Virus record (IMG/VR): IMGVR_UViG_3300042359_000853
Location: 124,001 to 188,000 of that record
Length of the DNA: 64,000 bases
Strand: one strand, 5' to 3'
Source: a virus
Shown: one piece after another, positions 1 to 64,000 of the stretch
Layout of the letters: each line of letters opens with the position of its first letter
Position numbering within the stretch: position 1 is the stretch's first letter
The notes under the pieces: model-generated
The model's database searches: none
What the model was told of the DNA's origin: nothing
The model's input: the letters and a program-made list of their open reading frames with translations, nothing else
Program-made: the position numbers and the translations under genes

Positions 1-1030
1 CTGATTTATCTAAGTGACGAACAAACCATCGGTGACCACCAGGTTTAAAAGTGATCTCACCAGTCGATTTATCTACTTCTTCTTTTCCTTGCGCAATACC
101 AATCTCTTGATAAAACTCTGGTCTACAGAAGGCATCTAGTCCTGTATAGGGATTCATACCGTGAATAAATGAGATCTCAAACTTGATTTTCTTAGGTTTA
201 GCTAGTCTGTTTTTAGCAGTTTTGAATGTTACAACTATACCAGATGCACCTAGGTCCATCTCGTCTTCTTCTTGAGTTTTCAGCTTTGCTTTACTCATCA
301 TGCCGATAACAGAACTTGAATAAACGAGTGCCTTTCCACCTTTCAAGATTTCTTGTGGATACATAGAACCCTGCTCTAAATAGACGTGATTGCACACAAC
401 CATCGGGATACCCAAGTATCCTAGATCAATATTGATGGATCTGAACATTGCAGCAAGTGCTTTAGCCCTGGTCATATCAACTTTGATGTTTCCAGAAATA
501 AGGTCTTCTTTTTCTTTGTTTGAGCTCATTTGCCCAACTGAATCGAGAACTATTAAGAAAGGCTCGATTTCACCACGCTTCATCTTTTCTTCTTTAAGAG
601 AATCAAGTAGCTGTGTGAGTAAGATGTTAATCTCTTCAACTTTATTACCGTTGATAAGTTTGAACTTCTCTGGTGAGTTATCGACACCATATTTTGGTAG
701 ATCGGCAAGTTCAATAGAATATTCAGTATCGATGTAGATAACACCCATACCTGATTTTTGTGCGTGACGAGCAATCGACAGTGCGATAAAAGATTTGCCG
801 GTTCCAGAATCACCAGCTACGGTGAAAATCTTTCCGTGCTGAATACCACCACCAAGCATATCTGCTGATAGAGCGGCGTTTAGTAAATAGACACCGGTTG
901 AGATAAACTTTTTTTCACGAATTTCACTCTGAATAATAACAGGAACGCTTTTTGTAATGTTTGATAAAATATCACCGATCTTGGTGAATGAAAATGAATT
1001 TTTTTCTTCTTTTTTTGTAGTTTTAGCCAT
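1..1030 (-). CDS. uvsX: UvsX/RecA-like recombinase (partial, runs off window start)
   Basis: This gene encodes the strand-exchange ATPase used in T4-type recombination-dependent replication. The ORF starts at an ATG at 1030 and continues past the first base with no stop, so about 343 N-terminal residues are visible (T4 UvsX has about 390). Walker A GDSGTGKS lies at residues 73-80, and a Walker B strand (FLIVLDSVGQ) near residue 158. An L2-like region with VVCNHVY follows. The N-terminus is Lys-rich. The leader contains a near-perfect palindrome (1036-1062). The call rests on RecA-fold motif order and T4-like context and is secure at family level. Confidence 0.9.
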   Translation of the reverse strand, partial: MAKTTKKEEKNSFSFTKIGDILSNITKSVPVIIQSEIREKKFISTGVYLLNAALSADMLGGGIQHGKIFTVAGDSGTGKSFIALSIARHAQKSGMGVIYIDTEYSIELADLPKYGVDNSPEKFKLINGNKVEEINILLTQLLDSLKEEKMKRGEIEPFLIVLDSVGQMSSNKEKEDLISGNIKVDMTRAKALAAMFRSINIDLGYLGIPMVVCNHVYLEQGSMYPQEILKGGKALVYSSSVIGMMSKAKLKTQEEDEMDLGASGIVVTFKTAKNRLAKPKKIKFEISFIHGMNPYTGLDAFCRPEFYQEIGIAQGKEEVDKSTGEITFKPGGHRWFVRHLDKS

Positions 1031-1035
1031 GAAAC

Positions 1036-1062
1036 TTTTTTTTGATATTATATCAAAAAAAA
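1036..1062. promoter_or_regulatory. Perfect palindrome upstream of uvsX
   Basis: Eight T, GATAT, one central T, ATATC and eight A form a 13-bp perfect inverted repeat. It is flanked by a further complementary pair: TTTTAGCC (1021-1028, which spans the uvsX start) and GGCTAAAA (1063-1070). The mRNA leader could therefore fold back on the uvsX start codon, or the GATATAATATC core could be a promoter or operator. This is inference from sequence symmetry only. Confidence 0.45.
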
Positions 1063-1072
1063 GGCTAAAAGA

Positions 1073-1486
1073 TTAAAATGTAAAGTGCCAATGAAAGTGA
1101 TTCATTACAATCAAAAACTGAGTAGTTGTAACAAATCCAGATCTTAGAAGATCAACAATAAGATTGTAAATACCACCTCTTTTAGTAGATCTCTCTAAGA
1201 AGGTTAGTAGTGCTAGACCAACTAAAGTTGATAAAAAGAACACCCATTGACTAGAGAGAAGACCAACGGTCAAGAAAATAAAATTAAGTGTATTTATTAG
1301 AGTCCAAAAACCAAGTAGATAAAAATCTTGAGGCTCTCTAAAACTTGAAATCTCTGGAAGTTTTTTAGTGACCGTAAAAAATCCTCTGAACCAATCTTTT
1401 ATTTTATAAATTTTTACAAAATGAAAGAGCAGAAAAAAATTAGCCTGTGATAAGAAAAATAGGATAAGATAGAATATACTGGTCAT
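1073..1486 (-). CDS. Small polytopic membrane protein
   Basis: A 137-residue protein of unknown function with about four hydrophobic segments, near residues 3-24, 55-77, 80-98 and 117-133. Basic loops (KIYKIK, ERSTKRGG) separate them. There is no recognisable catalytic motif. It lies just upstream of uvsX on the same strand (43-bp gap) and divergent from the structural gene at 1585. It may be an inner-membrane protein acting during infection, but the sequence does not show which process. Confidence 0.6.
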   Translation of the reverse strand: MTSIFYLILFFLSQANFFLLFHFVKIYKIKDWFRGFFTVTKKLPEISSFREPQDFYLLGFWTLINTLNFIFLTVGLLSSQWVFFLSTLVGLALLTFLERSTKRGGIYNLIVDLLRSGFVTTTQFLIVMNHFHWHFTF

Positions 1487-1559
1487 AAAATTTTTAGATT
1501 ATATCTAAAAGTGTTTTTTTGTTCTAAAAATCTATATCTGCCGAGGAGAATAATTTTAA

Positions 1560-1566
1560 TATATAA
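1560..1566 (+). promoter_or_regulatory. TATATAA late-type box upstream of the 1585 gene
   Basis: TTTTAATATATAACC ends 18 nt before the ATG at 1585. It matches the box found before many structural genes in this window. Confidence 0.45.
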
Positions 1567-1584
1567 CCTTGATTTTCTAAAAAT

Positions 1585-4269
1585 ATGGCCCATACACCAC
1601 TCTACAAAAGACTTAAAAATCGGGGAACATCATTTTATGCTTTCCCTGGCGCTGCTGAAGATATTTCAGCTTCTTATCAGAATGAAAATTTTAGAATGTA
1701 TTTTTCTAATTATGTTCTATTAAATTTTCCTAAACAAAATCTCTCAGCTGATGGTGCTACTAACAGTATTTATTTCGATTTTGGAACTTTTTCAAAATCA
1801 GAACTTTCTTCACCAGCTGATGATTATAGTGATGGGCTTATAGAATCGTTACGAAACTACGTAGCTAATTTTGAGGTTGTTATGAAGTCTTCGAAGCTTA
1901 ATAATACTGAATTTTATTACGATCATAATGATACAACAACACCCACTGAGAAAATATTCTGGAAATGGTGTAAGAAACTCAATCTATTCGATCTTGAGAT
2001 AGCAAACGATGGAGACGAGTATTTTGGGAATCTTCAAGAGTTTGCAAGAAATAATCTTACTAACGATGAATACTTTAAGGAATATCTTTGGAGAGAAAGA
2101 GAAATTTTTGATTTTGAAACGGTAACCTTCTACCAGACCACCAACCCATCACACACTGGAAAACTTGAAATCGAGATAAAAGGTGCTACAAATCTAAAAG
2201 TAGGAGATATTATAGAATTTATCGAACCATCTAGTTACAGCTCGGGTGATTTAGCTCGTGATTCTGGATTAACTAATCTTCTTACTACACTTTCTAGTGC
2301 AAGATCTAAAGTAGTTTATAAGACTAGTTCGTCTGGTAATGATATTATTATTGTTGATCTATATGTTGCCGCAGCTTTAAATCCGAATCTTTCTTCTACT
2401 ATAAATTTGGTTTATCATCGATTAGTTCAGTATATAGGTAACGTCAATGGTGTAAATAATGTTCAAGAATCTGATAGATCTTATACTGAAGTTTGGGCAC
2501 ATATACCCGATAATACAGGTCAAACACCAGATGTTCTTTTTAGAACCCGTATTGATAAAAATTATAAACCTGGAGTGGGTTTTCCTATTTTACCAGCACA
2601 AATACAAAGTGAAATCGCTGGTGCCGAGAATTTCAAAAATCCTATTGTGAATTCTCCACAAGATTATCCAGGTAGTTATTTCGGTCAATTTGATAATAGT
2701 TTTTATACTTATCAAATATCTACTGGTGATTCACAAAGAAGAAGAGGAGATTTTTTTGGTATATCAGGTGACGTAAATAATTTCTCAGTTAGCTCATCTA
2801 AACTAGATGGTTTATCAATTGACTTTGATAGAGATCACTATGTTAAAATGAATTCTCGTAATCAAGAGATTACAACTTTTGACGAGTTTAATATGCTCAA
2901 TGTCAATGGTAATCCACCAAAAGATTTTGAATTCAACGCCATACTTTGGTATTACGACGTGATAGATTCAAATGGTAATATCTCAAAAAATCTTTACGGT
3001 ATTACTTTTTTGGATAATCCAAATAATAATCCACTACCAAATGAAGTTGGATATCGACTGCCTAGTTTTTCAAAACTTTGTGCCAACTCCAATCAAGATG
3101 GTGTTTCTTATGCGTTCAATCTTATCTTAAACTTTGCCATAACAAATGATAATCCACAAGATGCCTATAATCCTGACGCCATAAATTCTCTTTTTAACTT
3201 TAACCTTTTTAATGAAGCTATGAGAAAGCTTTCTATGGCCAATAAGTCATTTCTACAAATACTTATCGATCAGGGAAAAATTCAAGATGAAATATTAAAT
3301 CTAAAGACCTTACTCTATTCACAAACACAGATAGAAGAGATTAATCAAAAAATTAATTTTTTAGAAAATCTTTTAAGACTTTATTCTTCTAACCAGATTG
3401 TTGGTAGTAACACTATAAGTGTAAGAAGTGTTATTCAGAATGGTAATTCCTATATAACACTTGATTCAATCGATGGTAAATACAACCCAGTTGAAGTAGT
3501 TAGAACTACAGATTTGTTTAATGTTTCAGGACCAGTTTCGTATCTTATCAAACCTTCGCAAAATAAAGATTTTTTATTAAAAGTCATTAACGATGATATT
3601 AATCCACAATTTTTAGGACAAAATATACGTTTGAATTTAACGATTGATAGAGATCTCGATTTTGGTCAAACACTGGATATTATTGTTGATGGCACAGACA
3701 ACGCCACACAAAATAAACAACTTGATATTTTTATAAGAACAGATTCTACACTTACACCTTTAATTCAAGGTCTGAACTTACCTATTTACTACAATATATC
3801 AACCAACACAACAAACACAGCTAAAAAATTCAAAAATTTCAATTTCAATACAAATTTTAATCAAAATGTTCTTCTTTTTTCTGATTATAGTCTTCTGGTT
3901 CCTTTTCAAGAACCAAATAAGTTGATCAAAAAAACGATGAAAGTTGGTGATTATGTTCTTTTTGAGGATTTTGTAGTTGGTTCTGCTTCTACGGTTGATT
4001 TTTCAGGACAATACAGATTATTAAATATTGATTCGAATGATTCGAAAATGTGGTTTGATCTTTCCACAAATCCGGTGGTAACAAATTATGTTTTTGGATC
4101 GGGCGTTAGTTTTCCTATTTGTTTAGACAATTATCTGTGTAATGCTTTTAGTTTAAAATATAATAAAGGATACAAGATTTCTATAACAAGAATAGTCTCT
4201 ACACTCACTGGTAACATTTCAACGGATTATCAGATAATTTCACAAAAGTTTTACGAAGATACAATTTAA
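1585..4269 (+). CDS. Large virion structural protein, probably tail/baseplate
   Basis: An 894-residue protein I do not recognise by family. It is mostly beta-rich and Asn/Ser/Asp-rich, with one helical stretch near residues 545-600 (two short coiled segments around QILIDQGKIQDEILNL). There is no signal peptide or membrane segment. It heads a plus-strand run of five more genes that includes a gp26-like baseplate protein and a LamG adhesin, so a baseplate or tail role is likely from context. An ATG at 1585 downstream of a TATATAA box supports the start. Confidence 0.6.
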   Translation: MAHTPLYKRLKNRGTSFYAFPGAAEDISASYQNENFRMYFSNYVLLNFPKQNLSADGATNSIYFDFGTFSKSELSSPADDYSDGLIESLRNYVANFEVVMKSSKLNNTEFYYDHNDTTTPTEKIFWKWCKKLNLFDLEIANDGDEYFGNLQEFARNNLTNDEYFKEYLWREREIFDFETVTFYQTTNPSHTGKLEIEIKGATNLKVGDIIEFIEPSSYSSGDLARDSGLTNLLTTLSSARSKVVYKTSSSGNDIIIVDLYVAAALNPNLSSTINLVYHRLVQYIGNVNGVNNVQESDRSYTEVWAHIPDNTGQTPDVLFRTRIDKNYKPGVGFPILPAQIQSEIAGAENFKNPIVNSPQDYPGSYFGQFDNSFYTYQISTGDSQRRRGDFFGISGDVNNFSVSSSKLDGLSIDFDRDHYVKMNSRNQEITTFDEFNMLNVNGNPPKDFEFNAILWYYDVIDSNGNISKNLYGITFLDNPNNNPLPNEVGYRLPSFSKLCANSNQDGVSYAFNLILNFAITNDNPQDAYNPDAINSLFNFNLFNEAMRKLSMANKSFLQILIDQGKIQDEILNLKTLLYSQTQIEEINQKINFLENLLRLYSSNQIVGSNTISVRSVIQNGNSYITLDSIDGKYNPVEVVRTTDLFNVSGPVSYLIKPSQNKDFLLKVINDDINPQFLGQNIRLNLTIDRDLDFGQTLDIIVDGTDNATQNKQLDIFIRTDSTLTPLIQGLNLPIYYNISTNTTNTAKKFKNFNFNTNFNQNVLLFSDYSLLVPFQEPNKLIKKTMKVGDYVLFEDFVVGSASTVDFSGQYRLLNIDSNDSKMWFDLSTNPVVTNYVFGSGVSFPICLDNYLCNAFSLKYNKGYKISITRIVSTLTGNISTDYQIISQKFYEDTI

Positions 4270-4306
4270 ATTAAATAGGATTGAAGATTTAATATATAGA
4301 TTAAAA

Positions 4307-4313
4307 TATATAT
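4307..4313 (+). promoter_or_regulatory. TATATAT box 4 nt before a start codon
   Basis: TATATAT then TTAA then ATG at 4318. A second TATATA lies at 4293-4298. The spacing suggests a leaderless transcript. Confidence 0.5.
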
Positions 4314-4317
4314 TTAA

Positions 4318-4740
4318 ATGGCAGTTTGTGAAAATAGTTTATTTGGTGAAGGTAGTAAATATCTAAAATTTCAAGCCGGTGATCTGATCGCTGTTGATGG
4401 TCAAAATACAGTTGAAAGACTAGTATTAAATGATTTAAATTTACCATACAAACAACTTACTAAATTTAAGGTAACTCTAGAGGCAGGACAAGAAGATTAT
4501 CTAGTAGATCAGTTTGATGATAAAACTACTTTTTTTGCTATAGTAGCTAGGTATAATGCCAAATCAAAAGTTGAAGATAAAAACTACCTTCGTTGGAACT
4601 GGATAGATAATTCAAGATCTCAATATTTTTCTAAACTTCTGATGATGCATACAAATTCAGCAAATCCATTTACTGGTATCTATCTTCACAATCCAAATTT
4701 AGACTACGGAGTTAATATAGATATTCTCATAGCTACTTAA
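4318..4740 (+). CDS. Hypothetical structural-cluster protein
   Basis: A 140-residue protein of unknown function with an even mix of charged and aromatic residues and no membrane segment. It has its own TATATAT box 4 nt before the ATG and sits 48 bp after the 894-residue structural protein and 14 bp before an Ig-like protein. The co-orientation suggests a small virion or tail-assembly component. No motif confirms this. Confidence 0.5.
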   Translation: MAVCENSLFGEGSKYLKFQAGDLIAVDGQNTVERLVLNDLNLPYKQLTKFKVTLEAGQEDYLVDQFDDKTTFFAIVARYNAKSKVEDKNYLRWNWIDNSRSQYFSKLLMMHTNSANPFTGIYLHNPNLDYGVNIDILIAT

Positions 4741-4754
4741 ATCATACAAAAATT

Positions 4755-5402
4755 ATGACCTACTCATCAAAAATCGGAACCTATTTAGAAGATATCTCGA
4801 TATATCAACTAGAAAATACTTCAAAGAGTTTCAAGATTCTAGACAATTCGGGATCTAAAGTTAGTGCTCAGTTTCCTATATCAACTATAACTAGTGTAGT
4901 GAAGGAGGAATCTTCAGTGTTGGTTTATTCAACTTCAGAAGATTTGAGATTCGATTTTAGTAGCCAGAGTGTTGCAAATCAAGTTTATAGTTTGATTGGT
5001 TGGATTAAGGATGATCCTACAAGAAAAATAACAGATCTAGGAGCGACCTCCTCAAGAGAAGATTCAGAGGCACCTGTAATCTATTTCAATCCGGTTGTAA
5101 AACTAAACAACGTTACAGGAACATGGTCTTCTACCTATTCTGGAACTTTTTCAGCAACTTGGGTATATTCAGATATAATGTCAAAAAGAGATTTAATTAC
5201 CGATCTTGTTAGACAAACTTCAGATAATAGAGATGGTGTATTGACCCTCACAGAATCGAATATTTTTATCTATACCAATTCGACCTATAGTAACTATATT
5301 TCAGGTGTTGGTGCCTATGTTATAACTTTCGATGTATCCGATAGAGCTGGAAATAGTGTTGGACAAGGTCTTACGATAAGTCTAACCGTTACTTCATCTT
5401 AA
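4755..5402 (+). CDS. Virion protein with C-terminal Ig-like (DUF5011/HYR-type) domain
   Basis: A 215-residue protein. Residues about 105-213 look like an extracellular Ig-like domain: it begins after an acidic EDSEAP, contains a DNRDGVLTLTESN segment, and ends with VGAYVITFDVSDRAGNS, the usual last strands of DUF5011/HYR domains. Residues 1-100 are unassigned. Such domains decorate phage tails and capsids and help weak binding to surface sugars. It lies between two structural-cluster genes with 14-bp and 4-bp spacing, so it is probably co-transcribed with them. Confidence 0.6.
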   Translation: MTYSSKIGTYLEDISIYQLENTSKSFKILDNSGSKVSAQFPISTITSVVKEESSVLVYSTSEDLRFDFSSQSVANQVYSLIGWIKDDPTRKITDLGATSSREDSEAPVIYFNPVVKLNNVTGTWSSTYSGTFSATWVYSDIMSKRDLITDLVRQTSDNRDGVLTLTESNIFIYTNSTYSNYISGVGAYVITFDVSDRAGNSVGQGLTISLTVTSS

Positions 5403-5406
5403 AAAT

Positions 5407-6330
5407 ATGAATACTATCTATAATTTTAAGAACTGGATTTCAGAATCAAAGTTGATAAACTTTTCACTTTGGGTATCAAACTTAACCGAGAAGGATCCTT
5501 CACTTTTGGATATTATTGATGAATATATCGAGGATAAAGATCCTACAATTGGATTAGAAAATCTTCTAGATACATTGAATAGCAGCCAAAAAGAAAATCT
5601 TCGTAAAAGAATAGAGGATAAACTATCCAAAGATTCACCTAAGCAGGTTACTGCGTCCATTCAGTCTATAGATCCTATTAGGCAAAAAACACTCTTCAAA
5701 CTTTTCGTAAAAACACTATCTTTTATTGATGGTATTGAGGTAGAAAAAAAACCAAAGAGGGATTGGCTTGTTTATTTTACAACAAAAAAGATCTGGAGAG
5801 AAAAGTTATTAAATCTCTCTACTAGAATAACTTCTATCAATCAAGAAGTTGAAAAAATACCAGGAGATCAAAAATGGGTAAAAGCTTTCTGGGGAGTAAA
5901 AAATGACGGACTTTTTTGCTATGGTTTTTATACAAAATCTGAATTTTACCCTATACAAGAGGTAAAATTTACAGGAAATTTTTCTAGGTATATATCTTCG
6001 TTGGGTGCTAAAATACTCTGGGAAATAAAAAGAGATTTTATGGAGGTCACTCCCCAAAACCTACTTCTTCTTGGAAAAATTAAAACTTCAGTTGATGGGT
6101 TTGATTTTCCAAGTAGTGATAAGTTTTCTCTATGGGAGAAGCACCTTTTACATTTCGGTTGGTATGGACTAGGTGTTTGGAGTAGTAGAGAAATCGACCC
6201 TTCTTCATTTGAGAAAATAAAGGAAGAAATAAAGGAAAAATTGAGAAGTTATAGGTGGTCGAATAAGGTAAAGATCTCACTTAGAGCCGAAGAGTTTTGG
6301 ATACATCTTTACATTCAGATTAAACAATAA
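5407..6330 (+). CDS. Hypothetical protein with capsid-targeting-like N-terminus
   Basis: A 307-residue protein of unknown function. The N-terminus MNTIYNFKNWISESK resembles the T4 capsid-targeting sequence MKTYQEFIAEA (aromatic, Phe, then Ile-x-Glu), with I-S-E at the expected prohead-protease site. The rest is Lys/Trp-rich and globular, with a helical part at residues 30-110. It starts 4 bp after the Ig-like gene and ends 18 bp before the gp26-like gene. Either a packaged internal protein or a baseplate component would fit; the motif favours the former. Confidence 0.5.
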   Translation: MNTIYNFKNWISESKLINFSLWVSNLTEKDPSLLDIIDEYIEDKDPTIGLENLLDTLNSSQKENLRKRIEDKLSKDSPKQVTASIQSIDPIRQKTLFKLFVKTLSFIDGIEVEKKPKRDWLVYFTTKKIWREKLLNLSTRITSINQEVEKIPGDQKWVKAFWGVKNDGLFCYGFYTKSEFYPIQEVKFTGNFSRYISSLGAKILWEIKRDFMEVTPQNLLLLGKIKTSVDGFDFPSSDKFSLWEKHLLHFGWYGLGVWSSREIDPSSFEKIKEEIKEKLRSYRWSNKVKISLRAEEFWIHLYIQIKQ

Positions 6331-6348
6331 CTTATTTTCCCATACAAG

Positions 6349-7122
6349 ATGATTATGGAACTAGTTCGTCTTATCAAAAGTCTTGTAAGAGGTAATAAAG
6401 ATCTAGATTTAGGTCAATTACCCTCCCGTGGTTTGTTTTATCCTGAAGATTTCTCGATTAAAATCAAAAGAGCATCTTCAGAGCAGATCGTTCACTATGA
6501 AACCAATTTCGTAGAAAAAGATATGTTTTCTATTATTGAGTCTATTAAACGTGTAGTAGAAGCAAACGCTGTTTTTCCAGAAAATTATAATTTCAGATAC
6601 CTTAAAGTTATTGATCTTATCTGGGTATTTTTGGAAATTGTTAAATTTACACAGGATAAAAAAATAAACATCAACTATTTTGATAGTGATTCGTCACTTG
6701 TAAAGGAAGTTGAGATCTCTAATGAAAGTTTCAACTACTTTAATTTTTCAAAATTTGAGAGTTTTTACAACGCTGAAGAAAAAATCTTCGAGATGCAGGG
6801 TTACCGATTTTCGTTACCTTCTATTGGCGTTGAATCAGATTTACTTAAATATCTTAACTCGAAAAGTGCAAAAAAATCCGGAAGAGATCTAACAGATATG
6901 AACTACAACTTCATTTTCTTTCTGGGTATGAAAGATAGTATTACAAAAAAAGAAATAGAAAATCTAATTACTATTTTCAATGATGATTTAGATAAAAAAG
7001 AGATGGAAAAAATCGAAGCAATTATCGAAGAGTTTTCCAAGTCTATTAAATATACCTTGAAAATAGGTAAAAAAGTAATCGATCTTCAGTCAAAGATTCA
7101 ACTCAAAGAAATATTCAGATGA
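6349..7122 (+). CDS. Baseplate hub/assembly protein, T4 gp26-like
   Basis: A 257-residue protein. Its opening LGQLPSRGLFYPEDFSIKIKR, followed by a helical region ending in an aspartate-containing VIDLIWVFLEIVKF, has the layout of the T4_baseplate (gp26/gp28-like) family: an LPSxGxxY motif, beta strands, then helices. In T4 these proteins act in assembling the central baseplate hub. It sits inside a structural gene run, directly before a large adhesin. Two ATGs occur (6349 and 6355); either could be used. Family assignment is by pattern memory and moderately secure. Confidence 0.55.
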   Translation: MIMELVRLIKSLVRGNKDLDLGQLPSRGLFYPEDFSIKIKRASSEQIVHYETNFVEKDMFSIIESIKRVVEANAVFPENYNFRYLKVIDLIWVFLEIVKFTQDKKININYFDSDSSLVKEVEISNESFNYFNFSKFESFYNAEEKIFEMQGYRFSLPSIGVESDLLKYLNSKSAKKSGRDLTDMNYNFIFFLGMKDSITKKEIENLITIFNDDLDKKEMEKIEAIIEEFSKSIKYTLKIGKKVIDLQSKIQLKEIFR

Positions 7123-7133
7123 ACTATATAAAT

Positions 7134-7170
7134 AAAATTAGAAAAGGCGGTTGAAGTTTTTTCTAATTTT
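7134..7170 (+). terminator. AT-rich hairpin between gp26-like gene and adhesin
   Basis: AAAATTAGAAAA and TTTTCTAATTTT form a 12-bp perfect stem around a 13-nt loop starting GGCGG. It ends in T residues directly before the TATATATAT box of the next gene. It could end the upstream transcript, but the stem has little GC. Confidence 0.35.
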
Positions 7171-7178
7171 ATATATAT
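7170..7178 (+). promoter_or_regulatory. TATATATAT box 4 nt before adhesin start
   Basis: TATATATAT then CTTA then ATG at 7183. This is one of the closest box-to-start spacings seen and implies a leaderless mRNA. Confidence 0.55.
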
Positions 7179-7182
7179 CTTA

Positions 7183-10100
7183 ATGAATTTTACGATTGAG
7201 TGGTTTCAGTACATGACCTCAGATCTGGGTAATCCCAGAGTTTTTTCGATAAATAGTTTTCCGACTGCTAAAATCGCGGTCTCGATAGAAAGTAGCATCT
7301 TTCGTCTGTGGATAAATTCAGGCATTCGGTTTCAAGAGCCTGTTTCTCTAATACTTAACAATTGGACACACTTCGCTATTGTTTATACAAACGGTTCAAT
7401 AAAAATCTATAAAAACGGTCAAAAAATAGGAAATACCATTGAATATTATTCTGGTATGATCACTGATTATGATGATAAACTTTACATCGGAACTGATCTC
7501 GAAGAAGATTCTTATTTTTCTGGAAGATTATCAAATTTTAGATGGACGCAAGATGAAGTGTATTCATCAAACTTCAATCCATTGGCACAAAATTACGATG
7601 TATTAGCTGATACGATTTTATTATTGAAATTTGATGATATCAATGATTTTGTTTATGATAGCTCAGATACTGGCAAAGACACTTATGGATTCACTCTTTC
7701 TTGGAGCTCTACGAGTCCTATTGGTGGAAGTGGTTCAGTTGTTTTCAACGGTATTGATGGATATCTATATGTAGAACCGGTTGATGATTTTGATTTTTCT
7801 GCCGCTAGTATAACACCAACACAGACACCAACTCAAACCTTGACACCGACACCATCTCTAAGTATAGTTGCAACAAGTTCTACAACAACTACAACAACCA
7901 CGACTACTTCAACTTCTACTACTTCAACAACTACTTTAGAGCCAAGAGTAAATTATACAAGTAGAGTAAAATTTTTGTATAATAAAATAACTAAAATAGC
8001 TAGACGTGGTAAAGATTACTACTTCGAATGGGAACTGTTAGTTGATGAATCCTTAAAGCAAAAAGAATTAGGACTACTATCAGATGTTATGTTGAAATAC
8101 TTTGGTATAAACTGGGACAGATATCCGACCTTGGAAGATTTCAAGAAAAAATCTTGGCCACATATAAGATCTGTTACCGAAGGAGTGCAGAATGTTGAGC
8201 TTAAAAAAATATCAGATGCAAAAGGTGTTTACCAAATAGGTTGGGATTTCTATCTCGTATCTAACAACTATAGTATTGGACAAATCAAGGAACTTTTTGA
8301 GGATGGTAAGGAGATATTGAGAGTTTCTACACTTCTACAAATAGAAGATTTAACTTCAGCTACCTCAAGTATTTACGAAAAATATACCACTGGCATAGAT
8401 CTACTGAAATCAGATTATTTACTTATTTCACCTACACCCACCCCTACACAAACACCTACACCAACCGTAACGGTCACTCCTACAAAAACACCAACTAGAA
8501 CTCCAACACCAACTAGAACTATGACACCGACGGTCACTCAAACTCCAACAGTGACCGCAACACCAACTGTAACACCAACTGTAACATCAACTCTGACACC
8601 CACAGTTACACCATCTGTAACTGAAACGCCCACACAAACCTCAACTGTAACACCAACACAAACCGTAACACCAACCGAAACTTCTACTCAAACACCTACT
8701 CAAACACCAACTATTACACCTTCTGTGACTTCAACTATCACACCTACCGTTACATCAACACCAACAGAAACACCCACTCAAACATCGAGTGAGACTCCTA
8801 CCTCTACCGTTACACCTACTTTAACTGTTACACCGACTAGGACCGTAACACCGACCAATACACAAACACCTACAACCACACCAACTTCAACAATAACAGA
8901 AGGGTCGATAGCTTCGGGTGCTTTCTTCTACTTTGATCCAGGTAATACATCTTCTTATAGTGGCTCAGGAACTACTCTAAATGACATTAGTGGTAATGGT
9001 AATAACGGCTCTATATTCGGAAGTCCAGTTCATACATCTGGTGCGGGTGGATACTTCACCTTTGATGGTGTTAATGATTACATTTTGAGTCCAGACATTT
9101 ATTTCGGAGCTACCGAAACACATACTATTGAAGTTTGGATACGTCCTACCGCTGTGGATGATTGTATATGGTCCGATCTTGGACAGCCTACAATAAATGA
9201 TGGATATCATTTTGCCGGGGCACAAATATTACAAACAGGACCATTCAATCAAATCATTACTTCTTTGTGGAATGGAACTGCTGTAACTAGAGTAGTCAAT
9301 GGTGCGGGTAGTTATCTTAATACCTGGAAGCAAGTAGTTAGAGTGTATAACGGTAGTGTATTAACATCATATCTCGATGGGGTCATCGGTGGAACAATTT
9401 CAATTGCATATGATTCTCCACACAATGATGGAATCACCGATTGGTATTTAGCTTTTGGTGCTATTGATACGACTACTTACTTGGGCTCGGTTGCTGGTTA
9501 TTTTGCTGGTGGATATGGTATTATTCGATATTATAGAAGAGCTCTCTCTGCTAGTGAGGTTCTACAAAATTATAACTCAACGGTCTATAGCTACAACACC
9601 ACTACAACAACTACAACAACTATTGCACCTTCTTCAACACCAACTCCTACTCAAACACCTACTCAAACACCCACTTCTAGTCAAACACCAACCACCACAC
9701 CAACATCAAGTATAACAAACACACCAACTCAAACTCCTACAAATACTCCTTCTGTTACAACAACATCGGCTCCTGTTACTCTAGGGTTGGTTATTGAGTT
9801 GGATGCCTATGATTCTTCCAGCTATCCAGGGTCAGGAACAACAGTTTCTAACTTGCGGTCACCTGGAACCTACGATCATACGCTTACGGGCTCATCATTT
9901 ACAACTTTAAATGGTATCAAATGTTTTGACTGTTCATCAGGAACAAAGAGAGTTGTTGTAAATGGAACTGGTCCTCTCCTACCTACTACTGGATATACCT
10001 ATATTACTTGGGGTAGATTGAAAAACGATACCAGTGGATTTAGAACTTTACTTTACACAAATTCTCCTAAATATACACCAATAACTATCCCCGATGGTTC

Positions 10101-11112
10101 AAACACACTTGCGTATTGGGACACAGCACTCAGAAGTTCTGGATATGATGCGTCATCATCGGTAGAAGTTTGGGTTCAGTTTGCTGTCGTAGGTGACAGC
10201 TCATCCCAAACATTCTACATAAACGGATCTCAAGTTGGTAGTACAATTTCTTTCGGTGCTGGTGGAACTACACACTGGGGTTGGGGTAATAATGATATAG
10301 TTCCGCAATCTTTTGGTCATGTTGCCAATCTATATTTTTACAATAGAAAGTTATCACTAGCAGAAATCACACAACAATATGATTTCCTCTCTCCTAGATT
10401 TGTACAAGTAACACCAACACCAACTTCTACAACAACACCGACACCTACACCAACTCCTACTGTAACACCAAATAGTGATATGTTACTTAAATTAGACGCT
10501 AATCTTTCAGAGAGTTATCCAGGCTCAGGCACTACTTGGTATGATCTAGCAGGCACACAACAAAACATGACTCTTGTTGGTAATCCTACTTTTGTTTCTG
10601 GAACTATATCTTATTTCGATTTCAACGGATCAGGTCAATATGCGCAAGGATCGGGTCTTACTGTTCCAACAACGGTTTATACTAAGTCCGTCTGGTTCTG
10701 GGTAGATGTATATACTGATAACAACATAGTAAGTGGATTTGATGGTGTTGGTGGTCACTTCATGTATATGGGTAGCTCACCAAAAATACAAGTTGGTCAC
10801 CACAATCAAGGGGTTGTATTCAATACCTATCAATCTACTGGAACAATATCACTTAATACATGGTACAATGTAGTTGTAACTTTCAATACTTCGAATGGAT
10901 TTAAAATTTATATAAATGGTCAGTTCGACAGTTCTCACAATATGACATTAGCACATCTTGGTAGTGGAACTACAAATTTAGCTAGTTACGCTAATACGGG
11001 GGGTAATTATCTAAATGGAAGAATATCAAAAGTCTATACTTGGCAAAAAGTTTTATCTGATCAAGAAGTTCTTGATATGTATAATCTTGATAAATCTTAC
11101 TTTGGTCACTAA
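7183..11112 (+). CDS. Giant LamG-domain adhesin/tail fibre with Thr/Pro-rich linkers
   Basis: A 1309-residue protein. Four LamG/concanavalin-type modules can be seen at about residues 1-185, 575-795, 865-1070 and 1096-1309, each with a FxFDG- or LxLDA-type opening, a W-x-x-V/F-V strand and a final YNRKLS/YTWQKVLSxxEV helix. Residues about 265-415 form a separate unassigned domain. The modules are joined by Thr/Pro/Gln/Val-rich linkers: residues 208-252, a 158-residue one at 415-572, then 800-860 and 1075-1095. The role is probably binding host surface glycans. The first LamG begins almost at Met1, so its first strand may be short. There is no signal peptide, as expected for a virion protein. 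Confidence 0.75.
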   Translation: MNFTIEWFQYMTSDLGNPRVFSINSFPTAKIAVSIESSIFRLWINSGIRFQEPVSLILNNWTHFAIVYTNGSIKIYKNGQKIGNTIEYYSGMITDYDDKLYIGTDLEEDSYFSGRLSNFRWTQDEVYSSNFNPLAQNYDVLADTILLLKFDDINDFVYDSSDTGKDTYGFTLSWSSTSPIGGSGSVVFNGIDGYLYVEPVDDFDFSAASITPTQTPTQTLTPTPSLSIVATSSTTTTTTTTTSTSTTSTTTLEPRVNYTSRVKFLYNKITKIARRGKDYYFEWELLVDESLKQKELGLLSDVMLKYFGINWDRYPTLEDFKKKSWPHIRSVTEGVQNVELKKISDAKGVYQIGWDFYLVSNNYSIGQIKELFEDGKEILRVSTLLQIEDLTSATSSIYEKYTTGIDLLKSDYLLISPTPTPTQTPTPTVTVTPTKTPTRTPTPTRTMTPTVTQTPTVTATPTVTPTVTSTLTPTVTPSVTETPTQTSTVTPTQTVTPTETSTQTPTQTPTITPSVTSTITPTVTSTPTETPTQTSSETPTSTVTPTLTVTPTRTVTPTNTQTPTTTPTSTITEGSIASGAFFYFDPGNTSSYSGSGTTLNDISGNGNNGSIFGSPVHTSGAGGYFTFDGVNDYILSPDIYFGATETHTIEVWIRPTAVDDCIWSDLGQPTINDGYHFAGAQILQTGPFNQIITSLWNGTAVTRVVNGAGSYLNTWKQVVRVYNGSVLTSYLDGVIGGTISIAYDSPHNDGITDWYLAFGAIDTTTYLGSVAGYFAGGYGIIRYYRRALSASEVLQNYNSTVYSYNTTTTTTTTIAPSSTPTPTQTPTQTPTSSQTPTTTPTSSITNTPTQTPTNTPSVTTTSAPVTLGLVIELDAYDSSSYPGSGTTVSNLRSPGTYDHTLTGSSFTTLNGIKCFDCSSGTKRVVVNGTGPLLPTTGYTYITWGRLKNDTSGFRTLLYTNSPKYTPITIPDGSNTLAYWDTALRSSGYDASSSVEVWVQFAVVGDSSSQTFYINGSQVGSTISFGAGGTTHWGWGNNDIVPQSFGHVANLYFYNRKLSLAEITQQYDFLSPRFVQVTPTPTSTTTPTPTPTPTVTPNSDMLLKLDANLSESYPGSGTTWYDLAGTQQNMTLVGNPTFVSGTISYFDFNGSGQYAQGSGLTVPTTVYTKSVWFWVDVYTDNNIVSGFDGVGGHFMYMGSSPKIQVGHHNQGVVFNTYQSTGTISLNTWYNVVVTFNTSNGFKIYINGQFDSSHNMTLAHLGSGTTNLASYANTGGNYLNGRISKVYTWQKVLSDQEVLDMYNLDKSYFGH
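8425..8900 (+). repeat. Thr/Pro-rich coding repeat in the adhesin
   Basis: About 158 codons of degenerate TPT/TVTPT units (ACA CCA ACT type). Codon use varies between units, so this is an old diversified repeat and not a recent slippage tract. Shorter tracts of the same kind lie at about 7805-7940, 9598-9770 and 10410-10470, the first including a poly-Thr run. Confidence 0.8.
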
Positions 11113-11879
11113 CCGAATAAATCATCACTTTTACCGTAGAAATGTTCCCTCAAAATTGGTAGATAATCATGACATTTGTATATCTTAGCTTCGTCGCCCT
11201 CTGGTCCTAAATGAACGAGATATCCCGATGGTATGATAATACCTTTACCCTCTAGGATAAGACGGTAGAGTGAAATCTGAATCGAATATTCATTGAGGTG
11301 AGTTTTACACCAATCTTGGAAAGGAGGTAGGAGTTTTTCCCAACATTTTTCAGATTCATCTACACCAGTGAACTTTTTATTGGATTTCCAATCAATAATA
11401 AATGGTATATCACCTTTTAGAAAAATAGAATCAATCGTTCCAGCAAGACCAAGCTCACCAGAGAAAACTTTAAGTTCAAACACGACTGGCTCAAAGTTTT
11501 TTAGATACTTAGCCCAGAAAAGATTGAATTTGTTGATTCTACGAACAGCTTCAATATCTGTAGGTAGTTCTTGATAAATGCCGTTGTAGTAGTTCTCGAC
11601 CCACTTATGAACTGAAGTTCCAAGATCGGTGGATATTTTGGCACCAGTTTTCCATTCTAATAAAATCTCTTCTACTGGAACTCCAGTTTTTTCGCTCCGT
11701 TTTTTTGCCCAAAAATCTTCGTCGAATTTTTTATGAAATCTCGAGATATATTTAGTAACTGAAGTAAGTTCAGTATCTCTATAATAATATCGGTGAGCTG
11801 CCTCGTTAAAGACAAACTCTTTATCCTTGAAAACTTCTAATCTATCCTTGAGATTCTGGGTTGCTATCTTGTTCGTCAT
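11109..11879 (-). CDS. PD-(D/E)XK exonuclease, RecB/Cas4-like
   Basis: A 256-residue protein with the RecB-family nuclease signature in order: GTSVHKWVE with H91, GTIDSIF with D150, IIDWKS with D163 and K165, and YSIQISLY with Q201. It is therefore probably a DNA exonuclease for recombination or host DNA turnover. It converges on the adhesin gene with a 4-bp overlap, and its start overlaps the end of the next minus-strand gene by 38 bp in another frame, suggesting translational coupling. No Fe-S cysteine cluster is visible. Confidence 0.75.
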   Translation of the reverse strand: MTNKIATQNLKDRLEVFKDKEFVFNEAAHRYYYRDTELTSVTKYISRFHKKFDEDFWAKKRSEKTGVPVEEILLEWKTGAKISTDLGTSVHKWVENYYNGIYQELPTDIEAVRRINKFNLFWAKYLKNFEPVVFELKVFSGELGLAGTIDSIFLKGDIPFIIDWKSNKKFTGVDESEKCWEKLLPPFQDWCKTHLNEYSIQISLYRLILEGKGIIIPSGYLVHLGPEGDEAKIYKCHDYLPILREHFYGKSDDLFG

Positions 11880-13395
11880 CTGGATTATAGTCTAGAAGAG
11901 ATGATGGTGTCTCAATAAAAGTTTCCTCTCTGTTTCTAATCATATTTATAGAAACTCTGAGTTGAGAAGCTAATTCTTGTCTGAGTAATTCAGAATTTCT
12001 GAGTAATTCAGAACGGTCCCGGTCTACGACTATATCGGATCGGAGTCTTCGTGTATCCAAGTGCCCTGTAATATCGCCCATAGATTCCTCATATACAACC
12101 TGTTCAGATGGGTCTTCTGATACATTTATATCTACCGCTGCATTATTTTCATTACCTAGTTCGGGTTCGGGTCGTTGAATCTCGATCGTTTGTTGATGTA
12201 GAAATCTTCTGTAAGGATTTCTTTCAGTTAATAACTCTCTGAATTTCTCTACTTTTTTCATTTTCAGATCTGCTACATCTGAATTTTCAATATCACCGTT
12301 GAGCTCTTCCCATTTTCCTGAGAAAAGATGATCTTCAATTTTATCAGAATATCTACAATCATCAACATGAATCCATCGATTAAGAATATCAGATGAAACA
12401 ACACGGTTTCTATGAACTCTGATATCACGATAATCTAGATAGATTACATCTGAACTATTGTAGTAGTTCAAGTCCTCTTGACTTTGCTCAAGTGAACTAC
12501 TGGGATTAAAAGATCCACTAGAAGAGGTCATTACTACGATTCTCTCACTATTTTTTGGATGATAGTTGTAGAAAGTTTTACTATCCAGGTCAAAAAACTT
12601 GAACGTATCTAAATAGGGAAATCTACTAATATCGGTAGTATCAAGTTTTACCGAAAGTTCAAGGTATTGACGCTTTCCATCTACCATAAACCATAAAGAA
12701 GAGTTCCAACTCTGTTCAGCGCGGCAGTAGTATCCGTTTTCTGTAGCAAAGTCTTTAAAGAGTCCACGATACACAGAATCGTTGGTTGTGTAGATTCTAT
12801 CCATGATTTTCAGACCACCATCGACTTCCCAAAGAAGAGCTCTTCCTAAGAGTGTTCCGAAAATTTTATCACGAAGAATAAGTAGATCGATAGTTCCACT
12901 ATTTTTCGTGTAGAGATCAAAGAACTCCTGACAAGATTTATGCTTCATACAAGACGAGTTCAAGCTACCGTGTGTTCGCTTATCGTAACTTTCTTCATCA
13001 TACCACCATGTGATTTCCTCACCAGTGGCGATGGAAAACTGGGTATGTAGTTTAGATCCGTGAGATTTGATACTATCGATGAATATTTCCATTTCTTGAT
13101 AGTCAATTTTTCTAAAAATCTTAGAAATAACACCAGATGGTTTTGTTTGATAACGCTTTGATGAAGACCAAATCTCATCTTGAGAAATCTTCTCAAACCT
13201 ATCGTGTGTAAGGTAGGAAAGTTTTGAAGGATCAGAAATCGAAATGCCTAAGTAGTTGACAGGATCTTCTACGATTTCATCAAGAGGTATTCTACCCTCA
13301 AGAAGAATCCTCGCGTAGTAAGATTTAGAAGATATAGCTTCAAGAAGATTGTGAAGCTCGGGTGAGATTTCTGGTTTGAAATAAGTTGGTTCCAT
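11842..13395 (-). CDS. SCM-domain protein (paralogue of the 46286 gene)
   Basis: A 517-residue protein of unknown function. Residues about 125-290 are clearly related to residues 225-385 of the protein at 46286-47707: W-Y-(x)-E-x-Y, then a GSLNSSCM motif (148-150 SCM), FDLYTKN, GRALLW, MDRIY and a final FPYLDTFKFF. The C-terminal third is acidic and probably disordered, with Arg-rich segments near residues 440-490. This copy lacks the zinc-finger tail and the capsid-targeting motif of its paralogue. It is in the minus-strand non-structural block, 8 bp from the next gene. Confidence 0.6.
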   Translation of the reverse strand: MEPTYFKPEISPELHNLLEAISSKSYYARILLEGRIPLDEIVEDPVNYLGISISDPSKLSYLTHDRFEKISQDEIWSSSKRYQTKPSGVISKIFRKIDYQEMEIFIDSIKSHGSKLHTQFSIATGEEITWWYDEESYDKRTHGSLNSSCMKHKSCQEFFDLYTKNSGTIDLLILRDKIFGTLLGRALLWEVDGGLKIMDRIYTTNDSVYRGLFKDFATENGYYCRAEQSWNSSLWFMVDGKRQYLELSVKLDTTDISRFPYLDTFKFFDLDSKTFYNYHPKNSERIVVMTSSSGSFNPSSSLEQSQEDLNYYNSSDVIYLDYRDIRVHRNRVVSSDILNRWIHVDDCRYSDKIEDHLFSGKWEELNGDIENSDVADLKMKKVEKFRELLTERNPYRRFLHQQTIEIQRPEPELGNENNAAVDINVSEDPSEQVVYEESMGDITGHLDTRRLRSDIVVDRDRSELLRNSELLRQELASQLRVSINMIRNREETFIETPSSLLDYNPDDEQDSNPESQG

Positions 13396-13403
13396 TTTTT
13401 TTA

Positions 13404-14276
13404 TTAAGTGGTTTGAAGAAGAAAGTCGAGTTTTTCGTTACGAATAAAACAAGTTGTCATACGCATAATTTTTTGTGCTTCTTTTTTTATAACGTGAGAA
13501 TCTTCGTTAGAAAATATCTGTAAATATAGTGTAAAAACATCAAACGCGTCTAGGCTAAAATCATTTTCTCTAGTGAAAATAATATCTTTACTCTGTGTAT
13601 ATAAAACTTGTTTTTGCGAAGGTGTTAAATCCTTTAGTATCCTACGACCAAAAATTAAAACTTTCTTAAAGGCATCAAACTTTTTGTGATCTGATTTATT
13701 ATCCTTTTCACAAAGAATACGCCTGATATTTGAAATCATAACTCTTTGACCAACCAAACTGTTGATAGCTGAGATTTGTTCTAAAAAAGTTTCACTTACT
13801 AGATTTGATGAAACTTTATCAGCCGCTCTTGTTACACCAGTCAAATGTTTCTTATAGAGGGAAAAGTTTCTATCTGAAAAAACGATTTGTTTATTGCTGT
13901 CTTGTGATTGTAGTCCGATATTCAGCTGGAGAGCTCTTGATTTATCAGAAGAAGACAGAATGTAAAAACTTTTGTTCCAAAAAGATCCAGCTACTTCAAC
14001 TTGATCTGAAAGTAGGGTTAAGGACTGAACACCACCACGAATTTGTAGTCGATAAAAACTAATAGTAAAATTTTGTTCGATTTCAAGAATCTTTTCTTTC
14101 ATGAAAGAAGTAATATCAAATATCTCGTATTTATCCGATACTTCCCTTGTTGAAATTACCCTGTCACCCCACTTGGTGACTACCGTATTTGAGACTTTAT
14201 GAATGGTGATTTTTTCGATTTGAGAAAAAAGTTTCTCTCTATCCCAGGCCTTAAAATTTGACATTATCCAATTCAT
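13404..14276 (-). CDS. Hypothetical protein
   Basis: A 290-residue protein I do not recognise. The first half is beta-rich with a SDQVEVAGSFWNKSFYIL segment; the second half is helical and Lys-rich. There is no membrane segment, signal peptide or metal motif. A TATATTTG element lies 23 bp before the ATG. A second in-frame ATG at residue 5 (MSNFKAWDREK) is an equally possible start. It leads a block with the SCM-domain and nuclease genes, so a role in nucleic-acid metabolism is possible but unproven. Confidence 0.55.
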   Translation of the reverse strand: MNWIMSNFKAWDREKLFSQIEKITIHKVSNTVVTKWGDRVISTREVSDKYEIFDITSFMKEKILEIEQNFTISFYRLQIRGGVQSLTLLSDQVEVAGSFWNKSFYILSSSDKSRALQLNIGLQSQDSNKQIVFSDRNFSLYKKHLTGVTRAADKVSSNLVSETFLEQISAINSLVGQRVMISNIRRILCEKDNKSDHKKFDAFKKVLIFGRRILKDLTPSQKQVLYTQSKDIIFTRENDFSLDAFDVFTLYLQIFSNEDSHVIKKEAQKIMRMTTCFIRNEKLDFLLQTT

Positions 14277-14298
14277 AAGTTTATTTTTATCTACTCAG

Positions 14299-14306
14299 CA
14301 AATATA
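14299..14306 (-). promoter_or_regulatory. TATATTTG, Bacteroidota-type -7 element
   Basis: TATATTTG on the minus strand lies 22 bp before the ATG at 14276. It matches TAnnTTTG, but no TTG is present 19-20 bp upstream, so it is a weaker case than the others. Confidence 0.4.
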
Positions 14307-14336
14307 GAGAGGAATGAATGGAGTTGTATATTAAAT

Positions 14337-15203
14337 TTAGGTTAAGTTTGTGTAGTTCATCACCAAAACTTCGGTTGCTCGTGATTGTTTTTGTCCACTT
14401 TTAGCCATCGCTGCTTTTGCGAACTCTTGCTGAGTCCATCGGTAACTATCCTTAGGAAACCACTCTTCGAGCTCATTAAAGGGATAATAAGATAGTGAAA
14501 ATTTTCCCGAGATTGATTTTAGACAATTTGCTAGACGAAGATGGTCTCGAGAAGTAAAATCGTGATTGGAATAGTAGGATCCCTCACCGACTTTCCAATA
14601 GGGTGGATCGCAATAGAAATAAGTATCAGGTGAATCTAAGAGAGTAATGATCTGTTCAAAATCAAGCCGATAAACATCGGTTATTAGAGAAAACTTTTCG
14701 CACCATTTATCATTCTCTAGTTTATTGATAAAAGATTGAAACTTCGAGTGGTATTTACCCTTCAGATCAATATATCCTGAAGTCTTGGGATTTGCTCCTG
14801 AGAAGATATTAGAAAGAATCAGCGCGTGTTTGGCAGCTCTTTCGAGATTTGGGACTTCTTCTATTTTGGATTCATCACCATAGAGCTCTCGTTGAGATTG
14901 TAAAAAAAAGTTTTTAGTATCTAAAGATGAACCTACACCCTTTTTTTGATAGGGAAAACTTTTACATATTTCTAAAACACCTTTAGGATCTTGACGAAGA
15001 CTTAGAAAAAGATTGTAGTTCAAGGGGTTCAAATCGTTATAGACAATCCTTTCAAGGTGTGGGTAGTTATCCAAGTTCATTCCGAAATAAGTCCAGAACA
15101 TACCCGAGAAAGTTTCTACATAAGTTTTGATATTTTTTGGTATTTCGGGTATAATCAACTTTTTAGCTATTTGACTTTTACCACCGATATAGGGAAGGCA
15201 CAT
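14337..15203 (-). CDS. DNA adenine methyltransferase, Dam/D12 class
   Basis: A 288-residue N6-adenine methyltransferase. The N-terminal PYIGGKSQIAKKL is the SAM-binding FxGxK-type motif, followed by VETFSGMF. The catalytic DPPY is in FYCDPPYWK near residue 197. The length fits the Dam/M.MboIIA class. It probably marks phage DNA against host restriction; the target site cannot be read from sequence. It starts one base from the stop of the DUF151 gene (ATG/stop overlap), so the two are coupled. A second, divergent copy is at 47710-48651. Confidence 0.85.
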   Translation of the reverse strand: MCLPYIGGKSQIAKKLIIPEIPKNIKTYVETFSGMFWTYFGMNLDNYPHLERIVYNDLNPLNYNLFLSLRQDPKGVLEICKSFPYQKKGVGSSLDTKNFFLQSQRELYGDESKIEEVPNLERAAKHALILSNIFSGANPKTSGYIDLKGKYHSKFQSFINKLENDKWCEKFSLITDVYRLDFEQIITLLDSPDTYFYCDPPYWKVGEGSYYSNHDFTSRDHLRLANCLKSISGKFSLSYYPFNELEEWFPKDSYRWTQQEFAKAAMAKSGQKQSRATEVLVMNYTNLT

Positions 15204-15793
15204 TAATCTAGTTCTCCTTTCATTGCTTTTATTTTATCTCGGATCTGAGATGCGATCTCGTAGTCTTCTTCTTCGAGTGCTTTATCGAGCATTTTCTGAA
15301 GATTTTCTAAAGTTACTTTAGGAGAAGAGCCTTGTTTTTTTGGCTGTTGAGGTTCGGATGCCTCTTCATCTAGATCAGGGATCAACCCGTAGATTTCCAT
15401 TACTTCAGATGAAACATAAATAGGAAGTTCTAGTTTTGCTGCTAGACAAAGAGCATCTCCTACACCTACATTGATCTCAATTTCTCCTTCTTGTGAGTTT
15501 GTAATAACTTTAGTATAAAAAATTCCCTCGAAAACAGAGTGTAAATAAACCGCATCCATCGTAAAGTTGTGATTAGTTGAGAGCGATTCAAAAAGATCCC
15601 AAACAAAAACTTTTTGAGTTTCTATTTTTTCAAGTTGAAGTGCGATAAACTGAGCTTCTCTATCACGAACAATCACCGGTAGTTTTCTATCACCACTCTC
15701 TTCTTCAAGAACAACGATATAGTTATCACCCATCGATTGGGTCTGTGATAGACCGATTATATTACACTCTATTTTCTTTTGGAAATTTGACAT
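15203..15793 (-). CDS. DUF151 bifunctional-nuclease-type protein with UVR motif
   Basis: A 196-residue protein. Residues 5-125 match the DUF151/BFN fold (LPVIVRDREAQFIALQLE; DAVYLHSVFEGIFYTKVI; GVGDALCLAAKLELPIYVS). Residues about 160-193 form a UVR motif (LDKALEEEDYEIASQIRDKI). This exact two-domain architecture is common in Bacteroidota chromosomes. The cellular role is poorly known; plant and archaeal relatives have nuclease activity. In a phage it looks acquired from the host. It is directly upstream of the Dam-type gene. Confidence 0.8.
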   Translation of the reverse strand: MSNFQKKIECNIIGLSQTQSMGDNYIVVLEEESGDRKLPVIVRDREAQFIALQLEKIETQKVFVWDLFESLSTNHNFTMDAVYLHSVFEGIFYTKVITNSQEGEIEINVGVGDALCLAAKLELPIYVSSEVMEIYGLIPDLDEEASEPQQPKKQGSSPKVTLENLQKMLDKALEEEDYEIASQIRDKIKAMKGELD

Positions 15794-15840
15794 TTGTTAT
15801 TTTATGATTTTATCTTAAAAGGTTGCGAACAAAAAAGAAA

Positions 15841-15868
15841 AAAAACCTGGACAGAATCCAGGTTTTTT
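15841..15868 (-). terminator. Bidirectional-looking Rho-independent terminator
   Basis: AAAACCTGG and CCAGGTTTT pair around ACAGAAT, with A and T runs on either side. It lies just after the stop of the MoxR-type ATPase (15871) and would end that transcript. Confidence 0.75.
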
Positions 15869-15870
15869 TC

Positions 15871-17058
15871 TTACATTTTTACCTTACTCTCGGTAGTAGT
15901 TGGTGGTTTGTTGATCCGTTGAATGTTCAGTAGGACATCTTTGAAGGCGCTAAGGAATTTTTTCACCTTTGGGTTTGAGATTTGATCCGTTGGGTCGTCT
16001 AAAATCCATAGTAGATAAGCTGTGAGTTCATCATCACCAAGACGCTTTAGAAACTTTGTGAGGTTTGTTAGTTGCTTATCGGATAGATTACCAACAGCAA
16101 ATTCTGGTTCTTTTAAGGATTGAACAAGTTCAGAGTTCTTATCACGGTTGTATTTATCTAGTATTTCTGAAACCTCATCATACCTATTGAGAACGTCACG
16201 AATACTCACACTCATCATTTCTTCACAATATTGTAGAAAACGTTGAGCTCCATTTCCAACATACGAGTGGGAAACTTCTCGTAGATAATCAATGAACATA
16301 TTCACTGAAGATTCTTTACCGAAGTTCTGAACAATAAAATCACTCAAGAAAGTCCAAGAACGAGGTGTAGCGTATGCTTTTGTATTTTCGGTTGGATTCT
16401 GATACAGCTTATCAGGGTAAGCTTTAAGATAAGAGATAATCAAGGGGTGAACCCACTTTGACGCAAAGTCTGTTTGCCAATCGTTCGCAGAGAGTGAGTG
16501 AGACATATGAATAAGACGGTTGTTCAACGCATTGTCGAACTCTTCTACGTCTGTTCCATCTTCGTCACCAAGGTTACCAGAGGCCATCATTAAAACGTTA
16601 CTATTAAACTTGAAGTCACCAATCTCACGCTCAAGTAAGATCTGAAGAGCTGCGTTTCTTACAAATTGCGGAGCTCTGTTCAACTCTTCGAAGTGAATAA
16701 TGGTGGGTTGAGAGTTAGCTTTCAGAGCCCACTCTGGTGTAGAATATCCGTGACACTTCCTAGAGACACCATCGATATCTACTTCTTTAAGGTAGGGAAA
16801 CTTAAAGTCGGTTTCATCAGACATCGATAGACGTAAATCCATATACTGGAAATTCATCTTGTCTGCGATAGACCTGGCGATAGCTGATTTAGCGATACCA
16901 GGTTTTGAGGTAATATAAAGAACACCACTCTTAGGCCACATACACATAAAATATAAACGCTCTCTACGGGTGAGTTCCCGCATTCTTTGGGAGATCTCTT
17001 CGGGAAGAGCTGTGGTCACTGGAAGTGGATTTGGATTTTTTGGAGACATTTTAGCCAT
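15871..17058 (-). CDS. MoxR-type AAA+ ATPase
   Basis: A 395-residue AAA+ ATPase of the AAA_5/MoxR type. Walker A is unusual (SKPGIAKS, residues 51-58: Ser for the first Gly and Ala before the Lys). Walker B is IIHFEELNRA near 120-129. Sensor-1 (VLMMASGNLG) and an arginine-containing NNRLIHM follow. MoxR ATPases act as chaperones with VWA-domain partners; a VWA metallopeptidase lies 4 kb upstream at 20951-22231. It has a strong Bacteroidota-type promoter and its own terminator. Confidence 0.8.
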   Translation of the reverse strand: MAKMSPKNPNPLPVTTALPEEISQRMRELTRRERLYFMCMWPKSGVLYITSKPGIAKSAIARSIADKMNFQYMDLRLSMSDETDFKFPYLKEVDIDGVSRKCHGYSTPEWALKANSQPTIIHFEELNRAPQFVRNAALQILLEREIGDFKFNSNVLMMASGNLGDEDGTDVEEFDNALNNRLIHMSHSLSANDWQTDFASKWVHPLIISYLKAYPDKLYQNPTENTKAYATPRSWTFLSDFIVQNFGKESSVNMFIDYLREVSHSYVGNGAQRFLQYCEEMMSVSIRDVLNRYDEVSEILDKYNRDKNSELVQSLKEPEFAVGNLSDKQLTNLTKFLKRLGDDELTAYLLWILDDPTDQISNPKVKKFLSAFKDVLLNIQRINKPPTTTESKVKM

Positions 17059-17074
17059 AGTTCGTTTTTTTTTA

Positions 17075-17105
17075 CAAAGATAAGAAGATTTTTGGTAGAA
17101 AACAA
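17075..17105 (-). promoter_or_regulatory. Bacteroidota-type promoter of the MoxR gene
   Basis: On the minus strand TTG (17105-17103), 20 bp, then TATCTTTG (17082-17075), 16 nt before the ATG at 17058. It fits TTG-N19/20-TAnnTTTG. Confidence 0.75.
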
Positions 17106-17124
17106 ATATTTAATGAAAATATTT

Positions 17125-17454
17125 TTAGAAAGGATATTGATTGGATTCTAACTTTACCGATCCAGAAATCAACTGGTCTAATACCCAGGCTAGATTATAG
17201 ACATCACAACTACCAAGATTGATATAATCCTCTTCTTGAGAGATAAGACAAACTTTATTATTGTGGTATCCTAAACTACAAATACTTAACGATTCAGTAT
17301 CATAGGCATCGTCGTATCCATTTACTAATCTATCTAAACGAAAAGAGGTTGGAAGATTAAGCCTGGAATCTTTGTCTTCGATTAAAAAACTTACCTTCTG
17401 TGCGATAAGGTTGATCATTTCTGATTGGAGATCTTGAATTTTTTGTCTAAACAT
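17125..17454 (-). CDS. Hypothetical protein
   Basis: A 109-residue protein of unknown function, starting at the ATG at 17454 (MFRQKIQDLQ). A longer reading from a TTG at 17487 is possible, but it would place the TATATTTG promoter element inside the coding sequence, so the ATG is preferred. It is helical at the N-terminus and has no recognised motif. It has its own promoter between the 17494 gene and the MoxR gene. Confidence 0.5.
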   Translation of the reverse strand: MFRQKIQDLQSEMINLIAQKVSFLIEDKDSRLNLPTSFRLDRLVNGYDDAYDTESLSICSLGYHNNKVCLISQEEDYINLGSCDVYNLAWVLDQLISGSVKLESNQYPF

Positions 17455-17474
17455 CTTTTTTGTTTTTAGTCCAG

Positions 17475-17505
17475 CAAATATATCCAAGATTTTCTAAATA
17501 TCCAA
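17475..17505 (-). promoter_or_regulatory. Bacteroidota-type promoter
   Basis: Minus strand TTG (17505-17503), 20 bp, TATATTTG (17482-17475), 20 nt before the ATG at 17454. The -33 element lies inside the end of the upstream gene. Confidence 0.7.
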
Positions 17506-18084
17506 AGAATCTGAAAAGTTTTTTTCGACTTGTATGTTTTTTAGGGAGACAACAGGCTTGACACGCTCAAAAACCTTTTCAACCTGACCTAGATTGGATA
17601 GATTATCAATAGTTCCGGGTTTTATGGAATATTTGATAGTTTCTGTAAGTATTTTGGATTTGTCTTCTGGTGATATTTCATCTGACATTCCGATCATCTC
17701 TTGTAGTATAGGTAGATACTTCTCTACCATTTCAGAGGATATAGACCATTCGTGTGTTTCTTGAATAGCATCTCTACCAAGTTCAGATTCGACCAAAGAT
17801 TTAGTGGTCTCATTTAGAGAGATATACCTATCACTCGGAACGAAAAGAACACTTGAAACTTCACTTTCTCTTTGTGAATAAACTTTCAGAGAACCTGGAT
17901 TCATACGAGAATTTTCATACATCCGGCACCACTCGACTTTAGCTACTTCTTTGACTTGGTCGGTCAGAGTAGATACGATGTTCTCTCTTTCTTTGATCTC
18001 AAGATTGAGTTTATGTATTTGTGAAACCCTCGAAAAAAATAGTGGATCTTTAGTTTCTACGGATATTTGTAACTTTTTAGGCAT
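17494..18084 (-). CDS. Hypothetical protein
   Basis: A 196-residue soluble protein of unknown function, largely helical, with a Lys/Glu-rich N-terminal helix (residues 23-50). Its start overlaps the stop of the 18077 gene by 8 bp, so the two are probably translationally coupled. No catalytic motif is visible. Confidence 0.5.
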   Translation of the reverse strand: MPKKLQISVETKDPLFFSRVSQIHKLNLEIKERENIVSTLTDQVKEVAKVEWCRMYENSRMNPGSLKVYSQRESEVSSVLFVPSDRYISLNETTKSLVESELGRDAIQETHEWSISSEMVEKYLPILQEMIGMSDEISPEDKSKILTETIKYSIKPGTIDNLSNLGQVEKVFERVKPVVSLKNIQVEKNFSDSLDI

Positions 18085-18490
18085 ATTGTAACTCTTTGTA
18101 TTTTAATGATTTTACACTCTTTAGATTAGAGCAAAGATACGCTCTAAAAAAACGATTACCAAAATTAGTTCCTTGAATCTCAACTAGATAACTTTGGTCT
18201 GAAACTTTTTTAACTGAAATTTTAGTCTCGTTTGTATGCCAGTAAGGATACCTTACTACACCGGTGCTTCTTGTGTTTCGAAGTGTATTCTCAAATTGTA
18301 ACCGATCGACCTCTCCTTTTCCAAATAAGTTCTCAAAATATTCATCTAGATGCCTAGCTTCTGATTCATCAAAGTTCCAGAGTTTTTTGTCAGTCAATAG
18401 ATGTTCAATCTCTGATGATGTTATTGGCAGAGTATCTGATGAAAAGGTAGTAGAGAGAGTTGTGTAGTAATCTGATTGTGTTGAAAACAT
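18077..18490 (-). CDS. Hypothetical protein
   Basis: A 137-residue protein with a Ser/Thr-rich N-terminus and a beta-rich C-terminal half. No family is recognised. It lies 17 bp downstream of the glutamine synthetase gene on the same strand and overlaps the next gene by 8 bp, so it belongs to the same transcript. Nothing in the sequence links it to nitrogen metabolism. Confidence 0.5.
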   Translation of the reverse strand: MFSTQSDYYTTLSTTFSSDTLPITSSEIEHLLTDKKLWNFDESEARHLDEYFENLFGKGEVDRLQFENTLRNTRSTGVVRYPYWHTNETKISVKKVSDQSYLVEIQGTNFGNRFFRAYLCSNLKSVKSLKYKELQYA

Positions 18491-18507
18491 AAATATTTTT
18501 TACAAGG

Positions 18508-19554
18508 TTAGGCGATATTCATTGTAGCTCCAGCTTGACCGATGAAACTCTTTTCTGCTATTTCAAGAGCTTCAGATATTACTCTTACAATACGATAGGG
18601 ATCAGCGTTCGAAGCTGGTCTTCTATCTTCAACATACCCACGCCAGTCTTTGGCTGTTTGTAGTGGAACACGAAGTGATGCGCCTCTATCAGAGACACCC
18701 CAACTAAACGTATCAATAGACTGGGTTTCGTGTTTACCGGTAAGACGAAGTTCATTAGAAGAGCCGTAGTTTGAGATATGCTCTTTGTGTCGTGTCTCAA
18801 AGGTGTTAAATAGTATATCAAAATAATCCTTACCACCAACTTCACGCATCATGGTATTAGAGAAGTTGCAGTGAAGACCACTGCCATTCCAATCACCAAC
18901 AACTGGTTTCGGGTGAAACTCAATTGAAAATCCCCACTTTTCTGAAAGTCTTTGTAGAAAATGACGAGCTACCCAAAGATCATCACTAGCGCGTCTGGAC
19001 GAAGTATTGAAAATCTGAAACTCCCACTGACCTAGGAGAACTTCAGCGTTGGTTCCTGTGATTTTAAGACCGGCATCCAAACAATGCTCTAAATGTTCAG
19101 ATACAAATTTTCTCCCGTGAACTTGATCACTACCAACACCGCAGTAATACTTACCTTGTGGTTGAGGATATCCATTCTGTGGAAAACCAAGAGGTCTTCC
19201 ATCGAGCATAATAGTATATTCTTGTTCGAAACCATACCAAGTATCATCCTTCTCGGGAGTTAAGTGTCGAGTATTACTCTCATGTGGTGTTCCATCTGGA
19301 TTATAAACTTCACAAAGAACTAAATAAGAGGTATAGTATCCGTAATCTACCGTGTTCGGGTAGAGTGATACTGGTTTTAAGATCCTATCAGAGTAATGAC
19401 CCTCTGCTTGTTGAGTAGATGAACCGTCGAAAGACCATTCTGGACAATCTTCAATAGAGAAGTTTTCTTCATCAATCTCTAAAATTTTTACCTTACTTCG
19501 AAGGTTTGGCTCTGGTCGATATCCATCTAGCCATACATATTCAAGTTTTATCAT
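18508..19554 (-). CDS. glnA: Glutamine synthetase, type II (GSII, eukaryotic-like)
   Basis: A 348-residue, apparently complete enzyme (ATP + glutamate + ammonia to glutamine). The GSII signature blocks are all present in order: WSFDGSSTQQAEG; WYGFEQEYTIM with the metal-binding glutamates; GYPQPQGKYYCGVG; GTNAEVLLGQWEFQI; PVVGDWNGSGLHCNFS; NELRLTGKHET; GVSDRGASLRVP; and EDRRPASNADPY, the closing glutamate-flap region. GSII occurs in many Bacteroidota, so it was probably acquired from a host. It is embedded in the minus-strand phage block, 8 bp from a small downstream-transcribed neighbour, with no mobile element beside it. Confidence 0.93.
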   Translation of the reverse strand: MIKLEYVWLDGYRPEPNLRSKVKILEIDEENFSIEDCPEWSFDGSSTQQAEGHYSDRILKPVSLYPNTVDYGYYTSYLVLCEVYNPDGTPHESNTRHLTPEKDDTWYGFEQEYTIMLDGRPLGFPQNGYPQPQGKYYCGVGSDQVHGRKFVSEHLEHCLDAGLKITGTNAEVLLGQWEFQIFNTSSRRASDDLWVARHFLQRLSEKWGFSIEFHPKPVVGDWNGSGLHCNFSNTMMREVGGKDYFDILFNTFETRHKEHISNYGSSNELRLTGKHETQSIDTFSWGVSDRGASLRVPLQTAKDWRGYVEDRRPASNADPYRIVRVISEALEIAEKSFIGQAGATMNIA

Positions 19555-19562
19555 ATATTTAG

Positions 19563-19868
19563 TTATTTTTTTGTAACATAAAAATCCTCAGCGCCTTCGT
19601 ATCGTTCAACAAGATTATTATCCAAAAGAAACTTCACTAGATGTGTAGTTTGAGTATCTGAAATTTTAAGAGTTCTTGAAATAAGATCTTTGTGACAGGG
19701 CCTTCTAAGCTTAGCAAGTATTTTATCAATAGATTTTTGATCGGGAATTGTTGAAATCACCTTTTGGTAACTATCTCTAGCTAAGTTCATTTTTTGATTG
19801 ACTAGAAGATTAATATCTTCTGAAGATTTTCCTAAAATTTCCTCTTCGGTAAGTGTTATTGATATCAT
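19563..19868 (-). CDS. Small winged-helix-like protein
   Basis: A 101-residue protein. Residues about 45-98 (KSIDKILAKLRRPCHKDLIS then TQTTHLVKFLLDNNLVERYEG) look like a winged-helix DNA-binding fold: helix, turn, recognition helix, then a wing. It might be a transcriptional regulator. It is immediately upstream of the glutamine synthetase gene (8-bp gap), so it could control that transcript. The fold call is from pattern alone. Confidence 0.45.
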   Translation of the reverse strand: MISITLTEEEILGKSSEDINLLVNQKMNLARDSYQKVISTIPDQKSIDKILAKLRRPCHKDLISRTLKISDTQTTHLVKFLLDNNLVERYEGAEDFYVTKK

Positions 19869-19879
19869 AATTTTTTTAT

Positions 19880-20215
19880 TTAAACTTCGTCGTCGTAGTC
19901 TGATTCACTCCACTCGTCACCGGAATCCCAGCTATCAAGTTCATCATCATTATCTTCGTTGTATTCGTCGTAAGATGCTAGATCTTCCGAAGCGTATTCG
20001 TATTCGGCTACATCGTTTTTAGAAAAAAGTGTAAGTAAAGATTTCAACTCAACTTCAGTCAGGGAAATATCTTTAATTCTAAAGGCGTCGTAAGAGCTAT
20101 TTTCGAGCATTTCATACTCAATTTTTTCACTATCTTGAAGTTTGTTGAGAGCATCGTAAATATCATCGTAGTTCACACAATCGTAAAGTGTATAGTATTT
20201 TGCTAGTTTAGCCAT
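19880..20215 (-). CDS. Acidic hypothetical protein
   Basis: A 111-residue protein. The first half is helical; the last 35 residues are almost all Asp, Glu, Tyr and Ser (YDEYNEDNDDELDSWDSGDE), so it is very acidic. Such tails are seen in DNA mimics and nucleic-acid-protein chaperones, but no homology is recognised. It overlaps the 20208 gene by 8 bp, suggesting coupling. Confidence 0.5.
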   Translation of the reverse strand: MAKLAKYYTLYDCVNYDDIYDALNKLQDSEKIEYEMLENSSYDAFRIKDISLTEVELKSLLTLFSKNDVAEYEYASEDLASYDEYNEDNDDELDSWDSGDEWSESDYDDEV

Positions 20216-20945
20216 TTGTATTTATATTTTTTAGTTTTTTTTCTATTAATGTTTGCGCTAGGTAGGGAAGTTTTTTATTATCGACCCACTGAGCAACAAC
20301 TCTGAACTTATCATCAATAAGTGAAATCGTGAAGTAGTTGAAGTTATCATCTCTAAATGTAGCGGTTGTAGATTCTATTTTTATAGGATAAATATAATCG
20401 AACCTATCAAGATGGTAGTTCTCCACTGACTTGATAAACTCGAAATTTCCCTCTTTATAATAATTTTGTGATAAAAGTTTCAAGAATTTATCTACTTTTT
20501 CGAGCTTTGTAGACTTAAGCTGACTACTAACATCACGAGGATAGAAACCAAGATTAGCAAAAAGAGGTCGTTGATCCAAACCAAGGTAAGTTCGTATAGA
20601 TCCAAGTGTTTTCGAGTTACAAATAGCATAATAAGAAGTGTTTTCTCTGTGTTGTGAAAGGCCTAGACCTTCGATAAAAATATCTGTGACCTCAAAATCA
20701 GTAACTCTCTTTAACTTTTCAACATCTCTAGGTGAAAAGGATCGAACCTCGATATCATCAGCTACGATTATTAGATAACCCGGTCCTTCACTTTTTATAC
20801 GATTATCGACATATTTTTTATAATCTTCTTGGGAGAGTGATTCTTTCATTTGTTCAATAACCTGGGAAAGAGAACCTTCTTCTATACGAACAGCTAGAAT
20901 ATTGGTTCCGAAGGTATCGCGTATCCATTCAATTTTTCTAATCAT
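20208..20945 (-). CDS. Hypothetical protein
   Basis: A 245-residue soluble protein of mixed alpha/beta content, unrecognised. It has a YLIIVADDIEV strand near residue 60 and an LFANLGFYPRDV segment near 130. No metal or nucleotide motif can be named. It lies 5 bp downstream of the VWA metallopeptidase gene and is co-transcribed with it. Confidence 0.5.
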   Translation of the reverse strand: MIRKIEWIRDTFGTNILAVRIEEGSLSQVIEQMKESLSQEDYKKYVDNRIKSEGPGYLIIVADDIEVRSFSPRDVEKLKRVTDFEVTDIFIEGLGLSQHRENTSYYAICNSKTLGSIRTYLGLDQRPLFANLGFYPRDVSSQLKSTKLEKVDKFLKLLSQNYYKEGNFEFIKSVENYHLDRFDYIYPIKIESTTATFRDDNFNYFTISLIDDKFRVVAQWVDNKKLPYLAQTLIEKKLKNINTNG

Positions 20946-20950
20946 TTAAC

Positions 20951-22231
20951 TTAGTCATTTTCTTTGCCTTCGATAATGATTTGCTTGAGCTTACCATTAC
21001 TTCGAGCTATTGGGCATTCCCTATTTACAGAAATAATCAAAACTTTACCTTTTACTCTTGAAAGATCTAAATGATCGGTTTCACCATCAGTAAGAATAAC
21101 CGAGTTACAATCGTTGTGATTTTTTACAATATGATCGATCATCGGTTGTAGGCAAGTTCCACCAAGACCTTTGATAGGAATACTCTGAAGTTTTTTAGCA
21201 TTTTTGATATTCTGAACCCATTTAACTTCGGTATCAGATTCCATAAAGTTCATTTCGATATCGTTACGATTAACATATGAAAGAACCCGCTCAAAAGTTC
21301 CCTGACCACCCATTGAACCACTGGTATCTAAACCGACATTGATTCGGTTTTTCATTTTACGAACACCTTTGACACCTTGAATACTTCTGCGGTTAGGTCT
21401 TACGATAGTTTTGTTCTTGATAGTTCCAAAGATCAAATTTGAAATAGCTCTTTTGATATAGGATAGGTAATCTTTTCTTTTCTTACGAAGTTTATTGAGT
21501 GTTTTTTCTACGTTAAAACTACTAAGACCACGACTATGTAACCTATCAATAGCGTCTTTTACCATTGACTCTCTTTGCTCTTCTGAGATTTCATCAGTGA
21601 TGTGAACATCAAGATACTGACCAGAGTTTTTTTCTAGATTATCTAAGATACTATCTAATGAGTGTGTGTCAATGGTTCCACCAGGTGATTTAGGATCTTT
21701 ACCAAAAGGTCCATAACTACCACTATTCTGATCTTTACCACCATTTTTTTGACGCTCTTCTTGTTTATCACGAAGCCACTCGTAGAGCTCTTCAAAAATA
21801 AGATTACCTTCGTATTCTTTCGGAACAAAAAGTGCCATATTCTTACCCTCTTCGTCTTTGGGGATCTCAATGAAATCTGGCAGAATATCCTCTACGATAA
21901 TATGGTTGATGATCATGTCCTGTGCGATATTGGATAGTTTAGGATCGTATTGGCCAGTAATCGTTCTACGAGGATGGTTTAGAAGCAGGTGAAAATCTTC
22001 GTGAAGTGTAATAAAGTTGATCTCTCTTTGAGTGAGACGATTTAGAAAAGAACTAGAATAAAAGAAGTTCATACCCTTTGCTGTCATATTCACCGCACAG
22101 GTTCCGATATTTTCATCTTCTTTAAAGTTAATAAAAAGATTGAAGTTACCGTAAAAGGGTAAATTGACACGGCTATCAATCAGCATACTTTGAACCGATT
22201 CGAGAAGTTTCTCGTGTATGTTTTTAATCAT
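20951..22231 (-). CDS. VWA-domain predicted metallopeptidase (DUF2201 type)
   Basis: A 426-residue protein. The N-terminal domain has a zinc-protease HExxH (H77-E78-D-F-H81), with a following LLLNHP giving a further His. The C-terminal VWA domain starts near residue 295 with VGLDTSGSMGG, a complete MIDAS DxSxS. A Lys-rich linker (about 240-290) joins them. This two-domain protein is the usual partner of MoxR-type ATPases, such as the one at 15871. Together they may act as a substrate-remodelling or proteolytic module. It has a Bacteroidota-type promoter. Confidence 0.8.
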   Translation of the reverse strand: MIKNIHEKLLESVQSMLIDSRVNLPFYGNFNLFINFKEDENIGTCAVNMTAKGMNFFYSSSFLNRLTQREINFITLHEDFHLLLNHPRRTITGQYDPKLSNIAQDMIINHIIVEDILPDFIEIPKDEEGKNMALFVPKEYEGNLIFEELYEWLRDKQEERQKNGGKDQNSGSYGPFGKDPKSPGGTIDTHSLDSILDNLEKNSGQYLDVHITDEISEEQRESMVKDAIDRLHSRGLSSFNVEKTLNKLRKKRKDYLSYIKRAISNLIFGTIKNKTIVRPNRRSIQGVKGVRKMKNRINVGLDTSGSMGGQGTFERVLSYVNRNDIEMNFMESDTEVKWVQNIKNAKKLQSIPIKGLGGTCLQPMIDHIVKNHNDCNSVILTDGETDHLDLSRVKGKVLIISVNRECPIARSNGKLKQIIIEGKEND

Positions 22232-22246
22232 TTTCTATTTTTTTTA

Positions 22247-22277
22247 CAAAGATATGAATAAAAATACAAAGGTTCAA
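22247..22277 (-). promoter_or_regulatory. Bacteroidota-type promoter of the VWA gene
   Basis: Minus strand TTG (22277-22275), 20 bp, TATCTTTG (22254-22247), 15 nt before the ATG at 22231. Confidence 0.75.
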
Positions 22278-22282
22278 GTTTT

Positions 22283-22933
22283 TTAGTCTAAATGAACCGA
22301 TATTTTTTTACCCGAGAATACGACATATTCTACTCCTTCGAGACTTTTCAGTTTATCTTCAAGCTCGAAAGCTTTAGAAAAAGGTATTTGTTCGTCTGTA
22401 TTAAAGTGTAGTGTGGTTTTTCTTACTAAAGATTCGTTCAAGGGAGATGATACAACCTCTCTTTGTGAGTCAATCGAAACAACTTCAATGGATTCATTTA
22501 CGATCGATCCAACCTTATCGAGTAGTGTAAGATCTTTCTGCGCTACCGAAGACTCGTTTATTGGTGCAAAAACCTCTTTCAGCGAACGAACATACGATTC
22601 GTCTAGTTTATTTTTATAGACTATATCTAAAAGATCTTCTGAAAAACTATCAATCGTTGAGGATCTTTCTATCCAGCCAGCTTTTTCATTATCTGGATTT
22701 GAGGCGTAGAGCCATTCAATATTACCTCGATTGATACTTTCTTTTAGTATTTTTGATTTGATTTGGTAAGTTTTTGACCCACCTTGAGCGGTTCTAACCG
22801 TTTTTTGACAAGTTACATCAAAATAGAAGTTCGATCGGTGAGCGTTTTCGTGTATCTCAACCTTCTCAAAAGATTCTTTGAGGATTCTATCAATTTTGTT
22901 GATGTTTTGAATCATTAAATCTAGATTATACAT
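22283..22933 (-). CDS. Hypothetical protein
   Basis: A 216-residue protein, taken to start at the ATG at 22933 (MYNLDLM), 5 nt after the previous stop. A longer reading from 22957 would overlap that gene. The sequence is helical at the N-terminus and ends in a beta-alpha-beta-like unit (TTLHFNTDEQIPFSKAFEL then VEYVVFSGKKISVHLD). Several ExNES/LNES-like segments occur. Function unknown. Confidence 0.5.
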   Translation of the reverse strand: MYNLDLMIQNINKIDRILKESFEKVEIHENAHRSNFYFDVTCQKTVRTAQGGSKTYQIKSKILKESINRGNIEWLYASNPDNEKAGWIERSSTIDSFSEDLLDIVYKNKLDESYVRSLKEVFAPINESSVAQKDLTLLDKVGSIVNESIEVVSIDSQREVVSSPLNESLVRKTTLHFNTDEQIPFSKAFELEDKLKSLEGVEYVVFSGKKISVHLD

Positions 22934-22938
22934 ATTTT

Positions 22939-23196
22939 TTATTTTTTTTTCAACCAATCCTCTACTGATTTGTAGAGCTCTGGATCAAGAGAATCACCAA
23001 CTTGAAGAAGTATATCTTGTGTGAGTTCCAATTTTATCGAAGGATCACTCTCATTTTTTAGCATCTCAAGTTGAGATTTAATGATATTTTTACTATCATC
23101 ATCCAGTTCTGGTCTATTCTCGATCATTTCAAGAAATGATTCATCGTCCATTTCTTGATTTGATTCATTGAATTTATTAAAATTCACAATTTTCAT
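22939..23196 (-). CDS. Small acidic protein with capsid-targeting-like N-terminus
   Basis: An 85-residue protein. The N-terminus MKIVNFNKFNESNQE resembles the T4 capsid-targeting peptide MKTYQEFIAEA, with F-N-E at the potential prohead-protease site. The rest is an acidic, Leu/Asp/Glu-rich helical sequence, similar in feel to internal head or scaffold-core proteins. A TATATAT box lies 5 nt upstream of the ATG, the late-type arrangement, although its neighbours are early-type. Confidence 0.5.
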   Translation of the reverse strand: MKIVNFNKFNESNQEMDDESFLEMIENRPELDDDSKNIIKSQLEMLKNESDPSIKLELTQDILLQVGDSLDPELYKSVEDWLKKK

Positions 23197-23201
23197 AAGA
23201 G

Positions 23202-23208
23202 TATATAT
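23202..23208 (-). promoter_or_regulatory. TATATAT box 5 nt before a start codon
   Basis: Minus strand TTAATATATACTCTTATG, placing the ATG (23196) 5 nt after the box. Confidence 0.5.
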
Positions 23209-23230
23209 TAAAAAAAGAAATACATTTCTT

Positions 23231-23353
23231 TCACCTTAAGACAACATCTTCTCTGGTAGCTGCTAAACCTAAAAAATAAACGAATAGAATAAACAATCCA
23301 GTTAGAACAAACCCTAAAATAAATAAAAAATCTGGGAAACTAATCTTTTTCAT
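23231..23353 (-). CDS. Small single-span membrane peptide
   Basis: A 40-residue ORF: MKKISFPDFL, then a hydrophobic stretch of about 22 residues rich in Phe, Leu and Val, then AATREDVVLR. It looks like one membrane helix with a short charged tail, in an otherwise empty gap. Its start overlaps the end of the 23340 gene by 14 bp, which suggests coupling. It could be a holin-accessory or regulatory peptide; function unknown. Confidence 0.5.
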   Translation of the reverse strand: MKKISFPDFLFILGFVLTGLFILFVYFLGLAATREDVVLR

Positions 23354-23756
23354 TATTGATAAGTTTTTGATAGATAATCTCTAATGAGTGTTTTACGTTC
23401 GAGTTTATCTCTTCTTCCATAAGTGACCGACGGGTTTCGACTTGATGATCAAAAATCTCAACTAACTTTCTATAAGTATCAAGAGTAATATCGAGATCAT
23501 ATTTATAGGAGTGGTTGATGATCGATAGTTTAGAATCACAAAAAACAACAAAAAGTCCGAGAGCTTCGTTACGAATAAACCGCTTATTAGAAAGAGGTGA
23601 GATAAGTAGAATGGAATCTTTTCGACGAATAAGGTTTCTACAAATCTTGGCTTTTTCAGATGAAAACTCAGGATTTTTTGTTTTGCTCTTCATCTGTAGA
23701 AGACGATAAGCATCAATACCAATCTTTTGGAAAAATCGTTTAGTTTTGTGTATCAT
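23340..23756 (-). CDS. Hypothetical protein
   Basis: A 138-residue basic protein, mostly helical (Lys/Arg-rich N-terminus, long C-terminal helix). No family is recognised. It overlaps the end of the 23740 gene by 17 bp and is followed by the small membrane peptide, so all three are probably one transcript. Confidence 0.5.
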   Translation of the reverse strand: MIHKTKRFFQKIGIDAYRLLQMKSKTKNPEFSSEKAKICRNLIRRKDSILLISPLSNKRFIRNEALGLFVVFCDSKLSIINHSYKYDLDITLDTYRKLVEIFDHQVETRRSLMEEEINSNVKHSLEIIYQKLINNEKD

Positions 23757-24885
23757 TTTTATGGTTTTGGTCTAGTTGTTGGTTGAAAGTTGCTGATTGC
23801 TTGAATCCGAGTTTTACAAGATGACTACATAGAGATCCCCAAGGTCGATTTCCCAAAAAAAGAATCTTCTCGTGTCGGTGAATAGCATCGGGTATATGTG
23901 TGAGTAAATCTTGGGGCATTTCTTGATAAGATATCTCAACTACCGTGCCATCCGCGGATTCTTTACCGAATTTGACAATGTAGTATCCAGTTTTGAGAAG
24001 TTCTTTCATTTTGTCAAGGTTCTCTGTAACTGGAAACCATTTTGACAACTTGAGAAGAACTTCATCTACTGCTCTTTCGTAGATGTTGTTGTCTAATCCT
24101 TCTGACGAAAGTTCTTTGTCGGTTAAGGGGGATACCCAAAAATAATAATCTAGAGATCCTTCTTTGGTTTCAAGATCTTCGATACGGGATCTGAGAACCT
24201 CTCTTTTGCTATCAAGATGATGAAGAGAAACTTTATAGGAAGCTATTTGACTATTTATTTTGAGATGCTCCTTGTTGAGATCTGAGAGCTCTTGGCGAAG
24301 ATTTTTGAGTTTCTCCTGGCGAACTTCTTGAAACTTCTCTAAAAGAGTTTCTCCAAGTATAGGATAGATACCTTGAGTATCTGTCATTAATGTGGGCTCT
24401 GGTATATCCTGTGAAATTTCATCTTCAGATTGGTCTTCTTCACCAAAAAGATCGGAGATTTTATCTAGAAGTTTCTGACCTACTGATAAATCTTCCTCGA
24501 AGATTTGTGAAAGCTTATCGATAGGTTTTTGAGATTGTATAGAAAGATACACTTTAACTTCACTACCCTCGAACTCAGATACAAACGGTAGAGCAGTGAT
24601 TATTTTCTTGTTACGAAGATTAACAAAGGTTTGATCTTGATACTTAATAGTATTCAGAAGTTCCAGTCGCCTTTCTCTGGATAGACGAATACCTTTGTTT
24701 AAGCATCGAAAATCACAAGTGCCGTCATCGTAGAGTTGGAGCTCGAAAGTGCAGTTTTCTAGTTCAAGACCCGATAGATATTTACCTGAGATTTGAGCTT
24801 TTTTAGTTGAAAAAGAAATATGAGAGCCACCACCAATAAAATCTTCAATAGGTAGAGGTTGAAAAAATTCGCCAGATGTATTCAT
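23740..24885 (-). CDS. Coiled-coil hypothetical protein
   Basis: A 381-residue protein. Residues 1-130 are beta-rich. Residues about 190-250 form a clear coiled coil (heptad Leu/Ile with Glu/Lys; LRQELSDLNKEHLKINSQIA). A C-terminal globular part follows. It heads a group of three genes and has its own Bacteroidota-type promoter. No enzyme motif is seen, so a structural or adaptor role is only a guess. Confidence 0.5.
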   Translation of the reverse strand: MNTSGEFFQPLPIEDFIGGGSHISFSTKKAQISGKYLSGLELENCTFELQLYDDGTCDFRCLNKGIRLSRERRLELLNTIKYQDQTFVNLRNKKIITALPFVSEFEGSEVKVYLSIQSQKPIDKLSQIFEEDLSVGQKLLDKISDLFGEEDQSEDEISQDIPEPTLMTDTQGIYPILGETLLEKFQEVRQEKLKNLRQELSDLNKEHLKINSQIASYKVSLHHLDSKREVLRSRIEDLETKEGSLDYYFWVSPLTDKELSSEGLDNNIYERAVDEVLLKLSKWFPVTENLDKMKELLKTGYYIVKFGKESADGTVVEISYQEMPQDLLTHIPDAIHRHEKILFLGNRPWGSLCSHLVKLGFKQSATFNQQLDQNHKNDTQN

Positions 24886-24890
24886 AAGTG

Positions 24891-24921
24891 CAAATATACA
24901 AAAGATTTCTTAATCAACCAA
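24891..24921 (-). promoter_or_regulatory. Bacteroidota-type promoter
   Basis: Minus strand TTG (24921-24919), 20 bp, TATATTTG (24898-24891), 5 nt before the ATG at 24885, so the leader is very short. Confidence 0.7.
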
Positions 24922-25338
24922 AATTTTTTCAATATTTATATCTCTTTTCATAACCATTATTTCTCTTTCGTCTATTAGTGGTTTTGGAAGTTGTCTACCA
25001 CGACCATCTACTAGATTTTCGATACTAATATAATCAAAGTTTGTAGTAGAACAAAGATATAGAAAATCACTATCTCTGATTGAAGAGGGACCATCGGTAA
25101 GTAGTTGATGAGTGATATTCACTATTTCTGTATCAAGACTAAAGTTTCTAAGAGAGGTCTCGTTGAAATCTGGATGTCTATCAACAACTAGAATATAGAG
25201 TAGAATTTTCTCAGCTCTTGGAAGAAGTCGAAATAGTTCTTCAATAGAAACTACATTGAAAAGCCTGTAGGCTTTCACGAAATTGTCGGAAACTTTTATT
25301 TTTCCAGTTTTTTGGTCTTGATTAAGTAGTGATGTCAT
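24910..25338 (-). CDS. Hypothetical protein
   Basis: A 142-residue soluble protein, unrecognised, with a helical segment VVSIEELFRLLPRAEKILLYILVV near residue 30. It is divergent from the coiled-coil gene at 25386, and the two may share the TATATATAT box at 25358-25366. Confidence 0.5.
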   Translation of the reverse strand: MTSLLNQDQKTGKIKVSDNFVKAYRLFNVVSIEELFRLLPRAEKILLYILVVDRHPDFNETSLRNFSLDTEIVNITHQLLTDGPSSIRDSDFLYLCSTTNFDYISIENLVDGRGRQLPKPLIDEREIMVMKRDINIEKILVD

Positions 25339-25357
25339 AGTAGGGGGTGTGGTTGTT

Positions 25358-25366
25358 TATATATAT
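25358..25366. promoter_or_regulatory. TATATATAT box between divergent genes
   Basis: The box lies 19 nt from both starts: the GTG at 25386 on plus and the ATG at 25338 on minus. Being palindromic, it could serve both. Confidence 0.5.
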
Positions 25367-25385
25367 TTCTAAAAAAAGTTTAATC

Positions 25386-26483
25386 GTGATTATAAGACAT
25401 AAAATTTCAAAAGACTTTCAGTTACTTACCGGTGATAAAAAAATCGTTATCCTTAAAGCCGGTTCGCTTCTTGAGAACTACAAATATACAACAAAAAACG
25501 ATCAAGTCAAAGTAGATCGTGATATTGTTGATTCCAATCCAGATTTTTTCTTACTACTAGATTGGAAAGTAGAACTAGTCAATGTAATGAAACAAAATAA
25601 AATCCAAACACCAGCGGTGATTGCTAAGAAAATCATACCTTTCTTAGAAGAGATTATTATGAGTTCGTCTGGCTCGGGATCTTCTGATCCATCAGAGGAG
25701 ATCGAAGCTTTACAAGAAGAACTCAAGGAAAAAAATAGAAAACTTCGTGAAAGAGAAATCGAACTAGAAACTACACAGGACAGAGTTCTAAGAAGGGAAA
25801 AACAAATAGAACTCGATCTCGAAGAGGCGAAAACTAGACTTGATAGAAGAGAAAGAGAAATCACAGATCTTTCATCAAATCTTGATCTCCTTACCCAGGG
25901 TAAAGAAAGAGAACTTGAGCTCAAATACCAAAAACGTGAAAATGCCTTAGCATCAGAATGGCAAGATAAGTTTGATGAACTAACGAGAAAAGAATCCCTG
26001 AACTCACAAAAACTTATTGAAGTTGAAGCTAAAGAATCTGGTTTTCTAAAAAAACTGAAAGAACTTCAACAAAAAGAAGAAAGTATCCGAGAGCTTGAAC
26101 TAGGTATTAAATCAAAAGAAATGAATATTGAAACTCTTATTATGGACTCTCAAAAAGATCTAGATAAGAAACAAAAAGAAATGCTCGAAAAACTAAAAAA
26201 TGATATGAAGGATCTATCTCAAAGAGAAAAAGACTTCGACCAAAAAATGAACCTTTTAGAAGAAAGAGAAAAAACTCTACTTACAAATGAAGAGAACTTC
26301 TTAGAAAAAATAAAATCTCTTGAATCTCAAATCGAGCAAAAACAACTAGTTCTAGACGAAAAAATAGTAGAGATTGCTAAAAAAGAAGAGGAACTTTCCC
26401 AAAAGAACGTAGATTTTCTTATTGACCAGGCTCTCACTCAATTTGAGAAGAAGATTCCTTGGCAATACCATAGAAGAAAGTAG
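25386..26483 (+). CDS. Long coiled-coil protein
   Basis: A 365-residue protein taken to start at the GTG at 25386. An in-frame ATG at 25347 exists, but it would put the TATATATAT box inside the gene. Residues 1-85 are a small globular domain, then a Ser/Gly/Pro linker (SSSGSGSSDPS). Residues about 105-350 form a nearly continuous charged coiled coil rich in Glu, Lys, Arg, Gln and Leu. It could be a structural rod, tape-like or scaffold protein; no family is recognised. Confidence 0.6.
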   Translation: MIIRHKISKDFQLLTGDKKIVILKAGSLLENYKYTTKNDQVKVDRDIVDSNPDFFLLLDWKVELVNVMKQNKIQTPAVIAKKIIPFLEEIIMSSSGSGSSDPSEEIEALQEELKEKNRKLREREIELETTQDRVLRREKQIELDLEEAKTRLDRREREITDLSSNLDLLTQGKERELELKYQKRENALASEWQDKFDELTRKESLNSQKLIEVEAKESGFLKKLKELQQKEESIRELELGIKSKEMNIETLIMDSQKDLDKKQKEMLEKLKNDMKDLSQREKDFDQKMNLLEEREKTLLTNEENFLEKIKSLESQIEQKQLVLDEKIVEIAKKEEELSQKNVDFLIDQALTQFEKKIPWQYHRRK

Positions 26484-26496
26484 AAATCTAGGTTTT

Positions 26497-26504
26497 TATA
26501 TATA
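26497..26504 (+). promoter_or_regulatory. TATATATA box 5 nt before a GTG start
   Basis: TATATATA, CCCCT, GTG at 26510. No room for a ribosome binding site. Confidence 0.55.
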
Positions 26505-26509
26505 CCCCT

Positions 26510-27250
26510 GTGTCAAAGAAACTTTACGATAAAACACTTGAGTATTTAGGTAAAAAAGAAAAAATTCTTTTTATAACTACATCAAATAGATGGACAGATG
26601 AACTCCCTAAATCTACTCAACTAGCTAAAGCTCTCAGAGAAGAAGTAGGACCATCTAAAGTAGAGATTATCGATGCCTTCAAGCTTAATATTGTTCCGTG
26701 TGAAGGAAACGTTTCTACTAAAGAAGGTGGCAATCATTGTGGTAGTAAAGGTTCCCAACTAAAAGATTCAAGAAAAAATCCAAGTGGTCATCATAGATGC
26801 TGGGCAAATATCAACTCTCCTGAAGATGAACTTTGGAAAATATCAAGAGAACTTCTAGAAAGTGATGCGGTTGTGTTTTTTGGATCTATTCGGTGGGGTA
26901 AGGTAAATGCTACCTACGCTAAGCTTATTGAAAGACTTACCTGGCTAGAAAATCGTCATACTGCTCTTGGTGAATCAAACTTGGTAAAAAATATTGACGC
27001 AGGGGTAATTGCTCTAGGTCATAACTTTAATGTAGAACAAGCTGTGAAACTAGAAAAAGAAAATCTTACTTTTTTTGGATTCAAGGTTCCGGATGAACTT
27101 TCTTGGGGATGGCAGTGGTCTAAAAACTCTTCTGATGAAGGTCTTCGTGGATACAAAGAGGACATTAAAGATTTCACAGAAGAGTTCTCACTGGACGAGC
27201 ACATAGAAGAATGTGTAAAAAGATTTGGAGATTTCATAAAAAAGGGGTAG
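26510..27250 (+). CDS. Flavodoxin-fold NAD(P)H-dependent FMN reductase-like protein
   Basis: A 246-residue protein. The layout is that of the NADPH-dependent FMN reductase/flavodoxin-like family: ILFITTSNRWTDELPKSTQLAKAL (phosphate-binding loop with Ser/Thr), VEIIDAFKLNIVPCEGN, then SDAVVFFGSIRWGKVNATYAKLIERL (second flavin-loop region) and NIDAGVIALGH. Cys/His residues near 60-90 (EGGNHCGSKG, GHHRCW) are an unusual insertion. It starts with GTG close to a TATATATA box. It may transfer electrons or detoxify quinones during infection. It precedes the ABC exporter on the same strand. Confidence 0.65.
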   Translation: MSKKLYDKTLEYLGKKEKILFITTSNRWTDELPKSTQLAKALREEVGPSKVEIIDAFKLNIVPCEGNVSTKEGGNHCGSKGSQLKDSRKNPSGHHRCWANINSPEDELWKISRELLESDAVVFFGSIRWGKVNATYAKLIERLTWLENRHTALGESNLVKNIDAGVIALGHNFNVEQAVKLEKENLTFFGFKVPDELSWGWQWSKNSSDEGLRGYKEDIKDFTEEFSLDEHIEECVKRFGDFIKKG

Positions 27251-27273
27251 AATCTCTACTGAAACTCTACCCC
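27244..27273 (-). terminator. Minus-strand hairpin terminator
   Basis: GGGGTAGA and TCTACCCC form an 8-bp stem; on the minus strand it is followed by a run of six T. It overlaps the last codons of the plus-strand reductase gene and follows the cold-shock-like remnant. Confidence 0.6.
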
Positions 27274-27309
27274 TCGGGCATTTGGTCCTTTAGCTCCACC
27301 ACTATATTT
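27256..27309 (-). pseudogene. Remnant of a cold-shock-protein gene 3' end
   Basis: The minus strand reads KYSGGAKGPNARGVEFQ then stop, directly before a terminator hairpin. GGAKGPxAxxVxF matches the last strand of Csp-family proteins. Upstream, in frame, there is a stop (27310-27312) and no start codon, so only about 17 codons survive. It looks like the 3' end of a cold-shock gene whose body was lost when the ABC transporter region was inserted or rearranged. The match is short, so chance cannot be excluded. Confidence 0.4.
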
Positions 27310-27361
27310 TTATCTAAAACATAGAAAACTTATCTTATATATGATATTTTAGGAAATGGTT

Positions 27362-27391
27362 TTGATATCTAGAACTTTTTATCTATATTTG
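27362..27391 (+). promoter_or_regulatory. Bacteroidota-type promoter of the ABC exporter
   Basis: TTG (27362-27364), 19 bp, TATATTTG (27384-27391), 13 nt before the ATG at 27405. Confidence 0.75.
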
Positions 27392-27404
27392 CTAAAAAAA
27401 ATAT

Positions 27405-29216
27405 ATGATAACCTCTTCAGATAAACAGATATTCTCGAGTATCTGGAAATTTTCAAAGCCTTTTAAACGTGATCTTAGCTCGGTCTTTCTTCTTATTGTT
27501 TTAGTTTCGGTCTTGGATGCGGTAAATCACTACTGCTTGAGTAAGGTATTTGACACAGCTGGCGTAAAATCAGGTCTAGAAAATTCGGTCTGGTGGCTCT
27601 TTTTAGCTGGATTTGCTATGATATCAAAGATATTTTTCTCAAAATGGCGAGAAAAGATTGAGATCCAAAAACTAGATGTGAATGTTTCTAACTTTCTAAA
27701 TAGCTATTCTATATCGAAGTTTTTTACTTTTTCTAACGGCCAACACCTAAACGAGCACTCGGGTATCAAGCAGAATATTATACAAACTGGTTTTGGATCC
27801 TTGAGAAATCAGATGAATGTGTTTATCTACAACCTTGTTCCTACCCTATCGCAGTTTGTAGTTGCTATTTTTATATTTTATTGGATAAATATTTGGATGG
27901 GTATTGGATATACCCTATTTTCTCTATTTTTTGGCTTTATTCTTTTTAGATTTCATAAGTTTTTAACGCCACAGGTTGAGAAGGTAAGAGAAGTTGAAGT
28001 ATCAAACTCAAGGCTAATCTCTGAACTTTATCGGTATGTTGTTCTTATTAAAAATGAAGTAGCCGAAGATAAATCTCTCGGGGATCTCGATACAGCTCAA
28101 ACAAAATACAAAAGCTCTTATAGTCAAACCTGGCTCTCGGCTATTGATAGACTTCTGATTATTCGGCTTTCATCACAGGTGTTCAGATTTTTAAGTATTC
28201 TTTTTTGTGTATATCTTATTTATCAAGACCAAATCACGATGGGATCTATATTTTTAGTTTATCTGTGGTCTGGAAACTACATCAATGCTATTTGGTCTAT
28301 TACCGATCTACAAAAGGGTTATATTACTGATAAAATAAATATACAAAAGTATTTTGATCTGATTGGCACTGAAAGTGATGTGGTTCAAGATAAAAATCCT
28401 ATAACTGAAGGTCTTGTTGGTGATATTGAGTTCAAGAGTGTTCATTTTGCCTATCCTAAAAGAGTTGATAAATATGAAGGTGAAAAGATTTCACCGGATG
28501 AAAAAAACAGTTTTGTTTTAGATGGTATTTCTTTTGTGATACCTAAGGGAAAAAAAGTTGCTTTTGTAGGTGAGTCTGGCTCTGGTAAATCAACAATCGC
28601 AAATCTTATTCGTAGATCTTTCGATCCACAGATGGGAGAGATTTGTGTGAATGGTAACCCCTTGAAAAAGATTGACATCAAAAAGTTTCTCAAAAAGATT
28701 GGTTCAGTTGATCAGGATATTATTCTTTTTGATAGATCACTTCGTGATAATATTTCTTTTGGAACCGGTAAGCGTCTCACTGATGAGGAGCTCTCTAAAG
28801 TTGCTAAGCTATCGGGTATTGATAACTTTTTCACGAAGCTAGAGTTTGGTTGGGATACGATTATCGGTGAGAGAGGAGCTAAACTCTCTGGTGGGGAGCG
28901 TCAAAGAATAGGCATCGCAAGAGCACTTGCTAAAGAACCAGAGATCCTGATTTTTGATGAAGCGACCTCAGCACTTGACTCAAAAAATGAAAAACAAGTA
29001 TCTAAGGCTATTGAAAAATCCTCTTTTGGAAAAACCTCGATTATTATTACACACCGACTTTCAACTGCTCTTGCTTGTGATAAAATATTTGTAATGAGAC
29101 TTGGTAGAATTTTAGACTCTGGTTCTCACGCTGAACTTTTAGAACGGTGTGAATACTACCGAGAACTTGTTAAAAATCAACTCAATCCAAAAAGCGAAAC
29201 AAAAACTGAAGTCTAA
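27405..29216 (+). CDS. ABC exporter (membrane + ATPase half-transporter, MsbA/MDR type)
   Basis: A 603-residue complete type IV ABC half-transporter. Residues about 20-330 hold six hydrophobic segments (for example SVFLLIVLVSVLDAV, VVAIFIFYWINIWMGIGYTL, FLSILFCVYLIYQ). The ATPase follows: Walker A GESGSGKST near 389, Q-loop VDQDIILFDRSLRDNISFG near 435, signature LSGGERQR near 490, Walker B ILIFDEATSALD near 512 and H-loop IITHRLS near 545. All catalytic motifs are intact. It would homodimerise in the inner membrane and export a lipid, peptide or drug. It has a strong Bacteroidota-type promoter of its own. Full ABC exporters are rare in phages. Confidence 0.92.
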   Translation: MITSSDKQIFSSIWKFSKPFKRDLSSVFLLIVLVSVLDAVNHYCLSKVFDTAGVKSGLENSVWWLFLAGFAMISKIFFSKWREKIEIQKLDVNVSNFLNSYSISKFFTFSNGQHLNEHSGIKQNIIQTGFGSLRNQMNVFIYNLVPTLSQFVVAIFIFYWINIWMGIGYTLFSLFFGFILFRFHKFLTPQVEKVREVEVSNSRLISELYRYVVLIKNEVAEDKSLGDLDTAQTKYKSSYSQTWLSAIDRLLIIRLSSQVFRFLSILFCVYLIYQDQITMGSIFLVYLWSGNYINAIWSITDLQKGYITDKINIQKYFDLIGTESDVVQDKNPITEGLVGDIEFKSVHFAYPKRVDKYEGEKISPDEKNSFVLDGISFVIPKGKKVAFVGESGSGKSTIANLIRRSFDPQMGEICVNGNPLKKIDIKKFLKKIGSVDQDIILFDRSLRDNISFGTGKRLTDEELSKVAKLSGIDNFFTKLEFGWDTIIGERGAKLSGGERQRIGIARALAKEPEILIFDEATSALDSKNEKQVSKAIEKSSFGKTSIIITHRLSTALACDKIFVMRLGRILDSGSHAELLERCEYYRELVKNQLNPKSETKTEV

Positions 29217-29221
29217 AAATC

Positions 29222-29518
29222 ATGAGAGAAGAAGCCATCCACAAAAGTTGTCGTAGAACTATCCGCCAAAAATTTGAAGAGCTCAGAGTAGGTCAATTTA
29301 GTATTGATATACTAGCTCATTTTTTACAAAACAAATCTAAAAAACTTCGTGATATTGAACGGGAAACACCTTACAAAAAGATTTATTTAGAAGAAGCACA
29401 AAGAATGATTTCGCTTGTCCATAAAGCTAAACGAGTATCTAAAACATTTAATATTCGTAGTAATGACCATAAAAAGAGGTGGAAACTTCTAGATATTTTA
29501 GAAAGATTAGAAAAATAA
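29222..29518 (+). CDS. Small basic hypothetical protein
   Basis: A 98-residue Lys/Arg-rich helical protein, 5 bp after the ABC exporter stop and probably co-transcribed. No motif is recognised. Its net positive charge could suit nucleic-acid binding. Confidence 0.5.
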   Translation: MREEAIHKSCRRTIRQKFEELRVGQFSIDILAHFLQNKSKKLRDIERETPYKKIYLEEAQRMISLVHKAKRVSKTFNIRSNDHKKRWKLLDILERLEK

Positions 29519-29566
29519 TATATAGTTAGACTACATGGCCAGTAGATATAAAAAAATTCAGTCATT

Positions 29567-29737
29567 ATGAATACAATCAACAAAGAGCAGTTTATGGGTC
29601 TAATCAGACACGCGCTCACATTCGTAGGTGGTGTCTTGGTTATGCGTGGAGATCTCGACGCAGTAGGTCAAGAGCAACTTATCGGTTCAGTGATGACCCT
29701 AGCCGGACTTGTCTGGTCTTACTGGGTGAAAAGATAA
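29567..29737 (+). CDS. Holin-like small membrane protein (Pam3-gp28-like)
   Basis: A 56-residue ORF: MNTINKEQFMGLIRHALTF, then VGGVLVMRGDLDA, a short polar helix, and LAGLVWSYWVKR at the end. The pattern (RHxLT, GGxL, then a hydrophobic helix ending in WS-W/Y before basic residues) resembles the small Pam3-gp28 family of putative phage holins: two short hydrophobic segments with a polar link. It is followed by a good terminator. Codon usage is slightly richer in GC than its neighbours. Confidence 0.6.
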   Translation: MNTINKEQFMGLIRHALTFVGGVLVMRGDLDAVGQEQLIGSVMTLAGLVWSYWVKR

Positions 29738-29756
29738 AGAAAATCTTTCAAGTTAC

Positions 29757-29790
29757 TAAAGACCTACACAAAAAATGTAGGTCTTTTTTT
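29757..29790 (+). terminator. Rho-independent terminator after holin-like gene
   Basis: GACCTACA and TGTAGGTC pair around CAAAAAA, followed by seven T. Confidence 0.8.
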
Positions 29791-29816
29791 ATACATACAA
29801 AAAAATAGAATATTTA

Positions 29817-31940
29817 ATGAGACCAAGATCTATTGACGAAGTATGGCGGCAAATGCAAGTAGAAAAGCAACTACAAGAGCAGAGAAGATTCGAACAAGAA
29901 AGAAAAATGTGGGAACAAAGAGAAAGGCAAAGACAAGAATATCTCTTATCCATAAAAATGAATGAGAAGCTAGCACCGACAGTTCCTACTTCAGCAGCTG
30001 CTTCTGCTGGAGGAACAGTTCAGACGATTCAAGATCAAGACTTTCCTACTCTTTTTGGTGAAACACACATGATCACTTGGGCTGATGTATCAACAGATAC
30101 TTGGAAATACATCGTTCATAACTTCAATACTGGTGAGCTTTCTGAAATATTTGATACAGAATTGATATACGATAGTGGCAACGAATGGTATCTTTATGAT
30201 GAATGGCTGGCGGTTTCTGAAAAGGGGCATTCTGTTGTTTTCAGAAAGTCAGGAACCAATTTATATAAGATTTATTTTTTCAACGTAAATGGAGAACTCG
30301 TTGGTCAAAAAGATCTAGAAAGTCGCAAAGATTTTCAATATACCGAAAACGCACAGATATATGTGGGAGATTTGAACGGTCTAGGCACTGTTTATCATTT
30401 TGATGGTGATAATGTAAGAACTCATACGTTTGAGGGTCTGAGTGCATCTTCTATCGAAGTTGATGATTTTGGTGAAGATGATGTAACAAAAGATGGTAGC
30501 GTCATAATTGAGGCGCCAGATAATAGTAAAACATTCATAGCCAGGCCTAGTGGTGAGTTAGTAGAGATAACCTCTGATATCCAAGGTGCAAATCAAGTTT
30601 TATTAGATTATAACACAGATTTTTTATTTGCAGTAGATCAAGATCTTTGGGTAAAGTCGATTTCACAAGGGGGAGAGCTAAAAAATACGATGGATTTATC
30701 ACCTTATAATATAGAGAATTGGAATGAGATTTCTCTGTATGGTGATAACTGTGCTTACGTGCTTCTCACTTCGTATGATAGCTACAGAATGCTTGTTTCT
30801 TATGATGGTGATTCTAATCAGTTTGTTTCTATTACTTTTTCTGATTCTCTGATATATGATATCAGCTATCACGAAAGAAGCTGGCAATCGCCAAGACCTT
30901 ACTTCGGTAAAACTTTGATACTGACTACCTATCAGAGTAGAGCAGATAACTATATAAGTGGATTTGAGGGTTCAGGAGTAGAAATCAGTTGGTTACTGAA
31001 AAGTGCAGATGAATTTCAATCCTATATGTTTAGTGGAACTGTTTCATTTTTTGAAAGTGGTGGCAACTGGGTTGGTGATCGAACTTTTGCTATAGGTGAA
31101 AATCCAATGGTTATGTTCGCATACACACAAAGTGTTATTCAGGCAGGGTTTCTTCTATCTTCTGGATTTTTCACACAATCAACAGGCGTTACCTTGTCTC
31201 TCTGCTCAAATATTTGGGGAAAACCGATTGGCGATCATTCGTTTGCTGTTTTTGATGTTTTGGATGATAGAGTTTGGCAGGTCTATGATCAAAACTCTAT
31301 TGTTTCACAAACATCTTCTAGTTCTGCTTGGTCGTGGGGAACTAGTAACTGGGATGTCAATCGTTATGGAACACTTTTAGTTTTAGGTGGTGGTGGTAAT
31401 AATTTTGCTTACACAACAGAAATTGGATTGACTTCGGCACCAAGTGATATAAATATTATTTATAATAATGTGAATTGGGGCGACAGAACTGGTATTTCTA
31501 CTGAATATCAAATAGGCGTTCGTTATATTCCAGGTCAAGAGGGAAATGCTTACGTAGCTGGATTTTATGTTTTATCTAGGTCTGGTTTTTCTTCTTATGA
31601 AGAGTTCCCCTTTACTGGTCTTTCTCCTAGTATCCCACACACAATTTCTGGGATTGAAATAGGAACCGAAATTGTTTCTTTTAATTTGATAAATCAGGAT
31701 AATTCGAACTTAAGATGTATTGTTTATGACCTTTCTACACTTGGATTAATTGATGATTATGATACCGAACAATCTACCGATGTTTATATCCAATCTTGGA
31801 AAAACAGAGTAGCTGTTATTAAACAAAATGCTAATGAAAGACAGATTAAATTCATAGGAAAACACGGAATACAAACAAAAAAGGTTGATGCGAATAGTTT
31901 TTCAGATGAATCCAACGATCCAAGAGACAATGATGATTAA
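29817..31940 (+). CDS. Large putative virion protein, coiled-coil N-terminus and beta repeats
   Basis: A 707-residue protein. Residues 10-55 are a Glu/Gln/Arg-rich coiled coil (VEKQLQEQRRFEQERKMW). An Ala/Ser/Gly-rich linker follows (PTSAAASAGG, near 62-72). The rest is beta-rich with WxxxxxDxWxYIVHNFNTGE-type strands at roughly regular spacing, reminiscent of a beta-propeller. There is no signal peptide. The shape (trimerising coil plus repetitive beta domain) fits a tail fibre or surface protein, but no family is recognised. It starts 26 bp after a terminator. Confidence 0.5.
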   Translation: MRPRSIDEVWRQMQVEKQLQEQRRFEQERKMWEQRERQRQEYLLSIKMNEKLAPTVPTSAAASAGGTVQTIQDQDFPTLFGETHMITWADVSTDTWKYIVHNFNTGELSEIFDTELIYDSGNEWYLYDEWLAVSEKGHSVVFRKSGTNLYKIYFFNVNGELVGQKDLESRKDFQYTENAQIYVGDLNGLGTVYHFDGDNVRTHTFEGLSASSIEVDDFGEDDVTKDGSVIIEAPDNSKTFIARPSGELVEITSDIQGANQVLLDYNTDFLFAVDQDLWVKSISQGGELKNTMDLSPYNIENWNEISLYGDNCAYVLLTSYDSYRMLVSYDGDSNQFVSITFSDSLIYDISYHERSWQSPRPYFGKTLILTTYQSRADNYISGFEGSGVEISWLLKSADEFQSYMFSGTVSFFESGGNWVGDRTFAIGENPMVMFAYTQSVIQAGFLLSSGFFTQSTGVTLSLCSNIWGKPIGDHSFAVFDVLDDRVWQVYDQNSIVSQTSSSSAWSWGTSNWDVNRYGTLLVLGGGGNNFAYTTEIGLTSAPSDINIIYNNVNWGDRTGISTEYQIGVRYIPGQEGNAYVAGFYVLSRSGFSSYEEFPFTGLSPSIPHTISGIEIGTEIVSFNLINQDNSNLRCIVYDLSTLGLIDDYDTEQSTDVYIQSWKNRVAVIKQNANERQIKFIGKHGIQTKKVDANSFSDESNDPRDNDD

Positions 31941-32665
31941 GGAGTCGCTACCCCTTTTTTAGAAACTACTAGAGCAGACATTTCGTTGGCAAATCCAATC
32001 GATGATATAACATCTCCTGTTTTTAGATATTCTATAGAAAAACTAGCTAAAAAAGTATCACCTGCGCCTGAAACATCGATAGTTTCTAGAGGGTTCTTTT
32101 GAGGAAATATAACACCTCTATACCTACTGCCACGAGAGCCTAGTGTTATAATCAGGTTATTATCATCTAGATGTTTGTTGATATCTCTTTCACTATCGTT
32201 TAGCTTAATAAAGGTGAATAGACTAGCTAGTTGCTGATCTAACTTTTTCTTTGTATCAAGTATAGATATCTTAGAACTTCTAGCTATAAGCTCTAGAATT
32301 TGGGAATTCAGAAATCCCTTATTGTAATCAGAAACTATCACTAGATCGAAAGTTGATAAATCTGGTAAGTTTTCAAGAGTCTTACAGGGATTATTTTCAC
32401 CTTCATCAATTCTCAAAAACATATGGTTTGATTTTTTATCAACATATCTTGTCTTAGTAATCAAATCTTCTTGATGTAGGGAAAAAATATCAACTTCTTT
32501 ACTCAATGCTTCTAAATTTTTAGCAACATTTCCGGCCATTCCTGGATTTTCTATGATCTCTACCGGTTTTACAACTGGAACAGGCGCCTCTGGTGATAAT
32601 CTTGATGATGAGCAGTAGATAAATCTATCCAAACAAATCTCACCAATCACTGCTATTTTCTTCAC
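31937..32665 (-). CDS. hldE: PfkB-family heptose-7-phosphate kinase (HldE N-domain/RfaE1 type)
   Basis: A 242-residue ribokinase-fold enzyme. It opens with IAVIGEICLDRFIYC, followed by SRLSPEAPVPVVK, the signature of D-glycero-D-manno-heptose-7-phosphate kinases (HldE/RfaE domain 1), then NPGMAGNVAKNL. The ATP/anion-hole motif DVSGAGDTFLA near residue 200 carries the catalytic Asp. It is shorter than E. coli HldE domain 1 (about 318) and lacks the nucleotidyltransferase half. With the HldD-type epimerase at 41665 it suggests ADP-heptose synthesis. It overlaps the adhesin-like gene end (4 bp) and the 32640 gene (26 bp). Confidence 0.8.
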   Translation of the reverse strand: MKKIAVIGEICLDRFIYCSSSRLSPEAPVPVVKPVEIIENPGMAGNVAKNLEALSKEVDIFSLHQEDLITKTRYVDKKSNHMFLRIDEGENNPCKTLENLPDLSTFDLVIVSDYNKGFLNSQILELIARSSKISILDTKKKLDQQLASLFTFIKLNDSERDINKHLDDNNLIITLGSRGSRYRGVIFPQKNPLETIDVSGAGDTFLASFSIEYLKTGDVISSIGFANEMSALVVSKKGVATP

Positions 32666-32921
32666 CTAAAATATAGTTTATTTTTTTATCTCTAAACTTC
32701 TTTTTACCATTTTTTATAGGTAGAATATAATGATTCCAACTTTGGAGAGATATCCAGTTAGATTTTGATACATCTATTTTTTCACCTTTACAAAATATCT
32801 GAAACTTATTATCATTGCTGCTACTTAAAATAATATCATGACCTTGAGGTAGAGTAACATCTCTATCACCATCTCTAAAGGTAACATCTCTCCAAACATG
32901 ATAGTAGCTGGTGTGATCCAT
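32640..32921 (-). CDS. Hypothetical protein
   Basis: A 93-residue protein with many aromatic and Lys residues, beta-rich, of unknown function. It overlaps the kinase gene start by 26 bp and follows the 32923 gene by 1 bp, so it is part of one transcript running from the gp52-type topoisomerase gene. Confidence 0.45.
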   Translation of the reverse strand: MDHTSYYHVWRDVTFRDGDRDVTLPQGHDIILSSSNDNKFQIFCKGEKIDVSKSNWISLQSWNHYILPIKNGKKKFRDKKINYILGEENSSDW

Positions 32922-32922
32922 A

Positions 32923-33216
32923 TTATTCTTCTATTATTTTAGAGATTTGTTTATCTCTTGTATAGCTCGTGAACCAATCTAAACGAATACATCTTTTATC
33001 ATTATCTAAACGAAAGATATGACCTTCTCTCGATCCAGTCTCGATGATTGATATTGTTTCTGGTTTTGCGTCTGAGAGTTTAATCCAATTCATCCAATCT
33101 AAATTAACAAAATCAAATTTTTGACCCTTTTTCAGAGGAATCTCTAGAAAAGCTCTTGGATCGATTGTTGGAAACGAAAGAGTAAAATCTTCAAGTGCTA
33201 TATAAGTAATCGTCAT
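32923..33216 (-). CDS. Hypothetical protein
   Basis: A 97-residue beta-rich protein of unknown function. It is packed 1 bp from each neighbour (topoisomerase subunit upstream, 32640 gene downstream), so it is in an operon with them. Confidence 0.45.
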   Translation of the reverse strand: MTITYIALEDFTLSFPTIDPRAFLEIPLKKGQKFDFVNLDWMNWIKLSDAKPETISIIETGSREGHIFRLDNDKRCIRLDWFTSYTRDKQISKIIEE

Positions 33217-33217
33217 T

Positions 33218-34570
33218 CTAAATCTCTGATAAAAGTTTTTTTAGTTTTTGTAAATCTTGTAAATATAGAGATTTTATTTCTTTTTGAGATAAAGTTTTTA
33301 GCTCTTCTTTCTTATCTTCTAGGTCTTTCAATATCTTTTCGTAGATCTCTTTTACTAGAGATGAAATAGGCATACGAAGTAGATATTCGTAAGAAGAATC
33401 AACTTTTGTGAAATTTAGTTCTTGAAGTCTTTGTGTTAGGTCTTTTTTTGGAATATTCATCACTAAGATTTCTTTTTCAATAACACCTTTAATAAATCTA
33501 GCCCGGTTGGATAGAATTAAAATTTCCTGTTCAAGATTTTTTATCAATAAATCTTTTCTTTTTTGATAAAATTGAAGTCTGAAATTTGTAAAATAATCAA
33601 GAATCTGTGTATCTGACTCAAAGACTTTCAGTTTTCCGAACTCATCAAGAGTAGTAAAGATCTCTGTAGAGTATTCCTCAAGTTTTAGAAGTTTGATGAT
33701 TTGCTCATCATCAAGAGTTCCCATAACTGATTTATCCCACCTCACCGTATAGTTGATGTCTTCTTTGCAGTTATCATCCCAAGAAGAGATAATACCACGA
33801 GCTTGAAGATCATCCAAAACTTCTTCGTATTTTTCCCAGGTAAACGAGGGTGGTATTTCTAAAATTTGAGTTGAAATTTTATTGATGTTCTTGAAGACAC
33901 CACGAATAATCCATCTTTTATCGTTGGCTGCGTCAGGTATAAACTCACCACGAAAACCAGCAATTTGTGGTATGAGTTTTTTTGGACTCTTACCACCTAG
34001 TATATCAATAACAGAATTAACAACATCTAAAGGATTTCTATTTAAGATATTCGATGAGAATCCAACCGCAATACCTGAGCCACCGTTTATTAAAATAGTC
34101 GGAACTATAGGTAAGAAATATTTAGGCTCTATTTGTTGGCCTTCTTCCCAGAGGTATTCAAGTAGCTCTTCATCTTTATACAGATGAAAAAATATCGAAG
34201 AAAGTTTAGTAGCTATGTATCTTGGAGCAGAAGCCTCAGGAGCTCTAAGTGATCCAAACTGACCATGCTCTTCTAAAAGAGGTAGATTATTCTTAAACTT
34301 TTGAGCCATTTGAGTGATAGCTCCATCTAGTGATGATGAACCGTGATGATAGAAGCTTTCAGAGGAAACTTTTCCTGAAAGTTGAAAGATTTTGAGTGGT
34401 TTGGCAGATGGTGTTTTCCAAATGGAAGAAGCTGTGTGAATAATCTTTCTTGCTACCGGTTTAAATCCATCAACAACCGACGCGATAGCTCTATTTTCAA
34501 TAGAATATAGAGCGAAAGCTTTGTATTCATTATCTAGAAATTGAGAGATTGTTTTTTGTCCAGGTTTCAA
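33218..34570 (-). CDS. 52: DNA topoisomerase II medium subunit (T4 gp52/GyrA type)
   Basis: A 450-residue cleavage-reunion subunit (T4 gp52 has 441). The N-terminal winged-helix region carries AIASVVDGFKPVARKIIH, and the catalytic tyrosine is Y118 in EASAPRYIATKL, with R117 before it. The ILINGGSGIAVGFSSNI block follows. The C-terminal coiled arm (about 340-440) is Lys/Glu-rich. It lacks the GyrA beta-pinwheel, as in T4. With the gp39-type subunit at 34845 it would form the phage topoisomerase used in replication. Confidence 0.9.
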   Translation of the reverse strand: MKPGQKTISQFLDNEYKAFALYSIENRAIASVVDGFKPVARKIIHTASSIWKTPSAKPLKIFQLSGKVSSESFYHHGSSSLDGAITQMAQKFKNNLPLLEEHGQFGSLRAPEASAPRYIATKLSSIFFHLYKDEELLEYLWEEGQQIEPKYFLPIVPTILINGGSGIAVGFSSNILNRNPLDVVNSVIDILGGKSPKKLIPQIAGFRGEFIPDAANDKRWIIRGVFKNINKISTQILEIPPSFTWEKYEEVLDDLQARGIISSWDDNCKEDINYTVRWDKSVMGTLDDEQIIKLLKLEEYSTEIFTTLDEFGKLKVFESDTQILDYFTNFRLQFYQKRKDLLIKNLEQEILILSNRARFIKGVIEKEILVMNIPKKDLTQRLQELNFTKVDSSYEYLLRMPISSLVKEIYEKILKDLEDKKEELKTLSQKEIKSLYLQDLQKLKKLLSEI

Positions 34571-34619
34571 GAAGTTTTTTCTTTTGGTATGAGTAAGTTC
34601 GTAAAAAGTTGTAAATAGA

Positions 34620-34814
34620 TTAGATCTGCTCTAACCATTCACTGAATCTTAAAACCTTCCTCTCTGATACCTTTTGTGGAAGTTCTCTGTAATCTACGTC
34701 AGTCCATTCCTTATCGAAAACCCAGTGGTATTTCTTGGGAGCTTTCTTTTTAGAACCCCACTTATTTCTAAGAGCCCAGATAAGTTTATATTGTTTTTTT
34801 GATGTTGCTGGCAT
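34620..34814 (-). CDS. Small basic protein with FSEWLEQI C-terminus
   Basis: A 64-residue basic protein. The opening MPATSKKQYKLIWALRNKWG resembles small phage proteins that start MPAxSKxQ. The C-terminus VLRFSEWLEQI carries an aromatic-x-x-Phe/Trp-Leu-Glu pattern like the capsid-targeting motif seen elsewhere here, but at the wrong end. It shares a TATATATA box with the divergent gp39-type gene. Confidence 0.45.
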   Translation of the reverse strand: MPATSKKQYKLIWALRNKWGSKKKAPKKYHWVFDKEWTDVDYRELPQKVSERKVLRFSEWLEQI

Positions 34815-34832
34815 GACTTATTGTTTTTTTGG

Positions 34833-34840
34833 TATATATA
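34833..34840. promoter_or_regulatory. TATATATA box between divergent genes
   Basis: It ends 4 nt before the ATG of the gp39-type gene (34845) and lies 18 nt before the 34814 start on the other strand. Confidence 0.55.
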
Positions 34841-34844
34841 AAAT

Positions 34845-36701
34845 ATGGCAAAAGAAAAAAAGATAGAAGAAAAGTATGTTGTCCTTGATCATATAGAGCA
34901 CATACTACTTAGACCACAAACCTACATCGGAGCAAATAAACCACATACTCAAAAAAGATGGATACCCCAGGGATCCAAGATGATACAAGAGGAACTCACT
35001 TATGTTCCGAGTTTTCTAAAAATATTTGATGAGATTATCTCAAACTCAGTTGATGAAAGTAAAAGAAATAAAAAACTTAACCGAATAGATGTAAATATTG
35101 ATAAAAAGACCGGCGAAATATCAGTTTCTGATAACGGTGGAATACCGGTGGTCATTCATAAAACTCATAATCAAATGGTTCCCGAGGTTATTTTTGGAAA
35201 TCTTATGTCTGGCTCAAACTACGATGATACAGAAGAAAGAGTAGTGATGGGTCTCAATGGATTAGGATCGAAACTCACCAACGTTTTTTCTAAAAAGTTT
35301 GTAGTTCAAACCTGTGATGGTAAAAATGGATTTCTTCAAGTTTTTTCCCAGAATATGAGAGAAAGAACACAACCCACTATAACAAAAGGAGGCACACCAG
35401 GAACGAAGATCACTTATCTTCCTGATCTAGATAGGTTTGGTCTAAAAAAACTCGATACAGCTCATTACAATCTATTACATAAACGAGTGGTTGATATTGC
35501 TGGATGTAATCCATCAGTCAAGATTTTTTTCTGTGGTAGTGAAATCAAATGTAAATCTTTCGAGGATTATGTAAGGTGGTATCGTCAAGATTATTACTAC
35601 GAAAAATCAACCGACGGTCTTTGGTCAGTGGCTGTTGCTCCTTCTAGTGAAGGTTTTTCCCAGGTAAGTTTTGTCAATGGATCAGACACTTATGATGGTG
35701 GATCACATGTTGATTATATAACAAGTGGTATTATTCAACCACTCAGAGATTACTTCATGAAAAAATTCAAAGTAGATGTAAAACCTTCAGAGATCAAAAA
35801 TCACTTTCAGATTTTTCTTTCTTCAACAATTGTGAATCCTAGTTTTTCCTCTCAAACAAAAGAAAAACTTATTACTGAACCTAAAGATTGGGGTTATACT
35901 TTTACTATTTCACCTAAAATGATAGGTTGGATACTAAGATCCGAAATTGTAAAATCTATATCTGATTGGATCATTCAGAAAAAAGCAGCTGATCAAAATA
36001 AAATGCAACGACAGCTCAATAAACAAGTTGATAATCTTAAAGTTGAAAAGTTAGTTGATGCCAAGGCTAAAGATAGATGGAGGTGTTCGCTCGGTATTTT
36101 TGAGGGAGATTCGGCTAGTAACTCGTTTAGAAAATACAGAGATCCACAAACACAAGGATCTTTTTCTCTCAAAGGTAAGTTTATAAATGTAAGCGATTTA
36201 GCTCTTCAGAAAATGACTGATAATAAAGAGCTTGTAAATCTTATGTCAGCTATTGGCCTAAAACTTGGGCAAAAAGCAACCTTGAAAACCTTGAGATGGG
36301 GTCGTATTATATTCTACGCCGATCAAGACCCCGATGGTAACTCTATTGTAGCTCTTCTTCTGAACTTTTTCTATAAGTTTTGGCCTGAACTTTTTGATAT
36401 GAACTTCGTTTTCAAAGCAGAGACACCTCTCATGGTTGTGAAATCATCGAAACTTACAGAAGATCTATGGTTCTATTCTATGCAAGAGTTTGATAAATGG
36501 TCTGGTGGCAAAAGCTTGAAAGATTATACGATTACCTATAAAAAAGGACTTGGTGCTCTCGAAGATGATGAATATAAGAAGATTATAAAAACACCCAACT
36601 TAGTTAAAATTTCAAGTGATGAACTTTCTACTAAAAAACTAGATATTTGGTTTGGAAAAAACTCAGCTCTTAGAAAAGAGGAGTTATTTGATGTGGTTTG
36701 A
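34845..36701 (+). CDS. 39: DNA topoisomerase II large subunit (T4 gp39/GyrB type)
   Basis: A 618-residue ATPase/TOPRIM subunit. It opens with HILLRPQTYIGAN. The GHKL ATPase has SVDESKRN, SVSDNGGIPV and MGLNGLGSKLTNVF. The TOPRIM metal site is formed by FEGDSASNSF near residue 425 and YADQDPDGNS near 490. In T4 these functions are split over gp39 and gp60; here one chain holds both. It ends overlapping the convergent methyltransferase gene by 18 bp. Confidence 0.9.
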   Translation: MAKEKKIEEKYVVLDHIEHILLRPQTYIGANKPHTQKRWIPQGSKMIQEELTYVPSFLKIFDEIISNSVDESKRNKKLNRIDVNIDKKTGEISVSDNGGIPVVIHKTHNQMVPEVIFGNLMSGSNYDDTEERVVMGLNGLGSKLTNVFSKKFVVQTCDGKNGFLQVFSQNMRERTQPTITKGGTPGTKITYLPDLDRFGLKKLDTAHYNLLHKRVVDIAGCNPSVKIFFCGSEIKCKSFEDYVRWYRQDYYYEKSTDGLWSVAVAPSSEGFSQVSFVNGSDTYDGGSHVDYITSGIIQPLRDYFMKKFKVDVKPSEIKNHFQIFLSSTIVNPSFSSQTKEKLITEPKDWGYTFTISPKMIGWILRSEIVKSISDWIIQKKAADQNKMQRQLNKQVDNLKVEKLVDAKAKDRWRCSLGIFEGDSASNSFRKYRDPQTQGSFSLKGKFINVSDLALQKMTDNKELVNLMSAIGLKLGQKATLKTLRWGRIIFYADQDPDGNSIVALLLNFFYKFWPELFDMNFVFKAETPLMVVKSSKLTEDLWFYSMQEFDKWSGGKSLKDYTITYKKGLGALEDDEYKKIIKTPNLVKISSDELSTKKLDIWFGKNSALRKEELFDVV

Positions 36702-37592
36702 TCCAAGTAAGTAGTTACTAGAATCTCCGGCAAAGAGTGTAGTATAACCTAGTTTCTCTTCTAGGAATGTTTTAGTTTGACCGGTAAAATCTTCAATCCA
36801 AATGTGTGGTCTATGATTCACGATAGTATTTATAGATCCTCTAATAAGTTCTAACTCGTGACCTTCTACATCTATTTTCATAAAAGAAATATTATCAAAA
36901 CCAAAATCATCCAAAATTGAGCTCTGAACAAGCTCACCACTTTCGGATATAGCAGTTGAACCCCTATTCCATGATGCTGGATTTTCCATAAATAAAGTTC
37001 CTCTTTTAGAAGAGAGAGCGGTCTTGAATGTATGAATATTTTTTATTTTTTTCGTGTTTGTTAGAAGAAGTTCGTAATTTGCGCTACTTGGTTCAAAAGA
37101 ATAGATATTACTTTCTGGAAAATATTTATGAAACATCAAGCTATGATTTCCAATATTGGCACCACAATCTATAATGTTTTTAATATTATTCAGATATGGT
37201 AGAAATTGAAAGAAAAGATCAGATTCCCAAAATTTATTGAATTTTACGATATACTCAGAAATCAAATCGCCGGCATGTAACGTCAAATCGAATGATTCTA
37301 AACGAAAAGTTTTTTTATTTTTATCCTCTTCAAAATAAATTGCCTCTTCTAGTAGGATATTTCCCTCAGAAACAATACTGACAAAAACACCCTCTATTTT
37401 TGTATTTTCAAATATTTCTTTATTGAGATTAATTTCAACATTCCCGTTAGTAGGTATCCAGATCCATCCAGAATAAAATAGATCAATTTTATTCAGATTA
37501 AATACCGTAATATCTGAAGTAATAGGTTGGGTATTTATATTGTTAATTATAAGTTTGTGATTGATATAGTCTATTGTTGTTAGAAGTATCAT
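36684..37592 (-). CDS. FkbM-type SAM methyltransferase
   Basis: A 302-residue protein. Residues about 130-290 are an FkbM-family methyltransferase: IIDCGANIGNHSLMF (SAM loop), IYSFEPSSANYELL (acidic loop), then FMKIDVEGHELELIRG, the family hallmark. Residues 1-120 form an extra beta-rich domain of unknown role. FkbM enzymes O-methylate sugars of surface polysaccharides and glycoproteins. It converges on the gp39-type gene and fits with the heptose and glycosyltransferase genes of this window. Confidence 0.85.
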   Translation of the reverse strand: MILLTTIDYINHKLIINNINTQPITSDITVFNLNKIDLFYSGWIWIPTNGNVEINLNKEIFENTKIEGVFVSIVSEGNILLEEAIYFEEDKNKKTFRLESFDLTLHAGDLISEYIVKFNKFWESDLFFQFLPYLNNIKNIIDCGANIGNHSLMFHKYFPESNIYSFEPSSANYELLLTNTKKIKNIHTFKTALSSKRGTLFMENPASWNRGSTAISESGELVQSSILDDFGFDNISFMKIDVEGHELELIRGSINTIVNHRPHIWIEDFTGQTKTFLEEKLGYTTLFAGDSSNYLLGSNHIK

Positions 37593-37645
37593 ATAAAAGG
37601 ATTGTTCGTAATTTAAGAATATTGGATTTAATATCTAGTTATTTT

Positions 37646-37653
37646 TATATATA
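37646..37653 (+). promoter_or_regulatory. TATATATA box before the ART-like gene
   Basis: TTTTTATATATA ends 8 nt before the ATG at 37662. Confidence 0.5.
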
Positions 37654-37661
37654 GGATTTAT

Positions 37662-39773
37662 ATGTTTATTATAGAAAAGGTCTCTAAATTTCTAGAAAAT
37701 ATAGAATATTATTCACAGGATATGCTAAAAGATTTTTATTCTAAATCTTCTGATATTAATACAATTGGATCTTTTGAACTGTATAGAAAATATCTTTCTA
37801 CTATATTTGAAGATTTTCGTATTGAATATCGTGGAGATATCTCGGGACTAGAGGAATTTAGATATTCTAATTCTGTTATTGATAGAGATGGAAAATCAGA
37901 TGTTCGTCATAAAATGGGTTCAGGGGTTTATACCACACCCAATCTTTATCAAGCTCAACAATATGCAGATCAGGTTTTGGGTAAAATATATTTTGTTTTA
38001 ATCAATCAAACCGATGAACTTAGATATTCATCAAAACTTTATTTTTATAGAGATGTCGCTAGTTTTGTAGGGAACCCGAATAGACCACCAAATGGATTTG
38101 ATATAGATAGATTTACAAGACACATGCAAAAACTTGGTAGATCTATTCATGTGAAAAAAATATCAACACAAGATGAAACCGTTCACCCTGTAGAAAATAC
38201 CTGGATACTTGGATCTAAAAAAGATATTTTAGGATTTTCTAGGTTTCTCGATAGTCAAACTCAAAACTTGATTGAAAGAAATATTACTTTTAATGATCTT
38301 GATAAAACAAGCTCGGGTCAAAAAAGAGGTGACATTTTGCTCGGTAAAATAGTTCGAGGTGAAGAAATACCACTCAAACCCGAAGGTGAATCAGGAGTTG
38401 TAATCAAAAGAATTTCAGATATTATCAATAAGAACACCCAAGATATAACTTCAAGAAATTTAATAGCTCCTAAATATACACCCTATGATTCTGTAAAGAT
38501 GAGAGATGTGTTCCTAAAAAGACCAGATTATAAAAAATATACGAATAGTCTAAGGGCCGAAGATGGTGAAGAATATAAATTGAACGATATTGTAAAAACT
38601 TCGGATTTTGGATCTTCCGGTGGAAGTTCATTGGGAACAGAATCTACAATTAAAGTTGAAAGTATTTATTGTTTTTATTTTGCTATTCGACAATTTTTAA
38701 ATAGAGATATTTCAATAACTGATGATATTTCCTACTTTCTTACTTCACCTTCTGTTTTGGATTTTATCAAAACACCTATTCAAGTTACACAAGAAATGCT
38801 GGATAGATTTAGTCAATGGGAAAGTAGTTTTATAGAAACCGTGAATGGTATTAACAGAACAGATAAATACCTTGTTAAAGATAGAAAAAACAATAGTGTT
38901 CTTGATAGTAATAAAAAATATTCCTTTCATCAAATAAACTCTAGAGATGATCTTATTACTTCGTTATCAGACAAATACCGTAGTTTCAATTTAGGTATTC
39001 CAATATCTAAATGGACACCTTCCGATATTTGGTCAGTTGATGTAGAAAGAAAGGATCATATTATTGGTCTTATTAGGGCCTGTAGATCACTCCAAGATCT
39101 CAATAGAATTGTAAATAATTCATTTGATAGATCTGAACTTGTTGGAATTTCTATTAAAAAAATTAAAAGTGGCCAAAATAACTTTAAGATCATTATCAAT
39201 AATGAATCCCCTAAGCCACAATACACTTTCTCGAAAGTCATCATACTTGATAATCCTTTAGAAACACTTAACACTACAATTGTTGTAAATAGAAAATCCG
39301 AAGTATATGGTGATGGTGAAGAGAAAATTGATTTTAGAACCTACGACTCGAATATAAGAAATATAGTAGGAGAAGTTCAGGGTAGTGAAGCTAAATTTGG
39401 AAAAATATCACTAGGTCAAATCAATAAAATGTTGAAAGATTTAGAGATTGGAGAAGTTCCGAACTACGTCGAATTGATGAATCTCGATGAAAAAGATTTA
39501 AGGGAAAAAATTCTAGATATAAATAATAAAATTCTACAAAATTCATCACTCAGTGACTATATTAGGATAAGTAGAGTTCGTTCTGATTCAAAACCTCAGA
39601 CAAAAAGAAGACTTATATCTAAATATCAAGGTCTTTTCCTAGTTTCTACTCTATTAGACAAGTTGTTGGTTAGTAAAGAATCTGTGGATAATGTTCTTCA
39701 AAAAATATTCTATTACGCTCTTGCTATTGAAAATCAAGAATATGAATGCCCTAAATACATTCGTATTATATGA
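37662..39773 (+). CDS. Putative ADP-ribosyltransferase-like protein, Alt-sized
   Basis: A 703-residue protein. Residues 50-110 carry a pattern seen in ADP-ribosyltransferase folds: FRIEYRGDISG (Arg), then GSGVYTTPNLYQAQQYADQ, where a YTT segment precedes an A-x-x-YA helix, then GKIYFVLI. I could not identify the third (ExE) motif with certainty. The N-terminus (MFIIEKVSKFLENIEYYS) weakly resembles a capsid-targeting peptide. T4 Alt, a packaged and injected ART, has a similar size (682). The remaining 500 residues are unrecognised. It ends in a strong terminator. Confidence 0.45.
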   Translation: MFIIEKVSKFLENIEYYSQDMLKDFYSKSSDINTIGSFELYRKYLSTIFEDFRIEYRGDISGLEEFRYSNSVIDRDGKSDVRHKMGSGVYTTPNLYQAQQYADQVLGKIYFVLINQTDELRYSSKLYFYRDVASFVGNPNRPPNGFDIDRFTRHMQKLGRSIHVKKISTQDETVHPVENTWILGSKKDILGFSRFLDSQTQNLIERNITFNDLDKTSSGQKRGDILLGKIVRGEEIPLKPEGESGVVIKRISDIINKNTQDITSRNLIAPKYTPYDSVKMRDVFLKRPDYKKYTNSLRAEDGEEYKLNDIVKTSDFGSSGGSSLGTESTIKVESIYCFYFAIRQFLNRDISITDDISYFLTSPSVLDFIKTPIQVTQEMLDRFSQWESSFIETVNGINRTDKYLVKDRKNNSVLDSNKKYSFHQINSRDDLITSLSDKYRSFNLGIPISKWTPSDIWSVDVERKDHIIGLIRACRSLQDLNRIVNNSFDRSELVGISIKKIKSGQNNFKIIINNESPKPQYTFSKVIILDNPLETLNTTIVVNRKSEVYGDGEEKIDFRTYDSNIRNIVGEVQGSEAKFGKISLGQINKMLKDLEIGEVPNYVELMNLDEKDLREKILDINNKILQNSSLSDYIRISRVRSDSKPQTKRRLISKYQGLFLVSTLLDKLLVSKESVDNVLQKIFYYALAIENQEYECPKYIRII

Positions 39774-39801
39774 AAAAACCCAGATTTCTCTGGGTTTTTT
39801 T
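39773..39801. terminator. Bidirectional Rho-independent terminator
   Basis: CCCAG and CTGGG pair around ATTTCT inside flanking A6 and T7 runs, between the convergent ART-like and tail-tube genes. Confidence 0.85.
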
Positions 39802-39825
39802 GTGCTGAAAAATAAAAAAAAGTAA

Positions 39826-40452
39826 TTAAGAAACATAAACTTGTGGTGGTTGAATAGTAAATCCACCGTCAATATACTCATCAATGAAGTAATCCCAAAC
39901 AAAAGTAGCATCGATACTGTTGATGATACCTGGTGTTGCCCAATCAAAATCAGCATAAGTCAAAGTTTGAAGTTGGCAATTTTGGTAAGTTACTCTTCTA
40001 AGCACATATCCTTTTTTATCATGTTGATTAACAATTATTGTTCCGATAAGATCAGATTTATAATGAAGAGAACCGTTTTGAGAGTTCCAAGCTAGATCAT
40101 ACCAAGCTTTGAGTGTAGTGAAGGTTTCCATATTCAATTGCTCATTAACATTCACGTTGAATGGAATTGTGATTGTTCCAGAGGTTGTTTGTGGAGTATT
40201 CAAAAATTCACGAGTTGAGTATTTAAATCTTTGCGTTGAGTTTTGAAGGTTTCTAGTGAGCTGTGTTTGATTTATCGGAGCTTTAAGACCTTGTTGAAGA
40301 AGAAGAACTGGATCTCTTCCTTGTGCTTGTAAAATTACCGGTAGAAGAAAAGTAATCTCAAAGAGATTGGTATATACCGGTTCTTGTGGCTTGGTTCCAG
40401 GACCACCCGGAGAACCAGTCATATAAAGTTGTGTGAAATGTGGTAGAGGCAT
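39826..40452 (-). CDS. 19: Tail tube protein (T4 gp19 type)
   Basis: A 208-residue protein with the T4 gp19/phage tail tube layout: an N-terminal LFEITFLLP strand, a middle QRFKYSTREFLN and GTITIPFNVN, then a FTTLKAWYDLAWNSQNGSLH segment followed by IIVNQHDKKGYVLRRVTYQNCQLQT and a final INSIDATFVWDYF, the usual order of tube-domain strands. It would polymerise into the inner tail tube. A Pro/Gly-rich N-terminus (SPGGPGTKP) is an addition. It has a TATATA box 21 nt upstream. Confidence 0.75.
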   Translation of the reverse strand: MPLPHFTQLYMTGSPGGPGTKPQEPVYTNLFEITFLLPVILQAQGRDPVLLLQQGLKAPINQTQLTRNLQNSTQRFKYSTREFLNTPQTTSGTITIPFNVNVNEQLNMETFTTLKAWYDLAWNSQNGSLHYKSDLIGTIIVNQHDKKGYVLRRVTYQNCQLQTLTYADFDWATPGIINSIDATFVWDYFIDEYIDGGFTIQPPQVYVS

Positions 40453-40472
40453 ATTTCTAAAGTTTTTTTTAG

Positions 40473-40482
40473 TTATATATTA
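40473..40482 (-). promoter_or_regulatory. TATATA late-type box of the tail tube gene
   Basis: Minus strand TTTAATATATAACT, about 21 nt before the ATG at 40452. Confidence 0.5.
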
Positions 40483-40536
40483 AAGTTTTTTTTTCTCTAT
40501 TCCTAACATTTTCATAAAAAATATTATAATTAGATT

Positions 40537-41661
40537 ATGAGTAAAATATTTTTAGTAGGTGATATACACCTAGGTATGGGTTGGCCTAATAGTTATACTA
40601 AATGGTCAAAGGTCCATCAAGATTATTTTTCCGATTTTCTATTTCCACTTCTTGAAAGTCAGTTAAGTAGCCAAGATATTATTGTATTACTTGGTGATTT
40701 TTTTGATAATCGTGAAGTGATACCTATAGATACCTTAAATTATGGAAAAAGTGTTATAGAAAGATTATCTCGGTTAGCTCCAACACACATCATCGTTGGA
40801 AATCACGATCTTTGGACTAGAAGTTCATCCGAGATCAATTCAGTCAATATTTTTGGATGGATACCGAATGTTTCTATTTATCAAAAAACTTCCCAAATCC
40901 AATATAGAGATAAGAAGATTTGTATGATGCCCTATATTCACCATAAAGAAGAACAAATCAAAGAAATCGAAAAATTTAGAGATAGTAACTATTTATTTTG
41001 TCATTCAGATCTGAATGGATGTAAAATGCACTTAACATCGACAGCGCATAGAAACTCGGATAAAATTGATCTAGATGAGTTCAGGTCTTTTGAAAAAGTA
41101 AGATCAGGTCATATTCACATTCGTCAAGAGACAGGTATATTCAAGTTTGTTGGTTCTATTTTTCAAATGGATAGAGCTGATATGGGAGACCAGAAAGGTA
41201 TTTGGATTATTGATACTGATGATGATTCCGAGGTTTTCATCCCCAACACGAAATCTCCTATTTTCGAAAAGGTTTATGTTAAAACTCCTGAAGATGTTGA
41301 AGATTTATCTAACCTAAAAGATTCTAAAAACTGGATAGATCTCTATATCTCAAACTCACTTCTTATCAACAACAGAAAACTCAGAAGAAAGTTGGAGATT
41401 CTTTTAGAAACAATTAACTTTTTATCGGTAAGTTATATTGATGATATTCAAGTTTTAGAAAAATTAGAAGGTCAAAATGAGTCAGGAGTCTTGGACGAAG
41501 AGGTCATAGCAAGAGCTATCAATCTTGAACTCGAATATACAGAAGTTATTAAAAACTATATAGAAGAACAAAAGTGGGAATCAAAAAAGATCAAATCTGG
41601 TATTCTTACTGAGTTTGACGAAATTAGTAGAATATATCAAGATGGATTTCAAAAAAATTAA
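40537..41661 (+). CDS. 47: Mre11/SbcD-type nuclease subunit (T4 gp47)
   Basis: A 374-residue calcineurin-like phosphoesterase. Metal motifs in order: VGDIHLGMG, LLGDFFDNRE, IVGNHDLWT, FCHSDLNG and SGHIHIRQ. The length and C-terminal helical capping region fit T4 gp47 (339 residues), the partner of the gp46/SbcC ATPase, acting in end resection and recombination-dependent replication. The gp46 partner is not in the window. It is followed 3 bp later by the HldD-type gene. Confidence 0.85.
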   Translation: MSKIFLVGDIHLGMGWPNSYTKWSKVHQDYFSDFLFPLLESQLSSQDIIVLLGDFFDNREVIPIDTLNYGKSVIERLSRLAPTHIIVGNHDLWTRSSSEINSVNIFGWIPNVSIYQKTSQIQYRDKKICMMPYIHHKEEQIKEIEKFRDSNYLFCHSDLNGCKMHLTSTAHRNSDKIDLDEFRSFEKVRSGHIHIRQETGIFKFVGSIFQMDRADMGDQKGIWIIDTDDDSEVFIPNTKSPIFEKVYVKTPEDVEDLSNLKDSKNWIDLYISNSLLINNRKLRRKLEILLETINFLSVSYIDDIQVLEKLEGQNESGVLDEEVIARAINLELEYTEVIKNYIEEQKWESKKIKSGILTEFDEISRIYQDGFQKN

Positions 41662-41664
41662 ACT

Positions 41665-42471
41665 ATGATACTTGTTACTGGATACAAAGGATTTATTGGT
41701 AAAAACCTATTTGATAAACTCATACAACTCAACTACTCCATCACAGGTTTAGATAGTGAATATTTTCTAGAAGAAGATTGGCAAGGTTGGCTAAAAAAGT
41801 ACTTGAATGATAAATCACCAAGTTTCGTATTTCATGTAGGTGCGTGCTCCGATACACTAGAGACTGATGTAAATTATATGCTTACTAGAAACTATGAATC
41901 TACTAGAATCATTTCTTCTTGGTGCGAAAGAAACGGTGTGGGTTTGGTTTATTCTTCCTCGGCTGCTAACTATGGATCGACTGGTCATCTTCCTACAAAT
42001 CTTTATGGATGGAGTAAAAAAATAGCTGAAGATTTTGTATTATTAAAAGGTGGGGTTGCTCTTCGATATTTCAATGCCTTCGGACCTGGTGAAGAAGGTA
42101 AAGGTAAAATGGCTTCTGTAGCCTATCAATCATGGATTAGAAATAAAGTGGGTGAGAAGATTAAACTCTTTCCAGGCCGTCCAACTCGAGATTTTATCTA
42201 TATAAGAGATATTGTAGAGGCGAATATATCTGCTATGAAAAACTACAGATCTATTTTTGGTAATTACTATGATATAGGAACTGGAGTTTCATCACCATTT
42301 GAAGATGTTTTAGAAAATTTAGATATACCTTTCACCTATACCGATAGTCTAGAAATACCAAAAGGATATCAATTTTTCACACAAGCTAATTCATCGAAAT
42401 TTCTAAGAGGTTGGGAACCCAGATGGACTCTCTCAACTGCTCTAGCCGATTATAGAAAATATTTAGATTAA
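41665..42471 (+). CDS. hldD: ADP-heptose 6-epimerase-like SDR enzyme (HldD/RfaD type)
   Basis: A 268-residue extended SDR. The NAD(P) loop is VTGYKGFIG. The block FHVGACSDTLETDVNYMLTRNY is the HldD/RfaD signature (E. coli: GACSSTTE..YMM..N). SSSAANYGS gives the catalytic Ser region, and LYGWSKK the Tyr/Lys pair. RYFNAFGPGE and RDFIYIRDIV follow. It is somewhat shorter than E. coli HldD (310). It would convert ADP-D-glycero- to ADP-L-glycero-manno-heptose, matching the kinase at 31937. Confidence 0.8.
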   Translation: MILVTGYKGFIGKNLFDKLIQLNYSITGLDSEYFLEEDWQGWLKKYLNDKSPSFVFHVGACSDTLETDVNYMLTRNYESTRIISSWCERNGVGLVYSSSAANYGSTGHLPTNLYGWSKKIAEDFVLLKGGVALRYFNAFGPGEEGKGKMASVAYQSWIRNKVGEKIKLFPGRPTRDFIYIRDIVEANISAMKNYRSIFGNYYDIGTGVSSPFEDVLENLDIPFTYTDSLEIPKGYQFFTQANSSKFLRGWEPRWTLSTALADYRKYLD

Positions 42472-43409
42472 GCAAATATCTTATTCGCGTAGTTTCTGGT
42501 TTCTCTGCTCAATTGGTCCTGTATTTCTACAAAAGGAATTCCATCTTCTAGAGCTTTTTTATAAATATCTAGATTAGGACCACTGTTGTATCCAGCAACA
42601 GCTAGGTCAAGTCTTTTCGGAAACCTATTTAGATGATCATTCATCATTTTTATATAGATTCTTAAAGATTCTTCTGAATTAGTTCTTAGACCACGACCAC
42701 CATAGGAGTTCCAAGTTCCTATCAAAAACTGACACAGACCCACAGCTCCTGCACTAGATCTTGCCCTAGGATTAAAGTTAGATTCAGTGTAGATTTGTCT
42801 TAGCGCTATAATATAGGGAAGACCTATTGAATTACAATCCCCCTCGAATTTTTTTGCTACTTCTTGGCCTACCACTTCTACGAATTTATTCTTCAAGCTC
42901 TCATCATCAGGTAAAGGATCTCTAGAAGGGGCTTTAGCACCATCAAAAGTGGGAATACCCCCTTTCAGTGGAAGATCAAACTGTCTATTTAATACTGGTG
43001 ATTCAGACTCCTTGCGAACAGGTCCTTCTGGTGGCATTTCAGTTGAGGGTTTTTTTGTAGTAGTAGAAGTTGTTGTTGCTTCTTTGGTTGTAGTTGTTGG
43101 TGTAGTATCTTGTTCTTTTGGTGTTCCGGCTGGTGTTTTCCAGGCCTGAGCTCTAGTTATCACTTTTTTTGGTGAGCCATCTTCTCTTTCATCTGGAAAT
43201 TCAGTATCTAATATGTCGATTGATCTTTGATAAGAGTCTTTGAAATCTTTTCCAGTTATTTGATACCATTTCGTTGAACCCTTTCGTCTTGAGAGCCAAT
43301 GTCCACCTTCTACCTTGTACTCAAAAGGATCGCCAGATCGTGTTTTAATTTCACCTACAGATTCGGTCAGATAGCTATAAAATTGTTCCCAATTATGAAG
43401 TCTTCTCAT
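42468..43409 (-). CDS. Lytic transglycosylase with capsid-targeting-like N-terminus
   Basis: A 313-residue protein. Residues about 165-310 are an SLT (goose-lysozyme-like) domain: IALRQIYTESNFNPRA with catalytic E209, SSAGAVGLCQFLIGTWNSYG, then VAGYNSGPN. A Thr/Lys/Pro-rich linker spans 95-140. The N-terminus NWEQFYSYLTESVG looks like the T4 capsid-targeting motif with a protease site L-T-E. It could be a virion-packaged enzyme that cuts peptidoglycan at entry. It is convergent with hldD (4-bp overlap) and heads a cluster of similar N-termini. Confidence 0.8.
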   Translation of the reverse strand: MRRLHNWEQFYSYLTESVGEIKTRSGDPFEYKVEGGHWLSRRKGSTKWYQITGKDFKDSYQRSIDILDTEFPDEREDGSPKKVITRAQAWKTPAGTPKEQDTTPTTTTKEATTTSTTTKKPSTEMPPEGPVRKESESPVLNRQFDLPLKGGIPTFDGAKAPSRDPLPDDESLKNKFVEVVGQEVAKKFEGDCNSIGLPYIIALRQIYTESNFNPRARSSAGAVGLCQFLIGTWNSYGGRGLRTNSEESLRIYIKMMNDHLNRFPKRLDLAVAGYNSGPNLDIYKKALEDGIPFVEIQDQLSRETRNYANKIFA

Positions 43410-43423
43410 AGATTTGTTTTTTT

Positions 43424-43990
43424 TTATCTAGAATAGTTAGGTGTTCTAGGCCCCTTTTTGCCCTCTTTTTCAACCTTTCTTTTACGAGCAACAGATGCCT
43501 TTTTTTGTTTTTTTGTCATTTTAGCTGCTACTCTTACCTTACGACATTTTGGATATCCACCCCTCGACGCATCATCTCTACCACATGGTGGATGTGATCC
43601 ATCTGGATTTGTTTTAGAAATATCAACCCACTTTTCTTTAAACCACTTATCTAGACCACCGTGAGTATCTGAATAAGACCGTTTTTTTTCAAAGAACTGA
43701 GAATAGGATAGAATGTTATCTATAGATTCCTGTGTATTTTCTATTTGTTCTAGTTTATCGTAGTATTTCGGATCTTCCATCAGATGATCAGTAGCTATTT
43801 CTCTAGCAATACTCTGGTCATCGGTGTGCTCCATTTCAACAGAAATACCCCTTTCTAGTTGCTTGTCGATCGTCTGATCTTCAATAGGAAGATTGTGTTT
43901 CTTCTTGATATCTGCTAGAGTTTTACCATCGGATAGACCACCTGGTATTTTATCTTCTAAAAAAGATTGATATTTTAGAACGTCTTTCAT
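43424..43990 (-). CDS. DUF5661/DUF5872-type protein, capsid-targeting-like motifs
   Basis: A 188-residue protein. The N-terminus (DVLKYQSFLEDKI) and a mid-protein segment (NILSYSQFFEKKR, about 92-104) both resemble capsid-targeting motifs. Between them, LPIEDQTIDKQLERGISVEM-EHT, with IAxDHLxEDPKYY, matches DUF5661. After the second motif, GLDKWFKEKWVDIS with CGR and GGYPKCRK matches DUF5872. The C-terminus is very basic (KKQKKASVARKRK). Both domains are known from large DNA viruses and phages without assigned function. It overlaps the 43987 gene by 4 bp. Confidence 0.6.
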   Translation of the reverse strand: MKDVLKYQSFLEDKIPGGLSDGKTLADIKKKHNLPIEDQTIDKQLERGISVEMEHTDDQSIAREIATDHLMEDPKYYDKLEQIENTQESIDNILSYSQFFEKKRSYSDTHGGLDKWFKEKWVDISKTNPDGSHPPCGRDDASRGGYPKCRKVRVAAKMTKKQKKASVARKRKVEKEGKKGPRTPNYSR

Positions 43991-44778
43991 TTTTTGGATC
44001 TTGATTTTTTCTTACCCTTTTTCCAGCGACCACCCTTTTCTTTGTATCTTTTAGCTGCTGCTCCTACAGCATAGGCTGAAGGCCAAACTTCGTATCTTGA
44101 TTTGGCCCAACTCTTACAAGAAGCCCAAAGAGATGGATTGAGAGGTATGTTTTTCTCTAATAAAAAACTATATCCAACACTTTCATTATGTTGTATGTAA
44201 AGTTTCAGCTCATCTTGAATAAACCCAACCGCCTCTTCTATTCCAGAAAAGTATAACTCTTCAAATTCATCGTCTAAGTCTTCGAGATTAGTAGAGAATA
44301 GTTTATGTATTCTCACTAGACCTTCTTCACGATTTTCATCTATGTTGATAACCCACTCATAATAATAATCAAGATCGAGTTCATCGCTAGTATATCTAAC
44401 TTTCACAACAATATCATCATCTTGCATTTCCCAATCGAATTTAGATTCAAGCCCTGAAAAAAGTTCAGAAAATTCAATCATTTTTTCTTTTAGATAATTA
44501 ATATCTTGAGATATATCTTCATTTATTTGATAAAATTGAGAAAATTTGTAAACAATACCCTCTTCTATCTGTGATTGAACTTGGGTATCTAAAATTTCAT
44601 ATTCATCTATATCGGGAAGAAGAGCTAATTTACTACCAGAATCCCAATCTACAAAAATACTTCCCATATCATCAATATAACTTATTTTTCCCTCATCACC
44701 ACTTCTAAGTTTAGTATAGGGATCTTCCAGTCGTATAATTCTTACTCTTTTTCCTATTAAATTGTCTTTTTCTTTCAT
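43987..44778 (-). CDS. DUF4314-type protein with internal targeting-like motif and basic tail
   Basis: A 263-residue protein. Residues 7-62 match DUF4314 (GKRVRIIRLEDPYTKLRSGD, then IFVDWDSGSKLALLPDIDEY). A KFSQFYQINED segment near 78-88 resembles the capsid-targeting motif and is followed by an acidic helical domain. The end has NPSLWASCKSWAK with WPSAYAVGAAAKRYKEKGG and a Lys/Arg-rich tail, a pattern seen in other phage and giant-virus proteins. It may be DNA-binding in the capsid. A long TATATA box lies 9 nt upstream. Confidence 0.6.
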   Translation of the reverse strand: MKEKDNLIGKRVRIIRLEDPYTKLRSGDEGKISYIDDMGSIFVDWDSGSKLALLPDIDEYEILDTQVQSQIEEGIVYKFSQFYQINEDISQDINYLKEKMIEFSELFSGLESKFDWEMQDDDIVVKVRYTSDELDLDYYYEWVINIDENREEGLVRIHKLFSTNLEDLDDEFEELYFSGIEEAVGFIQDELKLYIQHNESVGYSFLLEKNIPLNPSLWASCKSWAKSRYEVWPSAYAVGAAAKRYKEKGGRWKKGKKKSRSKK

Positions 44779-44787
44779 ATCTGTATG

Positions 44788-44798
44788 TATATATATAT
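44788..44798 (-). promoter_or_regulatory. TATATATATAT box before the 44778 gene
   Basis: It lies 9 nt before the ATG at 44778. A separate box for the divergent gene is 20 bp away. Confidence 0.5.
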
Positions 44799-44818
44799 TT
44801 TTTGAAAAATAGTAATTT

Positions 44819-44826
44819 TATATATA
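44819..44826 (+). promoter_or_regulatory. TATATATA box 5 nt before a start codon
   Basis: TATATATA, AACAA, ATG at 44832. Confidence 0.55.
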
Positions 44827-44831
44827 AACAA

Positions 44832-45518
44832 ATGATTACTACAAAAGATTTAGAAACAACATTCAAGGAAATATTCGAAACTGAAAAGGGGTTAGTTCAA
44901 TCCATAGAAACTGTATTCGAATTATCAAGGGATAAAAGTTTTTACAAACTCGTAATTTCTATACATGGACTTTCTATCGAAGATACACTTATTATTCATA
45001 CTAAATTTATCTTCAAAACAAATTTAGAAAAAAACAAATTAATCGAAAACTCGTTTATCTATCTCTACGATATAAATTGTGAATATCACAAAGTAGATTT
45101 TAGAAATATTATTGATCTTAGAAAAAAGATAGAAGATATTATTGAATCAAATGAGTTCGGAACAGATCTTCAAATACTCTCTGATTTTATCGAGGCACCA
45201 TCGATGTTCTTGAACTATTATCTTAAAAGAGCTAGAATAACAAACTACTCAATTTATGATGTTAAATATGATCCGAAATTTAAGACACTACCTTGTAGTC
45301 AAATAACATTTGATTTCAAGATAAATGTTAATAACGCTTATGATATTTCAGTTTCTATTCAGAAAAAAGAAAAAGAAGAGGTTGATGATATAGTGAGGTA
45401 TAAATTCAGATTTCAATTTTTAGATAAAATCTTTAATAGAGAAACCGACACACTAACAAACATTCACTTTTTTATTGGATCAAATATAGCAAAAACGCTC
45501 GATAAAATGATTAAATAA
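44832..45518 (+). CDS. Hypothetical protein
   Basis: A 228-residue protein of unknown function, mixed helical and beta, without membrane segments. The ATG at 44832 is chosen, because a longer TTG-initiated reading from 44802 would include the TATATATA box. It stands between the two halves of the capsid-targeting cluster and is divergent from the DUF4314-type gene. Confidence 0.5.
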   Translation: MITTKDLETTFKEIFETEKGLVQSIETVFELSRDKSFYKLVISIHGLSIEDTLIIHTKFIFKTNLEKNKLIENSFIYLYDINCEYHKVDFRNIIDLRKKIEDIIESNEFGTDLQILSDFIEAPSMFLNYYLKRARITNYSIYDVKYDPKFKTLPCSQITFDFKINVNNAYDISVSIQKKEKEEVDDIVRYKFRFQFLDKIFNRETDTLTNIHFFIGSNIAKTLDKMIK

Positions 45519-45520
45519 TT

Positions 45521-45528
45521 TATATATA
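45521..45528 (+). promoter_or_regulatory. TATATATA late-type box
   Basis: 22 nt before the ATG at 45551, with an A-rich leader. Confidence 0.5.
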
Positions 45529-45550
45529 CATAAAAATAAAAACTTCTACT

Positions 45551-46282
45551 ATGTTCAAACCAAATACCAATAACTATAGAACAAAATATTCTAAAATATC
45601 TCAATTTCATGATTTTACTGATAACATCTCATCTGAAAAAGATGATTTAGAAAGTGTAAAAAGAAGTTATGATCAAGATCATGATTCAGATTATGAGCTA
45701 CCTAATCTCTTCAAGTATAAATACAACCGTGTAACTCGAAAGATAGATGATAAAACGAAAGCTGAAGTTTTAGATGAGTTAGAAGAGATGCCAAATCCAA
45801 AAAAAGAAAAAGAATATACATTAGAACTTGAAAATTTAACTTCATTTGAGGATTTCGCAGATACACCGTCAAATGAAGTGAATGAAGGACCAACTTCCTA
45901 TATGTTTTTCAATAATCTTAAACTTATTCATAAACTTGTTAACGAAATGCTTACTTACGACCAAGAAGTAGTAAACTCTATTTTAGATCACGGTCACAAC
46001 TGGGCCGAAGATCATATGTCAGTAGCAAAAGAAGCTATTTCTCATGTAAGAAACTATTTTGTTGGTGAAGTTGATGCTATCTCCGAATCTTACGAAGGTA
46101 ACTATATGTTTTTCGGAAATCTAGTTTGTATTTCTGATATGATTGAAGAGATTATGGATAGAGATCCAAATAAAATTGACGTAGAGCTTAAAGAAAAACA
46201 CGACTGGGCTGAAGATCATGTCTCAGCCGCTAAAGAAAATGTTACACAAGTTTATGATTTTCTAAAAAATGAAATTAAATAA
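45551..46282 (+). CDS. Internally duplicated protein with capsid-targeting-like N-terminus
   Basis: A 243-residue protein. Residues 112-172 and 182-241 are tandem copies of one acidic helical unit of about 60 residues, sharing YMFFxNL, then HxWAEDHxSxAKE and a VxxxxxFL/YF end. The N-terminus has YSKISQFHDFTDN, and a second LTSFEDFAD occurs near 96, both like capsid-targeting motifs. The function of the repeat is unknown. The gene is 3 bp from the SCM/zinc-finger gene and co-transcribed. Confidence 0.6.
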   Translation: MFKPNTNNYRTKYSKISQFHDFTDNISSEKDDLESVKRSYDQDHDSDYELPNLFKYKYNRVTRKIDDKTKAEVLDELEEMPNPKKEKEYTLELENLTSFEDFADTPSNEVNEGPTSYMFFNNLKLIHKLVNEMLTYDQEVVNSILDHGHNWAEDHMSVAKEAISHVRNYFVGEVDAISESYEGNYMFFGNLVCISDMIEEIMDRDPNKIDVELKEKHDWAEDHVSAAKENVTQVYDFLKNEIK

Positions 46283-46285
46283 GAT

Positions 46286-47707
46286 ATGATTGATAAATAT
46301 TCCCAGTTTTTAGCACAAAAACTCTTATTAGAATCTGAAATCAAATATTCTGATGGTTTTAGAAAGATATTATCTGATATTGGTGACCCAGTAAGTAAAA
46401 CACTATCTTCTCTGGAAAATCAAGATATTAAAACGAATGTTAATTTTATTGATATTCTCAAAGATGATAAAGAGCAATTATCGTTTATTCAAGATAAAAA
46501 AGCTTCAACTCTTTTAAGTAAACTCAAAAATGAAATAGATGTAACTTGGAATGGACAGGGTGGAATACTCAAGAACAACGCGGATAATGAAGATGTTTTT
46601 TCAGCTCTTGGATATGTTAGACCTGAATCCGGTAATCTTCCAAGACCAGCTTCTACACAAACCAGAGGAAAATTATTGAGAGATACGATTTCACCTAAAA
46701 GTGGTAAAATCTATGTTCTTGTAAAGTTTGGTGATATGGAAACAGTTCTCAATAAAGAGTTCTTAAATTTTGTTGATAGATCCGATGAGATCTGGACCCA
46801 ATCAGTTAGACAACCCATGCGTGTAGGAAGAGCAGTGACTGCTCTATTACAAAATGCACCTGTGAAACACACTTCGGTTGAAATTGCTGATTTTGTAAAT
46901 AGATATAAAACAAAAGTTGATGAACTAAATGACGTATTTAGATTTATAGAAGTTGTAAGTGGTGATGATATAGCTAAGTGGTATCATGTAGAAAACTATG
47001 AAGAAAAATCGGGTGGTTCAGAACTTCACCGATCATGTATGGCAAGAAAATCAGCAGGTGTCTTTGAAATCTATACCAAGAATCCAGAAGTTTGTCAGTT
47101 AATTATTCAAAAAAGTGAGAGTGATCCCGACAAAATATCCGCTAGAGCTCTTCTGTGGACTTTGAATAGTGGAAAAAAGTTTATGGATAGAGTTTATTTT
47201 AATGATCCTCAGTCTATTGAGTTATTTAGAAGTTATTGTAAAGAAAATAATATATGGGCTAAATATAATAATAATAGCGGAGCTTTTTCATCTGCTATTA
47301 ATCCCGAAAATGGATCTAGAGAAGAGATCGAAATAGAAGTGGTTCTTGAATCGAGGAAGTACCGTCAGTTTCCCTATATGGATACACTGAAGTTTTTTCA
47401 TCCGAAAAAAGCAATTCTAGACAACTCACATGAGGATGATCCGAACTGGTATAAATTAGAAGACACCGCTGGTGATTATATAAGTCAAGAAGATCAGGGG
47501 TGTGATAGGTGCTACGGTGAAGATTATGTTGATTGTTGGGAATGTGATGGAACGGCTTATTCTAGTTGTGATAATTGTGACGGAGACGGTAAAGTTGAAG
47601 ATGAAGATGGAACAAAAGTTGAATGTGATGTATGCAATGGTAGTGGCAGAATCAATTGTGATACTTGTGATGGGGATGGAAGACTTACTTGTCCTGAATG
47701 TGGTTAA
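46286..47707 (+). CDS. SCM-domain protein with capsid-targeting N-terminus and DnaJ-like zinc fingers
   Basis: A 473-residue protein. The N-terminus DKYSQFLAQKLLLESEI matches the capsid-targeting pattern. Residues 225-385 are the SCM domain shared with the protein at 11842-13395 (HRSCM at 248-252, FEIYTKN, ARALLW, MDRVY, FPYMDTLKFF). Residues about 398-473 contain repeated CxxC and CDGDG/CNGSG units like the DnaJ central zinc-finger domain, probably binding two zinc ions. It is possibly a packaged effector or chaperone-like protein. The catalytic role of the SCM domain is unknown. Confidence 0.65.
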   Translation: MIDKYSQFLAQKLLLESEIKYSDGFRKILSDIGDPVSKTLSSLENQDIKTNVNFIDILKDDKEQLSFIQDKKASTLLSKLKNEIDVTWNGQGGILKNNADNEDVFSALGYVRPESGNLPRPASTQTRGKLLRDTISPKSGKIYVLVKFGDMETVLNKEFLNFVDRSDEIWTQSVRQPMRVGRAVTALLQNAPVKHTSVEIADFVNRYKTKVDELNDVFRFIEVVSGDDIAKWYHVENYEEKSGGSELHRSCMARKSAGVFEIYTKNPEVCQLIIQKSESDPDKISARALLWTLNSGKKFMDRVYFNDPQSIELFRSYCKENNIWAKYNNNSGAFSSAINPENGSREEIEIEVVLESRKYRQFPYMDTLKFFHPKKAILDNSHEDDPNWYKLEDTAGDYISQEDQGCDRCYGEDYVDCWECDGTAYSSCDNCDGDGKVEDEDGTKVECDVCNGSGRINCDTCDGDGRLTCPECG

Positions 47708-47709
47708 GA

Positions 47710-48651
47710 TTAAATCTTGATTCCTGTCACTGGATCGTAGTTTAAAATAAGAATCTCACGACCTTTTTCTTGTGGTTTTTTTGTTGATGCGTTATTTCCA
47801 CCTGAGGCAGAGGATCGATTAACTTCTTTTTCATACCACACATATTTATCTTTCGGAAGAAGCTCTTCAAGTAATGGAAAGTAATAATAAGATAGAGACC
47901 ACCTTGAAGATGTAGTTTTAAGAAGTTCTAATAACCTTCTATGTGAAGCGGGACCGAATACACCTTCAGAATCTGCACCATACCAAAATAATCTTTTAGC
48001 ATCATCTTCACCCTTTTCATTTGGTCTAAAATAAGGTGGATCTAGATATAGATAAGTTGTTGGGCTATCCCATTTTCTAATCAGAACCTCGAAATCTAGA
48101 TTATTAAATTCAGTGATTGAATTTAACTTCTGCTCATATTTGCCCTCTTTAAGTTTTTTTAGAAGTGTAAGAAGTTTTAGTCGGTCTTTATCTTTTTTGT
48201 AACCATTAAACCCAGCTCCTCTTGGATAAACCGAATTGTGAGAAGATGTGATTAAAAACGCGTAGATTGCTGCTCTCTTTAGGTCAGGAATCTCGAAATC
48301 TGTAATATCCAAGAAATCATTCTTGGTATATTTGTGGTAGATAGATTTGTAAAAATCCCATTTTTTTAAGGGGTCAGTTTCTGTCGTTCTTAGAGGACCA
48401 GATAAGAACTTTTCTAGAACATCTACGAATGCATCTTTTTGAGAAGCACATTTGAAGAGATTGACTTGGTGTCTGTTTTTATCATTGAAGATGACTTTGT
48501 CAAAGACCAACTCTGGATCATCCATGTAAGTGGCAAAGCTACCACTGAATGGTTCAATATAACAATCTATACCGGTTTTGGGAATTTTTTTATTGATAAA
48601 TTCCATAAAAACATTCGAACTCTTGCCGCCAAAAAAACTGATAATTGACAT
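47710..48651 (-). CDS. DNA adenine methyltransferase, Dam/D12 class (second copy)
   Basis: A 313-residue N6-adenine methyltransferase. ISFFGGKSSNVF is the SAM loop, CYIEPFSGSF the next motif, and TYLYLDPPYF near residue 205 the catalytic DPPY. It is only distantly similar to the enzyme at 14337, so a different target is likely. It is convergent with the SCM/zinc-finger gene (2-bp gap) and lies downstream of the tmRNA terminator. Confidence 0.85.
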   Translation of the reverse strand: MSIISFFGGKSSNVFMEFINKKIPKTGIDCYIEPFSGSFATYMDDPELVFDKVIFNDKNRHQVNLFKCASQKDAFVDVLEKFLSGPLRTTETDPLKKWDFYKSIYHKYTKNDFLDITDFEIPDLKRAAIYAFLITSSHNSVYPRGAGFNGYKKDKDRLKLLTLLKKLKEGKYEQKLNSITEFNNLDFEVLIRKWDSPTTYLYLDPPYFRPNEKGEDDAKRLFWYGADSEGVFGPASHRRLLELLKTTSSRWSLSYYYFPLLEELLPKDKYVWYEKEVNRSSASGGNNASTKKPQEKGREILILNYDPVTGIKI

Positions 48652-48717
48652 TTTACTTTCTATATTTAATTTTTGTCTTAGTTATAGATACTACTCCATC
48701 GAAAGTTTCACTACTTT

Positions 48718-48750
48718 CATAAAAAAACCCAACTCTTCTGGAGTTGGGTT
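48718..48750 (-). terminator. Rho-independent terminator of the tmRNA gene
   Basis: Minus strand AACCCAACTC and GAGTTGGGTT form a perfect 10-bp stem around CAGAA, followed by a run of T. It begins 3 nt after the tmRNA CCA end. Confidence 0.9.
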
Positions 48751-48753
48751 ACT

Positions 48754-49103
48754 TGGTGGAGGTGCTGGGATTCGAACCCAGGTTTCTACATTTACCTAAA
48801 TAATCAATCATTCACAAGCTTAGAACTCTTTTCTAAGAGAACCAACTATCGGATTTTATCGAAGAACCTTCCGAAAAAACTTTTGAGGCTATTTATAGAG
48901 TTACCTCATTCTCGGAAACGTCTAGGCTACGGCCAATCTGTTTGCCTTTAGGATGTTGTTGCGTAGGGCGAATACTAAGTCTTCAACGCTTCCTACTTCA
49001 TTCGTGTTGCCACTTAAAGTTTTCATACAACTTATGAATCGGTGAGTATGATCCGATGCTTGCTTGATTACCCGAATAAATGAGTCAAAAGCCATTCACC
49101 CCC
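48754..49103 (-). ncRNA. ssrA: Transfer-messenger RNA (tmRNA)
   Basis: A 350-nt one-piece tmRNA with an encoded CCA end. The acceptor stem GGGGGTG pairs with CACCTCC and includes the G3-U70 wobble needed for alanine charging. The T-arm CTGGG-TTCGAAT-CCCAG and a TGGCTTTTGAC segment (tmRNA D-loop region) are present. P2 is supported by CATTTA/TAAATG, TAATCA/TGATTA and GCAAGC/GCTTGT pairing. The most likely tag frame ends in a TAG at 48924-48922 and reads ALRNNILKANRLAVA from a GCC at 48969, preceded by TATTC (compare E. coli TAGTC). The frame stays open further upstream. It would rescue stalled ribosomes. Confidence 0.92.
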
Positions 49104-49111
49104 GAGTGTTG

Positions 49112-49120
49112 ATATATATA
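49112..49120 (-). promoter_or_regulatory. TATATATAT promoter box of the tmRNA
   Basis: The box ends 8 nt before the mature tmRNA 5' end (49103). Since no protein start is involved, it supports the box being a promoter element. Confidence 0.65.
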
Positions 49121-49138
49121 AAATCGAAAAGATAAGTT

Positions 49139-49435
49139 TTAATCAAAATTGAAAAAAACTTGAATGAATGGTTCACCAACTCCATCCTCAAGACACATTT
49201 CTAAAACCCCATCGTATTTAGGAAAAAATCTCATCTCAATTTCATCTAGAAAATCTGTGATTTCAATAAGACGACTTATATCCTTTAATCCTGGATCATC
49301 CAAGAAGCACTGCATATAGAAACCCTCGTCTTCCCACCATACTGAATAGTTGCATATAGCGAACTCTTCAAGATAGGCTTCGAGCTCTGATAAGATCGCT
49401 TCTCTTTCAACTTCTTCCTTTTCACTCAAGGCCAT
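49139..49435 (-). CDS. Small acidic hypothetical protein
   Basis: A 98-residue acidic protein of unknown function, helical at the N-terminus and then beta-rich (YSVWWEDEGFYMQCFLDD). It lies 5 bp downstream of the zinc peptidase gene, in one transcript, just before the tmRNA promoter. Confidence 0.5.
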   Translation of the reverse strand: MALSEKEEVEREAILSELEAYLEEFAICNYSVWWEDEGFYMQCFLDDPGLKDISRLIEITDFLDEIEMRFFPKYDGVLEMCLEDGVGEPFIQVFFNFD

Positions 49436-49440
49436 ATTGT

Positions 49441-51099
49441 TTAGTCAAATTTGAATTTTATAGTGCCGGTCTCAAATACAATAGTAGGTTTGAAACCCGT
49501 ATCGTCAAAAAGTTTTTTGTAGGTTTCAAGCTCTCTTTTCACCGTTAGGATAGGAGTTTCATCTACTGGAAGCAATAGATAGAAGTTTTCATCATCGGTA
49601 TAAACCTTTTTTGAGTTGAATAACCTTTGTCTTTTCATCTTCATAATCAGTGAGCCATATTTAGCTGAGATAGATGGATCTAGACCTACTTTTCTAGCTA
49701 TACGAAGATTATTCCAATTTACACCGAGAGTTGCTCTTGCTAATCTTTCGAGAAAAGAAATGTTTTGCATTTCAGTATGTGTATGCTCTGAGAAATATCC
49801 AACAGAGATGTTTGTACATTCTGGTATAAGATCCATAAATGATGCTGAATCGGTGAACACACCGGTGTTATCTAACCTCATCTGCATACCATTCGCGTTA
49901 AGTTCATCACATAGACTTTGAGCAAAGACGTTTGAGCAACAAGTTTGAGAAAGTTGAGAAGTGATTACTGAGAAATAGTTTCTTCTATCAAAAGAAATAC
50001 ATTTTTTCATACCTCTAAGATGTTGTATAGTATCAAAGTTTTCAGCTACTTTACTAGATCCAATAGCCCCGCGCTCTTCACCAATAAAGAAGTAATACAC
50101 ACCAGGTATTCTGTTAGCAATCATATAAAGAAGTATAGTAACACCAGCCTTATCATCAGCTCCAAGTATAGATGTTCCATCAGTTACAAAAATTTCATCT
50201 CCGTTCTCGGTATAGGAAAGAACTCTAACTGCACTTTTAGTTCTTGATGCTGTGTCAGTGTGACAAGTAAACATGGTATCAGAATTTCCGATGACTAAGT
50301 AGTAGTTTCCCCACTGGTCCTTTTGTAGACCAGGAACAGGTAGATATTCCATGACTTCTTCTTCGTGTCCATGTGGATAAGTCTCAGTTGTAAGAGATAA
50401 GAAAGTAGATCGAACGTCTTTTGGATCATATTGAAATGGACGAACCGTTACTGGATCCCCTTTAGCTACTGAATAATATTTACTACCATAACTAGATCCG
50501 TAACCATAAGATGTTCCGGTTCCCCAACTTTTGTTGCCACTTTTAGATGACCACGAACCCGAACCACCATACAATTCAACATCTGAACCATCGTAATAAT
50601 CATAATCATCATCACGAGCACCTTTAGAAGTAGAAGTTGATCCAGAAGTTTTGCTCAAACTAGGAATAAGAGGTTTTTTCTGAACCCAACGATTATAATA
50701 GATCAAAAAGTTCTGAACAAGGGAGTCTAATTGTTTTTTGGTGTATTTAGAAGAAAAATCCGGATTTTTACCCATGAAATATTTTAGAAGAGCACTCACA
50801 CCAATCACACCGGTCTTTTCTCCAAGTACGACATCAAAATAATCAGGTGAAGTAGAGCAGTCTAAAGTTTTCAGATTTATCTTGTTTTCATACTTATCAT
50901 TTTGGTGTAGATCGAAGAAAAACTCACAAACAACAATTGTTTCATCCAACGACTTTGATGTTTTATCATTAACTTTGGCTTTATCATAGGATAAATCTGA
51001 TAGATCGCCGAGCATCACCCAAAATCCATCTGTGAAATTAATTAGTGGCCCGGATTCTCCACCTTCTAACATTTCTATTTTTTCTTTTTCTTTTTGCAT
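49441..51099 (-). CDS. MH-clan zinc peptidase (M20/M28/M42-like) with N-terminal extension
   Basis: A 552-residue protein. Residues about 235-470 are a co-catalytic zinc peptidase: FTCHTDTA (His ligand), LGADDKAG (bridging Asp), GEERGAIGS (catalytic Glu), ISFDRRN (Asp) and SEHTHTE (His). The domain is closely related to the gene at 57792. Residues 1-160 are an unrelated domain, joined by a Gly/Ser/Tyr-rich linker (about 165-215). It is probably an aminopeptidase or dipeptidase; the substrate is unknown. It is in a minus-strand run with the 51108 gene. Confidence 0.8.
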   Translation of the reverse strand: MQKEKEKIEMLEGGESGPLINFTDGFWVMLGDLSDLSYDKAKVNDKTSKSLDETIVVCEFFFDLHQNDKYENKINLKTLDCSTSPDYFDVVLGEKTGVIGVSALLKYFMGKNPDFSSKYTKKQLDSLVQNFLIYYNRWVQKKPLIPSLSKTSGSTSTSKGARDDDYDYYDGSDVELYGGSGSWSSKSGNKSWGTGTSYGYGSSYGSKYYSVAKGDPVTVRPFQYDPKDVRSTFLSLTTETYPHGHEEEVMEYLPVPGLQKDQWGNYYLVIGNSDTMFTCHTDTASRTKSAVRVLSYTENGDEIFVTDGTSILGADDKAGVTILLYMIANRIPGVYYFFIGEERGAIGSSKVAENFDTIQHLRGMKKCISFDRRNYFSVITSQLSQTCCSNVFAQSLCDELNANGMQMRLDNTGVFTDSASFMDLIPECTNISVGYFSEHTHTEMQNISFLERLARATLGVNWNNLRIARKVGLDPSISAKYGSLIMKMKRQRLFNSKKVYTDDENFYLLLPVDETPILTVKRELETYKKLFDDTGFKPTIVFETGTIKFKFD

Positions 51100-51107
51100 G
51101 GTTTTAT

Positions 51108-51605
51108 TTATTTTTGATTGGTATAGTTTTTAAAACTTAATATTTTTGATTCGTTTTTGGGTGTCTCTTCAACTGATATTTTAATAATACTTGGAAGATT
51201 TTTATACATATCGCAAAATTGATCTAGGCTATCAAAGTAGCAAAATATATATTTATGGATATCAATCTCGTCGAGAATGTATCTCACACCACCATGAAGA
51301 AGGTAACCACCCACATTCCTTCTTTTCAATAGATAACCTTTGAAATAAATTCTCTCCTTACCAAAACCACCATATCCACGTGAAAAATCATAGTGGGTAA
51401 AAGTTTTAGAAGGTTCTCCAAACTCAATACCTTTAAGATCTCCAGTAAGTAGATTTAGTTTATTTATTTCATCTTTTTCAAAGTGAGCCCTATATCTTGA
51501 TTGATTAAGAAAATCAGTTATCTCAATCTCGTTGGGAAGTTCTAAAATTGTTGCATTTTTAGAGTCTTTTATCGACAAACGTTCTAAAGTAGAAATATTT
51601 TTCAT
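51108..51605 (-). CDS. Hypothetical protein
   Basis: A 165-residue soluble protein of unknown function, beta-rich in the middle (YGGFGKERIYFKGYLLKRRN). A TATATAT box (51612-51618) lies 6 nt before the ATG. It is 8 bp upstream of the zinc peptidase gene and probably co-transcribed with it. Confidence 0.5.
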   Translation of the reverse strand: MKNISTLERLSIKDSKNATILELPNEIEITDFLNQSRYRAHFEKDEINKLNLLTGDLKGIEFGEPSKTFTHYDFSRGYGGFGKERIYFKGYLLKRRNVGGYLLHGGVRYILDEIDIHKYIFCYFDSLDQFCDMYKNLPSIIKISVEETPKNESKILSFKNYTNQK

Positions 51606-51611
51606 ACAGGG

Positions 51612-51618
51612 TATATAT
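51612..51618 (-). promoter_or_regulatory. TATATAT box 6 nt before a start codon
   Basis: Minus strand AATATATACCCTGTATG; ATG at 51605. Confidence 0.5.
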
Positions 51619-51630
51619 TATTTTCAAAAC

Positions 51631-51960
51631 TTATAAAAGTCTATTTAGTTGAGATAAACCCTGATAAATATCAATAACTCGTAGTTTTAGAACAGATTGA
51701 GTTGATGGTGATGTCATCGATTGACCTTCTCTACGAATAAAGGCAGTTATATAAACAACATCCCCTCTTTTTACTTCTTTGTTAGCTAAATCTGTATTTA
51801 CTGCTATTAAGTTTTCATTGGCACCAGAAGTAGATTCTTTTTCAGGTTCTACGAAAATATCAACAATAGATTCTATTTCGATTTTACCAGAAATCTCGTC
51901 AGAATCGAGATTTAATTTTTTATCTTCTACGTCAGAAGAGAGATTTGTAAATTTCTTCAT
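51631..51960 (-). CDS. Hypothetical protein
   Basis: A 109-residue protein beginning MKKFTNLSSDVEDKK, with a Ser/Asp/Glu-rich middle and a beta-rich end (GDVVYITAFIRREG, then SVLKLRVIDIYQG). Function unknown. It shares a TATATATATA box with the divergent gene at 52006. Confidence 0.45.
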   Translation of the reverse strand: MKKFTNLSSDVEDKKLNLDSDEISGKIEIESIVDIFVEPEKESTSGANENLIAVNTDLANKEVKRGDVVYITAFIRREGQSMTSPSTQSVLKLRVIDIYQGLSQLNRLL

Positions 51961-51978
51961 TAAACAATCGGTTTTTAA

Positions 51979-51988
51979 TATATATATA
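51979..51988. promoter_or_regulatory. TATATATATA box between divergent genes
   Basis: The symmetric box is 17 nt from the plus-strand ATG (52006) and 18 nt from the minus-strand ATG (51960). Confidence 0.55.
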
Positions 51989-52005
51989 AAATTTAAAGGA
52001 ATAAA

Positions 52006-53322
52006 ATGTCAAAATTAGTAAACTTGAACACAATCAGTGATTCAGACCAAATCGATAAGATCTTGGATTCTGATCTGATGATATTTGAAGATGTTCAAGG
52101 ATCAAAAATATTAGTTCAATGGGATGGTGAAAAATTCACGATAAAACCAAAATCTTTATCTTCAGAACCTATCAACCTAGTTGATTTAGCTATGCAGAAC
52201 TATTATAACGCGGCTTTTGACTACCTTAATTCGTTAGATAAAAGAGTGAAAACATTACTCAATAAAAAGTGGTGGTATGTTTTTGAGTATTTCTCTGATA
52301 ATCAACCTGCTAATATAGCTTACACAAGAACCCCAAAAAACGGATTAGTTCTAACATCCATCATTAAAGGTCGTGATTATAACTATACTATCGAGGAGCT
52401 TGATGAATATTCCAGACTTTTCAATGTTGATCCTCTGCCGATTATTTTTCGGGGAAGACTTTCACAAAAAACAAGAGAAGCTATTAAATATTTTCTCAAC
52501 ACCTCTGAGAAAGATTTAGAATATGTTTTTGGTGAAAAATCTTTTGCTTTTTTCTTTTACAAAATACTTAACCCTAACACACAAAACTCTTTTCTGATGG
52601 AAGATGAGTTTCAAAATAATCTAGAAAAACTGATTATTAAAACACCAGATACCGAAACAACATTTGCTATCTTAAATCCACTCTATAAAAAAATATCTGA
52701 TAATGGATCTACTGAATTTGTTGAAGTATATACTCTTATTTTAGTTAACTTTTTGAGTTTTTGTCAATCCGTGGATCTGAAACGTATAAAGTTGGATGCC
52801 ACCAATCGTGAAGAAGCCTATATTAGCCTAATATGTAAACTATTTAATGTGTATATGACCGAGGTTAAATCTGATGTTTTAGATTTTGAGTTTACGATAC
52901 CTCATTTTTTCAATAAAGATAAGTTTAAAATAAATCGTGAGCTTATTTCTGATGTAGCTACAAAGAATATTATCTCACAAGATCCGAAAATAGAATATAT
53001 CTTCAAAGTGGTCCTGGGATCATTCAACAGAAAAAAGAAAAAACCGATTGGTGTTTTTAATAATAATACCTTAAATCTTTTCAATAATTTTGTAGATACT
53101 TTAGAAGCTCGTGTTGATGAGTATCTTAACAAAAAATCAGAAATAGAACTCACCAAAAAGGGTCTTCTAGATTTTAGTGATTATTTTGATATTAAATATG
53201 ATACTGATTCACAAGGTCAAGTTTATCCAGATGTCTATAAAGAGTTTGAGAAGGGAGCTGATGAGAAATCTAAAAAAGATAAATCACCAAAAGGATTCTC
53301 AATTCCAGAAAAAAAACCTTGA
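52006..53322 (+). CDS. Hypothetical protein, possible nucleic-acid-ligase-like fold
   Basis: A 438-residue protein of unknown function. Two segments hint at a nucleotidyltransferase (ligase) fold: ILVQWDGEKFTIKP near residue 45, like motif I but with Gln instead of the nucleophilic Lys, and KWWYVFEYF with NIAYTRTPKNGLVLTSI near 90-125. If related, it would be inactive or use another residue. The C-terminus (about 400-438) is Lys/Asp-rich and disordered. The IS607-type element follows 100 bp downstream. Confidence 0.4.
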   Translation: MSKLVNLNTISDSDQIDKILDSDLMIFEDVQGSKILVQWDGEKFTIKPKSLSSEPINLVDLAMQNYYNAAFDYLNSLDKRVKTLLNKKWWYVFEYFSDNQPANIAYTRTPKNGLVLTSIIKGRDYNYTIEELDEYSRLFNVDPLPIIFRGRLSQKTREAIKYFLNTSEKDLEYVFGEKSFAFFFYKILNPNTQNSFLMEDEFQNNLEKLIIKTPDTETTFAILNPLYKKISDNGSTEFVEVYTLILVNFLSFCQSVDLKRIKLDATNREEAYISLICKLFNVYMTEVKSDVLDFEFTIPHFFNKDKFKINRELISDVATKNIISQDPKIEYIFKVVLGSFNRKKKKPIGVFNNNTLNLFNNFVDTLEARVDEYLNKKSEIELTKKGLLDFSDYFDIKYDTDSQGQVYPDVYKEFEKGADEKSKKDKSPKGFSIPEKKP

Positions 53323-53433
53323 ACTTTTAATCTATAATATCATACCTATTAGGTATTATAAATAATTATATTTTTTATAGTAAAATATAGAAAAAAAGTT
53401 GAAAAAATACTACTTTACAGATTTATATTTTAA

Positions 53434-53439
53434 TATATA
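53434..53439 (+). promoter_or_regulatory. TATATA box 5 nt before tnpA
   Basis: TTTTAATATATAGATCTATG. The same box and spacing as phage late-type genes. Confidence 0.45.
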
Positions 53440-53444
53440 GATCT

Positions 53445-54014
53445 ATGAAATATAAAGTAAGTGAATATGCTAAATTGAAAAACGTTACCTACCGAACCGT
53501 TTGGAACTGGATAAAATCAAATAAGATAGACTATCAAACTACAAACACCGGTGGTCTGGTTATAGTTGAAGAAGATCCCAATTCAAATAAAGAGGTAGCA
53601 GTTTATGCTCGTGTTTCTTCATCAGAGAATAAAGATAATCTAGAAAGACAGAAAAATAGATTATTGGACTATTGTGCTTCTAGAGGATATAAAGTTTCTA
53701 GTATAGTAACAGAGATTGGATCTGGATTGAACGATAAAAGACCAAAATTAGAAAAAATTCTAACAAATAGATCTATAAGTATAATTGTAGTTGAACATCG
53801 GGATAGATTATCAAGATTTGGATTTAATTATATAGAAAAACTATTAAATTCAAATGATAGAAGGATAGAGGTAATAAATGAGCCTCTTAATGAAAAAGAA
53901 GATTTAATACAAGACTTTGTATCTATAATTACTAGTTTTACCGCTAGATTGTATGGACAAAGAAGAAGTAAAAGAAGAACCGAATTTCTTATAAAAAATC
54001 TACAAAGTGAATGA
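53445..54014 (+). CDS. tnpA: IS607-type serine recombinase (TnpA)
   Basis: A 189-residue transposase. Residues 1-45 form a MerR-like helix-turn-helix (VSEYAKLKNVTYRTVWNWIK). The catalytic domain has VAVYARVSSSENKDNLERQ with catalytic S58, then IIVVEHRDRLSRFG with the resolvase arginines, and a final long helix (SIITSFTARLYGQRRSKRR). The order HTH-catalytic is diagnostic of IS607. It appears intact. Confidence 0.92.
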   Translation: MKYKVSEYAKLKNVTYRTVWNWIKSNKIDYQTTNTGGLVIVEEDPNSNKEVAVYARVSSSENKDNLERQKNRLLDYCASRGYKVSSIVTEIGSGLNDKRPKLEKILTNRSISIIVVEHRDRLSRFGFNYIEKLLNSNDRRIEVINEPLNEKEDLIQDFVSIITSFTARLYGQRRSKRRTEFLIKNLQSE

Positions 54015-55180
54015 TCCTAGTTGAAAAGCACATAATTAGATCAGGTAAATATTTCAATCAACTAATGGAAGTTACTAGATTGAGTAAAAATCTTTATAAT
54101 TCTGGTTTGTATGCTGTGAGGCAGCACTATTTTGAATACAAGAAGTTCTTAAATTATGTAAATCTTAATAATATGTTTGTTGAACAGAAACAACAAGATT
54201 ATTACAAACTACCAGCAAAGGTTAGCCAACAAACACTGAAAATGGTGGAACAAAATTTCAAATCATTTTTTGGATTACTAAAATCTGAAAAAACTAAAAA
54301 GGTAAAAATACCTAAATATCTGGATAAAAATTCCAGTTTTTTAACAATTTGGACAAATCAAGCAGTTTCTCTCAAAAAGAAGGGTTACTTAAAGCTATCA
54401 GGAACTGATGTCTATATCAAAACAGATATTGATCATATCAATCAAGTTAGAGTTGTTCCTAGAAATAATGAGTTAGTAGTAGAGATATTATATGAAGTCC
54501 GGGAAAATGATTTAAAGAAAGATAACGGAAAATATTCATCTATAGATCTTGGCATCAATAATCTCATGACTTTATCGGGAAACACAACAAAACCTATTAT
54601 AGTCAATGGGAAACCACTAAAATCTATTAATCAGTATTACAACAAGAAAAAATCCGAAATTCAGGGTAAATTAGAAACAATCAACAAAACAAAAAAGAGC
54701 AAAAAATTAAATAAACTAACAAACAAAAGAAACAACAAAATAAATGATTATCTACACAAATCAAGTAAAATAATTATCAATCATTTAGTTTCCAAAGATA
54801 TATGTACTTTAATAGTTGGATACAATCAATACTGGAAACAAGAGATAAATATTGGAAAAAAGAATAATCAGAATTTTGTTTCAATTCCCTATCTAAAATT
54901 ATTAAATATGTTAGAATACAAATGTAAAAAAGAAGGCATTAACTTTGTCAAAAACGAGGAGAGTTATACATCCAAGTGCTCGTTTATAGATGGTGAGGAA
55001 ATTAAAAAACATACAAAATATTTAGGTAAAAGAATAAAAAGAGGATTATTCGAGAGCGCGTCTGGTAAATTGATAAATGCGGATTTGAATGGATCTCTAA
55101 ATATTCTCAAAAAAGTAGTTGGGGAATTTCAGTACCCAATAGAGGTGTGTAGCACGCCAAAAGTTATTAATTTAGCTTAG
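54011..55180 (+). CDS. tnpB: TnpB RNA-guided nuclease (no canonical zinc finger)
   Basis: A 389-residue TnpB. RuvC-I is in YSSIDLGINNLMTL (Asp), the central region has LIVGYNQYWKQEINIG, and RuvC-III is KLINADLNGSLNI (Asp). The usual CxxC...CxxC zinc ribbon between them is replaced by ESYTSKCSFIDGEEIKKHTK and LGKRIKRGLFESASG, as in a known TnpB subgroup. The N-terminal helical/WED region looks complete, so it is likely active. The guide RNA would overlap the gene 3' end and right end (about 55050-55215). Confidence 0.9.
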   Translation: MILVEKHIIRSGKYFNQLMEVTRLSKNLYNSGLYAVRQHYFEYKKFLNYVNLNNMFVEQKQQDYYKLPAKVSQQTLKMVEQNFKSFFGLLKSEKTKKVKIPKYLDKNSSFLTIWTNQAVSLKKKGYLKLSGTDVYIKTDIDHINQVRVVPRNNELVVEILYEVRENDLKKDNGKYSSIDLGINNLMTLSGNTTKPIIVNGKPLKSINQYYNKKKSEIQGKLETINKTKKSKKLNKLTNKRNNKINDYLHKSSKIIINHLVSKDICTLIVGYNQYWKQEINIGKKNNQNFVSIPYLKLLNMLEYKCKKEGINFVKNEESYTSKCSFIDGEEIKKHTKYLGKRIKRGLFESASGKLINADLNGSLNILKKVVGEFQYPIEVCSTPKVINLA

Positions 55181-55216
55181 AAACTTTTTCTATGGATTTC
55201 CATAAAATTAGTAGCT

Positions 55217-56374
55217 ATGAACAAGGATTATTTACTTCACCATTATCCAACCTATTTAGATAGATATTTTTCTGGGAAAACTATAAAATTTCGAGATCAA
55301 ATTTTGAAGCGTGATTATTTTGTTCATCTGATCTCTTCGCTACTTACTAAATATTATTACACTAAAGAGAACGAGTTCAAGTTGAATGCTACTATCTTAA
55401 GAGAAACTTATGGTAAGTGGTATAACTATTATATGGAATATTTAGTTCATAACGGTATTCTTATTGTTTATAAAAATCATCAAAGGGGTAGGCGGTCAAG
55501 AATCTACCAGCTCTCTATCTCTATCTTAACGAGTCCTGTAAGTAGATATCTGAATGGTGATGAGATTTTGTTGAAAAAAAGAAAAAAATGGACAGATTAT
55601 AATCTCAAATCAAGTGAATCACCTATTTGTATGGAGATAAGACAAAGGTTGATAGAAGATTTATATAGCGTTCAAATACAATATGATAAGGCTTGTTTTG
55701 AACTCTTATCAAAAGAACACCTCTCTCGAGTTGAACTTGAAAGAAATAACTTCGCGGTGGAATGTATTCGTGAAGGCGAAATCTATTTTCACTTTGATGA
55801 TTATGGAAGATTTCACACACCTTTCACTATACTTCCCAAAAACGTTAGAAATAACTGCCTTACTATTCAAAATAGTGATATCACAGAGATTGATATACCA
55901 AACTCACAGCCACTATTCCTTCTAAAACTCATTCAGATGAATAGGCACATTCCGATAGAAGAGGTAGAGTATGAACTATTCTCAGAATTAGTTAGAGATG
56001 GAGTTTTCTATAAACATCTTTCTAAAATCTCTGGAAATAAAAATGTTAAAGAAGTGAAAAAAAATGTTTTTGAGATCTTTTTCGGACATAATAATCAAAA
56101 CTCTACATCTAGATTATTTTCTGGTTTTTTTCCAAGTATCTTTAATTTTCTAAGGGTCATTAAAAGGGAACGTGGTGATTACCGATGGGTTTCCCATCAA
56201 CTACAAAGATTAGAATCAGATTTTATTTTCAATAAAGTTATTAAAAAAATCTATAGTAGAGATCCCAATATCAAACTATTCACGGTTCATGATAGTATTT
56301 TTTGTAGAAAAGATAGGGTTGGGTTTGTAGATAACATCTTTATTTCAGAAATAAAAAAAGAGTTTGATTTCTAA
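55217..56374 (+). CDS. Diverged family-A polymerase-like protein
   Basis: A 385-residue protein. Three segments have the order and residues of family-A polymerase palm motifs. Motif A is TEIDIPNSQPLFLL near 222 (compare DYSQIE). Motif B is KEVKKNVFEIFFG near 277 (compare KxxxFGxxYG). Motif C is FTVHDSIFC near 355 (HD plus Ser). Before motif C, LQRLESDFIFNKVI matches the LQ-x-x-ES helix of Pol I. DDYGRFHTPFT near 195 also fits. The N-terminal part (1-140) has a winged-helix look. It has no exonuclease domain. It could be a primer-extending or repair polymerase. It directly follows the IS607-type element. Confidence 0.55.
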   Translation: MNKDYLLHHYPTYLDRYFSGKTIKFRDQILKRDYFVHLISSLLTKYYYTKENEFKLNATILRETYGKWYNYYMEYLVHNGILIVYKNHQRGRRSRIYQLSISILTSPVSRYLNGDEILLKKRKKWTDYNLKSSESPICMEIRQRLIEDLYSVQIQYDKACFELLSKEHLSRVELERNNFAVECIREGEIYFHFDDYGRFHTPFTILPKNVRNNCLTIQNSDITEIDIPNSQPLFLLKLIQMNRHIPIEEVEYELFSELVRDGVFYKHLSKISGNKNVKEVKKNVFEIFFGHNNQNSTSRLFSGFFPSIFNFLRVIKRERGDYRWVSHQLQRLESDFIFNKVIKKIYSRDPNIKLFTVHDSIFCRKDRVGFVDNIFISEIKKEFDF

Positions 56375-56387
56375 TCTTCTTTTTTAA

Positions 56388-56393
56388 TATATA
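56388..56393 (+). promoter_or_regulatory. TATATA box 5 nt before a start codon
   Basis: TTTTTTAATATATACCTTCATG; ATG at 56399. Confidence 0.5.
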
Positions 56394-56398
56394 CCTTC

Positions 56399-56938
56399 AT
56401 GTTTGATTCTCTACATCAGTCAAGTTTTATTATCTTTTTCGATTATGATCACGCTCAAAAATCTATTATAGAATCCATTCTTTATTCAAGAAATTGGTTT
56501 ATTCGTAATATATCTAAAGTGGACGATACACTTACAAGTGAAGCTCTTTTTTGCTACACACTTGATGATGTAAACTTGAAATCTGAAGCTCTGTATCTTT
56601 TACAAAAAACAGGCCTTCGTCACTGCGTTGTTTCTATTGAAAACTCTCTATTCATACTGACTCGTTCGAATGAATCTATAAAAATTTCTAGAGTAGTAGA
56701 TGAGAACGATATCGAGCCGGTGATATTATACTTTATCATTCAAAATATGCCCTATAGATTTGTAAGAGAAAAAACTTATAATCTGGTTTCTATGAAAGAA
56801 GATTTAGAAAATGGAACCCAAGTTCAAGTTTTAGACGGTAAGGTGTGGATTGACATGGTTGTAGAAGATTTAGATAGTGAATGGAAAAACCTCTACGGAA
56901 TCCTATCTAAATACGGCAGGGTTCGTATTCAAAGATAA
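56399..56938 (+). CDS. Hypothetical protein
   Basis: A 179-residue protein of unknown function with alternating beta strands and helices (SFIIFFDYDHAQKSIIESIL; HCVVSIENSLFILTR). No motif is recognised. It converges on the glycosyltransferase gene with a 7-bp gap. Confidence 0.5.
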   Translation: MFDSLHQSSFIIFFDYDHAQKSIIESILYSRNWFIRNISKVDDTLTSEALFCYTLDDVNLKSEALYLLQKTGLRHCVVSIENSLFILTRSNESIKISRVVDENDIEPVILYFIIQNMPYRFVREKTYNLVSMKEDLENGTQVQVLDGKVWIDMVVEDLDSEWKNLYGILSKYGRVRIQR

Positions 56939-56945
56939 AAAATAT

Positions 56946-57692
56946 TTAGGCCAATCGATTAGAAAGGCCTATTTTAGGTCTCGAGTTGTTGATATAAGCC
57001 TCTAAGTTCTTATCATCGATCATCCTGAATTGATTGAATAGTTGAAGATTTTTCTGGTAGAGTTCCATATCGGGTTGGCCTCTGTGGTGCCAAAAATGAA
57101 ATGCTCGATAGGGCATTTGGTGGTTAGATAGAAGACGAGATACTTTAACACTCTGCGCATCGTCTTCGGCTCCCCAACCGATATATTCTTCAGGCCATCC
57201 GGCAATTCTTTCGATAGCAGGTCTTCTAAAAATAGTAATACCTCCACAGAAAGGAACTTTTTGATGATCGTTTTCACCTCTACCTGGACGGTTGATTCCT
57301 AAAATTTGATTGAAATCAAGATTATTCTCCCACTCCTCTAGATCAACTACTGATTTGTAGGGATTCACTACATCGTAGAACTGCGTTTGATTGAGTGAAT
57401 CAATTAGTTCATTTGGATTCATAATCACATCGGCATCTCCAAAGACCACAACCTGACTAGTTGAGTGTTTAAGACCTACGTTATAGGCTAAAGATTTAAT
57501 GAAAGGCCCGTCGTTATACATAAAAATATGTTTACCTGGTAGGTTTAGATGATCGATTTTGGTGTTTCTATCTTGTTCTACTACAATAATTTCAACACCC
57601 TGAAAACCGGACACCCATTCAAGGACTTTTCTTAGGTTCATAATCCTATCTTGTGAAAATCTGAAAGCTATAATAAATGAGAATGGAGGCAC
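56946..57692 (-). CDS. GT-A glycosyltransferase (family 2 / galactosyltransferase-C like)
   Basis: A 248-residue glycosyltransferase. It begins from a GTG (57692) with FSFIIAFRFSQDR. The central VVVFGDADVIMN is the metal-binding DxD. GGITIFRRPAIERIAGWPEEYIG, then GWGAEDDAQSVK, is the GWGxED motif of the galactosyltransferase C-terminal domain. HFWHHRGQPD follows. It would transfer an activated sugar to a glycan or protein; the donor is unknown. It belongs functionally with the heptose and FkbM genes. Confidence 0.82.
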   Translation of the reverse strand: MPPFSFIIAFRFSQDRIMNLRKVLEWVSGFQGVEIIVVEQDRNTKIDHLNLPGKHIFMYNDGPFIKSLAYNVGLKHSTSQVVVFGDADVIMNPNELIDSLNQTQFYDVVNPYKSVVDLEEWENNLDFNQILGINRPGRGENDHQKVPFCGGITIFRRPAIERIAGWPEEYIGWGAEDDAQSVKVSRLLSNHQMPYRAFHFWHHRGQPDMELYQKNLQLFNQFRMIDDKNLEAYINNSRPKIGLSNRLA

Positions 57693-57755
57693 TTTATGTT
57701 ATTTTTTCTTTTTATAGTTTTTTTTAGACTATAAGTTTTTTTTTCATAGAATATA

Positions 57756-57786
57756 GCTGGAAATTAAAAAATATTCCGTAACTTTG
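57756..57786 (+). promoter_or_regulatory. Bacteroidota-type promoter of the second zinc peptidase
   Basis: TAACTTTG (57779-57786) lies 5 nt before the ATG at 57792. A CTG (57757-57759) sits 19 bp upstream, a one-base mismatch to TTG. Confidence 0.55.
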
Positions 57787-57791
57787 CTATT

Positions 57792-58883
57792 ATGAAAATT
57801 ATAGACACTTTTTTAGAGCTGACCTCTCAAACTTATCCACACGGTCACGAACGGGAACTTGAACGATTTTTACCGAAAGGTATTTGTATCGATGAGTTTG
57901 GAAACTATTTTATGTATGTTGGAGATAAAACAACTACGACAATGTTTACTTGTCACTTAGATACCGCATCGTATGAAAAATCAAGAGTAACACATGTTAT
58001 TCGTGATGATAAAATTTTTACCGATGGTCGAACCATTCTCGGAGCTGACGATAAATCTGGTATGACTATCCTTCTTTGGATGATTCATAAAGGTGTTCAA
58101 GGTCTTTATTATTTTTTTCTAGGTGAAGAAAGAGGTTGTGTTGGTTCGGGAAAACTTAAAAGAGTATTTACCGAAATGTATCCACTGATTACGAAAATAA
58201 TTTCTTTCGATAGACGAGGCACACACTCGGTGATTACACACCAATCTTACGGAAGAACAGCCTCAGACGAGTTCGCTAGAGATCTATCAAGGCGACTAAA
58301 CGAAACCGGTTATGGTTTTAGGTATGAGCCGGATCCCACGGGTATTTACACCGATTCCAATCAGTTTGCCTCGATAGTTCCAGAATGCACAAATATTTCA
58401 GTAGGTTACCGAGACGAGCACTCAACTTATGAATCTCAAATTATTTCACACCTTGAAAATCTTTGCTACGCAGTTACTCAAATTGATTGGGAATCAGTAG
58501 TAGTAGCTAGAGACCCTAAGGTAAAAGATAGTGGTTGGGGATACGACTATGGATATTGGGGGAGGAGCCAAAGCTATACTGAACGAGATGAATGGTTCGA
58601 TGATTACTTTAGTCAATCGGATAGTTCTACCTATTCTCACGGGAAAACTTACTATGACGGAATAACGATAGACGAATTCGGTGATCCCGTTGATAGTAAT
58701 GACGAAATTTCACTTGAAGATATTAAGATGGTCCTCGATAAAATGGAAGTCGAATACCAAAAAATCCACTGGAATGGTGAAGAATGTTATGTTGAAATTG
58801 ATGGTTCTATGCAGTATTTTGCCGATAGAGAAAACTTAGTTGATTTTATCGATTATTATCAACACTTCTCTAACCAAGAATAA
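57792..58883 (+). CDS. MH-clan zinc peptidase (M20/M28/M42-like), paralogue of 49441 gene
   Basis: A 363-residue protein. Zinc-site residues are in FTCHLDTA, LGADDKSG, GEERGCVGS, IISFDRRG and DEHSTYE, matching the gene at 49441 segment by segment, including SQTYPHGHERELERFLP at the N-terminus. It lacks the long N-terminal extension of its paralogue but has an acidic Gly/Tyr/Ser-rich C-terminal region (about 255-310) and a small final domain. Its Bacteroidota-type promoter suggests early expression. Substrate unknown. Confidence 0.8.
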   Translation: MKIIDTFLELTSQTYPHGHERELERFLPKGICIDEFGNYFMYVGDKTTTTMFTCHLDTASYEKSRVTHVIRDDKIFTDGRTILGADDKSGMTILLWMIHKGVQGLYYFFLGEERGCVGSGKLKRVFTEMYPLITKIISFDRRGTHSVITHQSYGRTASDEFARDLSRRLNETGYGFRYEPDPTGIYTDSNQFASIVPECTNISVGYRDEHSTYESQIISHLENLCYAVTQIDWESVVVARDPKVKDSGWGYDYGYWGRSQSYTERDEWFDDYFSQSDSSTYSHGKTYYDGITIDEFGDPVDSNDEISLEDIKMVLDKMEVEYQKIHWNGEECYVEIDGSMQYFADRENLVDFIDYYQHFSNQE

Positions 58884-59055
58884 GTCCTGGGTTCTTGTAT
58901 TCTCTGTTTTGAGAAATCTCTAAAAGTTGCTCGGTAGATAAATTTTCGGGGTTCCAACCTTTGTCTCTACAATACTGGTGAATAAATCTTTCTCTTAGTA
59001 GAGAGATTTCTTCTTTTTTGAGTCCTGTTTCTGATTTGATTAGTTGGTCTTTCAT
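58870..59055 (-). CDS. Small hypothetical protein
   Basis: A 61-residue helical protein (KKEEISLLRERFIHQYCRDK) of unknown function. It converges on the peptidase gene with a 14-bp overlap. It may be a short regulatory protein; support is limited to its open frame and position. Confidence 0.4.
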   Translation of the reverse strand: MKDQLIKSETGLKKEEISLLRERFIHQYCRDKGWNPENLSTEQLLEISQNREYKNPGLILG

Positions 59056-59092
59056 AGTGGTTTTTTATTTTTTCTGGGAATAATCCTTTTCA

Positions 59093-59100
59093 TATATATA
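59093..59100 (+). promoter_or_regulatory. TATATATA box 7 nt before a start codon
   Basis: CATATATATAAAAATATATG; ATG at 59108. Confidence 0.45.
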
Positions 59101-59107
59101 AAAATAT

Positions 59108-59479
59108 ATGATCATCACAAAAGAAATACGGGTAAAAATTACCGAGCAAAATATAAATCACTTTGAGAATCTCGGATATGAAACAGCACTGGGAGAAGAA
59201 ATATCCATACCGGTTGAACTACTTACTTCGGGAAGTCATCATAGAATTCGTTGTAAGTGTGATAGTTGTGGTATAGAAAAAGATGTTATTTACAAGAACT
59301 ATATCAAATACGATAATAACTGGGGAGAATATAAGTGTAGAAAGTGCTCTGAGTCAAAAAGAAAAGAATCACTAAAGAAATCTTTAGGTGTTGAATATCC
59401 AATACAAAACATTGAGATAAAAAAAAGAATATTATCTCGTTCAAGTGGCACGAAAGTCACTTCTAAACAACTAGATTAA
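59108..59479 (+). pseudogene. Truncated homing-endonuclease N-terminal remnant
   Basis: A 123-residue ORF. It contains a zinc-finger-like IRCKCDSCGIEKDV ... YKCRKCSES, followed by SLKKSLGVEYPIQNIEIKKR, which matches one copy of the short repeat found five times in the endonuclease at 62430-63947. It then stops where further repeats and the nuclease domain would follow. It is probably a decayed or truncated gene of that family. It ends against the portal gene with a 4-bp convergent overlap. Confidence 0.55.
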
Positions 59480-61182
59480 AACTCAAACTCTGTTCCGGGC
59501 TCTGGTGGAGTCTCAGTTCCACCTTGTGCTGGTGGTCCTTGTGCTGGTGGTCCTTGTGCTGGTGGCTCCTCTGTACCTGGTTCTGCTGGTGGCGTCTCTG
59601 CACCGGGTTCAGTAGCTCCACCCTCGGGAACACCACCCATATCCGGTGTTGCTTCTGATGAACCTTCTACTTTTTTATTTAACCAATATCTTTCATTTTC
59701 ATTTCTTTCTTCTTGAGAAAGACCATAGATATGTTCCATAAGATAATCAATATGGAAATAAGTTCTATCGTCTTTCATAAGAGAAAGAAGATTAGTAACA
59801 ATAGATACTTTTTTATCCATATTTGACAGCTTTCTCCAATTCTCAAAAATTTGATTTACATTAAAAACAATATCACACTCATTTAAGAAAACTTCATCAT
59901 CTTTGAGCTCGGGAAACTCCATACACATCTGAAGTCTTATGGGCTTAACGATGAGTTCTTTATAGATTGCACGAAGACGACCGATAAAATTTCCAAATAC
60001 AACTTCATCACGAGTCATCGAAGATATTTCTTCATAAATAGTTCCACCACCAGAGGTTTCATCAAATCTCTGAAAAGGAATTTTAGAAGCTGATTGAAGA
60101 GCTTTCTTAAAGTATCCAAGAATAACATCCTCGTTTAAGTTGTGACCTTGGGGTTGTTTAATTTCCATGGTAGGAGTTCCAGCATCACTATCAGGAAACC
60201 AATATTGTTTGTTGTAGGGTAGATGTTTCGATCCACTAATCTGAAGAGTTCCTAGTGTATCATCCCATTCAACTTCTTCAGAGTAGTCAGAAATAAGTTG
60301 ACCGATTTGCTCCTCTGCTCTTTGACGAGGAAGACCTTTCACAGGAATCGTAAATTGTTGATAAAGTGTAGCATTGATAACATTGAACATTATTCTTGCT
60401 TGTTCAATAACTTTCAACTGGTTGTAAGGCTTGATAAGACCCTCAAGATAAGAAATCTCTGTGTAGTCGTTTTGTGTTGAATAAGAGATGAAGATTATCT
60501 GTGAATCAAGAAAAATTCTTCTTAGTTGTGGATCTTCGGGAAATTGAATCCAAAGATTTCCAATATTTGGTTCATAAGCTGGAACTAATGTTTCCGGCTT
60601 TAATCTGTTGAAATGAACAACGTTTTGTTTTTTATCATCCCAAACAATTTCCATGGCTATGTAACCATCTATCAAAAAATCTTTCATTAGATTGAAAGCT
60701 GTTATGCCATCATTAAATCCGTATTTGTTATATATTTTCTCGAAAAACTCTTGATATTTATCTCTAATTTCTTGTGAATACGAGGCGGATATGTTTTTTG
60801 GTGTACAAAAATCTTTCTCACTATAAATAATTGCCTCTTCGGCTACTCTTGAAACATAATCTCTCAGGTAATCTTTGATCGAATATTCACGAAGTATTCT
60901 TCTTTTATCAATATAAGCTCTATCAAGATAAGGTATTGATTTTTTGTTTAATACACTAGCAACTGCTCTTTGTGAGAAAAAATCATAATACGATCCATCT
61001 TTTTGAGAATATGGATCCTCATTCATATTTACACCCACGGTGTTTCTTAAGATCATATCGTCGTATTTCATACCCCATGAACTCAAATTTCTTAAAAGTC
61101 GTGAGAAAAGACCACGATTTTCGACTGATGAACTCATTATCAGTCCAGAGCCTTCTCTATTTTGAGGATTGTATGATGCCAT
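59476..61182 (-). CDS. 20: Portal vertex protein (T4 gp20 type)
   Basis: A 568-residue protein. Portal-like features: an N-terminal helix region (SRLLRNLSSWGMKYDD), LMKDFLIDGYIAMEIVWDD with a beta-hairpin VVHFNRLKPETLVPAY, the helix KVIEQARIMFNVINATLYQQF, then KQYWFPDSDAGTPTMEIKQPQGHNLN and ILGYFKKALQSASKIP, which is the gp20 YWFPD...YFxxxL-xxALxIP order. ARVxF-type wing and RDEVVFGNFIGRLRAI follow. The C-terminus (about 515-568) is a Pro/Glu/Gly tail with PPAQG repeated three times. It is the head gate for DNA packaging. Confidence 0.82.
   Translation of the reverse strand: MASYNPQNREGSGLIMSSSVENRGLFSRLLRNLSSWGMKYDDMILRNTVGVNMNEDPYSQKDGSYYDFFSQRAVASVLNKKSIPYLDRAYIDKRRILREYSIKDYLRDYVSRVAEEAIIYSEKDFCTPKNISASYSQEIRDKYQEFFEKIYNKYGFNDGITAFNLMKDFLIDGYIAMEIVWDDKKQNVVHFNRLKPETLVPAYEPNIGNLWIQFPEDPQLRRIFLDSQIIFISYSTQNDYTEISYLEGLIKPYNQLKVIEQARIMFNVINATLYQQFTIPVKGLPRQRAEEQIGQLISDYSEEVEWDDTLGTLQISGSKHLPYNKQYWFPDSDAGTPTMEIKQPQGHNLNEDVILGYFKKALQSASKIPFQRFDETSGGGTIYEEISSMTRDEVVFGNFIGRLRAIYKELIVKPIRLQMCMEFPELKDDEVFLNECDIVFNVNQIFENWRKLSNMDKKVSIVTNLLSLMKDDRTYFHIDYLMEHIYGLSQEERNENERYWLNKKVEGSSEATPDMGGVPEGGATEPGAETPPAEPGTEEPPAQGPPAQGPPAQGGTETPPEPGTEFEF
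59522..59569 (-). repeat. Three tandem 15-bp repeats in portal C-terminus
   Basis: Three nearly identical 15-bp units encode GPPAQ repeats in the disordered tail of the portal protein. Confidence 0.7.
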
Positions 61183-61204
61183 TAAAACTTTTAATCTTTA
61201 TTTT

Positions 61205-61210
61205 TATATA
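61205..61210 (-). promoter_or_regulatory. TATATA late-type box of the portal gene
   Basis: Minus strand TTTTAATATATAAAAA, 22 nt before the ATG at 61182. Confidence 0.5.
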
Positions 61211-61222
61211 TTAAAATTTTGG

Positions 61223-61915
61223 TTATTGGTTGAACTTTTCTAAGTTTCTCTGGATTCTATCGTATCTTTCTTTTAACTCAACTGGAGTAAAGTTCTTACC
61301 CTCGGCTTCTTTATAGAGCTGCTCAAGAGATAACCTTTTCATTTCTGCGTCTCTTTGTTGTTGTTTATCTTTCTTGGCGAGCATAATCTCGTATAATTTT
61401 TTTGGATCATATTTATTGATAGGGTGACCAGCGTATAGAAATCTTGGAACTAGATTGGTATTGATTCTGTGAGATTGAGTGAGCTGTGCCATATTATACT
61501 CCATGAGGCTATATTCAAATCCTATTTGTAAAAGTTTATTGTAGATGCCTTGAAAATCGACCGGTAGATCACGATTTTTTGTAAAATCATCCTCTATCAT
61601 ATAATCATCAAATATTCTCGCACGAAACTCTAGTGGTATAAAATTCAAGTTCAGAGCTAGTATAACAATTTTATTCTCAAATTTCTTGAACTCTACCGTA
61701 AATACCGGTGAATAACTCATCCAATTAGATTCATCTCGATAATGAAAAAAATAAAAACCACCGAAACTAATCTCACGAAAGGGAATGTTCTGGACCTCTT
61801 TATCACTACCTCGATATTTATTATAAAAAAATACAGAATTATTTTTATAGGCATCTGCGGTAGATACCTTTTTTAGATTATTATCTGATTGAACTTTATC
61901 TAGAAGAATTCCCAT
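61223..61915 (-). CDS. Conserved T4-like protein of unknown function, head/neck gene cluster
   Basis: A 230-residue protein taken to start at the ATG at 61915 (MGILLDKVQSD). A longer frame to 61960 would overlap the divergent gene. Its core, VFTVEFKKFENKIVILALNLNFIPLEFRARIFDDYM, resembles a small uncharacterised family in T4-like phages (there LGLNLHYLP...R). The C-terminal 60 residues are a Lys/Glu-rich helix. It lies between portal and head completion genes, so a role in head or DNA packaging is likely. Confidence 0.55.
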   Translation of the reverse strand: MGILLDKVQSDNNLKKVSTADAYKNNSVFFYNKYRGSDKEVQNIPFREISFGGFYFFHYRDESNWMSYSPVFTVEFKKFENKIVILALNLNFIPLEFRARIFDDYMIEDDFTKNRDLPVDFQGIYNKLLQIGFEYSLMEYNMAQLTQSHRINTNLVPRFLYAGHPINKYDPKKLYEIMLAKKDKQQQRDAEMKRLSLEQLYKEAEGKNFTPVELKERYDRIQRNLEKFNQ

Positions 61916-61921
61916 TTCTTC

Positions 61922-61929
61922 TATATATA
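61922..61929. promoter_or_regulatory. TATATATA box in a 19-bp divergent intergenic region
   Basis: It ends 5 nt before the ATG at 61935 (plus) and 6 nt before the ATG at 61915 (minus). A single palindromic box apparently serves both genes. Confidence 0.6.
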
Positions 61930-61934
61930 AAGAT

Positions 61935-62441
61935 ATGTTAAACCAAAAACCTACTAACACACAGAAATACCATCAAGGATTGTATATTCCACAGAATCGT
62001 GATAAACTCATTAAAGCTAACAACGAAGGTGGCGTCTATTATAGAAGTGGTCTTGAGAAAAAAATGATGATCTATCTAGATCTTAATGATAAAATTTCAA
62101 GGTGGTGCTCAGAATATATTAAAATACCTTATGAGAAAACCGAATGGAGTTCTGTAAGAAAAGATTTTGAGACAACCCAACATACTTATTATCCTGATTT
62201 TTACTATGAACTTTATAAATCAGACGGTAGTCTTTCTAAAGTTGTAGCAGAGGTTAAACCACGCTCAGAAACAATTGAGCCAGTAATCAAGGAAAACATG
62301 ACCTCGAAACAGATAAGAAATCTCGAATACAGCTTAAAAACATATAATAAAAACCTACAAAAGTGGAAGTATATGATAGAATATTGTCAGAGAAAAGGGT
62401 TCGAGTTCATTATTATCACCGAAGAACATTTAGGAAATTGA
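61935..62441 (+). CDS. 4: Head completion protein (T4 gp4 type)
   Basis: A 168-residue protein. Segments GVYYRSGLEKKMMIYLDLND, SRWCSEYIKIPYEK, HTYYPDFYYELY and VVAEVKPRSE match the gp4/gp50 head completion family, which has a TnsA-like PD-(D/E)XK nuclease fold (E in LEKK, D in YPDFY, E-V-K in AEVKPR). It acts after DNA packaging to finish heads. It is divergent from the 61915 gene and overlaps the convergent endonuclease gene by 12 bp. Confidence 0.82.
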   Translation: MLNQKPTNTQKYHQGLYIPQNRDKLIKANNEGGVYYRSGLEKKMMIYLDLNDKISRWCSEYIKIPYEKTEWSSVRKDFETTQHTYYPDFYYELYKSDGSLSKVVAEVKPRSETIEPVIKENMTSKQIRNLEYSLKTYNKNLQKWKYMIEYCQRKGFEFIIITEEHLGN

Positions 62442-63947
62442 GGGTCTTTTCCAGATCCATTTATCTTGACCACATCCCCAAATTCTATAATAATTTTGTG
62501 AATGCATGATTTGAACTTCAGTAAGTGTTGAATCATGGCCTAGACTAACTAATTTTCTTTTATTGTAACCAAACCGATGTTTTCTCAAACCATCGACCAC
62601 CCACCAGTAGTTCAATCCACTATTCTTATCAAAAATGAATCCGAGTCTAGAATATACTTCACCAGAATATAGGGAAAGATCTGCGTAGGTTTTGATCTCT
62701 TCAATATTTGTGTTATTTCTGATAAAATATTCGAACAATCTAGATGCCGAACCAGTGACCTGATAATCAATACCGTTACAAAATCTTAGAAGTTCATATT
62801 CTTTTTTTCCATTGATCCAACGAAAGCCAAAAGTCATTAAGCTTACTAATCTATCTTCATAAAAAAGACCCAACGCTGTTGAATAGTTGGAATAACCTTG
62901 TATATGATTATCATTTAAAAACTTAGAAACTATTTCTCTTTGAGTTACCCCTTTAATTTGGCATTTTCTAGCAAATATTCTATTTTTAGATTTTTTACAT
63001 CTATTTAATAAAATAGATTTAAGAACTTCTTTTCTATTTTTCCAGTCATCCTCCCAGATATGTATAAGTTGAACGCCTCTTTCTTTACATAAGTTTGTTT
63101 TCGTGAGATGATAGTTTTTATCTTTTTTAAATTCACTATGCCAATAAAGTCTGTTGAACTCAATAGCGAGATTGTGATCTGGTATATAAATATCAAGAAG
63201 TAGAGGTGAAATAAGATCTCTTTCACTAATTTTATGGTTGATTTCTTTTTCGTTTAGAAAAGAAGAAATTTCATCTTCAAATTTACTTCTATTGTATGAT
63301 TTTATATTATCTCTTGAATGTTTTGTGTTCAAGTATGTTTCAACTCCGTATTTTATGAGGCAAGTTTGTTTTATTTTTTCTTTGACCTGGTCGAGTTCTA
63401 GCTGGTGATTGACGCCCCATCTTTCTAAGTAATATTTTTTTGTTTTCAATTTAAATTCTTCAGTCTTAAAGTAATGATCTGTTCCCCATTTTTCAAGTGC
63501 CGTTTTCTTGTATTTTTCTTGTATTTCTGGGTTTTGAAAACTAGATTTATGACCCCATCTCTCTAGGTTAGTTTCTTCCTGTCTTTTTTTGATGGTATCT
63601 GACTTAGAAACGTTATCCACACCCCACTTTTCTATCGAGGTATTCATTCTCTTCTCTTTTGTAGATTGATCTGTGGCTGAACATTTTGCTGAACAAAAGT
63701 CCCTATATCCATCTCTCCAGTTACGGTGAAAAGAGGTTTTACTCCCACACTTACAAGTATAATACTTCGGTTGGTTCGATACCCAATGCCAAATTTTCTG
63801 GATAAAGGGTAAGTCTTCAATATTTTTACAAAAACTTACGATCTCTTTGTATAGATCAGAGAAATTATTTCTGAGGAAATTTTCTCGTAATCTAACAGAG
63901 TGACCTTGTGTGACTTCATTTATCTTATTTAATCTTAGTTCATCCAT
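62430..63947 (-). CDS. Free-standing homing endonuclease (repeat + VSR-like nuclease)
   Basis: A 505-residue protein. Residues about 50-85 hold a zinc-binding CKCGSKTSFHRN ... CSAKCSA. Residues about 97-215 hold five copies of a 22-28 residue repeat (ERWGVxNxxxxxxxKxKxK type). Then comes a PD-(D/E)XK/VSR-like nuclease: LLLDIYIPDHNLAIEFNRLYWH, GVQLIHIWEDDWKNR. A C-terminal target-recognition-like region follows. This matches Hef-like mobile endonucleases of large phages. It is inserted next to the head-completion gene, and its promoter box is at 63972-63981. Confidence 0.75.
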   Translation of the reverse strand: MDELRLNKINEVTQGHSVRLRENFLRNNFSDLYKEIVSFCKNIEDLPFIQKIWHWVSNQPKYYTCKCGSKTSFHRNWRDGYRDFCSAKCSATDQSTKEKRMNTSIEKWGVDNVSKSDTIKKRQEETNLERWGHKSSFQNPEIQEKYKKTALEKWGTDHYFKTEEFKLKTKKYYLERWGVNHQLELDQVKEKIKQTCLIKYGVETYLNTKHSRDNIKSYNRSKFEDEISSFLNEKEINHKISERDLISPLLLDIYIPDHNLAIEFNRLYWHSEFKKDKNYHLTKTNLCKERGVQLIHIWEDDWKNRKEVLKSILLNRCKKSKNRIFARKCQIKGVTQREIVSKFLNDNHIQGYSNYSTALGLFYEDRLVSLMTFGFRWINGKKEYELLRFCNGIDYQVTGSASRLFEYFIRNNTNIEEIKTYADLSLYSGEVYSRLGFIFDKNSGLNYWWVVDGLRKHRFGYNKRKLVSLGHDSTLTEVQIMHSQNYYRIWGCGQDKWIWKRPSIS

Positions 63948-63971
63948 AGACGAGGAGCGAATGTTTCATAT

Positions 63972-63981
63972 TATATATATA
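63972..63981 (-). promoter_or_regulatory. TATATATATA box upstream of the homing endonuclease
   Basis: Minus strand box 24 nt before the ATG at 63947. Confidence 0.45.
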
Positions 63982-64000
63982 GAAATAAAAAAAGTCCCTC

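Follow-up and report, generated by a model that had tools for sequence, protein, structure and literature searches.

tmRNA tags are usually regarded as host degrons with a conserved ALAA-like tail. Among phages the gene is scarce overall, being present in 2.3% of 18,146 phage genomes (PMC9004378); the sequence-only reading that preceded this analysis had likewise called it rare, which stands for phages as a whole and fails for the lineage described here. Mycobacteriophages (Bxz1, Wildcat and others) and Bacillus phage G carry ssrA genes too, in other lineages (PMC4131195). The tmRNAs of Phage Melnitz and the pelagimyophages were also proposed to serve ribosome rescue and protein tagging, but they are two-piece, of the alphaproteobacterial type and associated with a glutamine riboswitch (PMC9004378), whereas the tmRNA studied here is one-piece with a Bacteroidota-type context. 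In huge phages both tmRNAs and SmpB occur (PMC7162821); our phage is of the same kind, and in the main text of that study we found neither tags nor a Clp or peptidase linkage. Moraphages, large aquatic Bacteroidota phages, almost universally encode a ClpA-type ATPase and a 'putative peptidase', some of them along with DnaK/DnaJ, and their description makes no mention of tmRNA (PMC12619734). Phage tmRNA and SmpB are therefore already known, while conserved private tags, fixed peptidase and Clp neighbours and altered T-loops appear to be new: no report of the tag families, of either linkage or of the GGCRGU loops was found in the literature searched.

The window is a stretch of 64,000 nucleotides (G000:C1:124001-188000) from a virus record of 227,583 bases, G000. 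In profile searches the record encodes a T4-type portal and tail sheath, the portal being 69.7% identical to that of LR756502 (642 kb) and 67.3% to that of LR745206 (634 kb). Complete huge-phage genomes of 634, 636, 642 and 735 kb have been put in the Mahaphage clade, and replication in Bacteroidetes was predicted for genomes above 634 kb (PMC7162821). Since its portal is so close to those of the 634- and 642-kb genomes, G000 probably represents part of a larger genome, and the absence from the record of ClpP and, by ARAGORN, of tRNA genes is accordingly weak evidence. SmpB matches in the search of genomes came mostly from Bacillota (43–50% identity), so that SmpB is no guide to the host.

The locus holds a genuine, complete one-piece phage tmRNA (Table 1). 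ARAGORN and the covariance model RF00023 return the same span on the same strand, the latter scoring 65.3 bits (gathering score 47; E=3.4e-23) over the full model, 1-374, with weak agreement (low posterior) between the tag and the 3' end. The gene had been proposed from the letters alone, and its details hold up as well: the acceptor stem GGGGGUG/CACCUCC with its G3-U pair, a T-arm with the TTCGAAT loop, which is of the canonical UUCRAAY type, and a 3' end that reads ACCA. Nearly all homologues parsed have the G3-U pair that marks an alanine acceptor, the sole exception (L360) being cut at a contig end. The pseudoknot PK1 lies upstream of the resume codon, and its stem 2 varies by compensation among homologues (UUUGGUAA/UUAUCAAA, GUUGUCU/AGGCAAC, UUGUUA/UAACAA and others); for 19 of the 20 homologues examined, no more than 1 in 40 shuffled versions attained the real score. 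Orthologues keep the gene at DNA identities of 100% (L302), 96% (L303) and 88% (L304).

Table 1. Features of the tmRNA locus and of its candidate partner genes. Positions are those of the window unless prefixed with G000, which marks positions in the whole record.
Feature	Position	Strand	Remarks
tmRNA gene (ssrA), one-piece, 350 nt, encoded CCA	48754..49103	-	ARAGORN; RF00023; orthologues
Promoter-like box TATATATAT	49112..49120	-	8 nt upstream of the first G of the tmRNA
Intrinsic terminator AACCCAACTCCAGAAGAGTTGGGTT + T run, 10-bp stem	48726..48750	-	starts 3 nt after CCA
T-arm CUGGG-UUCGAAU-CCCAG and acceptor 3' strand CACCUCC	48758..48781	-	acceptor strand pairs with 49103-49097, G3-U
Pseudoknot PK1, H-type	49023..49057	-	stem 1 AUCGG/CCGAU (nt 47-51/62-66), stem 2 UCAUAC/GUAUGA (nt 53-58/76-81)
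Tag frame GNTNEVGSVEDLVFALRNNILKANRLAVA, 29 aa	48925..49011	-	resume GGC 49011-49009 (nt 93), stop TAG 48924-48922; ARAGORN and homologous tags
98-aa acidic protein	49139..49435	-	between peptidase gene and tmRNA
552-aa protein: uncharacterised N-terminal part and di-metal aminopeptidase domain (peptidase T / M42 / M28-like)	49441..51099	-	phrog_4191 'peptidase'; PepT-like NCBIfam
Paralogue of the aminopeptidase domain, 363 aa	57792..58883	+	alignment with the domain of the 552-aa protein; weak Pfam Peptidase_M28
ClpA/ClpC-like ATPase	G000:72471-74600		LGF ClpP-docking-type loop
SmpB	G000:76894-77343		PF01668, about 166.8-166.9 bits

The gene has a promoter-like box and a terminator of its own. 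Both, the latter the only terminator found in the region, were recovered as the sequence-only reading had described them, and both have counterparts among the relatives. Of 47 homologues, 98% have TATATA within the upstream 60 nt, whereas its frequency in AT-rich random windows is 15.5%; a terminator-like site follows 39 of 46 homologues compared with 34 of 2400 random windows. In addition, 64% of the homologues carry upstream the motif TAnnTTTG, as opposed to 6.7% of AT-rich random windows; none was seen in the 60 nt upstream of the window's own tmRNA. In Bacteroidota, TAnnTTTG serves the primary sigma factor as its -7 motif (PMC7366714). Together, the two upstream motifs fit transcription by the host polymerase, and because TAnnTTTG is a host-type motif the homologues could be transcribed early. 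Expression late in infection, which had been proposed, finds no support. A separate pattern taken as typical of Bacteroidota, AAACTTTAAGTGGCRA, marks 35 loci in viral contigs in which ARAGORN found no tmRNA gene; one of these loci, L013, is the truncated part of an identical copy.

Compared with the one-piece tmRNA of Bacteroidota (RF00023), the phage molecule has the same G3-U acceptor, T-arm, P2 and PK1, the same UAA(A/G)(C/U) context before GGC, the same glycine at the start of the tag and a stop codon. The difference lies in the tag. Host-type tmRNAs, represented here by 8 sequences from viral contigs, encode the 9-residue GENNYALAA or GETNYALAA, whereas comparison with homologues supports a frame of 29 residues, with the motif NEVGxxEDLV, that starts at GGC in the window tmRNA. 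A tag unlike that of Bacteroidota had been anticipated, and this part stands; the peptide then proposed, ALRNNILKANRLAVA, turns out to be only the last 15 residues of GNTNEVGSVEDLVFALRNNILKANRLAVA. Its supposed kinship with cyanobacterial and plastid tags was dropped because the homologous tags belong to other huge phages.

Where does this tag begin? In E. coli, the resume codon lies 12 nt after PK1, and U(-5) and A(-4) set the frame (PMC2481249). The tag is read as GNTNEVGSVEDLVFALRNNILKANRLAVA because its GGC stands 11 nt after PK1 (9–11 nt in most homologues whose PK1 is clear) in a host-type Bacteroidota context: it is preceded by UAAGU, with U(-5) and A(-4), and followed by 29 codons in all and TAG, while the host-type tmRNAs in viral contigs have UAAAC, UAAAU, CAAAU, UAACU and similar contexts, then GGC. 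Translation might instead resume internally at the UAGUA context (nt 132 or 135) and yield ALRNNILKANRLAVA or one residue more. UAGUA before UUC and UAUUC before GCC likewise offer U(-5) and A(-4), and among the peptidase-linked relatives described below (group A) the third-position excess is seen only downstream of that point (79 versus 48 and 37), the upstream block around GAAGATTTAGTA being conserved as DNA without such an excess. Part of that conservation could consequently be at the RNA level, and the codon-position test falls short of proving that the first part of the tag is translated; the start at GGC rests on indel phase, host-type context and the second phage group. An internal start would lie at least 50 nt after PK1; the upstream GGC has both the host-type position and the host-type context (UAAAC or UAAAU before GGC). 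Moreover, insertions and deletions between GGC and EDLV come in multiples of three (GNVTNEVG/GNVTEVG/GKTNEVG), a column of S/T is coded by the unrelated codons AGC, TCC, ACT and ACC, and in the second group, where the codon signal is clear, the tag begins at the same GGCAAC. We thus regard the internal start as improbable.

The relatives were reached through the neighbouring gene. BLAST of the tmRNA DNA against named phages gave no match because the relatives are too divergent, and the peptidase proved the working route: a query with the 552-aa protein encoded upstream retrieved 80 viral loci (group A), in which tmRNAs were sought with nhmmer. A homologous tmRNA lies beside the peptidase gene in 74 of the 80, almost always a short way downstream and on the same strand. 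The remaining six gave none by nhmmer; at least some of these end soon after the peptidase gene, and at one (L321) about 2.5 kb of downstream sequence is without a tmRNA. The tags of this group, about 47–48 unique near-complete sequences, follow the pattern G(N/K)...(T/S)NEVGxxEDLVxAL... with variable ends. In 47 unique tags E(-1) and D(0) are invariant and L and V nearly so; the C-termini range over LAVA, ELEVA, PELV and DLATV, and a single conserved C-terminal degron is therefore not what unites them. A 508-kb record encodes GNVITNEVGSLSDILSVLAKSKTTATQVEELEIA, and the 634- and 642-kb genomes (LR745206, LR756502) have the tmRNA at the same place, with the tags GNVNEVVTREDLVAALQNNMLLVEEPATV and DNVSEVGTREDIVSALQNNMISVGDLAVA.

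A second group (B) comprises 50 records with a Clp ATPase, 26 of which have an RF00023 tmRNA above cut-off. In 24 of these 26 the tmRNA is located 2.0–4.9 kb downstream of clp on the same strand; in the other two it lies once on the opposite strand within that distance and once far from clp. Their tags form a second conserved family of 21–22 residues, GNV(I/L)(N/D)K(L/M)...GL(I/V), for example GNVINKLSAVGLIRAEEAVVA. Tags of other huge phages, with frames read by eye, are GDYKMNAEDMMSIPTSLTGKVATESFVEDLVLA (LR756501), DNVNSFEQSILNELFAPVEMAVAA (LR756504), GNNAEMRMAA (LR756500) and DDEIDFRMAA (Lak-A1).

About 30 homologues (L335, L353, L362, L377, L396 and some 25 more) have a T-loop of the GGC(A/G)GU type instead of UUCRA. 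Their 6-bp T-stem covaries fully (ACGUUG/CAACGU, ACGAUG/CAUCGU, ACCGGG/CCCGGU, AUGCCG/CGGCAU and others), and they keep the G3-U pair. GG in the D region is found in none of them and in 5 of 5 tmRNAs with a canonical T-loop, an association that common descent may explain. RF00023 gave no match, even at E 0.1, to those GGCRGU-loop tmRNAs on which it was run; at E 1e-6 it missed the tmRNAs of LR756502 and LR745206, and at E 0.1 it failed on the LR756502 copy as well as on three more members of the group. ARAGORN, for its part, detects few of the group-B tmRNAs. As many tmRNAs of the largest phages known, LR756502 and LR745206 included, go unnoticed by the two tools, phage tmRNA is commoner than surveys say.

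Candidate partners are encoded in the same record. The SmpB match is at equivalog level (NF003843, 174.6 against a cut-off of 130), and the protein ends in the C-terminal tail GKKNYDKRQSEKDMEIDRYMKSFL. The Clp ATPase has LGF at residue 554, and [VILM]GF occurs in 60 of 63 homologues; docking on ClpP is a prediction. Its scores stay below the equivalog cut-offs (791 against 1232 for ClpB, 699 against 993 for ClpA) and no N-domain match appears among the families shown, for which reason we say only that it probably works like a Clp ATPase. In G000 the clp and SmpB genes are about 100 kb from the tmRNA. G000 has all three, and so do the published LR756502 (642 kb) and records of 385, 436 and 508 kb; among 37 records of the peptidase-linked group, most of them fragments, SmpB occurs in two and a strong Clp match in three. 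Profile searches also identify DnaK, Hsp20 and thioredoxin in G000, and DnaJ-like ORFs were noticed by eye.

Beside the tmRNA itself, the aminopeptidase domain of the 552-aa protein retains invariant metal ligands and general base (H280, D282, D315, E341, E342, D371, H439). Its AF2 model matches PepT (PDB 3gb0, E=3.3e-10) and also the M42 TET fold; judged by residues and predicted fold, it is an M20/M28/M42 di-metal aminopeptidase. At the place of the 98-aa acidic protein, most homologous loci examined have a small ORF. Copies of the aminopeptidase domain number 4–6 per Mahaphage genome (LR756501, LR756502, LR756504, LR745206), and three were seen in G000 (window 49441-51099, window 57792-58883 and G000:111489-112577).

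How might these parts work together? The reading that we favour, with a probability of about 0.72, is a working phage tmRNA that serves alanine-charged, SmpB-dependent ribosome rescue with a tag of a private family, followed by Clp unfolding and peptide trimming. What is observed is the RNA with its folds, a tag frame supported by comparison, the linkages between genes, and a single record that encodes SmpB, a Clp ATPase and an aminopeptidase. Charging, tagging, degradation and the identity of the tag-reading protease are inferred. Points against the reading are the lack of ClpP in this record, the distance of clp and SmpB from the tmRNA, the few group-A records with SmpB or a strong Clp match, and the variable tag ends. 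The G3-U70 pair would let the tmRNA be charged with alanine, and its partner would be the phage's own SmpB, or host SmpB in relatives that encode none. Ribosomes stalled on broken mRNAs would be rescued during infection, and GNTNEVGSVEDLVFALRNNILKANRLAVA would be added to the unfinished chain. Most likely, a Clp-type ATPase would then unfold the tagged chain, be it an unfoldase of the host or the phage's ClpA/ClpC-like protein docked on host ClpP. The aminopeptidase encoded beside the tmRNA would trim the resulting peptides, and ribosomes and amino acids would return to phage synthesis.

How private this pathway is can be answered in different ways. A tag that is unlike the host's and common to dozens of related viruses suggests a protein clean-up route of their own, and a private degradation route of these phages is plausible. 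As the N-terminal half of the tag is most conserved while the C-terminus drifts, an internal recognition element is suggested. Extended further, trans-translation and degradation as a whole might be private and decoupled from host ClpXP, with the N-terminal motif read by a phage receptor (the Clp ATPase, the aminopeptidase or the small protein between peptidase and tmRNA) and with the elbow of the sister group (T-loop GGCRGU, 6-bp T-stem, D-loop without GG) rebuilt, perhaps to match phage SmpB or to evade host factors; this fuller version we hold as tentative and would not bet on. A plainer account, in which the tmRNA only boosts the rescue capacity of the host, the exact tag matters little and ordinary host proteases do the work, agrees with the tmRNAs, some with SmpB, of huge and other phages (PMC7162821; PMC9004378) and with tags that end in small nonpolar A or V, like many degrons. 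An unimportant tag should drift, yet NEVGxxEDLVxAL and GNV(I/L)(N/D)K(L/M)...GL(I/V) are kept and differ from the host tag, and the linkage of the tmRNA with Clp and peptidase genes persists; on balance we consider this account possible but rather unlikely.

Inhibition instead of rescue has a precedent in the tRNA-domain-only tmRNA of mycobacteriophage DS6A (PMC4131195), and the RNA might similarly be a decoy that titrates SmpB and blocks host trans-translation. Here, however, the mRNA-like part is complete, with PK1 and a conserved tag frame and stop, and the phage supplies SmpB rather than depleting it, which makes a decoy quite improbable. Even less can be said for a functionless captured host fragment or pseudogene, or for host contamination of the record. 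It is true that ssrA is a common integration site (PMC9004378). Yet the same gene order recurs in many independent contigs and in the published 634- and 642-kb genomes, the structure is intact with covarying stems, and the record contains a T4-type portal and sheath; conserved synteny and covariation practically refute this origin. With a working phage tmRNA as the preferred reading, a tag family that is long, N-terminally conserved, unlike the host's and encoded beside proteolysis genes allows one to ask whether, and for what, phages re-route ribosome rescue.

Some further observations concern other phage tmRNAs and the rest of the record. The 484-kb phage LR756508.1 has a tmRNA match of 447 nt at 92434-92880 and also a tmRNA-like match of 112 nt at 414804-414915 (L296; 58.2 bits), which looks like a tRNA domain only, as in DS6A. 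In IMGVR_UViG_3300017917_002785 (L058:4303-10426), a stretch of 6 kb contains clp, an aminopeptidase-like gene, the tmRNA and smpB, after which comes a gene resembling a TonB-dependent receptor; this cluster is perhaps a phage-host junction or a chimera. Within the window, an HTH-like protein and a TnpB/OrfB gene with a Cas12f-like TNB domain (53445-55180, plus strand) resemble an IS607-type element in a phage, the minus-strand gene at 15203-15793 encodes a phage protein that joins a bifunctional-nuclease domain (PF02577) to a UVR motif, and a phage ABC transporter, which matches phrog_2392 with E 1.6e-112, lies at 27405-29216 on the plus strand. Elsewhere in the record, an ORF at G000:37757-39085 (L039:17757-19085) resembles, by eye, adenylosuccinate synthetase (PurA/PurZ-like) and could relate to modified adenine in the phage DNA.
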